The notes below the pieces were generated by a model that was not told where the DNA came from, did no database searches, and saw nothing but the letters and a program-made list of their open reading frames with translations. The translations under genes and the position numbers were made by a program. From NCBI GenBank assembly GCA_003248075.1, contig QJYK01000236.1:1-40736 (forward strand): a DNA stretch of 40,736 nucleotides, read 5' to 3'. Numbering within the stretch: the first letter of the stretch is position 1; every line of letters starts with the position of its first letter. This DNA comes from Gemmatimonadota bacterium (GTDB lineage Bacteria > Gemmatimonadota > Gemmatimonadetes > Longimicrobiales > Gaopeijiaceae). This document shows positions 1 to 40,736 of this stretch, one piece after another.

Positions 1-1856
1 TCGGGCATCCCCGCTGGGGTCACGTTCTCCCAGTGACCGCCGCCGTCCCTGGACAGGTGCACGAGCCCGTCGTCGCTCCCGTCCCAGAGCTCCCCCGGCA
101 CCCCGGGCGCCTCCGCGAGCGCGAAGACGGTCCCGTAGGTCTCGACCGTGGTGATGTCGTGATCGATGGGACCGCCGGGCGCGACCTGGCGAGCCGGATC
201 GTTTCGTGTGAGATCGGGGCTGACGACCTCCCAGGTCCAGCCACCGTCGCGGGACCGATGGACGTGGTTGGACGTGTGGTACAGGACCTCGGGGTCATGG
301 ATGGAGAACAGGATCGGCGCATTCCACTGGAAGCGGTACTTGAGCGTCGATGGCGCCTGACCGAGCGCGAGCACCGGATACGTCGAGACGTTGCGGGTCT
401 GACCGTTGGCCCGGTCCAGGCGCGTGATCTCCCCACCGTAGCTGCCGGCGAAGACGATGTTCGGATTCACGGGGTCCACGGCCACGTAACCACTCTCCCC
501 GCCGCCCACCTCGTACCACGATTCCGTCGGGGTCAACGTCGGCCCGACCACGCTCGGGATGGAGATGGTGCTGTTGTCCTGCTGTGCACCGTACACGCGA
601 TAGGGGAACTGCTCATCCACCGTGAGTCGGTAGATCTCGGCCGTGGGCTGGTTGAGCAGGGTGGACCAGGTGCGACCTCCATTGACGGTTACGGCCGCAC
701 CACCGTCCTGCGCGCTGACCATGACGGCGGGGTCGTCCGGGTTGATCCACAGATCGTGGTTGTCGATGTGGGGCTGCTCGACCGCTTGGAAGCGACGGCC
801 GCCGTCCACCGACTTGTAGAGACGCGTGGTCAGATCGTAGACCGTGTCCTCGTCTTTGGGGTCGACGTAGACGTGGCCGTAGTACCAGGCGCGCTCGAAG
901 AGCTTGCGGTCGTCGTTGATGAGCCGGAAGCTCTCACCCCCGTCGTCGGAGCGGTACAGTCCTCCCCGCTCTGCGTGCTGCACGATGGCATAGATGCGCC
1001 GCGGGTTGGACGCGGCGATCGCCACGCCCACCCTTCCTACGACATCCTCGGGGAGGCCGTTCGCGACCTTTTCCCAGCTGTCGCCACCGTCCCGGGTGCG
1101 ATACACGCCGCTCTCCGAGCTGCCGGAGACGATGGCCCAGGGCTCGCGCCTCCCCGTCCAGGCCGCCGCGTACAGAGTGCGGGGGTCACTCGGGTCCATG
1201 GCCAGGTCCACGACACCGGTGCTGTCGTTGATGAAGAGCACGTTGTCCCAGGTGCGCCCGCCGTCGGTCGAGCGGAACACCCCCCGCTCCGGATTGGGTC
1301 CGAAGGCGTGCCCGAGGGCCGCCACGTACACCCGATCGGGATCGGAGGGGTGCACCCGCACGCGGCCGATCTGGCCGGCCTGCTCGAGTCCCGCGAGCCG
1401 CCAGGTCTGACCGCGATCCGAGGAGCGGTACAGACCCCGCCCGGTCGAGACGTTGCCCCTGAGGCAGGCGGAGCCGGTGCCCACGTACAGGACGCGGGCG
1501 TCGGAAGGCGCCACCGCGATCGCGCCGATCGAGCCCACGGGGACCTGTCCGTCCGTCAGGTTCTCCCAGCTCTCCCCGAAGTCCTCGGTCCTCCAAACCC
1601 CTCCCCCCGTCGACCCCATGTAGAAGACACGGGGCTCGCCGACCACGCCGGTCACCGCGGTGGAGCGCCCGCCCCGAATCGGGCCGATCATGCGGTAGGC
1701 CAGGGCCGAGTAGAGCGCGGGATCGATCACCTCGTTGGTCGGGTCCGGGGGGGGCTGGGAGACCTGCGCGAACGCCGAAGAGCCGGCCGTCACGGCGAGG
1801 ATGACGACGGAGAGGGCGGGGAGGGGTCGGCAGCGTCCGCGAAGCGAGCGGGTCAT
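1..1856 (-). CDS. Exported BNR/sortilin-like beta-propeller protein (partial, C-terminus off the left edge)
   Basis: The frame opens at ATG 1856 and stays open to base 1, giving about 618 residues. Residues 1-30 form a signal peptide ending SSAFA before Gln31, so the protein is exported. The rest is a beta-propeller with many Asp-box (BNR) motifs of the S-x-D-x-G-x-x-W type, such as RTEDFGESWE, RSSDRGQTWR, RSTDGGRTWD and RSRDGGWTWE. The opening YRMIGPIRGGRSTAVTGV is typical of the large 'glycosyl hydrolase / VPS10-like' propellers of Gemmatimonadota and Acidobacteriota, which usually reach about 1000 residues, so roughly a third is missing. The enzymatic annotation of that family is not proven; these proteins may bind or process extracellular polymers or peptides. 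It diverges from the DUF1028 gene. The family call is firm, the activity unknown. Confidence 0.9.
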   Translation of the reverse strand, partial: MTRSLRGRCRPLPALSVVILAVTAGSSAFAQVSQPPPDPTNEVIDPALYSALAYRMIGPIRGGRSTAVTGVVGEPRVFYMGSTGGGVWRTEDFGESWENLTDGQVPVGSIGAIAVAPSDARVLYVGTGSACLRGNVSTGRGLYRSSDRGQTWRLAGLEQAGQIGRVRVHPSDPDRVYVAALGHAFGPNPERGVFRSTDGGRTWDNVLFINDSTGVVDLAMDPSDPRTLYAAAWTGRREPWAIVSGSSESGVYRTRDGGDSWEKVANGLPEDVVGRVGVAIAASNPRRIYAIVQHAERGGLYRSDDGGESFRLINDDRKLFERAWYYGHVYVDPKDEDTVYDLTTRLYKSVDGGRRFQAVEQPHIDNHDLWINPDDPAVMVSAQDGGAAVTVNGGRTWSTLLNQPTAEIYRLTVDEQFPYRVYGAQQDNSTISIPSVVGPTLTPTESWYEVGGGESGYVAVDPVNPNIVFAGSYGGEITRLDRANGQTRNVSTYPVLALGQAPSTLKYRFQWNAPILFSIHDPEVLYHTSNHVHRSRDGGWTWEVVSPDLTRNDPARQVAPGGPIDHDITTVETYGTVFALAEAPGVPGELWDGSDDGLVHLSRDGGGHWENVTPAGMP

Positions 1857-1999
1857 GGGTCCGCCTCGGCCAGGGATGAACCGACGGCGCGGCGCAGGGC
1901 CCCCTGCTTGACCGGCCGCCGGAGAGGGCTACTCGTACACGTCCGCCGGCACCTTATCGCCGACGGAAGCCGGACGCCAGGTGATCTCGGGAGGTATGC

Positions 2000-3043
2000 A
2001 TGATGGTGCGAACGTGCGTGTTTGCGGGCTTCGGGGCCGTGCTGCTCTGGGGGGCGCCGGCCCTCGCTCAGGAGCCGGCGGCCTGGGTGCGGGACTTCAC
2101 CTTCCACACCTTCTCGATCGCGGCCATCGATCCCCGCACCGGAGAGGCCGGGGTGGCGGTCACGACCCGGAATCCGTGCGTGGGCGCCGCCGTGCCGTGG
2201 GTGCGCAAGGGCGTGGGCGCCGTGGCGACCCAGGCGTCGGCGCGCACCGAGTACGGCGTGGAGCTCCTCGACCTCATGGAGCAGGGGGGTTCGCCGCAGG
2301 AGGCGATGGACCGACTCCTGGCTCAGGACCCGGAGCGGGAGAGCCGGCAGCTCGGCGTCATCGGTGTCGACGGCCGCTCGGCGCAGCACACCGGTGCCAA
2401 CAACAGCGCCTGGGCGGGGCACCGGTCCGGTCCGAGCTACGTCACCCAAGGGAACATCCTCGTGGGGCCGCAGGTGCTCGAGGCGGTCGCGCGCACATTC
2501 GAGGCGAGCGAGGGCGCACCCCGTCACCTGGCCGACCGCCTGATCGAGGCGCTGAATGCCGGCCAGCAAGCGGGGGGTGACGCCCGTCACGGGGAGACTC
2601 AGTCCGCGACGGTGATCGTGGTGGATCCCCGGCCCGGCATGTCGCGCCGTCAGGACGGCCAATCCGTGCACATCAACGTGTGCGAGCATCCCGAGCCGGT
2701 GCGCGAGATGAGACGGATCTACGACACGATCTCCGAGACCCTGGGGTTTCGCACGCTCATGCAGGAGGTGGGCAACGACGTCTTCCAGCTCAAGCTCATG
2801 CTTCAGGGCCTCGGTTACTTCCGCCCGGGCGAGGCCGATTCCACCTGGGTCGATCCGGGCCTGTACACCCAGGAGGCGGTGGACGCCGTGGATCGATTCC
2901 GTCGCGACCAGGGGTGGAGGACCACGGTTCCCGGGTACGTCGATGCCGAGACGATCGACGCGCTCTGGAGCCGGCTCGAGGAGCAGGGGAGGGCGGATGA
3001 CCTACGGGTGCGGCTGCTGGAGGTGCTCCGCGTCCGGCGTTGA
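2000..3043 (+). CDS. Secreted DUF1028 Ntn-hydrolase-like protein with C-terminal peptidoglycan-binding-like domain
   Basis: The protein has 347 residues. GGGAGG at 1989-1994 precedes two in-frame ATG codons at 2000 and 2003; either could be used. Residues 1-23 are a signal peptide ending PALAQ. Residues about 34-235 match DUF1028: HTFSIAAIDPRTGEAGVAV near the start, then GVGAVATQA and a region rich in G and N (TGANNSAW). DUF1028 is thought to have an Ntn-hydrolase-like fold, but its substrate is unknown. Residues about 265-345 (LKLMLQGLGYFRPG, then TQEAVDAVDRFRRDQGW) resemble a peptidoglycan-binding helical repeat, as in other DUF1028 proteins. Export plus this domain suggests action at the cell wall or outside the cell, which is inference. 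Confidence 0.88.
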   Translation: MMVRTCVFAGFGAVLLWGAPALAQEPAAWVRDFTFHTFSIAAIDPRTGEAGVAVTTRNPCVGAAVPWVRKGVGAVATQASARTEYGVELLDLMEQGGSPQEAMDRLLAQDPERESRQLGVIGVDGRSAQHTGANNSAWAGHRSGPSYVTQGNILVGPQVLEAVARTFEASEGAPRHLADRLIEALNAGQQAGGDARHGETQSATVIVVDPRPGMSRRQDGQSVHINVCEHPEPVREMRRIYDTISETLGFRTLMQEVGNDVFQLKLMLQGLGYFRPGEADSTWVDPGLYTQEAVDAVDRFRRDQGWRTTVPGYVDAETIDALWSRLEEQGRADDLRVRLLEVLRVRR

Positions 3044-3059
3044 CCATGCCGCGCCGGGC

Positions 3060-3092
3060 TTGATGCGCCGCACCCCCCCGTTCCCTAGCTTG
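3060..3092 (+). promoter_or_regulatory. Candidate promoter of the propeller kinase gene
   Basis: TTGATG at 3060-3065 is followed after 20 bases by TAGCTTG at 3086-3092, which lies 32 bases before the GTG start at 3125. The spacing is longer than the usual sigma-70 17 bases. TAGCTTG resembles the TA-N2-TT-G element of Bacteroidota promoters. The same TAGCTTG heptamer occurs upstream of the opposing kinase gene (8337-8343, minus strand). This rests on pattern alone. Confidence 0.3.
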
Positions 3093-3124
3093 GGCGCGAC
3101 GCGCCGACCCTGAAGGGAGACTTC

Positions 3125-5752
3125 GTGCCCGATCTCATCGACCGCCTTGGGGCCGCCTTCTCGGGCCGGTACGAGATCCTGAGGGAGCTGGGCCAGGGTG
3201 GGATGGCGACGGTCTACCTGGCCGACGACTTGAAGCATGGGCGTAAGGTCGCGGTCAAGGTGCTGAGACCGGAGCTCGCCGCCGTGATCGGCGGCGAGCG
3301 CTTCATCGCCGAGATCCGGACGACGGCCCAGCTCCAGCACCCGCACATCCTGCCGCTCTTCGATTCGGGCCAGGCCGACGGGTTCCTCTACTACGTCATG
3401 CCCTACGTCGAGGGCGAGTCGCTGCGCGCCAGGCTCGAGCGCGAGCGGCAGCTCGACGTCGAGGACGCGGTCCACATCGCCCGGGCGGCGGCGAGCGCGC
3501 TCCAGTACGCGCACGACCACGGCGTCATCCACCGGGACATCAAGCCCGAGAACATCTTGCTCCATGCGGGGGAGCCGGTGGTGGCCGACTTCGGGATCGC
3601 GCTGGCGCTGAGCGCTGCGGGAGGGGGGCGCCTGACGGAGACCGGCCTGTCGCTGGGCACGCCGCACTACATGAGCCCGGAGCAGGCGTCGGCCGACCGG
3701 GACCTGACTGCGCGGTCCGACATCTACGCGCTGGCGTGCGTCCTCTACGAGATGCTCTCCGGCCAGCCTCCCCACACCGGCCCGACGGCTCAGAGCATCC
3801 TGGTCCGGATCCTCACCGAGGAGCCCCGGTCGATCACGGACCTGCGGCAGTCCGTGCCCGGTCACGTGGCGGCTGTCGTGTCGAAGGGGCTGGAGAAGCT
3901 CCCCGCCGATCGGTTTCGGAGCGCCGACGCGCTGAGAAGGGCGCTCGAGGATCCGTCGTTCACCCACGTGCGGGGCGACGCGCAGGCGGCGGCACCGTTC
4001 GGTGGCAGGCGGACCGCGGGGGACCGTCCCCAGAGCGCCTGGAGCGCGGCGCACACGGCGGTGACCGCCTTGCTCGCGCTGTCGACCGCTTGGCTCGCGC
4101 TCGGGAGCCGACGTGGGGCCTCCCCCGTCCCGAACGGACCACCTGTCGCCTTTGTCGCCCGGGACGGGATGCCCCCCGAAGGCTTCCTCCAGGTCGAGGT
4201 CGGAGCCGATGGGACCGTCGCGTTCGCACCCCGGGGTGCCATCTTCGTGCGGCGCCCGGGAGCGCTCGAATTCACCCGATTGGTCGACGCCGAGTGGGCG
4301 GAGTTCGGGTTCTCGCCGGATGGCGAGGAGATCGTCTTCACGCTCGAGTTTCCCGGAAAAGGACTGCGGAAGGTCCCCGTGGACGGCGGGGCCGTCGTGA
4401 CCCTCTTCACCGGAGGAGATCGGGTCATCGGAACGCCGGTCTGGGGCGAGGACGGTTGGGTCTACTTCGATGCGGGGGAGGAGGTGGCGGCGCGCTCCGC
4501 CCTGCACCGGGTGTCCGAGGTGGGCGGAGACACGGAGCTGCTGCTGGAGGTGCCCGGCAGCGCGTTGGCCCCCACGGCGCTGCTTCCGGGCGGTGGTGGG
4601 CTCATCTATACCCAGCAGGACGGAGGCCAGCCTCCCAGGATCATGCTCCTGGACCTGGAGAGCGGGGATACGGCGGAGCTGGTGGGGGAAGGCAGCCAGG
4701 CCCGATGGTCCCCGACCGGCCATCTCGTGTTCGGGCATCCCAGCGGAGCCCTCTGGGCCATTCCCTTCGACCTCGACGGGCTCCGGGTGACCGGACCGCC
4801 GCTGCCCGTCGTCGAGAATGTCCTGGTCGGGACCTGGTGGACCCACTTCGGCCTGAGCCCGAGCGGGACCCTGGCGTACATGACCGGATCGAGCTCGCAC
4901 TGGAGGTTCGCCCTGATGGACGAGGGGGGGAGTCGGGAGACGCTCCCCATCGAGCCCAGCGATCACGAGGACATCCAGATCTCTCCAGATGGCCGCTTCG
5001 CGGCGTACACGCGAGAAGACGACATCCACGTCATCGATCTCGACCGCGGCTCGAGCTTCGCGCTCACCGAGGGTGGCACGGGACGACACAGCCCCGTATG
5101 GTCACCGGACGGGCGCCGCATCGCCTACGGGTCCCCGGACGGCGTGCGGGTCCGCCCTGTGGACCGGTCGTCGGATCCCGTGACTCTCGAGGGCACCTCG
5201 ACGGTCCACCCGCGGCAGTGGCTCGACGACGGGACCCTTACGCTCGAATCGGACGTTGCCGACATCGCCGCGATCCGTGTGGACGAGAACGCGCCGCCCC
5301 GGATGCTCCTCCATGCGGAATGGTCCGAGAACAGACCTTCCATCTCTCCCGACCGGCGGTGGCTCGCATACCTGAGTGATCGCAGCGGGTCGACCCAGCT
5401 CTATGTCCGGAGCTGGCCCGCCCTCGAGGCCGAGACCCGGATCTCGGCCGGTGACGCGGAGGTCCGTATAGGAGCGCCGGTGTGGTCGCCGGACTCGCGC
5501 ACGCTGTACTACCTGGAGGGTCCACAGCTCATCGCGGCCGACGTGCGGGCCGAAGGCGGGCTCGTCGTGGAGGGCAGGCGACCGCTTCCCGGACGGGTGT
5601 ACGGATTTCTCCAGGGGTCCCATCCCGACGGGCGGGTTCTGATCGCCGAGCCGGCGGCGTCCGCCGGGGTGGGGGAGGCCAGCGAGCCGTCGCGGCTCGT
5701 CGTCGTGGGCAACTGGTTCACAGAGCTTCGGGAGCGGCTGGGCGGGCGCTGA
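3125..5752 (+). CDS. Membrane Ser/Thr protein kinase with extracytoplasmic WD40/TolB-like propeller
   Basis: The protein has 875 residues and starts at GTG 3125 with AAGGGAGA just upstream. The kinase domain spans residues about 16-275: glycine loop GQGGMATV, ATP-binding Lys45, catalytic loop HRDIKPEN with Asp138, DFG at 155-157, and activation segment GTPHYMSPEQ. All key residues are present, so it should be active. A single membrane segment lies near 311-327. The remaining ~540 residues form a PD40/TolB-like propeller with repeats such as FSPDGEEIVF, WSPTGHLVF, ISPDGRFAAYT, WSPDGRRIAYG and WSPDSRTLYYL. The layout, a cytoplasmic kinase joined to an external propeller sensor, is common in Gemmatimonadota and Acidobacteriota. 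Ligand and targets are unknown. It converges on another kinase gene 20 bases away. Confidence 0.95.
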   Translation: MPDLIDRLGAAFSGRYEILRELGQGGMATVYLADDLKHGRKVAVKVLRPELAAVIGGERFIAEIRTTAQLQHPHILPLFDSGQADGFLYYVMPYVEGESLRARLERERQLDVEDAVHIARAAASALQYAHDHGVIHRDIKPENILLHAGEPVVADFGIALALSAAGGGRLTETGLSLGTPHYMSPEQASADRDLTARSDIYALACVLYEMLSGQPPHTGPTAQSILVRILTEEPRSITDLRQSVPGHVAAVVSKGLEKLPADRFRSADALRRALEDPSFTHVRGDAQAAAPFGGRRTAGDRPQSAWSAAHTAVTALLALSTAWLALGSRRGASPVPNGPPVAFVARDGMPPEGFLQVEVGADGTVAFAPRGAIFVRRPGALEFTRLVDAEWAEFGFSPDGEEIVFTLEFPGKGLRKVPVDGGAVVTLFTGGDRVIGTPVWGEDGWVYFDAGEEVAARSALHRVSEVGGDTELLLEVPGSALAPTALLPGGGGLIYTQQDGGQPPRIMLLDLESGDTAELVGEGSQARWSPTGHLVFGHPSGALWAIPFDLDGLRVTGPPLPVVENVLVGTWWTHFGLSPSGTLAYMTGSSSHWRFALMDEGGSRETLPIEPSDHEDIQISPDGRFAAYTREDDIHVIDLDRGSSFALTEGGTGRHSPVWSPDGRRIAYGSPDGVRVRPVDRSSDPVTLEGTSTVHPRQWLDDGTLTLESDVADIAAIRVDENAPPRMLLHAEWSENRPSISPDRRWLAYLSDRSGSTQLYVRSWPALEAETRISAGDAEVRIGAPVWSPDSRTLYYLEGPQLIAADVRAEGGLVVEGRRPLPGRVYGFLQGSHPDGRVLIAEPAASAGVGEASEPSRLVVVGNWFTELRERLGGR

Positions 5753-5772
5753 GCCCCCTACCTGACGGCTCC

Positions 5773-8316
5773 TCAGGCCATGCGCATGCGCCGGAGCAGG
5801 CCCTCGAATCGGGGGTCCTTGCGGAGCGGATCGAACCACGGCCCGAGCTGGATATAGAGGAGCAGCGTGCGCTGGAGGACGAACAGGCGCCATGAGGGAT
5901 CGTCCAGCGCGTCCTCGAGGAGACGGAACGCCCGGTCGTTGTCCCCGAGCCAGCCCCAGATGAGCCCCACCCAGCCCGCGTCCACTCCCTGCTTTCCCTC
6001 ACGCTCGATGACGTCGAGAGCGCGCTCGCGGTCGCCAGCGGCCGCGAAGACGTACGCCTTGGACGACCACGCGAGCACCGGGTTGGGGTGGTACTCGCGA
6101 AGACTCTCCCACGCCTCGAGCGCGCGGTCGTGGGCCCCGAGGTGGCTCGAAAGGAGCAGGCGCCACGCGTACGCGGAGAAGAAGCGCGGCGCCAGCTCGA
6201 CCGTGCGATCCAGCTCGGCCTGGGCCCGATCGTAATCGCCCGCCAGGAAGTGCACGATCCCGCTGGTGACCGCGATCGCGTGGGACAGCGGGTCGAGCTC
6301 AACCGCGGCGCCGATCTCGGCCACGGCCTCATCCCGTCGGCCCAGCGCGATCAGCAGCGTGGAATACCACTGATGCGCCGTGGCGTAGTTGGGGTTGATC
6401 TCGATGGCCCTGCGGTACGCCCGCTCCTCGCCGGGCCAGTCACGCTCGGCGCGGAGGATCTGGCCCCGCGACGCGTGCGCTTCCGCCAGGTCGTCGTCCA
6501 GCTGGAGCGCACGGTCCACCGCGGCTCGAGCGCGGTGGAGGGACTCGAGCTCGTTACGGAATCCGTAGCCGCCGAGCAGAAGGTTGACGTCGGCCAGCCC
6601 GGCGTAGGCCGGGGCGAAGAGCGGGTCGCGGGTCACCGCGCGCTGGAACTGCTCCTCGGCATCCTCCAACGCGCTCTGCGTCCTGCGATTCCACAGGTAG
6701 CGCCCCTTCAAGTAGAGGTCGTGCGCCTCCACGTCCGCGGTGGGTCTGCGCCGCAGGATCGACCGCTCGGTATCGGTGATGCGCGCGCGCAGGGCACGTG
6801 CGATCCGCTGGGCGATCTCGCTCTGGATGTCGAAGATATCCGTCAGCTCCCGGTCGAACGTTTCGGACCAGACGGGGGCATCCGAGCTCACGTCGATGAG
6901 CTGGCTGACGACGCGGACGCGGGTCCCGGTGCGTCGAACGCTTCCCTCGAGAACGTGGCCGACCTTGAGCTCGCGTCCGATCCTGGGGATGGGCACCCGG
7001 GTGTCGCGATAGCGCATGACCGACGTCCTGGAGATGACCTTCAGCTCGTGGATCCGGGAGAGGTGCGCGATGATGTCCTCCATGACGCCATCGCTGAAGT
7101 ACTCGGTCTCGGCGTCTCGGCTGAGGTTGCCGAAGGGGAGGACCGCCACGGACTTCGGCACTCCGCTCCCGAGCCCCCGGGACGGGAGGAGCCGTTTCAG
7201 GCTCCCCAGCCAACTCCCGGCCCGGCGGGACGGTGCGTGGGTCGTCGGAAGCGACTGGAGGCGGTGCCAGTCGGACAACGCCCGACCGAAGTCGTCGGCG
7301 CTCTGCCAACGGGCCTCCGCCCGCTCCTCGAGCGCCTTGGCGAGCAGGCGCTCGAGATCCTCGGGAAGGGCTCCGTTTCCCGTGGCCGAATCCTCCGACC
7401 GCCCCCTCCAGGGTCTTCCCGTGATCGCTTCCATGAGGACGACGCCCAGCGCGAAGACGTCGGAGCGTGGGGTCGAGCTCCCCCCGAACCGCTCCGGCGC
7501 CATGTACCGGGGTGTTCCGACGGCGAGACCGGTCGCCGTGAGCTCGTCACTCCCGGGATCGACGAAGCCGCGCGCGATGCCGAAGTCGACCACCTGGACC
7601 TGGTCCTCCGACAGAAGGATGTTGCTGGGCTTGACGTCGCGATGCAGTACGCCTCGCCCGTGCGCATGGGCGAGAGCATCCGCGACCGCGATGCCGATGC
7701 GGACGGCCTCCAGCGGCGGGAGGCGGCCCAAACGGTCCAGGCGGATCCGGAGGGACTCGCCTTCGACATAGGGCATGATGTAGTAGAGGACCCTGCCGGC
7801 CACGCCCGAGTCGAGCAGAGGAAGGATGTTCGGATGCTGGAGGCCCGCTGTGATGCGGATCTCCCGCTGGAAACGCGGGCCGAGGTCCGGGTCTCCCTTG
7901 GGGTGGATCGTCTTGATGGCCACGCGTCGCCCGTGCTTGAGGTCGACGGCGAGGAAGACCAGGCCCATACCGCCCCGGTCGAGAAGCGCCTCCACCCGGT
8001 AGCGGTCTCCGAGGGCGGACTCGAGCTCCGCCTGAACCGCCTCGACGCTCGCGGCCGCGCCCTCGGAATCTCCCGCAGTGTCTCCGACGTCGATCCGCTC
8101 CCGCAGGTCGCCGAAAAAGGCCTCGGCACCCTGCGCGACCCGCAGCAACGACTCCACCTCGGCGCGCAGCGCAGGGTCACCTCCGCAACGCTCCGCCACG
8201 AACGTGGCGCGCTCATCGGCGGGACGCTCCATCGCGTCGGCGAAGAGCTCCTGAGCGCGAAGGAACTGCCGGGGGTCTTCGGGAGGGTTCGGGTCCAACG
8301 ATACCTCGGGCCTCAA
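5773..8316 (-). CDS. Cytoplasmic Ser/Thr protein kinase with FlgO/TolB-like N-domain and TPR repeats
   Basis: This is an 847-residue protein if the TTG at 8316 is used. A second TTG at 8298 (codon 7) has GAGG five bases upstream and may be the true start. Residues 20-65 form a helical leader (RAQELFADAMERPADERATF) common in this kinase class. The kinase domain is at about 105-350: GGMGLVFL, Lys135, HRDVKPSN with Asp227, DFG at 244-246 and GTPRYMAPER. From 388 (SVAVLPFGNLS) to 500 lies the FlgO/TolB-like domain also found in TPR-bearing adenylate-cyclase-like regulators, with VGHVLEGSVRR as a marker. Residues about 510-830 are TPR repeats (AYAGLADVNLLLGGYG, AEAHASRGQILRAERDW). I see no membrane segment, so it is likely soluble and partner-binding. 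Targets are unknown. Confidence 0.94.
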   Translation of the reverse strand: MRPEVSLDPNPPEDPRQFLRAQELFADAMERPADERATFVAERCGGDPALRAEVESLLRVAQGAEAFFGDLRERIDVGDTAGDSEGAAASVEAVQAELESALGDRYRVEALLDRGGMGLVFLAVDLKHGRRVAIKTIHPKGDPDLGPRFQREIRITAGLQHPNILPLLDSGVAGRVLYYIMPYVEGESLRIRLDRLGRLPPLEAVRIGIAVADALAHAHGRGVLHRDVKPSNILLSEDQVQVVDFGIARGFVDPGSDELTATGLAVGTPRYMAPERFGGSSTPRSDVFALGVVLMEAITGRPWRGRSEDSATGNGALPEDLERLLAKALEERAEARWQSADDFGRALSDWHRLQSLPTTHAPSRRAGSWLGSLKRLLPSRGLGSGVPKSVAVLPFGNLSRDAETEYFSDGVMEDIIAHLSRIHELKVISRTSVMRYRDTRVPIPRIGRELKVGHVLEGSVRRTGTRVRVVSQLIDVSSDAPVWSETFDRELTDIFDIQSEIAQRIARALRARITDTERSILRRRPTADVEAHDLYLKGRYLWNRRTQSALEDAEEQFQRAVTRDPLFAPAYAGLADVNLLLGGYGFRNELESLHRARAAVDRALQLDDDLAEAHASRGQILRAERDWPGEERAYRRAIEINPNYATAHQWYSTLLIALGRRDEAVAEIGAAVELDPLSHAIAVTSGIVHFLAGDYDRAQAELDRTVELAPRFFSAYAWRLLLSSHLGAHDRALEAWESLREYHPNPVLAWSSKAYVFAAAGDRERALDVIEREGKQGVDAGWVGLIWGWLGDNDRAFRLLEDALDDPSWRLFVLQRTLLLYIQLGPWFDPLRKDPRFEGLLRRMRMA

Positions 8317-8402
8317 AACGCATCGACGCTGCGCTCCAAGCTACGGCAGGGCAGCCCGTCGGGGGAAGGCGCGTCAGGGGCCCGGACGACCGGGCCCCGA
8401 GC

Positions 8403-8828
8403 TCAAAGCCCTCCGGCGAGGCGTCGAACCGAGAAGCTGGACAGCGCCAGGCTCGGCGCGAGGATCCACCGGACGTGGTCGCCGGGGGTGGCGGGGATCA
8501 CGCCCGACACGTAGGTGCCCCGGGAGCCCAGGGGATCGGCCATGAGCCGCATGGTCCCGTCGTGGCCCAGCAGGGCCGTGGACAACGTGAAGGTCCTGCG
8601 TTCCAAGGTGCCCACCGAGCCCAGCGGGATCGGAGTGGATCCGCGGATAAGATACACGCGCATGTCCTGCACGTGTCGGTTCTCCACGGTGAGCAGCGCC
8701 CCGCCGGGGGCGGGATCCCGCAGGGGCTCGCCGGTCCCGGGTAGGAGATGCGTACACGCACACAGCAGGATCGTCGAGAAGGTCGCGGCTGGGGCGCGGG
8801 CCAAGCGGAACACGCGATCGTGGCGCAT
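8403..8828 (-). CDS. Small lipoprotein of unknown function
   Basis: The protein has 141 residues. ATG at 8828 is chosen because GGAGG lies seven bases upstream; a longer frame to 8876 lacks such a site. The N-terminus MRHDRVFRLARAPAATFS is followed by the lipobox LCAC, so it should be lipidated on that Cys and anchored in the inner or outer membrane. The mature part is short and beta-rich (TVENRHVQDMRVYLIRG, PLGSVGTLERRTFTL, YVSGVIPATPGDHVRWIL) and resembles small uncharacterised lipoproteins seen in Gemmatimonadota. I recognise no enzymatic motif. It lies upstream of the TPR kinase on the same strand with about 86 bases between, so co-transcription is possible. Its function is unknown. Confidence 0.75.
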   Translation of the reverse strand: MRHDRVFRLARAPAATFSTILLCACTHLLPGTGEPLRDPAPGGALLTVENRHVQDMRVYLIRGSTPIPLGSVGTLERRTFTLSTALLGHDGTMRLMADPLGSRGTYVSGVIPATPGDHVRWILAPSLALSSFSVRRLAGGL

Positions 8829-9215
8829 GGGAAGACCTCCGGCAGCGGCCCGGCTGCCGAAGGCGACGCCCGGCACCCTGGCCGCCAGAACAGGCCACCG
8901 AGACCGTCGAACCCGGCGGAGCCTCGACTGGCGTACGCCGTATACCCAGTGGCAAGGTCTCTACCACGGTGCGGCGCCACCGTCAGAATCCTCGTTAGCG
9001 CATGTAAGCCGCGGTGTTATGGGACTCGGGGCCACCGGGCAGGCTCGCGCGGTCGGCCGCCAAGAGGGAAAAAGAGTTCGGGTCGGGGAAGCCTTTACCT
9101 CGCCGGGCGCCCTACACGCTCAGTCGTCGACGAGCAGCGGCGCTCCGCGGCGTCCGGGGCCGTCGCCCGCGCGCCCTCCTCATCGTGCGCGGCGCAGGCG
9201 GCCCCGGATCTCCCG
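8829..9215. other. Non-coding gap between the lipoprotein and permease genes
   Basis: This 387-base stretch has no frame with family resemblance; open frames here have the arginine/proline-rich content of shadow frames. It holds the ribosome-binding site of the lipoprotein gene (GGAGG, minus strand, 8836-8840). A long imperfect hairpin has outer arms GGGGCCG at 9156-9162 and CGGCCCC at 9199-9205, ending 11 bases beyond the permease stop. It could end permease transcription but has no T-run. I see no tRNA-like or riboswitch-like structure. Confidence 0.4.
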
Positions 9216-11663
9216 TTATTCGTACCTCAACGCCGTGGACGGGCGTACCCGAGCGGCCCTCGCCGCCGGGAGCCAGCACGCCAGGAGCGCGACGAGGGCG
9301 AAGATGGCCGGGACCGACAGGAACGTGGATGCGTCTTGTGGTGAGACCGAGTAGAGCAGGCCCGCCATGAGGTCTGTCATGAACCAAGCCACGCCGGTTC
9401 CGAACAGAACGCCGGCGAGCGCCATGGCCATGCCCTGGCGGATGACCATGCCCGTGACGCGGCCCGCTTCGGCGCCCAGCGCCATTCGGATCCCGATCTC
9501 CCGGGTGCGGCGGCTGACCGCATACGCGAGCACGCCATAGATCCCGACCAGCGACAGGGCCAGGGCGATCGCCGCGAACGAGCCCAGCAGGACCATCGCG
9601 AAGCGCGGTTGCGCGACGGACGTGGACAGCACCTCGTCCAGCGTCCGCACTTCCGCGAGCGGGATCGACGGATCGAGCGCCTTCACCTCGCGGCGCACGG
9701 CTTCGACGTAGCTCCTCGGGGGGGCCACGGTGGCGATGGTCAGCGTCATGCTCCGCATGGAGCCGATCCAATCGGGATGGACCTGGGCGTGCGGAACGTA
9801 GTAACGCGTCTTCACGTCTGCGGTGAGCCCGTTGTGACTCACGTTGCCGACGACGCCTACCACCACCGCCGTGTCCTTGGCTCCTCCGGCGAGCATCGCG
9901 CGCCCCAGGGGACTCTCCTCCCCCCAGTAGCGCCGCGCGACGACCTCGTTGATGATCACGACCGCCTGCCCGTCCCGTCTGTCGCGCTCGTCGAAGGTGC
10001 GGCCCTCGATGAGGGGGATCCCCATGGTCTCGAAGTAGCCCGGAATCGCCCACTGCCAGTCGCCCTGCGTGCCCTCGTTCGGCCCGGGCTCGTAGCCGAC
10101 CGGGCGCAGGAACGAGTCCCCCATCGTGCTCGCCAGCGGGAGGAGCCGGGCGGCGCCGGCGCCGCGCACGCCCGGGATCGCCCGCACGCGGCGCATGAGC
10201 TCGTCGTAGAACCCGACGATCGACTCCGGTTCCGGATACGACGCGGCCGGCGTCGAAACCCGAACCGTGAGCACGTTGTCGGCGCCGAATCCCGGATCGA
10301 TGCGCAGCAGGCCAACGAACGTCTTGATCATCAGCGCGGAGCCGGTGAGCAGGATGACCGCCATCGCCATCTGCGCTGCGACCAGGAGCCGCTGCAGGCG
10401 ATTGGAGCCTCTGCCTGCGGAGCCCGCCCGTCCCCCCTCGTGCAGGGTCCCCGCGACGCCGGACTTCGTGACCCGGACGGCCGGCACACTTCCGAAGAGG
10501 ATCGCGGTCACCGCCGAAAGCAGGAGCGTGAACGCGAGCACGGTGCCGCTCAGCCCCACATTCGCGGAGCGGGGAACCGCGTCGGGGTCGATCGCGAGGA
10601 GCGCGTCGACTCCGCCGGTGGCCAGAGCCACCCCCAGGATTCCGGCGAGGCCCGCCAGCAGCAGGCTCTCGACGAGGAGCTGCCGCAGGACCGCGACCCG
10701 TCCGGCGCCGAGCGCGGTCCTGACCGCCACCTCACGCATGCGTACCTCGGAGCGTGACAGGAGAAGGTTCGCCACGTTTCCGCAGGCGATCAGCAGCACG
10801 AGGCCCACGGCACCGAACAGGACCGTGATGGCTCGACCCGCGGTTCCCACGACATCCGCCTTGGCCGCGAAGAGCTTGGGGGTGAAACGGCGTTCCGGGC
10901 TGTACAGCCCCAGAGGCTCGACCTGCGCCATGATGCGCGCGAAGTCGGATCGAGCCTCGTCGACGGTCACACCCTCGCGCAGTCGGCCGACGCCGTACCA
11001 ACCGTGACTACCCCCGCTCCCGAGGTTCGGCGCCGGAGACTCGAGGTCCACGAAGAAGGGATAGAACACCTGCGCCGGAGCCGAGCTGGCGAAGTCGGTG
11101 GGGAGCGCGAACGCCTGGGGCAGCACCCCGAGGACGGTCTGAAGGCGACCGTCGAGCTCGACGTCCGTCCCGACGATCGAGGGGTTTCCACCGTAGCGGC
11201 GGTGCCAGGTCTCGTACGCCAGCAGGACCACCGGGACCTCGGTCTCGGCCTCCTCCCACGTGAAGACCCGCCCGTAGATCGGGGTCACACCGAGAACGTC
11301 CAGGGTGTTGGGCGTAACCGCTGCCGATCCCACCTGCTCGGGGCTCTCCACCGACGTGAAGCTGGTCCGGCCACCTCCGTAGAGCGCCAGGTCCTGGAGG
11401 GTGCGGTTCTCCTGATGGAAGAGCTGGTACTCCGGAATCGACACCCAGGTCTTGTCCGGGAAGTTGTCCCAGCTCGTCCACAGCGTGACGACCTCGTCGG
11501 GCCGGTCGTACGGCAGAGGCTTCAGCAGTACGCCGTTCGCCACCGTGAAGATGGCGGCGGTCGCGCCGATGCCCAGCGCCAGCGTCAGCACCGCGACCGC
11601 CGTGAAGCCCGGTGACCGGGCCAGCGAGCGAGCTGCGAATCTGATGTCTTGTCCGATGGTCAC
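9216..11663 (-). CDS. ADOP-family ABC transporter permease (MacB/FtsX type)
   Basis: The protein has 815 residues from the GTG at 11663, chosen because a strong GGAGG lies seven bases upstream and because the N-terminus (VTIGQDIRFAARSLARSPGF) is where this family normally begins. The frame has no stop upstream and continues into a RelE-like domain (see 11664-12002). Architecture: membrane segment at 20-45, MacB-like periplasmic domain at about 50-270, FtsX segments at about 278-303, 328-355 and 373-395, a second periplasmic domain after a segment at about 425-450, and a final FtsX block ending ARVRPSTALRYE. This duplicated layout is the Acidobacterial duplicated orphan permease. ATPase subunits are usually encoded elsewhere and none is nearby. 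Its role is probably mechanotransmission or export of an unknown substrate. These genes often sit next to PadR regulators; none is seen here. Confidence 0.93.
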   Translation of the reverse strand: MTIGQDIRFAARSLARSPGFTAVAVLTLALGIGATAAIFTVANGVLLKPLPYDRPDEVVTLWTSWDNFPDKTWVSIPEYQLFHQENRTLQDLALYGGGRTSFTSVESPEQVGSAAVTPNTLDVLGVTPIYGRVFTWEEAETEVPVVLLAYETWHRRYGGNPSIVGTDVELDGRLQTVLGVLPQAFALPTDFASSAPAQVFYPFFVDLESPAPNLGSGGSHGWYGVGRLREGVTVDEARSDFARIMAQVEPLGLYSPERRFTPKLFAAKADVVGTAGRAITVLFGAVGLVLLIACGNVANLLLSRSEVRMREVAVRTALGAGRVAVLRQLLVESLLLAGLAGILGVALATGGVDALLAIDPDAVPRSANVGLSGTVLAFTLLLSAVTAILFGSVPAVRVTKSGVAGTLHEGGRAGSAGRGSNRLQRLLVAAQMAMAVILLTGSALMIKTFVGLLRIDPGFGADNVLTVRVSTPAASYPEPESIVGFYDELMRRVRAIPGVRGAGAARLLPLASTMGDSFLRPVGYEPGPNEGTQGDWQWAIPGYFETMGIPLIEGRTFDERDRRDGQAVVIINEVVARRYWGEESPLGRAMLAGGAKDTAVVVGVVGNVSHNGLTADVKTRYYVPHAQVHPDWIGSMRSMTLTIATVAPPRSYVEAVRREVKALDPSIPLAEVRTLDEVLSTSVAQPRFAMVLLGSFAAIALALSLVGIYGVLAYAVSRRTREIGIRMALGAEAGRVTGMVIRQGMAMALAGVLFGTGVAWFMTDLMAGLLYSVSPQDASTFLSVPAIFALVALLACWLPAARAARVRPSTALRYE

Positions 11664-12002
11664 GTCCCCTCCTCCCCTGAGCCGTTCCCGAACCCAATGC
11701 GGCGTCGCGTGACGCAGGAGGCGCCTCGCGGTCTCCCCGATCGTCGCGCCCTCCGAGCGCATCCGCAGCACGTAGATCTTCCTGGTCGCATCGTCTTCGA
11801 CGCACACCAGGGTGTGGCCACCGACCGGCAGCTCCGCGGCACCTTGTGCTGCCGACCGCGGGCGGGCGGCGGGCGGTAGCCCGTGCTCGACCAGGTGGTC
11901 GATGCGCCTTGCGATCAGCTCCTTGTCCTTGCGGGGAAGGGCGCGCAGCGACTCGACGGCCGCGCTGGTGAGCTCGATCCTCCACGGTCCCGACGAAGTC
12001 AC
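11664..12002 (-). CDS. RelE/ParE-like domain in frame with, and without a stop before, the permease
   Basis: From GTG 12002 (with GGGAGAGGCG just upstream) the frame encodes 113 residues before the permease start. Residues 7-45 (WRIELTSAAVESLRALPRK, then KELIARRIDHLVEHGLPP) look like the first strand and helix pair of RelE/ParE toxins. Residues 57-82 (AELPVGGHTLVCVED, then ATRKIYVLRM) look like the following beta-sheet. Residues 83-113 are an arginine-rich linker. No antitoxin-like gene is seen nearby. It may be the N-terminal domain of a fused protein, or a former separate gene that lost its stop. An open frame at 12004-12264 ends one base before this GTG but resembles nothing known. The fold is recognised by eye only; catalytic competence cannot be judged. 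Confidence 0.5.
11671..11675 (-). promoter_or_regulatory. Ribosome-binding site deciding the permease start
   Basis: GGAGG on the minus strand lies seven bases before GTG 11663, inside a purine-rich run. It is the best Shine-Dalgarno match in the region and argues that the permease can be made without the RelE-like extension, even though the two share one uninterrupted frame. Confidence 0.6.
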
Positions 12003-12113
12003 GTCACCGCCTCTCCCCCGATGTGCCCTCCGACCCGACCCCCGTCCGGTGGACCGGGACGGGGTTCGGCCGCTCCCCGAATCGGCGCTCCGGATGGACC
12101 AAACTGCCATTTA

Positions 12114-12128
12114 TGTACAAAATGTGCA
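12114..12128. promoter_or_regulatory. Candidate operator in the permease/amidohydrolase spacer
   Basis: TGTACA, three A bases and TGTGCA form an imperfect inverted repeat inside a short AT-rich patch (12107-12133) in otherwise very GC-rich DNA. It lies about 110 bases upstream of the RelE-like GTG and 157 bases upstream of the amidohydrolase ATG. TGTACA-type sites are used by several winged-helix repressors. No regulator is encoded next to it, so the assignment is speculative. Confidence 0.3.
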
Positions 12129-12195
12129 AGATGTCCGTGGGTGTGGGGTGCTCGAGGCGGTTCGTCGACGACATCGCCCGCGATCGGCCGCCGCA

Positions 12196-12225
12196 TTGCC
12201 AAGATCGCTCCACGCAGCCTAGCAT
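12196..12225 (+). promoter_or_regulatory. Candidate sigma-70-like promoter of the amidohydrolase gene
   Basis: TTGCCA at 12196-12201 (five of six matches to TTGACA) is followed after 18 bases by TAGCAT at 12220-12225 (four of six matches to TATAAT). The ATG at 12285 lies 59 bases downstream of the -10 element. This is the best-spaced promoter candidate I found in the window. Confidence 0.42.
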
Positions 12226-12284
12226 CGGCACGTGGCCGCGCCAGCCCATCGCGGCCCGGCTCACTCACGATGCAGAGGCTTCCA

Positions 12285-13619
12285 ATGCGCCGCGGCCCCG
12301 TCCTTATCTGGCTCCTGGCACCCGCACTGCTCCTGGCCGCGCCTGTGAGGCCGGGCAGCGTTCCCTTGTCGGCGCAGGTGACCGCGATCCGAGCCGGGCA
12401 GCTCGTCGACCCCGAGGCAGGCACGGTCGCGCGCGATGTCGTGATCCTCGTGGAGGGCGGCCGCTTCGGCGCGATCGGGCCCAACATCGCGATCCCCTCG
12501 GGCGCCGAGGTGATCGACCTGCCGACTCTCACCGTGCTTCCGGGGCTCGTGGACGCACACAACCATCTCGCCCTCACGTACAAGGAAGAGCCCGAGAGCA
12601 ACGTCTACTACCTGACGTACGTTCTCGAGTCCACTCCCCTGCGGGCGATCCAGGCCGCGTCGAACGGCATCCAGATGCTGGCGTCGGGCTTCACCATCGT
12701 CCGCGACATGGGCAACAACGGGAACTACGCGGACACCGCGCTCCGCTTGGCCATCGAGCAGGGATGGCTGCCTGGACCCACGATCATCAACTCGGGGATC
12801 ATCATCGGGGGGATGGGCGGCCAGTTCTGGCCGACGCCCGAAATGGCAAGGGACAAGGGCATCGTCTACCCGGAGTATCTGGACGCGGACACGCCGGACG
12901 AGATCGTTAAGGCGGTTCGCCAGAACGCCCTGTTCGGAGCCAAGGTCATCAAGATCTGTGTGGACTGTAAGCCCTGGGGCTACTCGGTCGAGGAGATCCG
13001 CCTTTTCATCGCCGAGGCGGCTAAGGCGGGCCTCAAGGTCGAGGGACACGTCCAGACGGTCTCGGGTGCGGCACGGGCCATCGAGGCGGGGATCTGGTCG
13101 ATCGCGCACGACTCGGGCCTGACTCCCGAGATGCATGAGAGGATGGCCGAGAAGGGGATCTTCCGCGCGGGCACCGAGACCCCGATCACGCTCGTCGGGC
13201 ACACCTCACCGCAACGGTACGAGCGGACGGTGGCGCGGCTACGCGACGCGTTCGAAAGGGGCGTACCGCTCACGTTCTCAACCGACGCCGACTACTACGT
13301 TCCCGGGATGACGCGTGGTGAGGTCTCCATCGAGTTCATCGAGACCTGGAAGGCGGCGGGCATCCCCAATGCGGACATCCTGCGGGCGATGACGACGAAC
13401 GGCTACCGTGTGAGCGAGACCCAGGATACCCGCGGACCGATCCGCACGGGCTTCGCCGCGGACCTCATCGCCGTGGCCGGAAACCCACTCGACGACATCG
13501 ACGCGCTCCGGGACGTGCGCTTCGTCATGAAGGACGGGTTGGTCTTCAAGCGCGACGGCGTGATGACGCCGGGCGCCTTCTTCCACGGTGGCCCGGTGAA
13601 CGGCTGGAACATCCGCTAG
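12285..13619 (+). CDS. Exported metal-dependent amidohydrolase (imidazolonepropionase/prolidase-like)
   Basis: The protein has 444 residues from ATG 12285, chosen because AGAGG lies six bases upstream; an in-frame ATG at 12270 has none. Residues 1-31 are a signal peptide (VLIWLLAPALLLAAP, ending PLSAQ), so it acts in the periplasm or outside. The amidohydrolase metal site is complete: H92 and H94 in DAHNH, probable carboxylated Lys223 (AKVIKICVD), H255 (VEGHV), H275 (SIAHDSG) and D334 (FSTDAD). The C-terminal segment GFAADLIAVAGNPLDDI is the usual closing strand of this family. Relatives hydrolyse cyclic amides or the C-terminal bond of dipeptides; the substrate here cannot be read from sequence. 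It diverges from the permease and is followed 34 bases later by the AI-2E family gene. Confidence 0.92.
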   Translation: MRRGPVLIWLLAPALLLAAPVRPGSVPLSAQVTAIRAGQLVDPEAGTVARDVVILVEGGRFGAIGPNIAIPSGAEVIDLPTLTVLPGLVDAHNHLALTYKEEPESNVYYLTYVLESTPLRAIQAASNGIQMLASGFTIVRDMGNNGNYADTALRLAIEQGWLPGPTIINSGIIIGGMGGQFWPTPEMARDKGIVYPEYLDADTPDEIVKAVRQNALFGAKVIKICVDCKPWGYSVEEIRLFIAEAAKAGLKVEGHVQTVSGAARAIEAGIWSIAHDSGLTPEMHERMAEKGIFRAGTETPITLVGHTSPQRYERTVARLRDAFERGVPLTFSTDADYYVPGMTRGEVSIEFIETWKAAGIPNADILRAMTTNGYRVSETQDTRGPIRTGFAADLIAVAGNPLDDIDALRDVRFVMKDGLVFKRDGVMTPGAFFHGGPVNGWNIR

Positions 13620-13653
13620 GCGGTTCCAGCGAGTCACGACCGAGCGAGGCGAG

Positions 13654-14775
13654 ATGGCCGACAACGAGAGAGGGGAGTCGCGGAGGTCCAGGAAGCCGCT
13701 CACGGCGCTTCAGCTGCACAAGGGGTTCCTGATCCTGGTCGTCGTGGGCATCACGGTGCTCTTTCTCGCGATGATCCGGGGCTTCCTAGTGGCGGTGATC
13801 CTGGCGGGTGTCTTCGCGGGCATGGGCCGCCCCGTATTCCTGGCGATCACCGAGCGCCTGGGCGGGCGCCGGCGCTCGGCGTCGTTCCTCACGGTCATCG
13901 GGCTCCTGCTTCTCATCGTGGTGCCCACGGGTGCGTTCCTGGCGCTTGTCGTGGCCCAGGCCGTGGAGGTCAGCGACACCGCCGGCCCGTGGATCGCCGA
14001 ACAATCGGGGCGCTGGACAGAGCTCGCCACTCGATTAGAGGCCATTCCCATCCTCGGTCATCTTGTACCGGCGGAGGCGGCCCTGGCGACCCGTGCCAGC
14101 GAGCTCGTCGCCCGGGTGGGGACGTTCCTCATCAACAACTTGCGCGCCGCGACCGCCGGGACCGTCAGCCTCGTCCTTCAGCTGTTCGTGATGCTCTACG
14201 CTATGTACTTCTTCCTCATGGACGGGCCGCGCATCCTGTCCAGGATGCTCTATTTCACTCCCCTGGACGACGACGACGAGCGCAAGCTGATCGCCCAGTT
14301 CGTATCCGTCACCCGTGCGACGATCAAGGGCTCGATCCTGGTCGGGTTGATTCAGGGCGCGCTGGCCGGTGGCGCCTTCTTCGTGCTTCGCATCCCGGGT
14401 GCAGCCTTCTGGTCCACGGTGATGGCCGTCCTCTCGGTCATTCCGGTGCTGGGATCGGGGATCGTCTGGGCGCCGGCCGCGGTGATCCTCATGGCCACCG
14501 GCCGTTGGGCCGCGGGAGTCGGCCTCGGACTCTGGGGGCTCCTCGTCGTGGGCACGATCGACAACTTCCTCAGACCCCGGCTGGTAGGGCGCGACACGAA
14601 GATGCACGACCTGCTCGTGCTGCTTTCCACCTTCGGCGGGCTCGCCATGTTCGGTCCCGTCGGTTTCATCCTCGGACCGATCGTTGCCGCCCTCTTCCTC
14701 ACCGCCTGGGACCTGTACGCGGCAGCGTTCCACGAGCTCTTGTCGGATCCGTCGGGCGGCTCCGCGATTCCCTGA
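13654..14775 (+). CDS. AI-2E family transporter (PerM-like membrane protein)
   Basis: The protein has 373 residues and starts at ATG 13654 after GAGGCGAG. It is strongly hydrophobic with about seven to eight membrane segments: two near residues 26-60, one at 75-98, one near 175-192 (VSLVLQLFVMLYAMYFFLMDG), then a cluster from about 225 to 365. Markers of the AI-2E/PerM family are GSILVGLIQGALAGGAFFVL, a region with PVLGSGIVWAPAAVILM, and FLRPRLVGRDTKMHDLLVLL. Family members are named for autoinducer-2 export in E. coli (TqsA), but others act in cation/proton exchange or have unknown roles, so the substrate is open. It follows the amidohydrolase by 34 bases and may share its transcript. Confidence 0.93.
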   Translation: MADNERGESRRSRKPLTALQLHKGFLILVVVGITVLFLAMIRGFLVAVILAGVFAGMGRPVFLAITERLGGRRRSASFLTVIGLLLLIVVPTGAFLALVVAQAVEVSDTAGPWIAEQSGRWTELATRLEAIPILGHLVPAEAALATRASELVARVGTFLINNLRAATAGTVSLVLQLFVMLYAMYFFLMDGPRILSRMLYFTPLDDDDERKLIAQFVSVTRATIKGSILVGLIQGALAGGAFFVLRIPGAAFWSTVMAVLSVIPVLGSGIVWAPAAVILMATGRWAAGVGLGLWGLLVVGTIDNFLRPRLVGRDTKMHDLLVLLSTFGGLAMFGPVGFILGPIVAALFLTAWDLYAAAFHELLSDPSGGSAIP

Positions 14776-14928
14776 GCGCGGTCGGACGCCCTGGGCCCAA
14801 TGGCAAGCGAGGAAGGCGAGGCCCGCGGCCCGCGGGGGTGGGGGCACGACTGGCCCGAGGCTATCGTTCACTCGAGGCCGCGCCCGAGAAGGGCCGGCGA
14901 AGGCTAACGACTCGAGGGAGGGGACACC

Positions 14929-15450
14929 ATGAAGCGAGCGATCCTTTTGGCCGTCTTGTTGCTCGTGGCCCCGTCGGCCGCTCGGGCGCAGCTCGAGGTG
15001 GGCCTCGACGCGGGATTCGTCCTCCACACGGGATACGAGAACTCGGACAACGTGACGCAGCTGTCGATTCCGACGGGTTGGGGTCGTGTGGGGCTCCCCC
15101 TCGGCGGAGTGCTGGACTTCGAGACGCTCCTGGGCTTCAATCGGATCGGCTCCGGTGGCTCCTCGGCGTCGCAGCTCACCTTCCTGCCGGGGCTGAACTT
15201 CCTTCTCGGGGACGATGGGGCCTATCTACGTGGAGAGGTCGCCGTGACCCGGACCGCGTTCGACGGCGAGAGCCAGAGCCAGTTCGGATTCGGGGGTGCC
15301 GTCGGGCTCAAGAAGGCCATCGATGATGGCCCGGTCTCCTTCCGCCTGGAGGGTGCATTCGTCCGGTGGCTCGAGGACCAGGACACCTTCCAGGAGGCCT
15401 TCAATCAGATTCGCATCCTGGTCGGGATCTCGGCGCGGGTCGGCGGGTGA
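14929..15450 (+). CDS. Small outer-membrane beta-barrel-like protein
   Basis: The protein has 173 residues and starts at ATG 14929, with GGAGGGG five bases upstream. Residues 1-21 are a clear signal peptide (MKRAILLAVLLLV to ARAQ). The mature part alternates polar and hydrophobic residues with many glycines, as in transmembrane beta-strands: LEVGLDAGFVLHTG, GVLDFETLLGFNRIG, AYLRGEVAVTRTAF, QFGFGGAVGLKKAI and VSFRLEGAFVRWL, ending IRILVGISARVGG. I count about eight strands, close to OmpA/OmpX-size barrels, but there is no family-defining motif. It probably sits in the outer membrane. It is followed by a strong hairpin at 15487-15514. Confidence 0.8.
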   Translation: MKRAILLAVLLLVAPSAARAQLEVGLDAGFVLHTGYENSDNVTQLSIPTGWGRVGLPLGGVLDFETLLGFNRIGSGGSSASQLTFLPGLNFLLGDDGAYLRGEVAVTRTAFDGESQSQFGFGGAVGLKKAIDDGPVSFRLEGAFVRWLEDQDTFQEAFNQIRILVGISARVGG

Positions 15451-15486
15451 CCGAAGGACGCGTGTGGGTGTGAGTGACCCGGAGCG

Positions 15487-15514
15487 GGCCCACGGGGCGT
15501 CGTCCCCGTGGGCC
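15487..15514. terminator. Bidirectional terminator-like hairpin
   Basis: The perfect 11-base arms GGCCCACGGGG (15487-15497) and CCCCGTGGGCC (15504-15514) flank a six-base loop. It lies between the convergent beta-barrel gene (ends 15450) and the NmrA-type gene (ends 15530). There is no T-run on either side, but the stem is by far the strongest in the region and its position fits shared termination. Confidence 0.65.
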
Positions 15515-15529
15515 AGTCCGGCGGAGTGA

Positions 15530-16396
15530 TCACGCGTTCACCGACGCGAACAATTCCCTCTCGACGAATTCATCCAGCGTGCCGTACTCGAAATCCCCGA
15601 GGGCTTCCCGGACGGTCACGGGATCTCCCAGATACTTCTTCGCCCTGAAGTAGTCGAAGAGCTCCGCATAGAGCTCCTTGTGGATCTCGCTGATGGGGTA
15701 GGGATTGACGGCGGCGCGGGTGCTGGGGGCCTCCTGGAAGCCCACCGGACTCCCCGTGACCCGCTCCACGGCGCCGCAAACCGCCGAGGCCGTGATACCG
15801 CCGGGCAGGTGGACGTCGAAGCCCCGGTTGGCTGGACCGCGCTCGAGGAAGGCCACCGCGGCGCGCGCGAGGTCCTCGAGGTCGGTGGCGGCCCACACCA
15901 TGTCGGCGGGCCAGGGCATGCTGAACATGCCCTGCTCCAGGTAGGGCCTCGCGCCGTAGAGGTTCTGGAGGAACCAAGCCGGTCGAAGGATCGTGAATCC
16001 GACGCCGCTGTTTGCCAGGGCCTCCTCGAGGGGTTGCTTGTCGTCGAGGATGCGAGCGCCCGTCGTGCCCCGGTCGGCGTGCAGGGCGGTGTGCATCACG
16101 ATGTGCTCGATGCCCAGGTCGGCCGCCGCGGCGATCACGTTGCTCCCCACCGAGCGCTCGAGGGCCAATGGGTCCGCCCCGGACATGGGCGGCGTGAGGT
16201 ACACCGCGCTCGATCCCTCCAGCGCGCGCGCCGCGTCCGAGCGATCCCGGAGGTCGACCGTACGGTGGCGCACACCCGGGAGGCCGGGCGCCCCCTTGCG
16301 GGACAGTCCAACGACGTCGTGGCGCGCGGCGGCGAGCTTCCTTGCCACGCGACTCCCCACTGCCCCCGTGGCTCCGACGACTGCGATCGTACTCAT
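15530..16396 (-). CDS. NmrA-like NAD(P)-binding oxidoreductase
   Basis: The protein has 288 residues and starts at ATG 16396 with a strong AAGGAGGT six bases upstream. The N-terminus MSTIAVVGATGAVGSRVARK carries the Rossmann GxxGxxG motif at residues 8-14. Later features such as VYLTPPMSG, HIVMHTALHADRGT and TILRPAWFLQNL are typical of atypical short-chain dehydrogenases of the NmrA/HSCARG group. These bind NAD(P) and act as quinone or nitrogen-signal sensors, or as reductases. No classical YxxxK catalytic pair is evident, consistent with that group. It diverges from a MarR regulator across a 132-base spacer with inverted repeats, so it is probably regulated by that protein, perhaps in response to an electrophile or phenolic compound (inference). 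Confidence 0.9.
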   Translation of the reverse strand: MSTIAVVGATGAVGSRVARKLAAARHDVVGLSRKGAPGLPGVRHRTVDLRDRSDAARALEGSSAVYLTPPMSGADPLALERSVGSNVIAAAADLGIEHIVMHTALHADRGTTGARILDDKQPLEEALANSGVGFTILRPAWFLQNLYGARPYLEQGMFSMPWPADMVWAATDLEDLARAAVAFLERGPANRGFDVHLPGGITASAVCGAVERVTGSPVGFQEAPSTRAAVNPYPISEIHKELYAELFDYFRAKKYLGDPVTVREALGDFEYGTLDEFVERELFASVNA

Positions 16397-16469
16397 GGTT
16401 CGACCTCCTTGGTCGGTCGGACTCTCCGCGCTGGACAGGTGACCTCGGGATGCTTATCCCTTGGTGTAG

Positions 16470-16515
16470 TCGGACAGCGAATAGTCCGATATAGAATTAT
16501 ACGTTATCGTACTAT
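16470..16515. promoter_or_regulatory. Operator/promoter region between the NmrA-type gene and marR-like gene
   Basis: Two inverted repeats lie in an AT-rich island. TCGGAC (16470-16475) and GTCCGA (16484-16489) are perfect, with an eight-base spacer. ATAGTCCGAT (16481-16490) and ATCGTACTAT (16506-16515) match at nine of ten positions. A perfect -10 box TATAAT lies on the minus strand at 16496-16501, and TAGAAT on the plus strand at 16492-16497, though good -35 boxes are not visible. The layout fits a MarR-type repressor controlling both divergent genes. Confidence 0.5.
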
Positions 16516-16528
16516 CCGGCGGAGATGA

Positions 16529-16999
16529 ATGCAAGGATCACGTTCGCCGTCGAGGCAGCCGTCGATCCGCGGGCAGGCGTGGCGCGCGCTCCTGGAGGGC
16601 TCGCGAGACCTCCTGCGCGCCATGGATCGCGAGCTATCGCAGAGGGCCGGGATGGACCTTCGGTATTACGACGTCCTGCTCCATGTCGCCGAGGGGGAGG
16701 GTGGTCGGCGCATGACGGAGCTGGCCGATGCGATCATCCTCAGCAAGAGCGGGCTGACTTCTCTGGTGGACCGCATGGAGCGGGAAGGGCTGCTGGAACG
16801 AAGCCCCGATCCGAGGGACCGCCGCGCCATCCTGGTGACGCTCACGGAGCACGGAGCGGAGCGGTTCCGGGAGGCGTCGGAGCTCCATCGTGCGTTCGTG
16901 AGGCGGATGTTCACCTCCCGCGTGTCGGACGATGAGGCGGCGACGATCGTCGATGTGCTCGCGCGCGTGCGGAGCGGTGCGACCGAGCCCTCCGACTGA
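16529..16999 (+). CDS. MarR-family transcriptional regulator
   Basis: The protein has 156 residues from ATG 16529 after GGCGGAG; an overlapping frame from ATG 16525 lacks family resemblance. The winged-helix core is clear: YYDVLLHVAEGEGGRRMTEL, recognition helix LSKSGLTSLVDRMEREGLLE, and the wing DPRDRRAILVTLTEHG, which is the signature of the family. Helices before and after give the dimer interface (WRALLEGSRDLLRAMDREL; ATIVDVLARVRSG). MarR proteins bind palindromic operators as dimers and release on binding small aromatic ligands or on oxidation. The divergent NmrA-type gene with inverted repeats between is the classic target arrangement. Ligand unknown. Confidence 0.93.
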   Translation: MQGSRSPSRQPSIRGQAWRALLEGSRDLLRAMDRELSQRAGMDLRYYDVLLHVAEGEGGRRMTELADAIILSKSGLTSLVDRMEREGLLERSPDPRDRRAILVTLTEHGAERFREASELHRAFVRRMFTSRVSDDEAATIVDVLARVRSGATEPSD

Positions 17000-17015
17000 A
17001 CGCGCGCAAGCGCCT

Positions 17016-17032
17016 CGGGTGCGGGACGCCCG
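17016..17032. terminator. Weak hairpin between convergent genes
   Basis: CGGGTG (17016-17021) pairs with CGCCCG (17027-17032) with one wobble across a five-base loop. It lies between the marR-like stop (16999) and the opposing hydrolase stop (17053). The stem is short and has no T-run, so termination is only possible. Confidence 0.3.
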
Positions 17033-17052
17033 ACCGTCGTGCCGACGTTCCG

Positions 17053-18258
17053 CTAGGGCCCGCCCGGCTTGACCCCCAGCTCGACCCAAGCAACCAGTGC
17101 CCCGAACGCCCCGGCCAGCTCCTGCACGGTGAAAGCGCAGTGGCCGAACGATGTGGCGGCGATTCCCCGCACGAGGCTCCCCTCATAACCGGCCGCCGCG
17201 GCCGCCGCTCCGAGTCGGCCCTCGTGGAAGAGCGGCACGACGGGGTCGTGGAGGTTGTGCACGGTCAAGACGGGTGCCCGAAGGACACCGGAAGGCTCGT
17301 AGTATTTCGCCAGGTAATGGGTCGCGTCCGGGCGGGCCCGGAACCGGGCGACGCCCGTCTCGGGGTCGTTGAGCGCGGCGTCGAGCAACGGGCTGCCCGT
17401 TCCCACATACGCCACCGAGCTGTTGTCGAACGGGGAATGGCCGTGCGTCTGCCCGAGCACGTCCGAGTAGCCGCGGACGTCGAAGGTCAGCGCCGAGACG
17501 AGTGAGGCCACGATCTGGTCTGGAGTCGTTCCGGGAAGCGGCCTCTGCAAGGTCGCCGTCATGACGGAGTTCAGTGCCACGAGCTTGAGGGGCTCTCCCG
17601 CCACGGCGCCGACCACGAGGACCGCGACCTGCTCGGCGCTCAGCGGCGGGGCGTCGAATAGCCCTCCCGGCAGCACCCCGGGGAAGAAGTAGTCGAACAA
17701 GACGCGCACGTGGGACACGTAGTCGATCTGGGCCTGCGTGCCTCCGACCATGCCGCACACCGCGAGCGTGCCGTCGTACTGCTCCGGGAAGCGCTCGGCC
17801 AGGCCTACCGCGACGAGCCCACCCATGGAGGCTCCGACCAGATAGGTCCGCTTCGGTCTCCCGACGTCCCTCACGAAGATCCCGCGAAGCTGCTTCGTAC
17901 GCTGCATGGCGTCCTTCAGCACCAGCCCGTTCCGAGAGTAGGTCGAGAAGGCGACGGCGTAGCCCAGCGCGGGCGCGGAGAGGAGGAAGGCGCGCTCGCC
18001 ATCCGTCACCGGATCCCCGCCAGCGGGGTCCACGTAGCCGTGTGCATAGAGTACCAGGTCGCCATTCCACACCGGCGGGACCAGGATCTCGTAGGACGAA
18101 CCGGGCCCGATGTCACCTGTGAACGTCGTCACCAGGTCGCCGGAGACGTGCGGGTCCGGGCTTTCCGCCCGTACCGTGGGCGCGGGTGCGAGGGGCTGTT
18201 CCGTGCACGCTCCGAGGGCGAGGCCGACAACGACGGCCGGGAGGGTCAGGTGGCGCAT
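17053..18258 (-). CDS. Lipoprotein alpha/beta-hydrolase (esterase/peptidase-like)
   Basis: The protein has 401 residues from ATG 18258. The N-terminus MRHLTLPAVVVGLALGAC ends in the lipobox LGAC, so it is a lipoprotein attached outside the cytoplasm. The hydrolase fold is clear: strand and oxyanion region LVLYAHGYVDPAG at 68-80, nucleophile elbow GASMG with Ser144, acid HDPVVP with Asp338, and His373 in GHCAF. A long lid-like insert (about 175-320) lies between nucleophile and acid, so it probably has a selective pocket. Substrate is unknown; relatives are annotated as esterases or secreted peptidases. It converges on the marR-like gene and diverges from the M28 peptidase lipoprotein. The start has only a weak GGGAACGA upstream. 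Confidence 0.88.
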   Translation of the reverse strand: MRHLTLPAVVVGLALGACTEQPLAPAPTVRAESPDPHVSGDLVTTFTGDIGPGSSYEILVPPVWNGDLVLYAHGYVDPAGGDPVTDGERAFLLSAPALGYAVAFSTYSRNGLVLKDAMQRTKQLRGIFVRDVGRPKRTYLVGASMGGLVAVGLAERFPEQYDGTLAVCGMVGGTQAQIDYVSHVRVLFDYFFPGVLPGGLFDAPPLSAEQVAVLVVGAVAGEPLKLVALNSVMTATLQRPLPGTTPDQIVASLVSALTFDVRGYSDVLGQTHGHSPFDNSSVAYVGTGSPLLDAALNDPETGVARFRARPDATHYLAKYYEPSGVLRAPVLTVHNLHDPVVPLFHEGRLGAAAAAAGYEGSLVRGIAATSFGHCAFTVQELAGAFGALVAWVELGVKPGGP

Positions 18259-18511
18259 GGGGTCGTTCCCAGGGTTCGGGGGGGCCGCGACATGAGGTCA
18301 CGCACCGGGGACCGATAGGCGCCTCCAGCGGAGAACGAGGTGCGTGGGGGGCGCCTCCCGCGTTCCCTGACCGATTCTACGGGGCGCATCCGCGCGGACG
18401 CAACACGAGACGAACGTCCGTGCCACGGGCGCGTCGAACCGGTACCTTGCCGCGGCGCCGTCCGCCCCCGGTCGCGCGAGTCCAAGAAACCATCGCCTGC
18501 GGTCCCGGATC

Positions 18512-20173
18512 ATGAATCGACGCACGCTTTCCTCGATCGTCGCCGCCTCCCTCGCCGCGTGTGGCCCAGATGCCCTCGACCGCGCACCGCCGTCGCTGGA
18601 GACGCCGGAAGTCGCTGCCGCGTTGGCGATTCCCGAGCCGACGTCGATCGAGCGCCACATTCGCGTCCTGGCCGACGACAGCTTGGGGGGACGGGCGCCC
18701 GGTACGGCCGGCTTCGAGGGCGCGACGCGCTACGTGGAAGAGACGCTCCGCGCCCTCGGGCTGGCGCCCGCCGGCGTGGACGGAACGTACCGTCAGCCGG
18801 TGCCGCTCCTCGGGAGCACGGTCGTTGCGGCGACGAGCGCCCTCACCGTGCGACGGGGCGGCGCCGTGACCGAGCTGGTCTATGGCGAGGACTTCTGGTT
18901 GAGCCCGGACCCGAGCCGTGAGGACGTATCGGTGACCGGCCTGGTCGCCTTCGTCGGGTACGGGGTGAGCGCGCCGGCGCTGGGGTACGACGACTACGCG
19001 GGCATCGACGTGTCTGGCAAGATCGTCGCGACGATCAGCGGTGCGCCTCCCGCCTTTCCCAGCGACGAACGGGCCTACTACTCGTCGGGATCGGTCAAGG
19101 CCGCCGAAGCGGCGCGTCGGGGTGCGGTGGGGCTGATGGTGTTCAGCGCGCCCGACGACCCGCGCTTCCGATGGGAGGTCAGCGTGGCACGGGCCGCCGG
19201 GGGCTCGTTCACCTGGCTCGACGCGTCGGGCCAACCTCCGGGTGGAGCGTCACCGATCCGAGGCTCGGCCAGCCTGAACCGGTCGGCCGTCGACGCGCTG
19301 TTCGCGGACGCCCCCATCCCCCTGGACGAGGTCTTCCGGAGAGCGGCCTCCAGCACGCCCCAGGGGTTCGACCTCGCCGTCGAGGCGACCGTCCGGACCG
19401 TGAGCGACCACCGCCGCGTCCCGAGCCACAACGTGGTCGCTCGGCTCGAGGGAAGCGACGAGCGCCTGCGCGGCGAGAACGTGGTCTACGTGGCACACGT
19501 CGACCATCTCGGGACCGGGGTCCCCGTCGACGGGGACTCGATCTACAACGGGGCCCACGACAACGCCTCGGGGGTCGCGATCCTCCTTGAGATCGCGCGG
19601 GCGTTCTCGAGCCTCGCCATGCCTCCGCGACGGTCGGTGGTCTTCCTGTTCCCCACGGCGGAGGAATGGGGCCTGCTGGGTTCGGACTACTTCGCCGAGA
19701 ACCCGACGGTGCCGGCGTCGAGCCTGGTGGCGGCCCTGTCCCTCGACATGCCGTTCCTCTTCCATCCGCTGCTCGACATCGTGCCGTATGGGGCCGACCA
19801 CTCCTCGCTCTCCGACGCCATCGGGGCGGCGGCACGGCGCTTGGCGCTCGACATCGGGCCGGATCCCATTCCCGAGCAGGTCCTGTTCATCCGCAGCGAC
19901 CACTTCAGCTTCATCCGCCGAGGTGTTCCGGCGCTGTTCCTGAAGAGCGGCTTCCGGACCGGGAGCTCGACCCGGGACGGCGCGGAGATCAACGCCGCCT
20001 GGCGAAGGGACGTGTATCACACTCCGCGGGACGAAGCCGACCAGGGCTTCGACTTCGTCGCGGGGGTCACGCATGCCCAGGTGAACTTCCTGACCGGGTA
20101 CGTCGTCGCGATGCAGGGCGCTCGCCCGAGATGGAACCGGGGCGATTTCTTCGGGGGGCTGTTCGGCGGATGA
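18512..20173 (+). CDS. M28-family zinc metallopeptidase lipoprotein
   Basis: The protein has 553 residues from ATG 18512. MNRRTLSSIVAASLAAC ends with lipobox LAAC, so it is lipid-anchored. The M28 di-zinc site is complete: H329 (with H332, AHVDHLG), D350 (GAHDNASG), catalytic E384 and E385 (TAEEWG), D412 (SLDM) and H464 (SDHFSF). Residues about 130-300 between the leader and the catalytic core (VAFVGYGVSAPALGYDDYAG; GKIVATISG) form the inserted PA domain usual in this subfamily. It likely removes N-terminal residues from peptides in the periplasm or at the outer membrane. A second M28 enzyme lies at 25254-26615 in this window. The gene ends five bases from the opposing plug-protein gene. Confidence 0.95.
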   Translation: MNRRTLSSIVAASLAACGPDALDRAPPSLETPEVAAALAIPEPTSIERHIRVLADDSLGGRAPGTAGFEGATRYVEETLRALGLAPAGVDGTYRQPVPLLGSTVVAATSALTVRRGGAVTELVYGEDFWLSPDPSREDVSVTGLVAFVGYGVSAPALGYDDYAGIDVSGKIVATISGAPPAFPSDERAYYSSGSVKAAEAARRGAVGLMVFSAPDDPRFRWEVSVARAAGGSFTWLDASGQPPGGASPIRGSASLNRSAVDALFADAPIPLDEVFRRAASSTPQGFDLAVEATVRTVSDHRRVPSHNVVARLEGSDERLRGENVVYVAHVDHLGTGVPVDGDSIYNGAHDNASGVAILLEIARAFSSLAMPPRRSVVFLFPTAEEWGLLGSDYFAENPTVPASSLVAALSLDMPFLFHPLLDIVPYGADHSSLSDAIGAAARRLALDIGPDPIPEQVLFIRSDHFSFIRRGVPALFLKSGFRTGSSTRDGAEINAAWRRDVYHTPRDEADQGFDFVAGVTHAQVNFLTGYVVAMQGARPRWNRGDFFGGLFGG

Positions 20174-20177
20174 CCGG

Positions 20178-21245
20178 CTAGCGAGCCCAGATCAACAGCC
20201 CGAAGACGACGCCGGCCACCACCACCGGCTTCCACCAGTCCACCGTGCCGGCGACCCGCTTCGGCTCGCGGGTCCATACCAGGACCGCCCCGCACCCCTC
20301 GTGGGCGAACTGCGGCGGCACGGTGGCCGTCGAGTGGATCTCGATCCCCTCGACGTCGTCGGGCCGCAACATCAGGTCGAGGCTCAGGGACGGGTCCGTC
20401 GCGACGCCGTCGATGAAGATGTTCGGACGGCATCGGCCCCTCATCATGAGCTGGCCGTCGCCCATGGAACCGGGGATGATGCGGAGGCCCGGGACCTGGC
20501 GCAGCGCGTCCGTCACCCGGCCGTGGCGTCTCGCCTCCAGGTCGGCGCGCGTGACGAAGGAGCCGAAGCCCCCTGAGCGCCGCCGCTCGAACTCCTCCAT
20601 CCAAGGTGACGTCCGACGGCGCACGGTCACGACCACGGGCTCGAGGTCCAACGCTTCCGGGACCATGGAGGCATGGAGCGAGAGGTCCTCGCCGTCGAGG
20701 CTGACCGTGTCCTCCACGTCACCGTAACCGAGGCGCTGGACCCGGATCAGGTACTCTCCCTCCTCGGGGACCGTGAAGACGAAGTCGCCCAGGGAGTCGG
20801 ACTCCGCGGTGGCCACACGTGCGCCCGACGAGGGGGCAATAACCAGGATCGCCGCCTGCGCAACGGGTAGGCCGGTGGAAAGGTCGTCCACCGTTCCGAC
20901 CACCAGCACGGTGTCTGCGAGCGGAGCCGGGGGGACGGGCGCGGCGAAGGCCGGCACCGGGGCGGAAGTGAGCCATACGCCCCTGAGAACGGCCGCGAGC
21001 GCGCCCGCTTGCAGCAGGCTGTGGGGACCCCGGGAGACCGTCGGCGCGTCTCCTGCGCGGTGCGGGTAGAGGCCCGCAGACCACGACCCCGCTGGACGCG
21101 GGCCGCGCTCACATGGTACCGCCGCGGTCGCGGGCGCACAATTCAACTCAGCGCGGTTGGGCGCTCGACCCCAGGCTCGGTGCCCGTTTCGGGGACTCGG
21201 CACCCCCAGGCCCGCTCCTGTCAATCGCGGAGCAGTACCCTGCAC
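20178..21245 (-). CDS. Carboxypeptidase-regulatory-like plus TonB-plug domain protein without a beta-barrel
   Basis: The frame gives up to 355 residues from GTG 21245, which overlaps the upstream gene by 25 bases and has GAGG seven bases before it. The first ~85 residues look unlike protein domains, so the true start is uncertain and may be a TTG near 21149 or later. A signal-like segment ends PVPAFAAP near residue 102. Residues about 112-195 are a carboxypeptidase regulatory-like fold (VGTVDDLSTGLPVAQAAIL, GDFVFTVPEEGEYLIRVQRL). Residues about 205-325 resemble a TonB-receptor plug (VVVTVRRR, ADLEARRHGRVTDALRQVPG, MRGRCRPNIFIDGV). Instead of a barrel it ends after about 30 more residues with a hydrophobic tail (WKPVVVAGVVFGLLIWAR). 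The function of barrel-less plug proteins is not established. Confidence 0.78.
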   Translation of the reverse strand: MQGTAPRLTGAGLGVPSPRNGHRAWGRAPNRAELNCAPATAAVPCERGPRPAGSWSAGLYPHRAGDAPTVSRGPHSLLQAGALAAVLRGVWLTSAPVPAFAAPVPPAPLADTVLVVGTVDDLSTGLPVAQAAILVIAPSSGARVATAESDSLGDFVFTVPEEGEYLIRVQRLGYGDVEDTVSLDGEDLSLHASMVPEALDLEPVVVTVRRRTSPWMEEFERRRSGGFGSFVTRADLEARRHGRVTDALRQVPGLRIIPGSMGDGQLMMRGRCRPNIFIDGVATDPSLSLDLMLRPDDVEGIEIHSTATVPPQFAHEGCGAVLVWTREPKRVAGTVDWWKPVVVAGVVFGLLIWAR

Positions 21246-21595
21246 GCGGAGCCCTCGTCGATGTCCGCCACGAGGACGGCCATGCGGCTACCCCCCGCTC
21301 CCACCTCCACGGTGTCCGGGCGCGAGGCGCATCGGCGGGTTCGCACCTCGACCACGTGCGTCCCCCGCTCCGTCCGGAAGCCCGTGGCATATTGGCGGCC
21401 AACGCTCTCGAGCGTGCCGGCGACGCGTCCGTCGATGAGGACTTCGGCACCCTCGAGCACGGGGCCGGCCATCTGATAATCGATTCGTATGACCGGGCCC
21501 CAGGGTCCGGACGCCCCCAGCCACATGACGAGCAGGACCAGGGCCACGACCATGAGCGCGGCCCTCCAACGCATGCCGCGGATCGCCCCGCTCAT
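21221..21595 (-). CDS. Membrane-anchored PEGA-like protein
   Basis: The protein has 124 residues from ATG 21595, chosen because AGGGGG lies six bases upstream; a longer frame to 21679 has poor content. A signal anchor spans residues about 10-27 (WRAALMVVALVLLVMWLG). The rest (EGAEVLIDGRVAGTLESVG, then GTHVVEVRTRRCASRPDTVEV) resembles a PEGA domain: a small beta-sandwich with the pattern 'value, V-x-I-D-G, G-x-H-x-V-x-V'. PEGA domains are common on surface and kinase-linked proteins but have no known catalytic role. The end of the gene overlaps the longest version of the plug-like gene on the same strand, so the two may be translationally coupled and function together at the envelope. Confidence 0.65.
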   Translation of the reverse strand: MSGAIRGMRWRAALMVVALVLLVMWLGASGPWGPVIRIDYQMAGPVLEGAEVLIDGRVAGTLESVGRQYATGFRTERGTHVVEVRTRRCASRPDTVEVGAGGSRMAVLVADIDEGSACRVLLRD

Positions 21596-21683
21596 CTCGG
21601 ACCCCCTGGGTGCGTGGCCTCCCCACCAACCGCCATGGGGGAATCGGCGAGGCCCGTGCGGGCGGCGCAAGACGCCCACGCGC

Positions 21684-21712
21684 TTGTGGACCCGACCGGA
21701 CCGGCCTAAATC
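21684..21712 (+). promoter_or_regulatory. Candidate promoter of the M19 dipeptidase run
   Basis: TTGTGG at 21684-21689, exactly 17 bases, then TAAATC at 21707-21712, with the ATG 38 bases further on. Each box matches only three of six consensus bases, but the spacing is ideal and the A/T triplet stands out in GC-rich DNA. Confidence 0.35.
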
Positions 21713-21750
21713 CCCGGGCGCGGGCAGACCTCCGACAGGACCATGTGAGG

Positions 21751-22968
21751 ATGAGCACGAGCAAGAGGTACGGCGGATACCGATCCTTCTCCTACCTCGA
21801 GGGCGGGACGGACTACGTCCCGTTCGAGCTTTCTGACGAGCTCGAGCGCGTCGAGCCGTACCTCCTCCCGCTGTCCACCGACGAGGAGGCCCGTACGGCC
21901 GCGCTGGTGGAACGCTGCATCTTCGTCAGCCTGCACGAGCATCTGGGGGTGTTCCCCGCGCGAATCGAGGAGACTCCCGAGTACGTTCGGCACGGTCGTA
22001 TGGCCACCGCCTTCGAAGGTCTGTCCGCATCTCACTGGGACTGTGTCTTCGACAACCTCATGGACGGGATCTGCACGATCCACTCGCGTTCCGGCTGGCA
22101 GTGGGACGATGTCCTACACGACCTGGGAATGCGCCTGTGCGATCTCGCGCACCAGGACTTCGTGACGCACTGCCTGCGGGTCGCGGACATCCGGCGGGCC
22201 CACGAGGAGGGGGGGGTGGCGCTCGTCGCTTCCATGGAAGGCGCGGCGATGATCGAGCACGAGGTCGATCGTATCGATCTCCTCCACGGCTTCGGCGTCC
22301 GGGCGCTGGGAATCACCTACTCGGAGTCCAATGCCCTCGGCAACGGCCTCAAGGAAAGGCGAGACGGGGGGCTCACGGCATTCGGTCGCAAGGCCGTGGA
22401 GCGCATGAACAAGGTCGGCATGCTCATCGACTGCTCCCACTGCGGGGACCAGACCACCCTCGATACCATCGAGCACAGCGAGCAACCGATCATCCTGTCC
22501 CATATCGGCGCGCGTGCGCTCTGGGAGTCGAATCGCCTCGCGCCGGACGAGGTGCTCGAGGCCTGCGCGGCCAAAGGTGGCGTCATCGGGATCGAGGCGG
22601 CGCCGCACACGACTCTGACGCGGAACCATCGCACCCACGACCTCGAGGCGTTCATGGAGCACTTCGAGTACATCGTGAAGCTCGTGGGAATCGATCACGT
22701 CGGCTTCGGACCCGATTCGCTCTATGGAGACCACGTCGGCCTGCACCGGTTGTATGCGAGCAACCTGTCCATCAAGGAGTCGCGCGGGGGGGGCGGCCGT
22801 ACCGACCAGGAGTTCACGCCTGTCCCGTACGTGAAGGGGCTGGAGAACCCGACGGAAGGGTCCAGGAACATCGTCCGCTGGCTGGTGAAGCACGGCTATT
22901 CGGACCCGGACATCGAGAAGGCCATGGGAGCCAACGCTGTGCGCCTGCTCGAGCAGGTGTGGGCCTGA
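21751..22968 (+). CDS. Membrane dipeptidase-like M19 metallopeptidase
   Basis: The protein has 405 residues from ATG 21751; the frame is open further upstream but the content there is poor. AGGA at 21737-21740 is the likely ribosome-binding site. M19 signatures are present: SMEGA with bridging Glu163, DCSHCG with His230, LSHIGARALW with His251, and GFGPDSLYG with Asp322. The N-terminal metal pair, normally H-x-D, is here H62-E-H64 (SLHEHLG), an unusual replacement of Asp by His. No signal peptide is seen, so it is probably cytoplasmic. Relatives cleave dipeptides, often with a C-terminal D-residue. Downstream are an exported protein, a tiny membrane protein and a symporter, which suggests it hydrolyses an imported dipeptide or amide. 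Confidence 0.9.
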   Translation: MSTSKRYGGYRSFSYLEGGTDYVPFELSDELERVEPYLLPLSTDEEARTAALVERCIFVSLHEHLGVFPARIEETPEYVRHGRMATAFEGLSASHWDCVFDNLMDGICTIHSRSGWQWDDVLHDLGMRLCDLAHQDFVTHCLRVADIRRAHEEGGVALVASMEGAAMIEHEVDRIDLLHGFGVRALGITYSESNALGNGLKERRDGGLTAFGRKAVERMNKVGMLIDCSHCGDQTTLDTIEHSEQPIILSHIGARALWESNRLAPDEVLEACAAKGGVIGIEAAPHTTLTRNHRTHDLEAFMEHFEYIVKLVGIDHVGFGPDSLYGDHVGLHRLYASNLSIKESRGGGGRTDQEFTPVPYVKGLENPTEGSRNIVRWLVKHGYSDPDIEKAMGANAVRLLEQVWA

Positions 22969-22969
22969 C

Positions 22970-23716
22970 GTGACCAGCGGTCGGCGGGGCAGGGGGACCC
23001 GCCACCATGGCCGTCAGACGGCGGGACACGGGCTTCGCATCGTCGCGTTCGTCGCCCTGGGCGTGCTGGCGGGTCCCCGAGGGGCGGCCTCCCAGGAGGA
23101 GACGATACGAGCCGTGCGGATGCGAGTGGCCGTCTCCGGGACCGACGCTCAGGTGATCCTCGAGGTCGACGTGGACGGCGCGGCCGAGGCCGCCATACTC
23201 CCCGCCACCATCCTCGACTTCGCCTCGGCTCGGCCGGTCGACCTCGCCGTGGGGTCGGAAGGGGCACTCGCAGTGCTCGAGCTCGACCGCGGCGTGGCGC
23301 GAACCGGCAGTCTGAGGGTGGAGCCGGGGCCGACCGACGGGTCGTGGCTCGTGCTCGCGACGTACCGGGTCCGCGACGCGGTCGCGGTGCGGGGGTCGTC
23401 CCTGCGTGCGCACGTGCCCGTGCTGAGCGTAGATCGACCACCCACCGTGGCGGGCCCCGGCTTCTTTCGCGCTGAGCTCCGCATTCCACCGGAATGGGCC
23501 GTGGCCGAAGGGTTCCCGTCGGGGATCCGAGCCACGGATCGCGCCGGCGTCTACGAGGTGGACCTCTCGGTCGTGCCGGCGGTGCTCTCCTTCCGCGGCC
23601 GCCTCGACGGCGCGTGGCGGCCGGGCGTACCCCTCGTGCTGGACCTCCTCGCGGGAGCCCTGCTCGTGATGTTCTCCGTGGTCGGCTTCAGGCACTTGAG
23701 GTCCGTGGCGGCGTGA
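22970..23716 (+). CDS. Exported, C-terminally anchored protein of unknown function
   Basis: The protein has up to 248 residues from GTG 22970, one base after the dipeptidase stop. Residues about 22-42 (LRIVAFVALGVLAGPRGAASQ) form a signal peptide. The body is beta-rich (RMRVAVSGTDAQVILEVDV, SWLVLATYRVRDAVAV, FFRAELRIPPEWAVAEGFPSG) with no motif that I recognise. A hydrophobic segment near 222-240 (VLDLLAGALLVMFSVVGF) should anchor it in the inner membrane with most of the chain outside. It ends in a GTGA overlap with the 32-residue gene, which in turn overlaps the symporter gene. The coupling implies a role with the transporter, perhaps as an external domain or assembly partner. Function unknown. 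Confidence 0.7.
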   Translation: MTSGRRGRGTRHHGRQTAGHGLRIVAFVALGVLAGPRGAASQEETIRAVRMRVAVSGTDAQVILEVDVDGAAEAAILPATILDFASARPVDLAVGSEGALAVLELDRGVARTGSLRVEPGPTDGSWLVLATYRVRDAVAVRGSSLRAHVPVLSVDRPPTVAGPGFFRAELRIPPEWAVAEGFPSGIRATDRAGVYEVDLSVVPAVLSFRGRLDGAWRPGVPLVLDLLAGALLVMFSVVGFRHLRSVAA

Positions 23717-23811
23717 GCGGCCCCGGCTTCGTGTTCTGGGGGCTCTTCGTCGCCTGTGGCGCCCTCATCGTCGGCTACTGGCTCTGGATGCGATGGACGG
23801 AGCGCCCGTGA
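23713..23811 (+). CDS. 32-residue single-span membrane protein, possible symporter accessory subunit
   Basis: GTG at 23713 overlaps the TGA of the upstream gene (GTGA), and this gene's own TGA at 23809 overlaps the preferred GTG start of the symporter at 23808 (again GTGA). The product begins VSGPGFVFWGLFVACGALI and ends VGYWLWMRWTERP. It is one membrane helix of about 20 residues with a basic/aromatic C-terminal end. Very small accessory proteins encoded just before sodium:solute symporters are known in other bacteria and archaea. The double four-base coupling and clean hydrophobicity support a real gene. Homology to those families cannot be shown from sequence this short. Confidence 0.6.
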   Translation: MSGPGFVFWGLFVACGALIVGYWLWMRWTERP

Positions 23812-25232
23812 CCGCGCGCATGCTCGTTTTCGGCGCGTATTTCCTGGTCGTCTTCGCAATCGGCTGGTTCAGCTTGCGCGCCACCCGAGACGAGGCGGAC
23901 TACTGGATCGCAGGGGGGAAGCTCGGGTGGTTCACCGGCGGCGCCACGATGGCCGCCACGCACACGAGCGCGGGCACGTTCATGGGGGTCATCGGCGTCA
24001 TGTACACGGCCGGGTGGTCGTTCGGCTGGGTCTTGATCTCGATTCCGCTCGCCTACTGGTTCGTCGCTGCGGTGCTCGCGCCGCGCTTCACCCGCGTGCG
24101 CGAGCTGACGTTGCCCGCATTCATCGAAACGCGCTACTACAGCAAGGGCGTGCGCGGACTCGCGGCGCTTATCGTGCTCATCGCGACCGTCGTCTACATC
24201 CAGGCGCAGATCGTTGCGGGCGGCTTGATCGCGAACACCGTGTTCGGCATTCCGACGACCTGGGGGATGATCGGCTTCACGGCGATTCTGCTCGCCTACA
24301 CGGTCATCGGCGGCATGATCGCGGTCGTCTACACGGACGCGTTCCAGCTCATGGTGATGTGTCTGGGAGCCGTCTTCGCCGTACCCTTGGCGATCCGGCA
24401 GGTCGACGGCATGGACGGGCTCTTCACGTTGGTGCAGTCGGCACACCCGATGGTCTTCTCGTGGAGCACCATGCCCGCTGCCCTGCTGTTCACGATGGGG
24501 CTTTCGTTCTTCCTCGGTTCCATCGCCACCCCCGAGAAGCTCGTGCGCCTCTACGCGATGAAGGACATGGCCACGATCCGCCGAGGCGTGCTGTTCGCGA
24601 TCGTGATGATCCTGGGCCTCAACCTCATCGTGATGGTCCTCGCCCTGGCGGCGATCGTGCTCTTCCCCGAGCTCCCGACGGGCGACCTGGCGATGCCGCT
24701 CGTCGCGACGGCGGTGCTCCCCGCGACCCTGGGGACGGTCATGCTCGCGGCGATCACCGCAGCGATGATGTCCACGGTCGACTCGCTGCTCATCGTGGCG
24801 GGTTCCGCGCTGTCCGTGGACATCTATCAGAATCTCATGAATCCGCATGTAGAGCCGGGTCGCCGCATGTGGATCGACCGGATCGGCATCCTCGTCGTGG
24901 GCACCGTCCCGGTCGTTCTCCTCCTGGCCGGCGTCGGACAGGGAGAGCTCGTGCAGTTCATCGTGCTGCTTTTCACGGCCCTGATGGCGACCGCCTTCGC
25001 GCTTCCCGTGGTCGGCGGGGTCCTCTGGCGCCGTGCGACCCGCGAGGGCGCGGCGACCTCGATGGTGGGCGGTGTGGTGACTACGTTCCTGTGGGAGATG
25101 TACGGGTCCCCATCCATCGAACCCGTCCTGCCTGGCTTTTTCGTTTCCATCGTCTTGTTCGCCGGCGTGAGCTTGGTCACCCCGGCGCCACCTGAAAGGG
25201 CGCTCGCGCCGTACTTCGGCGAGGGCCCCTGA
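23808..25232 (+). CDS. Sodium:solute symporter (SSS family)
   Basis: The protein has 474 residues from GTG 23808, which overlaps the preceding stop and has GGAG five bases upstream; an in-frame ATG at 23793 is the alternative. It is highly hydrophobic with about 13 predicted membrane spans. SSS family markers are present: an early FAIGWFSLRATRDEADYWIA segment, the Na-site-like TSAGTFMGVIGVMYTAGW, ELTLPAFIETRYYSKGVR, the signature region AYTVIGGMIAVVYTDAFQ, and AAITAAMMSTVDSLLIVAGS. The family imports proline, pantothenate, sugars or other small solutes with sodium; the sequence is closest in feel to PutP/PanF. Neighbours (dipeptidase before, M28 peptidase after) suggest an amino acid or small peptide-derived substrate. 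Confidence 0.95.
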   Translation: MTARMLVFGAYFLVVFAIGWFSLRATRDEADYWIAGGKLGWFTGGATMAATHTSAGTFMGVIGVMYTAGWSFGWVLISIPLAYWFVAAVLAPRFTRVRELTLPAFIETRYYSKGVRGLAALIVLIATVVYIQAQIVAGGLIANTVFGIPTTWGMIGFTAILLAYTVIGGMIAVVYTDAFQLMVMCLGAVFAVPLAIRQVDGMDGLFTLVQSAHPMVFSWSTMPAALLFTMGLSFFLGSIATPEKLVRLYAMKDMATIRRGVLFAIVMILGLNLIVMVLALAAIVLFPELPTGDLAMPLVATAVLPATLGTVMLAAITAAMMSTVDSLLIVAGSALSVDIYQNLMNPHVEPGRRMWIDRIGILVVGTVPVVLLLAGVGQGELVQFIVLLFTALMATAFALPVVGGVLWRRATREGAATSMVGGVVTTFLWEMYGSPSIEPVLPGFFVSIVLFAGVSLVTPAPPERALAPYFGEGP

Positions 25233-25253
25233 ATCCCCGTCACGGAGCCGAAG

Positions 25254-26615
25254 GTGTCACGCACGATCCGACCCGCCCTGCCCGTCCTCCTGCTCGCCCT
25301 GCTCGCCCCGCCGGTCCGCGCCCAGGAACGGGTCTCGGACTACCGCGACGTGGCGAACCGCATCATCGACGCCGCGACCGCGAGCCACCGGGCCTACGAG
25401 CGGCTCGGCGACCTCGTCGACACGTTCGGACCGCGTCTGTCCGGCTCGGTCGCGCTGGAGCGCGCGATCGACTGGATCCTCCGCGAGATGGAGGCGGACG
25501 GCCTCCAGAACGTGCGGGGCGAGCCGGTCATGGTGCCGCACTGGGTGCGAGGCCAGGAGTCGCTCGAGCTCGTCGTGCCCAGGGCCCGCCGGCTTCCGAT
25601 GCTGGGCCTCGGTGGTAGCATCGGCACGCCTCCGGGCGGGATCCGCGCCGAGGTGCTGGTGGTCAGCACGTTCGACGAGCTGGAGGCTCGCGCCTCGGAG
25701 GCGCGGGGACGCATCGTCCTTTTCGACGCACCCTTCACGAGCTACGGCGAAACCGTCCAGTATCGCTCGCAGGGCGCGATCGCGGCGGCGAAGGCGGGTG
25801 CCGTGGCGAGCCTGATCCGGGCGGTGGCGTCCGGATCGATGCAGTCTCCGCACACGGGCGCGATGAGCTACGAGGACGGCGTGACGCGTATCCCCCACGC
25901 GGCGATCAGTGTGGAGGACGCCATGATGCTCCACCGCATGCAGGAGCGCGGGGAACGCATCGAGGTGCTTCTGCGGATGGAGGCCCGCACCCTGCCGGAC
26001 GCGCCGTCCCGGAACGTCATGGGTGAGATCGTCGGGCACGAGCGGCCGGACGAGGTCGTCGTGCTCGGAGGGCACATCGACTCGTGGGACGTGGGTCAGG
26101 GCGCCATGGACGATGGCGGCGGCGTGGTCGCGGCGTGGGAGGCCGTGCGCCTGTTGAAGGAGCTGGGTCTGCGGCCGCGACGCACCATCCGCGTCGTGGG
26201 GTGGACCAACGAGGAGAACGGGGGTCGCGGTGGCGCGAAGTACGCCGAGGACCACGCCGGCGAGACCCACGTGCTGGCGATCGAATCCGACGGTGGTGTA
26301 TTCAAGCCGCTCGGCTTCGGGTTCACGGGCACGGACCGGGCCTTCGCGATCATGAGCGAGATCGGGCGGTTCCTCGAGCGGGTCGACGCCGGCAGCGTGA
26401 CCCGAGGGGGTGGCGGCGCGGACATCGGCCCCCTCATGAGGACCGGCGTGCCGGGCATGGGCTTGAACGTGGACGGGACGCGCTATTTCTGGTATCACCA
26501 TTCGGATGCGGACACCCTCGACAAGCTCGATCCGGACGAGGTCGCGCTGTGCGTGGCGGCCATGGCGGTGATGGCGTACATCGCTGCGGACCTGCCCGAG
26601 GCGCTGCCGCGCTGA
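25254..26615 (+). CDS. Secreted M28-family aminopeptidase/carboxypeptidase-Q-like
   Basis: The protein has 453 residues from GTG 25254 with GGAG six bases upstream. Residues 1-24 are a signal peptide (LPVLLLALLAPPVRAQ). Unlike the lipoprotein M28 enzyme at 18512, it is freely secreted. The zinc site is complete: H274 (GGHIDSWDVG), D286 (GAMDDGGG), E320/E321 (TNEENGGRGG), D346 (ESDGG) and H416 (YHHSDADT). GGHIDSWDVGQGAMDDGGG is the characteristic segment of plasma glutamate carboxypeptidase (carboxypeptidase Q)-like enzymes. A PA-like insert lies at about 105-240. It should release amino acids from short peptides in the periplasm, which the symporter 21 bases upstream could import. Confidence 0.95.
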   Translation: MSRTIRPALPVLLLALLAPPVRAQERVSDYRDVANRIIDAATASHRAYERLGDLVDTFGPRLSGSVALERAIDWILREMEADGLQNVRGEPVMVPHWVRGQESLELVVPRARRLPMLGLGGSIGTPPGGIRAEVLVVSTFDELEARASEARGRIVLFDAPFTSYGETVQYRSQGAIAAAKAGAVASLIRAVASGSMQSPHTGAMSYEDGVTRIPHAAISVEDAMMLHRMQERGERIEVLLRMEARTLPDAPSRNVMGEIVGHERPDEVVVLGGHIDSWDVGQGAMDDGGGVVAAWEAVRLLKELGLRPRRTIRVVGWTNEENGGRGGAKYAEDHAGETHVLAIESDGGVFKPLGFGFTGTDRAFAIMSEIGRFLERVDAGSVTRGGGGADIGPLMRTGVPGMGLNVDGTRYFWYHHSDADTLDKLDPDEVALCVAAMAVMAYIAADLPEALPR

Positions 26616-26720
26616 TCGCTGGGAAACACGGGCCTTTCCGCGCGCGTGTCGGCCCGGCATCCTTAGTACAGGCACGGCGCACGCTCGCGGGACCGTCGAA
26701 TCCACTGGGGAGGCAGACCA

Positions 26721-27209
26721 ATGACAGGACCGCTCGTTGCAAGGATGCTGGGCGCAGCGAGGCTCGACGTCGCCACTTACGAAGCCGTGGAGGCCGATGA
26801 GGACGCCACCGGCCAGGCCGCGGCCGTGGTGGCGCTGGTCGCGGTGGCACAGGCGATCGGTGCCTCCGGCCTGGGCCCGGTCGGCGCCATGAGCGCGGCG
26901 GGCGCTGCCCTGATCGGGTGGCTGGTGTGGGCAGGGATCACGTACATGATCGGACAGAAGGTCTTCGGGGGCGAGGCGACCTGGGGGGAGGTCATGCGTA
27001 CCCTCGGCTTCGCGCAGGCCCCGGGAGTTCTGTTTCTCCTGGCCTTCCTGCCGGTGATCGGCTGGTTCCTCGACCTTCTGCTACCCCTATGGATCGCAGT
27101 AGCGGGCTTCATCGGGATACGTCAGGCCCTGGACCTCGACAATCCCCAGACGTTGCTCACCGTGATCTCCGGATGGTTCATCTACGCCGCGCTGTCCTTG
27201 CTTTTCTGA
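26721..27209 (+). CDS. Yip1-family integral membrane protein
   Basis: The protein has 162 residues from ATG 26721 with GGGGAGG about seven bases upstream. It shows about four membrane segments: residues 33-50 (AAVVALVAVAQAIGASG), 55-75 (MSAAGAALIGWLVWAGITYM), 98-121 (APGVLFLLAFLPVIGWFLDL) and 143-160 (TVISGWFIYAALSLLF). The phrase KVFGGEATWGEVMRTLGFAQAP is the hallmark of the bacterial Yip1 domain. In eukaryotes Yip1 proteins act in vesicle traffic; bacterial roles are not known. It ends 12 bases before the molybdenum oxidoreductase and may be the first gene of that transcript. Confidence 0.88.
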   Translation: MTGPLVARMLGAARLDVATYEAVEADEDATGQAAAVVALVAVAQAIGASGLGPVGAMSAAGAALIGWLVWAGITYMIGQKVFGGEATWGEVMRTLGFAQAPGVLFLLAFLPVIGWFLDLLLPLWIAVAGFIGIRQALDLDNPQTLLTVISGWFIYAALSLLF

Positions 27210-27221
27210 CGAGCGGCGCCG

Positions 27222-29450
27222 GTGGAGATCGGCTGGAATCCGTCCACGTGGTATTCCCTGAGGCCATTCGGCCTCGGTGAGGAAAAGCCCCACCACTTCC
27301 GTGACATGGCGCGGATCTGGTGGGAGAACCGGGACGAGCTCGAGTACGGATTGCGCATCCTGCGGGATGGCGTCTGCGACGGCTGTGCCCTCGGTACCAC
27401 CGGCTTGAAGGACTTCACGCTCGATGGCGTGCATCTGTGTACGGTCCGCCTGGAGCTTCTGAGGCTCAACACCATGGGCGCGCTCGACCCCGCCCGGGTT
27501 TCGGACGTGTCAGCGCTCGAGCAGATGCCCGGCGACTCGCTCCGGAGGCTCGGACGCATTCCCTTCCCCATGGTGAGGCGGAGAGGGGAGCCCGGCTTCA
27601 CGCGCGTCGCCTGGGACCGAGCCCTCTCGCTGCTGGCGGAAGGGCTCAGGGACGTCGATCCCAAGGCCCTGGCGTTCTATCTGACGTCGCGCGGCATCAC
27701 CAACGAGGTGTACTACGTCGCCCAGAAGGTGGCGCGTTTTCTCGGTACCAACAACGTGGACAACTCGGCGCGCATCTGCCACGCGCCGAGCACGACGGCG
27801 CTCAAGCGCTCGCTCGGGGTCGCCGCGTCCACGTGCTCGTACTCCGACTGGATCGGGACCGACCTGTTGGTCTTCTTCGGATCGCACGTCGCGAACAACC
27901 AGCCGGTCGCGACGAAGTACATGTACCGCGCCAAGGAGAAGGGCACCCAAATCGCGGTGGTGAACTCGTTTCGCGAGCCCGCGATGGAGCGCTACTGGAT
28001 CCCGTCCATCCTCGACTCGGCGCTGTTCGGCACGAAGCTCGCCGATCATTTCGTCCAGGTGCACCAGGGTGGGGACGTCGCGTTCCTGAACGGCGTGCTC
28101 AAGCACCTCATCGAGACCGGCCGGACGAATGGCGCGTTCATCGAGACCCACACGGTCGGCTTCGAGGCCGTTGCAAAGGAGCTGGACGCGGAGCCCTGGG
28201 AAGACCTCGAGCGCTTCAGCGGCGTAGGTCGCGACGAGATCCGCGCGTTCGCGGACCTCGTCGCCCGGGCCCGGAGCGCGGTCTTCGTATGGAGCATGGG
28301 GATCACCCAGCACCGCTTCGGCGTGGACAACGTCCAGGCGATCGTGAACCTGGCGCTGGCACGCGGATACCTGGGTCGTGACAAATGCGGGCTCATGCCC
28401 ATCCGCGGTCACTCGGGAGTACAGGGTGGAGCCGAGGTGGGTGCGGTGCCGTGGTCCTTCCCGGGCGGGCGCCCCGTGGGACCGGAGAGCGCGCGGGCGC
28501 TTTCCGAGCTGTGGGGGTTCGAGGTGCCGGGTTGGCGTGGCCTGTCGGCCGTCGAGACGGTGCATGCGGCGCACCGGGGCGAGATCGAGGCGCTGTGGGC
28601 GATCGGCGGAGATTACCTGAGCACGCTTCCCGATCCGGCGTACTGTCGGGAGGCGCTCGAGCGCGTACCGCTTCGCGTCCACCAGGACATCGTGCTGTCG
28701 GCCTCGATGTTCGTCGAGCCCCTGGACACGGTGGTGCTCCTTCCCGCGACCACGCGCTACGAGCAGCCGGGGGGGGGTACGGAGACGTCCACCGAGCGAC
28801 GCATCTACTTCAGTCCCGAGATCCCGGGACGCCGCATCGCGGAGGCCCGCACGGAATGGCAGGTCTTGCTGGAGCTCGCCGCGCGGATCGATCCGGAGCG
28901 GGCGGGGCGGCTCACACTGGACGACGCTCGCGCGGTGAGAGGGGATATCGCGCGGGCCGTTCCCTTCTACGACGGGATCCAACGGCTCCGCCACAAAGGG
29001 GAGGCCATCCAATGGGGGGGGCCGTTGCTCTGTGAGGGTGGACGTACGGGGCTTCCGGACGGGCGCGCCCGGTTTCACGCCGTGTCCCCGCCCGAGCTGG
29101 ACATACCGGAGGGTCTCTTCCACGTGAGCACCCGGCGTGGCAAGCAGTTCAACTCCATGGTCCAGGCGGATCGCGATCCGCTGACGGGGGGCCGTCGGGA
29201 CCACGTCTTCATGGCGGCGGCGGACGCTCGACGCATCGGCGTTTCGGACGGAGACCCCATCACCCTGCGCTCGGAGGTCGGGGTCTTCCACGGGCGCTGT
29301 CGCATCACTCCAATGAAAGAGCGGAACCTCCAGCTCTTCTGGCCCGAGGCAAACCCGCTCATCCGTCGGGACGTCGTCGAGCCTCAGTGCGGCATCCCGG
29401 ACTTCACGGCGGTGGTCGAGGTGTCCCCCGGCCACGGAAACCCCGGATGA
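27222..29450 (+). CDS. FdhF/YdeP-family molybdopterin oxidoreductase
   Basis: The protein has 742 residues from GTG 27222. The early segment GVCDGCALGTTGLKDFTLDG with C52, C55 and later C73 (VHLCTVRLELLRLNTM) is diagnostic of the FdhF/YdeP group. Cys186 (ARICHAPSTT) occupies the place of the metal-ligating Cys/selenocysteine. Further features are SDWIGTDLLVFFGSHVANNQPV, GHSGVQGGAEVGAVP and the C-terminal cofactor-binding part (FHVSTRRGKQFNSMVQADRD). Only three cysteines are visible where a 4Fe-4S cluster normally takes four. No signal is seen, so it is cytoplasmic. It probably carries bis-MGD, and FdhD and MobA, which sulfurate and complete that cofactor, follow directly. Formate is the default substrate guess, but YdeP relatives are of unproven activity. 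No electron-transfer subunit is adjacent. Confidence 0.94.
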   Translation: MEIGWNPSTWYSLRPFGLGEEKPHHFRDMARIWWENRDELEYGLRILRDGVCDGCALGTTGLKDFTLDGVHLCTVRLELLRLNTMGALDPARVSDVSALEQMPGDSLRRLGRIPFPMVRRRGEPGFTRVAWDRALSLLAEGLRDVDPKALAFYLTSRGITNEVYYVAQKVARFLGTNNVDNSARICHAPSTTALKRSLGVAASTCSYSDWIGTDLLVFFGSHVANNQPVATKYMYRAKEKGTQIAVVNSFREPAMERYWIPSILDSALFGTKLADHFVQVHQGGDVAFLNGVLKHLIETGRTNGAFIETHTVGFEAVAKELDAEPWEDLERFSGVGRDEIRAFADLVARARSAVFVWSMGITQHRFGVDNVQAIVNLALARGYLGRDKCGLMPIRGHSGVQGGAEVGAVPWSFPGGRPVGPESARALSELWGFEVPGWRGLSAVETVHAAHRGEIEALWAIGGDYLSTLPDPAYCREALERVPLRVHQDIVLSASMFVEPLDTVVLLPATTRYEQPGGGTETSTERRIYFSPEIPGRRIAEARTEWQVLLELAARIDPERAGRLTLDDARAVRGDIARAVPFYDGIQRLRHKGEAIQWGGPLLCEGGRTGLPDGRARFHAVSPPELDIPEGLFHVSTRRGKQFNSMVQADRDPLTGGRRDHVFMAAADARRIGVSDGDPITLRSEVGVFHGRCRITPMKERNLQLFWPEANPLIRRDVVEPQCGIPDFTAVVEVSPGHGNPG

Positions 29451-30295
29451 TCGGTCGCCGGGGCGCGACGCGCGCGGTGCGCGTGCGACGGCTCCGGGAG
29501 GGAGTGCTGGCGAGCGCCCGCGACCGGCTCGCAGTGGAGGAACCCCTAGAGATCCGCATCGGGTGGACGAGCCCCGAAGGGAGCTGGACCACGGACACCG
29601 TCTCGGTCACCATGCGCACGCCGGGGGACGACTTCGAGCTCGTGGCGGGATTCCTCTTCGGAGAGGGTGTCCTCAACGAGCCGACCGCGCTCCAGGACCT
29701 CCGCTACTGCTCCGGGGAAGAGCCTCCCTCCTACAATGTGGTCGAAGCCCGTCTGCATCCGGGCGTCACCGTCGACCCGGCCCGCTACCGGCGCAACTTC
29801 TACGCCTCCTCGAGTTGCGGCGTGTGCGGCAAGGCCTCGCTGGCGGCCGTGGAGGAGCTCGGATGCCGGGTGCTCCCCGACAACGGGGACCCGATCGCCT
29901 CTGCGCTGGTCGCTCGCCTGCCGACCCTGCTCCACGAAGCCCAGGACTCGTTCCACAGGACCGGCGGGCTCCACGCCGCAGGACTCTTCACGATCGACGG
30001 ACGGCGCGAGGTGGTGCGCGAGGACGTGGGACGGCACAACGCCGTGGACAAGGCGGTGGGTTCGCTCTTCCTGGAAGGCGGGCTCCCGGGGGTGGGGCGC
30101 GTCCTGGTCGTGAGCGGACGTGCATCCTTCGAGATCGTACAGAAGGCGCTGCGGGCGGGAATCCCGGTGGTGGTCGCCGTGGGAGCGCCTTCGACGCTGG
30201 CCGTCGATCTGGCTTCACGCTTCAACCAGACCCTGATCGGCTTCGCCCGCGAGGGGCGTTTCAACGTCTATTCGGGCGGGGAGCGGGTGCGATGA
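29447..30295 (+). CDS. fdhD: Formate dehydrogenase accessory sulfurtransferase FdhD
   Basis: The protein has 282 residues from ATG 29447, which overlaps the oxidoreductase stop by four bases (ATGA). FdhD transfers sulfur from a cysteine desulfurase to the molybdenum cofactor of formate-dehydrogenase-type enzymes. The catalytic CxxC pair is C124 and C127 in SSSCGVCGKAS. Other family markers are TPGDDFELVAGFLFGEG, TGGLHAAGLF, EDVGRHNAVDKAVG and SGRASFEIVQKALRAGIPVV. Length is normal. The overlap means its translation is coupled to its client enzyme, which supports the call that the preceding oxidoreductase needs a sulfurated cofactor. Confidence 0.96.
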   Translation: MIGRRGATRAVRVRRLREGVLASARDRLAVEEPLEIRIGWTSPEGSWTTDTVSVTMRTPGDDFELVAGFLFGEGVLNEPTALQDLRYCSGEEPPSYNVVEARLHPGVTVDPARYRRNFYASSSCGVCGKASLAAVEELGCRVLPDNGDPIASALVARLPTLLHEAQDSFHRTGGLHAAGLFTIDGRREVVREDVGRHNAVDKAVGSLFLEGGLPGVGRVLVVSGRASFEIVQKALRAGIPVVVAVGAPSTLAVDLASRFNQTLIGFAREGRFNVYSGGERVR

Positions 30296-30888
30296 CACGG
30301 CCGGCGCTCCTGGGTGCGGTCCTTGTGGGAGGGCAGGGCACGCGCCTGGGCGGAGCGAAGCCCGACACGCCGGTCGCCGGGGTCCCGATGGTCGAGCGTG
30401 TGGCCGCCGCCGTGCGAGCCGTCGCGGTCGAAACCCGTCTGGTCGGTCGACCTCCGGCCACCGACGTCGGGTGGCCGACGCTCCCCGATAGGACGCCGGA
30501 CGCGGGACCGCTCGGAGGACTCGAAGCCGCGCTGGTCGAGGCCGAGGCGCACGATCTGGACGCGGTGCTGCTCGTGGCGTGCGACCTTCCGCTACTCGAG
30601 CCGGAGCCGCTTTCCCGTCTCGCGGACGAGCTGGGAGACGCCCTGGCGGTGGCGCCTGCCCGGCACGGCGGGGTCGACGCCGCCTGTGCGATCTATTCGA
30701 TTCGGACGTTGCCGGCCGTACGGGCGGCGCTCCGCTCGGGGGATCGCTCGCTGCACGCCCTGTTTCGAGCCGTGGGCGGCCGAGGCGTCGACCCGTCGGC
30801 GCTGGGGATCGAGCCAGGGCGCCAACTGATGAACGTCAACGTGCCCGGCGACCTGCACCGGGCGGAGCACCTCCTGCGCGGAGGATGA
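30292..30888 (+). CDS. mobA: Molybdenum cofactor guanylyltransferase MobA
   Basis: The protein has 198 residues from ATG 30292, in an ATGA overlap with fdhD. MobA joins GMP to molybdopterin, making the MGD form used by the upstream enzyme. Markers: nucleotide-binding loop LVGGQGTRLGGAKPDTPV (residues about 11-28), DAGPLGGLEAAL, metal-binding CDLPLLEPEPL, and the C-terminal NVNVPGDL, the equivalent of the NINTPED motif. The length is typical. Its stop overlaps an in-frame ATG of the next gene, so coupling continues downstream. Confidence 0.95.
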   Translation: MTRPALLGAVLVGGQGTRLGGAKPDTPVAGVPMVERVAAAVRAVAVETRLVGRPPATDVGWPTLPDRTPDAGPLGGLEAALVEAEAHDLDAVLLVACDLPLLEPEPLSRLADELGDALAVAPARHGGVDAACAIYSIRTLPAVRAALRSGDRSLHALFRAVGGRGVDPSALGIEPGRQLMNVNVPGDLHRAEHLLRGG

Positions 30889-30890
30889 GC

Positions 30891-32051
30891 ATGCTTGGGA
30901 CCGAAGCGGCCACGACGACGGCTTCCACCGCACACATGACACCGGGACCGACGTCCGGCGCGAGACTCGTGTCGCTGGACGCGTTCCGCGGGTTGACCAT
31001 CGCCGGCATGATCCTGGTCAACAATCCCGGGAGCTGGAGCCACGTCTACGCGCCTTTGCTGCACGCCGAGTGGAACGGCTGGACCCCGACGGACCTCATC
31101 TTCCCCTACTTCCTCTTCATCTTGGGCGTGGCGCTCCCGTTCTCCTTCCGCCGGCGGATCGCGTCCGGGGCACGACCGTCGACGCTCTTCCGGCATGTGC
31201 TCCGGAGGTCGCTGATCCTGATCGCCCTCGGGATGGCCATGCGCGTGATTCCCGACTTCGATGTCGCCGAGATGCGCTGGCCCGGTGTCCTTCAGCGCAT
31301 CGGCCTGGTCTACCTCGCTGCGGGGTCCCTGTACCTGTGGTTCGGACCCCGCGCCCGGCTGGGCTGGACGGCGGGCCTTCTCCTGGGCTACTGGGCGCTG
31401 ATGACCCTGGTGCCGGTTCCCGGTTACGGGGCGGGGGATCTCTCGCCGGTGGGCAACCTCGCCGCGTACATCGACCGGCTGATCATGGAGGGCCACCTGT
31501 ATCAGGGCACATGGGACCCCGAGGGGTTTCTGTCCACCCTGCCGGCGGTCGCCACCGCCCTCCTGGGAATCACGACCGGGGAGTGGCTCCTCTCGGGCCG
31601 GGACGCGCGAGCTCTCACCCGGGACCTGCTGGTGTCGGGCGCCGTGCTCACACTGGCCGGGACGATGTGGGGGATGGTGTTCCCCATCAACAAGAATCTG
31701 TGGACCAGCTCGTACGTGTTGTTCACGGGTGGAACGGCGCTCCTGCTGCTCGCGCTCTTCCACGACGTCGTAGACGTTCGGGGGCGTCGAGGGCTCTGGC
31801 TGACCCCACTGCTCGTGTACGGGATGAACGCCATCGCCGTCTTCGTGGCGTCGGGCTTCCTCACCAAGGCCCTCGTGCGCATCCACGTGGGGGAGGAGGG
31901 AACCAGCCTGTACGCCTGGACCTACGAGACGCTGTTCCGGAGCTGGGCGGGCGACAAGGCGGGGTCGCTGGGGTTCGCGGTGGCGTACGTTCTGCTCTGG
32001 CTGGGTCTGACCGGGATCCTCCACCGTCGGAGGATCTTCATCAAGATCTGA
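30891..32051 (+). CDS. Heparan-alpha-glucosaminide N-acetyltransferase-like membrane protein
   Basis: The protein has 386 residues from ATG 30891, preferred because GGAGG lies six bases upstream; ATG 30885 overlaps the mobA stop but would leave no spacing. About ten membrane segments are visible. The start SLDAFRGLTIAGMILVNNPG and the following HAEWNGWTPTDLIFPYFLF are the catalytic-domain signature of the HGSNAT/DUF5009 group, with His58 aligned to the acetyl-accepting histidine. In animals this enzyme passes acetyl from cytoplasmic acetyl-CoA to a sugar amine across the membrane. Bacterial members may acetylate envelope glycans. Its coupling to molybdenum-cofactor genes has no obvious functional reason. 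Confidence 0.92.
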   Translation: MLGTEAATTTASTAHMTPGPTSGARLVSLDAFRGLTIAGMILVNNPGSWSHVYAPLLHAEWNGWTPTDLIFPYFLFILGVALPFSFRRRIASGARPSTLFRHVLRRSLILIALGMAMRVIPDFDVAEMRWPGVLQRIGLVYLAAGSLYLWFGPRARLGWTAGLLLGYWALMTLVPVPGYGAGDLSPVGNLAAYIDRLIMEGHLYQGTWDPEGFLSTLPAVATALLGITTGEWLLSGRDARALTRDLLVSGAVLTLAGTMWGMVFPINKNLWTSSYVLFTGGTALLLLALFHDVVDVRGRRGLWLTPLLVYGMNAIAVFVASGFLTKALVRIHVGEEGTSLYAWTYETLFRSWAGDKAGSLGFAVAYVLLWLGLTGILHRRRIFIKI

Positions 32052-32059
32052 CGAGGGAG

Positions 32060-32602
32060 ATGGCGCGCAGCTTGCCGCTCCAGCGGGCTGCCTGCAACTT
32101 GGGCCGTCCGATCAAGCTCCTGCCCGCGAAGAACATGCGAACCGTCGGGACCCTGGTAATCTCGCTGCCGCTGGTGGTCGTGGCGGCATCGTGCGCCTCG
32201 ACTGGAAGCGCTGAAGGCCCGCCCACGGACCCGCCCGCCGCGGCCCCGGTTGCCGCGCCGTCCGATGAGACCGCGATCTTTTCGCAGGCACAGGCGGAGC
32301 GGGGGCGCGCGACGTTTCGCGCCATCTGCGCCGAGTGCCACTATTCCAGCGAGTTCCGGGGAACGCAGTTCCAGTTCTCCTGGCGCCGGCGCTCCGTCGC
32401 GGACTTCTTCGAGGAAATCTCCTCCACGATGCCGGAAGACGCCCCGGGTGGGCTCGAGCCCGCCCAGTACCTGGACGTCGTGGCCTATGTGCTCGAGCTG
32501 AACGGCTTCCCCGCGGGAGAGGGGGATCTTCCGCTCGACCTCGAGGCCCTCGAAACGCATTCCATGGCCGCCCCTCCTGCGGGCGCCGCCAGAGCGAGGT
32601 GA
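32060..32602 (+). CDS. Lipoprotein-type cytochrome c
   Basis: From ATG 32060 (GAGGGAG just upstream) the protein has 180 residues. An in-frame ATG at 32135 gives a neater lipoprotein signal (MRTVGTLVISLPLVVVAASC) but lacks a ribosome-binding site. In either case lipobox AASC indicates lipid anchoring outside the cytoplasm, followed by a Pro/Ala-rich linker. One haem site is seen, ICAECHYSSEF (CxxCH), with the distal ligand probably the Met in SSTMPEDAPGGL. The fold is that of a small class I cytochrome c (QAERGRATFRAICAECH at the start, YLDVVAYVLELNGFP at the end). It lies six bases before an exported flavoprotein gene and is the likely electron acceptor of that enzyme. Confidence 0.92.
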   Translation: MARSLPLQRAACNLGRPIKLLPAKNMRTVGTLVISLPLVVVAASCASTGSAEGPPTDPPAAAPVAAPSDETAIFSQAQAERGRATFRAICAECHYSSEFRGTQFQFSWRRRSVADFFEEISSTMPEDAPGGLEPAQYLDVVAYVLELNGFPAGEGDLPLDLEALETHSMAAPPAGAARAR

Positions 32603-32608
32603 TCCGAA

Positions 32609-33910
32609 GTGGGAATCGACCGACGCGACTTCCTCAGGGCGGCCACGGCGGGCGCAGGGCTCGCGCTCAGCGGAGCCGGGGTCTCGGCCACGGAAGCCGG
32701 TGGACGTAGATCGCCCCTGGTCCGTTCGGGTCAGGCGCCCGACATCGTGGTGGTGGGAGCGGGAGCGTTCGGCGCCTGGACGGCGCTCAACCTGCAACGC
32801 ATGGGCGCCCGGGTGATCATGATCGATCAGTACGGCCCCGCCAACTCCCGCGCGACGTCGGGGGGTGAGACGCGCGGCGTGCGCACGAGCTACGGGGACC
32901 GACCCCATGGCCTGCTCTGGGGACGCTGGGCCGCGCGGGCGATCGACCGTTGGACGGCATGGGACGAGGAGCACTCGGATGACCTGCTCCCACCGCTCTT
33001 CTCCACGACCGGTGACCTCATCCTGAGGGAGGAGATGGTCCCGTTCCTCGAGGAGACCATGGCGAACTGGGACGTCATGGGGCACACCTACGAGGTCCTC
33101 ACGCCCGACGAGGTCCACTATCGGTGGCCCGTCATCGGCCTCCCCGACATCAAGGTGGCGGTCTATGAGCCGGCTGCCGGCGTCGTGCGGGCGCGGAGGG
33201 CGATCGAGTCGGTCGCCCGGGTCTTCGAGCAGGAGGGTGGGACGATCCGGATCGGTCGGGTCGCGATGGGAGCGAGAGACGGGCGGCGTGTGCTCGATGT
33301 CCAGGTGGACGACCAGGATCGTGTCACGGGAGGGACGTTCGTCTTCGCGTTGGGTCCCTGGTTCCCCAAGTTCTTCCCCGAGTTGATGGGGAAGCGTCTG
33401 CGCATCCGGACCCTCGGGCACGTCTACTACGTCTCCACCCCGCCCGGGGACGAGTCGTACCGCGTGCCCAACCTGCCGAGCTACAACGTCCCCGGGGTGA
33501 CCGGGTGGCCGGCGCTGCCCCACGACGCGCGGGGGTTCCGGATCCGCACGGGTGGCCATAGGGACGATGATCCCGACACCAGCGTCCGCTGGATCGACGC
33601 CGAGTACCACGCCCGTCCCCGCGAGGTGCTCGCTCAGTACTTTCCTGCGCTCGCGGACCGTCCGTTCAACGAGACGCGCGCCTGCCACTACGAGTCCAGC
33701 GTCGACTCGAACTTCATCATCGACCGCCATCCCGACTTCGACAACGCGTGGCTAGCAGGGGGCGGCTCGGCGGAGGCATTCAAGCAGGGACCCGTTCTCG
33801 GCGAGTACATCGCCGGCCGTGTGCTCGGCACCGAGACCGACGAGGAGCTGATCGAAGGCTTCCGTCTCAAGGCAGAGGAGTTCGAAGAGGATGAGCGCCG
33901 GGGGCCTTAG
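32609..33910 (+). CDS. Tat-exported FAD-dependent oxidoreductase (sarcosine-oxidase/DAO-like)
   Basis: The protein has 433 residues from GTG 32609 with an extended GAGGTGATC ribosome-binding site. The N-terminus MGIDRRDFLRAATAGAGLAL is a twin-arginine signal, so the folded flavoprotein is exported. FAD-binding GAGAFGAWTALNLQRMGA lies at 50-67 (GxGxxG), followed by the DAO-family body. Cys359 in TRACHYESSVDSNFIIDRHP matches the position of the cysteine that binds FAD covalently in monomeric sarcosine and N-methyltryptophan oxidases. Export, and the haem lipoprotein just upstream, suggest that it works as a dehydrogenase feeding a cytochrome rather than as an oxygen-reducing oxidase. The substrate is probably a secondary amine or N-methyl amino acid, by family only. 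Its 3' end overlaps the histidine kinase gene by 20 bases. Confidence 0.92.
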   Translation: MGIDRRDFLRAATAGAGLALSGAGVSATEAGGRRSPLVRSGQAPDIVVVGAGAFGAWTALNLQRMGARVIMIDQYGPANSRATSGGETRGVRTSYGDRPHGLLWGRWAARAIDRWTAWDEEHSDDLLPPLFSTTGDLILREEMVPFLEETMANWDVMGHTYEVLTPDEVHYRWPVIGLPDIKVAVYEPAAGVVRARRAIESVARVFEQEGGTIRIGRVAMGARDGRRVLDVQVDDQDRVTGGTFVFALGPWFPKFFPELMGKRLRIRTLGHVYYVSTPPGDESYRVPNLPSYNVPGVTGWPALPHDARGFRIRTGGHRDDDPDTSVRWIDAEYHARPREVLAQYFPALADRPFNETRACHYESSVDSNFIIDRHPDFDNAWLAGGGSAEAFKQGPVLGEYIAGRVLGTETDEELIEGFRLKAEEFEEDERRGP

Positions 33911-35726
33911 GGAAGCTCGCCGAACGGAGTACCGCCGCACTTTCCGCGCCGAGCGTCGGCACGTCCCGGGCCGAAGCGGCGGTGTGTTGGCGGTCGCGTT
34001 CGTGGCCACGGTGGTCGTCGCACTCGCGGTGGTCCCCGTCCTCATGGGTCGGCAGGCCGAGGAGGCTCAGCGTGAGGTGGCCGAGGTCCTGGACCCGGCC
34101 CGCCTCCTGGGCACGCAGCTGTCGCTGGTGCAAGCGCGGCAGATGTCTCTCTTCCAGTCGTATCTCGTCTCTGGTGACCTGTCGTTCCGGGCCCGCTACG
34201 AGGAGACCCACGAGGACGAAGAGGACATCTACCGACGCCTCGGTGCGCTGGTCGAGAGGATGGACCTCGAGGTTCAGGCCGCGCTCGCGACGCTGTCGAA
34301 CACGTCCATGAGCTGGTATGTCCTGCACCGCGCCGCGTTCGATACCGCGACTACAGTGCGCGAGGACATGCTCGCGAATCTCGCTGAGGAGCAGGCGCGT
34401 TTCGACCAGCTCCAGAGGGCCACGCTCCAGCTCGAGAACGCGATACAGGTGAACGTGGATGCGGGCCACGCGTCGATGACGCAGCTGCGCATGTTACAGA
34501 ACCGGATCACCCTCGGGCTCGTCCTGCTGGCGTTGGGCGCCACGTTCGTGGTGGGGGTGGTGGGATGGCAGCTCCGCACCCTCACCGCCGAGGCCGAAGC
34601 CCGGCGCAGGGACGCGGTCCGGGCGCGGAGGGAGAACGAGGCCATTGTAGAGGGCACCGGAGACGGAGTGGTGGGGATCGACCTGTCGGGGCGCTGCATC
34701 TCGGTCAACCGCCAGGGCCTCGATCTGCTCGGCTATTCGGAAAGGGAGCTCGCAGGCCGGGACGTTCATGACGTGCTCCATGCGCGCACGCCGTCCGGCG
34801 ACCCCCGGCCGCGTGAAGAGGACCTCATCCTCCAGGCCCTCGCCGGGGGTGGATCGGCGCGCTCCCGGGAAGACGACGTGCTCTGGCGCAAGGATGGCAC
34901 TCCGCTTCCGGTACAATGGTCGCTGCGGCCCCTGGTGGACGGACTGGAGGTCCGAGGTGGGGTTCTCACCTTCACGGACATGACCGAGATCCAGGAGAAA
35001 GAGGAGGCCCTGCGCCGCGCCGTGCGCGTGCGCGAGGAGGTGCTCTCGGTGGTGTCCCACGACCTGCGCAATCCCCTCGGCGTCGTGGTGGGGGCGGCGG
35101 ACCTCCTCCTGGACCTTCCCCTCGACGAGCAGGAGCGTGCCAACCAGGCCAGAATCATCCGTCGCTCGGCGCGGCGAATGCGGCGACTCATCGAGGACCT
35201 GCTGGACGTGTCGCGGATCGAGGCCGGCGCCCTCGTGCTCCGCCCCACGGCCGAGGATGTCCGTGACATCCTGTCCGACACCCGCGACTTCTTCGCCCCG
35301 CAGGCGATCGAGGCGCGGATCCGCCTCGTGAGCCAGGTCGAGGAGAGGACTCCGACGGTGCTCGCCGACCGCGACCGCCTTCAGCAGGCGTTGTCGAACC
35401 TGGTGGCGAACGCGCTCCGCTTCACCCCCGCTGGAGGCACCATCTCGTTGGTGGCGCGAGGGGACGACGACGGCCACGTGGTGATCGAGGTTTCGGACAC
35501 CGGGCCCGGTGTGCCCGAGGACGCCATGACCCACATCTTCGACCGATTCTGGCAGGCGAGCCGCCACGACCGGACCGGCGCGGGGCTCGGCCTGGCCATC
35601 GTGCGGGGCATCGCGGAGGCGCACGGCGGCGTGGTTGACCTCGTTCGCCGGGACGGGGGCGGCGCGACGTTCCGCCTTCGTCTTCGGGCCGCCCCGGAGC
35701 CCGCGCACGCCGAGGAGGCCGTGTGA
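33891..35726 (+). CDS. Membrane PAS-domain sensor histidine kinase (orphan)
   Basis: The protein has 611 residues from ATG 33891, inside the last 20 bases of the flavoprotein gene. Two membrane segments (31-52 and 207-227) enclose a ~155-residue helical periplasmic domain (QARQMSLFQSYLVSGDL; METHEDEE-like acidic stretch near 104-112), similar to four-helix-bundle sensors. A PAS domain lies at about 248-370 (IVEGTGDGVVGIDLSGRCIS). HisKA has phospho-acceptor His390 in VVSHDLRNPLG. The ATPase domain shows N503/N507 (NLVANALRFTP), DTGPGVPEDA and GAGLGLAIVRG. No response regulator is encoded in the window. Overlap with the oxidoreductase gene and the CoA ligase gene suggests that it reports on the same substrate or redox chain. 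Confidence 0.94.
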   Translation: MSAGGLREARRTEYRRTFRAERRHVPGRSGGVLAVAFVATVVVALAVVPVLMGRQAEEAQREVAEVLDPARLLGTQLSLVQARQMSLFQSYLVSGDLSFRARYEETHEDEEDIYRRLGALVERMDLEVQAALATLSNTSMSWYVLHRAAFDTATTVREDMLANLAEEQARFDQLQRATLQLENAIQVNVDAGHASMTQLRMLQNRITLGLVLLALGATFVVGVVGWQLRTLTAEAEARRRDAVRARRENEAIVEGTGDGVVGIDLSGRCISVNRQGLDLLGYSERELAGRDVHDVLHARTPSGDPRPREEDLILQALAGGGSARSREDDVLWRKDGTPLPVQWSLRPLVDGLEVRGGVLTFTDMTEIQEKEEALRRAVRVREEVLSVVSHDLRNPLGVVVGAADLLLDLPLDEQERANQARIIRRSARRMRRLIEDLLDVSRIEAGALVLRPTAEDVRDILSDTRDFFAPQAIEARIRLVSQVEERTPTVLADRDRLQQALSNLVANALRFTPAGGTISLVARGDDDGHVVIEVSDTGPGVPEDAMTHIFDRFWQASRHDRTGAGLGLAIVRGIAEAHGGVVDLVRRDGGGATFRLRLRAAPEPAHAEEAV

Positions 35727-37369
35727 AAGGGGGCATGATGTCGGTTCCCCTTTCGCTGCCCGCGCTCCTCGAGCGCGCCGCCACGGTGTCCTCCGGCAAG
35801 CTCGTGATCAGCGCGGAGCCCGACGGGCCCCGGGGAACGTCCTGGCAGGAGATCCGCGACCGTGCCTGGAAGCTCTCGGCGACGCTGGGCGGGCTGGGCG
35901 TCGCGAGGGGTGATCGCGTGGCCTCGCTCGCGTGGAACTCTCACAGGCATCTCGAGCTCTACTTCGGCGTTCCTGCGGCCCGCGCGGTGCTGCTCACCGT
36001 GAACGTGCGCCTGTCGCCGACGCAGGTGCGCACGATCCTCGCGCACGCCGAGGCGGGGGTCGTCTTCGCGGATGGCGAACTCGTCCCTCTCGTTGAAGAG
36101 GCGGCCGCCGACCTCGCCGGTATCCGACATCGCGTCGCGCTGGACGGGGAGCCTCCGCCCGGGTGGATCCCCTACGAGTCGCTCATCGGAGCGGCCGGCC
36201 TCGGGGTTCCGTCGTTCGAAGCCGACGAGGACGAGGCGGTCGCGCTGTGCTACACGTCCGGGACGACCGGGGAGCCGAAGGGTGTTCTCTACTCGCACCG
36301 GGCGCTGGTGCTGCACGCGCTCGGGATCAGCCTCCCGGACGGCTTTGGCCTGGGCGAGGGCGACGTGATCCTCCCGGCCGTGCCGATGTTCCACGCCAAC
36401 GCATGGGGTCTTCCCCACGCCGCGGCCATGGCCGGCGCCGGCCTGGTGCTCCCCGGCCCACGCCCGAGCCCCGAGCTCCTGTGCGAGCTCCTGGGGCGCG
36501 AGCAGGTCACGTTCGCGGCCGGGGTCCCCACTGTGTGGATGGGGGTCCTCGACGTGCTCCGCCGCGAGCCGCCGCGCACGGCTCCGCGTCTGCGGATCCA
36601 CTCCGGCGGGGCCCCGACACCGCCGGGGCTCATCGAGGCGTTCGGTCGTGAATTCGGGATCGACGTCCAGACGGGGTGGGGGATGACCGAGCTCAGCCCG
36701 GTGGGCATGGTGACGCATCCGCGCGCCGACATGACGGATCTGTCGGCTGCCGAGCTGCTCACCGTCCGCACCAGCCAGGGCACGCCGCTTCCGCTCGTCG
36801 AGGCACGGACCGTGGATGAATCGGGTGCGCCGGTCCCCCATGACGGGAGGACGCCCGGCGAGCTCGAAGTCCGGGGTCCATGGGTCACCGCCGGCTACTA
36901 CCGCGGCGACACCGAGCGATCGTTCCACGACGGCTGGCTCCGGACGGGCGACGTCGCCACCATCGACGCCCGCGGCTATGTCCGGCTGGTCGACCGAACG
37001 AAGGATCTGATCCGGAGTGGAGGGGAGTGGATCTCCAGCGTGCAGCTCGAGCACGCGCTCATGGACGATCCCGCGGTGGCGGAGGCCGCGGTGGTGGCCG
37101 TGCCGGACCCGCGTTGGCAGGAGCGACCGTGGGCGTGCGTCGTGCCGCGCCAGGGCTTCACGCTCGATCCCACCAGGCTTCTGGCCGGACTGGAGGGCCG
37201 CTTCCCGAGGTGGTGGATTCCGGACCAGGTGATCCTGATGTCCGAGATCCCGCGGACGTCCACCGGGAAGTTCGACAAGAAGAGCCTGCGTGCCCTCGTG
37301 AGCTCGGCATCGGCCGCGGCGGAGGCTTCTGCACCGGCGGAGGCCGGAGGGCGGCCGTCACCGACCTGA
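35723..37369 (+). CDS. Acyl-CoA synthetase (AMP-binding enzyme, medium/long chain)
   Basis: The protein has 548 residues from GTG 35723, which overlaps the kinase stop and has GAGGAGG four bases upstream; ATG codons at 35735 and 35738 after AAAGGGGG are alternatives. All adenylate-forming motifs are present: YTSGTTGEPKGVLYSHRA (from Tyr177), GWGMTELSP, DGWLRTGDVATIDARGYVRL, VDRTKDLIRSGGEW, and the catalytic lysine near the end in PRTSTGKFDKKSLR. This fits the fatty-acyl-CoA ligase branch that activates a carboxylic acid with ATP and CoA. It has no signal, so it is cytoplasmic. Its position after an exported oxidoreductase and sensor kinase suggests use of a product of that pathway, but the exact acid is unknown. 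Confidence 0.94.
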   Translation: MKGGMMSVPLSLPALLERAATVSSGKLVISAEPDGPRGTSWQEIRDRAWKLSATLGGLGVARGDRVASLAWNSHRHLELYFGVPAARAVLLTVNVRLSPTQVRTILAHAEAGVVFADGELVPLVEEAAADLAGIRHRVALDGEPPPGWIPYESLIGAAGLGVPSFEADEDEAVALCYTSGTTGEPKGVLYSHRALVLHALGISLPDGFGLGEGDVILPAVPMFHANAWGLPHAAAMAGAGLVLPGPRPSPELLCELLGREQVTFAAGVPTVWMGVLDVLRREPPRTAPRLRIHSGGAPTPPGLIEAFGREFGIDVQTGWGMTELSPVGMVTHPRADMTDLSAAELLTVRTSQGTPLPLVEARTVDESGAPVPHDGRTPGELEVRGPWVTAGYYRGDTERSFHDGWLRTGDVATIDARGYVRLVDRTKDLIRSGGEWISSVQLEHALMDDPAVAEAAVVAVPDPRWQERPWACVVPRQGFTLDPTRLLAGLEGRFPRWWIPDQVILMSEIPRTSTGKFDKKSLRALVSSASAAAEASAPAEAGGRPSPT

Positions 37370-37385
37370 CCCGCGTGTCAGGTCG
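37362..37385. terminator. Palindrome containing both stop codons, bidirectional terminator-like
   Basis: The perfect nine-base arms CGACCTGAC (37362-37370) and GTCAGGTCG (37377-37385) flank the loop CCGCGT. The TGA of the acyl-CoA synthetase lies in the left arm and the reverse TGA of the phosphodiesterase in the right arm. No T-run follows. Its location between two convergent genes eight bases apart fits shared termination or overlap control. Confidence 0.5.
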
Positions 37386-38127
37386 CGCGTTCGCTCGCCC
37401 AGGCCAGCAGGACACCCACCTGGTTGGTCGTGAACCGACGGACGCCGTGGTCGGCCAACGCACCCGCGATCGCCGGGTCGTCCACGGTCCAAACCGCAAC
37501 GTCGCTTCCCTGCGCTGCCGCACGCCGGGCCAGATCCGGATCCTCGACGACGAGGCTCGCTCGAAAGTCCAACAGGGCGCGGGCGTCTCCGCGGGCGCGG
37601 GCGAGGGCTTCCTCGCACCGGGGGGCATGGTCGATCACATAGCCGACGGGCGCGTGTGCATCGTGCCCCCGCACGCGATCAAGGGTCGTCCAATTCAGGG
37701 AGATGTAGATGACTTCGCCGGTCATGTCGGCCCGATGGACCACGTCGACCATGCGGTCCACGTCCTCCAGGTCCCGGAAGCCCTTCACCTCCAGATAGAC
37801 CCGGCCAACGCGGCCGCGGAGCCGGGTCAGTGCCTCCTCGAGTGAGGGGATCCTCTCTCCCGCGAACTCCTGCGAGAACCAGCTTCCGGCGTCCAGCTCC
37901 TTGAGCTGGGCCAGCGTCCGCTTGCGCAGGGGCCCGACGCCGTCGGTCGTCCGGCTGAGCATGGCGTCATGGAAGAGCACGGGGGTCCCGCAGGCGGCGA
38001 CGTGCACGTCGAACTCCACCGCGTGGGCGCCGGCGACCCACGCGGCCTCAAGAGCCGCGATCGTGTTCTCGGGTGCACGGCCGCTGAAGCCGCGGTGGGC
38101 GATGATCTCGATGCCGGGGGCCGTCAC
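37378..38127 (-). CDS. Glycerophosphodiester phosphodiesterase
   Basis: The protein has 249 residues from GTG 38127, placed four bases after the stop of the upstream gene; a longer open frame to 38304 overlaps that gene and has no family content. The GDPD motifs are complete: HRG at 11-13, PENT at 19-22, E38 and D40 with H42 (VEFDVHV), and H53-D54 (VLFHDA). Later marks are LEVKGF and the C-terminal VAVWTVDDP. It has no signal peptide, so it is a cytoplasmic enzyme that splits glycerophosphodiesters from membrane lipid turnover to glycerol-3-phosphate and an alcohol. No good ribosome-binding site is visible, which fits translation coupled to the upstream 104-residue gene. Confidence 0.92.
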   Translation of the reverse strand: MTAPGIEIIAHRGFSGRAPENTIAALEAAWVAGAHAVEFDVHVAACGTPVLFHDAMLSRTTDGVGPLRKRTLAQLKELDAGSWFSQEFAGERIPSLEEALTRLRGRVGRVYLEVKGFRDLEDVDRMVDVVHRADMTGEVIYISLNWTTLDRVRGHDAHAPVGYVIDHAPRCEEALARARGDARALLDFRASLVVEDPDLARRAAAQGSDVAVWTVDDPAIAGALADHGVRRFTTNQVGVLLAWASERAT

Positions 38128-38131
38128 GGAC

Positions 38132-38446
38132 TCAGGAAGGCTGCCGTCGACCGCCCGATGGACCCGTGTCGGGACCCGCCTCCAAAGCCCGATGGAAATC
38201 GGTGACCTCGCCCAGTCGCCGGACCGTACCGTCCAGTGCCTCGATGTGCTGCTCGAGCAACGCCATTCTCCTCTCCAGGATCTGGACGTTCTCGTCCAGC
38301 TCACGGTGGTCGAAGAAGCGCCCCAGCGTCTCGACGAAAGGCTTGAACGCGTAGCGTGCAGTCAGGCCCGCGACAGGGATCAGGACCACGGAGATGCCCA
38401 GGATCACGGCGACCAGGCTCGTCAGATCGATCGGGAGAATCTGCAC
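38132..38446 (-). CDS. Small membrane protein with coiled-coil tail, unknown function
   Basis: The protein has 104 residues from GTG 38446, chosen because GAGGG lies seven bases upstream; the frame is open to 38632 but that part overlaps the divergent sigma-factor gene. One membrane span lies near residues 9-28 (LVAVILGISVVLIPVAGLTA). It is followed by YAFKPFVETLGRFFDHRE and a heptad-like helix (LDENVQILERRMALLEQHIEALD) likely to form a coiled coil in the cytoplasm. Similar short proteins are common and uncharacterised in Gemmatimonadota. It ends four bases before the phosphodiesterase start, so the two are probably co-expressed. Confidence 0.7.
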   Translation of the reverse strand: MQILPIDLTSLVAVILGISVVLIPVAGLTARYAFKPFVETLGRFFDHRELDENVQILERRMALLEQHIEALDGTVRRLGEVTDFHRALEAGPDTGPSGGRRQPS

Positions 38447-38555
38447 GGAAATCCCTCTTGTTCTCGGGGGCACTCGCCGCCATGGTGCGTAGGCCGAGTG
38501 GCGTCGCGCAAGGACACCATCACGGTTCCAACCGCCCTGGCGCAGCACCCGTCCA

Positions 38556-39125
38556 ATGGTGCGAAGGACGAGACAGGACCCGAATAGCCCGGAGCCCGTG
38601 CTGGCACACGCTGAATCGACCGACGTGCGCATGGCCGCGGACGGAGATCACGACGCCTTCGAGCGACTGTACCGCGGGCACGTGGGACGCGTTCACGCGC
38701 TCGCGCGCCGGATGGTCGATGATCAGTCGGCCGAAGAGCTGACCCAGGAGGTCTTCATCCGCGCCTGGCAGAAGCTCCCCGGATTCCGCGGCGAATCTCG
38801 GTTCGGCACATGGCTTCACCGATTGGCCGTGAACCACATCCTGACCCGACGCGAGTCGATCCGGAAGCGCGAGGCGCGGCACGAAACGGCGGAGGGCGTG
38901 ATGGATCGGTTGGTTGCGGTGGGACAGCGGAACCCGGGCGCCGCGATCGATCTCGAAGTCGCCCTGCGGAGGCTCCCCCAAGGAGCCCGCCAGGTCTTCG
39001 TCCTTTTTGACGTGGAAGGGTATGGGCACGAGGAGATTGCGGAGTCGATGGGCATTTCGGTGGGGACCTCGAAGTCCCAGCTGCACCGGGCGCGCATGCT
39101 GCTCCGAGGACATCTGAACGCATGA
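38556..39125 (+). CDS. ECF-type RNA polymerase sigma factor
   Basis: The protein has 189 residues from ATG 38556. GTG 38598 with GGAG four bases upstream is a shorter alternative and may be the true start, since the first 14 residues look unstructured. Sigma region 2 is at about 33-96 (DAFERLYRGHVGRVHALARRM, SAEELTQEVFIRAWQKLPGF, FGTWLHRLAVNHI). Region 4 is at about 136-187 (LRRLPQGARQVFVLFDVEGY, HEEIAESMGISVGTSKSQLH). Region 3 is absent, as in ECF sigma factors. The gene overlaps the anti-sigma gene by four bases (ATGA), the usual pairing. The signal and regulon are unknown. Confidence 0.94.
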   Translation: MVRRTRQDPNSPEPVLAHAESTDVRMAADGDHDAFERLYRGHVGRVHALARRMVDDQSAEELTQEVFIRAWQKLPGFRGESRFGTWLHRLAVNHILTRRESIRKREARHETAEGVMDRLVAVGQRNPGAAIDLEVALRRLPQGARQVFVLFDVEGYGHEEIAESMGISVGTSKSQLHRARMLLRGHLNA

Positions 39126-39838
39126 TGGAAGCCATACACGAAAACATGATCGAGCGGCTGTCCGAGTACCTGGACGGCTCGCTGGACGAGCCCCTCCGTC
39201 TCGAGGTCGAGGCCCATCTCACGGAATGCCGTGGGTGCCGTGACGTGCTCCAGGAGCTGCGCCGGGTGGTCGCGGGAGCCGCGGCGCTCGGCCCCAGGGA
39301 GCCCGACCGCGACCTTTGGCCGGGCATCGCGGCTGCGATCGGGGCACCGGTGCGGGCGAGGGCCCTCAGGGGTAGAGGTGACGTCATCGAGCTTCCCACC
39401 GCACGACCGTCGGGGCGCACGCGACGGGGACTCTACCTGTCCGTGCCTCAGCTTGCCGCCGCCGGGATCGCCCTGACGCTCACCACCGCGGCGCTCACCT
39501 GGTCGTTGTCACCCGCCCCGGCGGTGCCGGCGGAGGCCGGAGCTCCGGTGGGGCCGGTGACGGTGGCATCCCAGGCGCAGGGCGCATCCCCTGAGCTGGC
39601 CGCGGAGCTCGCGCTGCTCGAGGGGGCCTTGGACGCGGTGAGGGGACGTCTGGATCCGAACACAGTGCGCTTGCTCGAGAAGAATCTGGGCGTGATCGAC
39701 CGCGCCATCACGGAGTCGCTCCTCGCGCTGGAGCAGGATCCCGCCAACGAGTTCGTGCGAGCTCATCTGGAGAACACCTACCGAGACAAGGCGGATTACC
39801 TGCGAGAAGCTGCGCGTCTCGCGGAGTGGGCCTCCTGA
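39122..39838 (+). CDS. Zinc-finger anti-sigma factor with single membrane span
   Basis: The protein has 238 residues from ATG 39122, in an ATGA overlap with the sigma-factor stop. The N-terminal zf-HC2 zinc-binding motif is H32-x3-C36-x2-C39 (EAHLTECRGCRDVL), preceded by the usual LSEYLDGSLDE. This cytoplasmic domain should hold the ECF sigma factor inactive. A membrane segment lies near 106-127 (QLAAAGIALTLTTAALTW). The extracytoplasmic part is an Ala/Pro linker and a helical region (AAELALLEGALDAVRGRLD; TVRLLEKNLGVIDRAITESLLALEQDP), similar to other Gemmatimonadota anti-sigma factors. Envelope stress is the likely input, but none can be named from sequence. Confidence 0.92.
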   Translation: MMEAIHENMIERLSEYLDGSLDEPLRLEVEAHLTECRGCRDVLQELRRVVAGAAALGPREPDRDLWPGIAAAIGAPVRARALRGRGDVIELPTARPSGRTRRGLYLSVPQLAAAGIALTLTTAALTWSLSPAPAVPAEAGAPVGPVTVASQAQGASPELAAELALLEGALDAVRGRLDPNTVRLLEKNLGVIDRAITESLLALEQDPANEFVRAHLENTYRDKADYLREAARLAEWAS

Positions 39839-39839
39839 G

Positions 39840-40691
39840 ATGAGCGTTGTCCTGCTCGTGAGCTCGCTACTCGCGGGTCCGGCGCTGCCCGCCGACACCA
39901 CGCTGGAGCTGCGGCGTGGCGACCGGGTCGTCATCGAGAACCTCGGTGGCGCGATCCGGGTCGAGGGGTGGTCGCGGTCCACTTTGGAGATCCAAAGGCG
40001 CGACGGCGACAGCTCGGACCTTTCCGCCGCGCGCGCAGGGAGCCGCGTCATCGTTTCGCCCGGGCAGCGTCGGCGCCGCGGGATCGAGGTGGACGCCGTG
40101 GTCCGCATTCCCGCGTGGGCCGACCTGGAGATCCAGGGACGCTCGGTGGACGTCTGGGTCGTAGGCACGCAAGGGGCGGTCGCCGTGCGCAACCTGTCCG
40201 GAGACCTTCACGTCGAGCGTTCGTCCGGCGACGTCTCGCTGGCCACGGTCGAGGGGAAGATCGAGGTCCGGGAGGTCCGGGGCTCGGTCTCGGCTCGATC
40301 GCGAGGGGACGGCATCCGTCTCGTCGACATCGAGGGTCGGGTCGACGTCTCCACGGGAAGCGGCGACCTCCGTTTGGAGGGGATTCGGTCGTCTTCCGTG
40401 GTGGCGGAGACGCTGGACGGAGACGTCCTCTTCGCCGGGGATCTGGAGCGGGGCGGGACCTACCGCTTCTCGGTGCACGACGGCAACGCGACGTTCGAGC
40501 TGGCCCGGAATACGTCGGCCGACGTGCGGGTCGCCACCTTCGACGGAGAGTTCGTCTCCGACTTTCCCGTGCTCCTTCAACGCTTCGGTGGTGGAGGGGT
40601 CATGCAGTTCACCCTCGGGGAAGGCGGCGCCGAGCTCGACATCGAGGTCTTCGACGGAGAGATCCGACTTCGGGAGGCGCGCGCTCGATGA
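39840..40691 (+). CDS. DUF4097-family exported beta-helix-like protein
   Basis: The protein has 283 residues from ATG 39840, one base after the anti-sigma stop. Residues 1-18 are a short signal (MSVVLLVSSLLAGPALPAD). The body is a run of short beta-turn units built on G-D/G-x patterns: VIENLGGAIRVEGW, VAVRNLSGDLHVERSSGDV, GKIEVREVRGSVSARSRGDG, GRVDVSTGSGDLRLEGI and VVAETLDGDVLFAG. This matches DUF4097, a putative adhesin/beta-helix family often encoded next to sigma/anti-sigma pairs. It is probably periplasmic, where it may sense or shield envelope stress. Exact function is not known. Confidence 0.92.
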   Translation: MSVVLLVSSLLAGPALPADTTLELRRGDRVVIENLGGAIRVEGWSRSTLEIQRRDGDSSDLSAARAGSRVIVSPGQRRRRGIEVDAVVRIPAWADLEIQGRSVDVWVVGTQGAVAVRNLSGDLHVERSSGDVSLATVEGKIEVREVRGSVSARSRGDGIRLVDIEGRVDVSTGSGDLRLEGIRSSSVVAETLDGDVLFAGDLERGGTYRFSVHDGNATFELARNTSADVRVATFDGEFVSDFPVLLQRFGGGGVMQFTLGEGGAELDIEVFDGEIRLREARAR

Positions 40692-40736
40692 CGCGACGCC
40701 CTGACCATGACGCCCCGGTGGACGGGGATTCGAGGA
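40688..40736 (+). CDS. Start of a further coupled gene (runs off the right edge)
   Basis: ATG at 40688 overlaps the DUF4097 stop (ATGA), as between the sigma and anti-sigma genes upstream. The frame stays open for the 16 codons visible (MTRRPDHDAPVDGDSR). This is too short to name. The overlap is the only support that it is a real continuation of the operon. Confidence 0.45.
   Translation, partial: MTRRPDHDAPVDGDSR

Follow-up and report, generated by a model that had tools for sequence, protein, structure and literature searches.

The window analysed here is a stretch of 40,736 nucleotides from a Gemmatimonadota bacterium (contig QJYK01000236.1, positions 1 to 40,736). It carries a conserved block of genes on the forward strand, in which a frame of 32 codons lies between a gene for an exported protein, here termed EXP, and a gene for a symporter of the SSS family. 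The features of the block are as follows.

21745-22968, + strand: peptidase of the M19 family (membrane dipeptidase; Pfam PF01244, E 6.6e-68), start codon not settled; first gene of the conserved block
22970-23716, + strand: EXP, exported type I membrane protein of 248 residues, with a signal helix, a predicted beta-sandwich ectodomain and a C-terminal transmembrane helix
23713-23811, + strand: small ORF, single-helix membrane protein of 32 residues, GTG start, GTGA overlaps at both ends
23799-23802, + strand: GGAG, a Shine-Dalgarno-like sequence for the symporter, within the codons for Thr29 and Glu30 of the small protein
23808-25232, + strand: SSS family symporter, 474 residues from the supported GTG start (Pfam SSF, E 1.9e-62; TIGR00813)
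25254-26615, + strand: peptidase of the M28 family, after the symporter (Pfam PF04389, E 9.6e-28), conserved in part of the loci

The product of the small ORF is MSGPGFVFWGLFVACGALIVGYWLWMRWTERP, read from a GTG at 23713 to a TGA stop at 23809-23811. The stop codon of EXP (TGA, 23714-23716) falls within a GTGA common to the end of EXP and the start of the small ORF, and a second GTGA joins the stop of the small ORF to the GTG start of the symporter at 23808, which orthologue comparison favours over an ATG at 23793. The initial annotation had described both overlaps, as well as one clean membrane helix with an aromatic and basic end, and each of these features can be read in the sequence. This layout is one that would couple translation of the symporter to that of the small gene. 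Scans with Rfam and for promoters and terminators yielded nothing useful.

The symporter contains a full-length SSF domain (PF00474, E 1.9e-62, positions 1-406 of 406), and its nearest solved structures are vSGLT, SGLT1 and SGLT2. An AlphaFold model of it was set aside as too poor (pLDDT 51) to support a helix count or docking.

Conservation of the small gene

Among the first 60 relatives surveyed, the same frame was present in the same place wherever there was a close symporter orthologue with readable upstream DNA. A profile of the small protein (A1), built from nine copies, was then run over 395 Gemmatimonadota genomes and gave 23 strong matches (E below 2e-13). In a separate search of the same 395, a symporter orthologue at 62-100% identity was found in 23 genomes. 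These are the identical 23, and the small protein occurs in none of the 372 others (Fisher p = 9e-38, in a test that ignores kinship). Weaker matches to the small-protein model (E 0.004-0.009) were partial and were treated as chance.

The small frame lies directly before the symporter in all 23 genomes, and EXP is found upstream of it by tblastn in 21; the remaining two carry fused forms. With two further genomes (G008 and G011) the set comes to 25 loci, all within one family of Gemmatimonadota, so that the conserved short frame upstream of SSS genes that the initial annotation had proposed to look for does exist in related genomes. In 24 of the 25, an ATGA or GTGA joins the stop codon of the small gene to the start of the symporter, and a Shine-Dalgarno-like tetramer stands just 5' of that start in 20. 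The junction between EXP and the small gene is less constant, with ATGA or GTGA overlaps, short gaps or outright fusion. The sole locus lacking a direct overlap with the symporter (G126, L100/L044) has about 70 extra bases between the small stop and the symporter start, which resemble a partial duplication of the junction. At another locus (L083, G202) a TGA at codon 472 of the symporter, slightly before the C-terminus of the window protein, affects the tail alone.

The usual gene order in Gemmatimonadota is M19 peptidase, EXP, small gene and symporter, followed in some cases by the M28 peptidase (found at L062, L063, L065 and L078). An M19 orthologue, 67-85% identical, lies upstream of EXP at most of these loci; at one (G204/L064) it does not adjoin EXP. 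Elsewhere in the same taxonomic order, one family contains an EXP-like gene (L077, G041, 13-708) that is not directly followed by a symporter gene.

The block is also found in another phylum. Searching named genomes with the symporter identified Jiangella muralis and Ornithinimicrobium sediminis (55-56% identity), and in both a protein of 46-50 residues with the same core is encoded directly upstream of the symporter. The core sequences are AGFVFWGYLAIYIVLTLAYFGWM and AGFIMWGYFLFYALLTAAYLVWM. The Actinomycetota small proteins are 28-34% identical to the window protein, the symporters downstream of them 54-56%, and in J. muralis and O. sediminis a homologue of EXP with about 30% identity precedes the small gene. 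Of 22 genomes from the Jiangella family (Jiangellaceae), 6 contain the block of EXP, small gene and symporter, which is rare elsewhere in the phylum: Jiangella itself was the only positive among 396 sampled Actinomycetota genomes, and Ornithinimicrobium itself the only one among 150 genomes of its own family. A plasmid collection contained no relative of the Jiangella symporter.

An open frame is by itself weak evidence here, as GC-rich DNA keeps the same frame open for 67-329 codons. Stronger indications come from substitution patterns. The check for synonymous-substitution bias proposed in the initial annotation gave an in-frame pN/pS of 0.45 (mean pN 0.227 and pS 0.505 over 20 helix codons), compared with 1.38 and 1.31 when the frame is shifted. 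Variation in the small frame is greatest at third codon positions (p = 0.003; 21 sequences), and mean amino-acid identity among the 21 sequences is 0.60, against 0.455 +/- 0.030 when columns are shuffled, with none of 2000 shuffles as high. These tests are simple counts on related sequences and not a likelihood model. Stops or frameshifts in this frame in relatives with intact flanking genes, which the initial annotation had named as evidence against it, were found in none of 25 Gemmatimonadota and 7 Actinomycetota loci. The small ORF is a real gene, whose protein sequence is under selection. The conservation of its C-terminal Glu-Arg may have a cause at the level of DNA, since these codons contain the Shine-Dalgarno sequence of the symporter at 20 of the 25 loci. 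Residues G10, Y22 and W25 are invariant. No significant helical face was detected among the conserved residues (p = 0.25).

The GTGA and ATGA overlaps, together with the Shine-Dalgarno-like sequence in the last codons, could also be explained if the small ORF were a leader cistron that couples translation to the symporter and whose peptide has no function. This is very unlikely: conservation is seen at the level of amino acids, the motif is kept across phyla, and the helix is retained when it is fused to EXP, as described below.

The exported protein and a natural fusion

EXP belongs to no Pfam or NCBIfam family, and its orthologues next to the symporter are 26-48% identical. An AlphaFold model based on eight sequences (mean pLDDT 79, pTM 0.67) predicts a signal helix, fifteen strands between residues 45 and 211 that form a beta-sandwich, and a C-terminal helix at 219-247. 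Foldseek relates the model to the beta-sandwiches of ribophorin I/Ost1 and of the N-terminal domain of M1 aminopeptidases, with a TM-score of at most 0.45, a resemblance that points to a fold class only. Searches of PDB sequences with the profile of EXP or of the small protein gave no credible match.

In one single-contig genome (G123), EXP and the small protein are fused in one frame of 275 residues, consisting of a signal peptide, the EXP ectodomain, a linker rich in Pro, Ser and Ala, and the small protein at the end. The EXP part matches its profile with a probability of 97.4% (E 1.2e-11) and ends before EXP's own helix; the small-protein part matches with a probability of 97.5% (E 8.8e-12). 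A second genome (G003) carries the same fusion on a contig cut at the 5' end. EXP's own anchor helix is missing from both, so that in the fused forms the ectodomain is held by the small helix and needs no other anchor. When the symporters are placed in a maximum-likelihood tree, the two fused cases group as a single clade (support 97/91), and the Actinomycetota branch, with separate genes, lies outside all Gemmatimonadota. The fusion would therefore most simply have arisen once, from separate genes.

Since EXP and the small protein occur as a single chain, they are tied together. The fusion also bears indirectly on topology: the small protein is fused behind an exported ectodomain and so must have its N-terminus outside and its C-terminus inside, with which its basic C-terminus agrees.

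At three more distant SSS genes (L002 on contig C29 of the source genome, L103 in G347 and L104 in G150), the small ORF is absent and the gene immediately upstream encodes an EXP-like type I protein. In the L002 protein the C-terminal helix bears a weak resemblance to the small protein (E 0.008). The proteins at L103 and L002 share the layout of EXP, with a homology to it that is not significant (probability 4-6%); for L104 the same layout was judged by eye. The combination of EXP and SSS may thus be a wider module, in which the small helix is not universal.

It might be argued from these loci, and from the fact that the sole fusion seen is with EXP, that the small protein has EXP as its sole partner, pairing with or anchoring its ectodomain, whilst the symporter is merely co-expressed. 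Yet the small gene adjoins the symporter at 25 of 25 Gemmatimonadota loci and overlaps it at 24, the overlap with EXP being looser; the co-occurrence is with the SSS subfamily; and EXP already has an anchor helix of its own. An exclusive partnership with EXP is unlikely.

A candidate three-part symporter

The small ORF very probably encodes a real and as yet unnamed subunit of a sodium-driven nutrient importer. Taken as a whole, the findings are best explained if it is the single-helix subunit of a symporter in three parts, comprising the SSS carrier, the small protein and EXP, a reading to which we assign a probability of roughly 0.7. An accessory subunit of the symporter had already been suggested in the initial annotation; the conservation of the small protein with its neighbours supports this, and the fusion to EXP adds to the evidence, while binding to the symporter is something that we infer.

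On this three-part model, the small protein would be an obligate subunit, with its N-terminus in the periplasm and its basic C-terminus in the cytoplasm, and EXP a beta-sandwich protein of the periplasm with its own anchor helix. The small helix would pack on the symporter, as MAP17 does on SGLT1/2, and would hold the EXP ectodomain over the outward face of the carrier. By analogy with GLMP and MFSD1, this placement might stabilise or activate the carrier, and the GTGA coupling would keep the amounts of helix and carrier similar.

Some bacterial transporters are regulated by small single-helix proteins (PMC10710835), and the small protein could instead be a regulatory peptide, an inhibitor or FtsH adaptor like MgtR, MgtS or SgrT, through which the symporter is tuned or degraded. 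A translational unit shared with the target and, in one lineage, a fusion to a large ectodomain would, however, better suit a structural subunit than a regulator that depends on a signal, and a regulatory role is accordingly given a very low probability, slightly below that of a leader cistron.

Because an M19 peptidase gene lies upstream at most of the Gemmatimonadota loci, the likeliest substrate of the proposed three-part symporter is a dipeptide or related amide, probably cleaved by this peptidase after uptake. The assignment is uncertain, since the neighbours in Actinomycetota differ: there the M19 peptidase is replaced, and an amidohydrolase, a protein of the Asp/Glu/hydantoin-racemase family and an M20 hydrolase are found. 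What the neighbours in both phyla share is a link to amide-like amino-acid derivatives. It is conceivable, if rather doubtful, that EXP, held by the 32-residue helix, captures or presents the substrate, making a symporter with a built-in periplasmic receptor; we know of no described counterpart in the SSS family.

Comparison with known small subunits

The initial annotation had recommended comparison with families of small symporter accessory proteins. NF045580, MetS, DUF4212/TIGR03647 and DUF3311 are all unmatched by the small protein. Proteins of NF045580, named symporter small accessory protein, are likewise membrane proteins of about 33 residues linked to symporters. The model, which is 33 positions long with a curated cut-off of 35 bits, scores its control sequences at 75-77 bits, and is unmatched by the window protein at E up to 1 and by five diverse homologues, three from Gemmatimonadota and two from Actinomycetota, at E up to 10. 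MetS (NF033493/NF033494) is also a small subunit, and its gene accompanies that of a sodium-coupled transporter; its partner belongs to the NSS family, unlike the SSF/SSS partner here, and the NF033493 model (cut-off 25 bits) gave no match with the window protein or the five homologues at the same E limits. The library does recognise member-like controls of NF045580 and MetS, at 1e-21 and 8e-13. A divergent member of either family would share the size class of the small protein and its place before a transporter; given the unmatched models, such membership is extremely unlikely.

The DUF4212/TIGR03647 and DUF3311 (Pfam PF11755) proteins are also encoded just upstream of SSS genes as small membrane proteins. 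They are about 70-110 residues long, are matched by their own models and are unrelated in sequence to the small protein, which matches neither family in Pfam or NCBIfam. True members of both occur elsewhere in the source genome: at L011, L007 and L006 (contigs C113 and C256), SSS genes are preceded by genes for a DUF4212/TIGR03647 protein, a DUF3311 protein and a DUF3311-like protein below the cut-off. At L003 (contig C195) a second, unrelated single-helix ORF of 32 residues, MTVYLILLTAFLAALAPGALMLVLERRERDRK, follows an Asp/Glu-racemase-like gene and directly precedes another SSS gene; it has no relative in 98 genomes. Thus several unrelated kinds of small gene precede different SSS genes in this genome alone. 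Deletion of a DUF3311 gene next to MctP had a negligible effect on growth (PMC9100948).

The small protein and EXP both fall outside all Pfam and NCBIfam families, in keeping with the earlier suggestion that the block may be undescribed. No description of the small-protein family was found in the open-access literature searched. Genes of about 30 codons beside transporters escape current family libraries, and the roughly 30 loci in total are too few for coevolution analysis.

Two eukaryotic systems offer parallels, both of which are analogies and not homologies. MAP17 (PDZK1IP1), which acts on SGLT1 and SGLT2, is like the small protein a single helix linked to a sodium symporter of the SSS (SLC5) family. 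Its N-terminus lies outside and its C-terminus inside, the orientation also deduced for the small protein. MAP17 differs in being eukaryotic and in having no beta-sandwich partner, and no sequence relation between the two was found (no credible PDB match and no match to the Pfam MAP17 model). MAP17 is needed for SGLT2 activity, and its helix packs on M13 of SGLT1/2 (PMC9616851, PMC10803289). The match between the window symporter and vSGLT extends no further than about residue 501, and an equivalent of M13 may therefore be lacking.

GLMP, like EXP, is a type I protein with a beta-sandwich, luminal in this case, and one helix; together these protect and stabilise the dipeptide carrier MFSD1 (PMC11252000). 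Its carrier belongs to the MFS, and it is a single protein, unlike EXP with its separate helix. GLMP was not among the Foldseek matches shown for EXP.

The small protein thus represents a new family that works in a way with parallels elsewhere. It offers a case from bacteria in which a single-helix protein is linked to an SSS/SLC5 carrier, and the natural fusion opens the interaction to testing. Debate continues over the way in which MAP17 activates SGLT2 (PMC10803289), a question on which a minimal system from bacteria would be of help.
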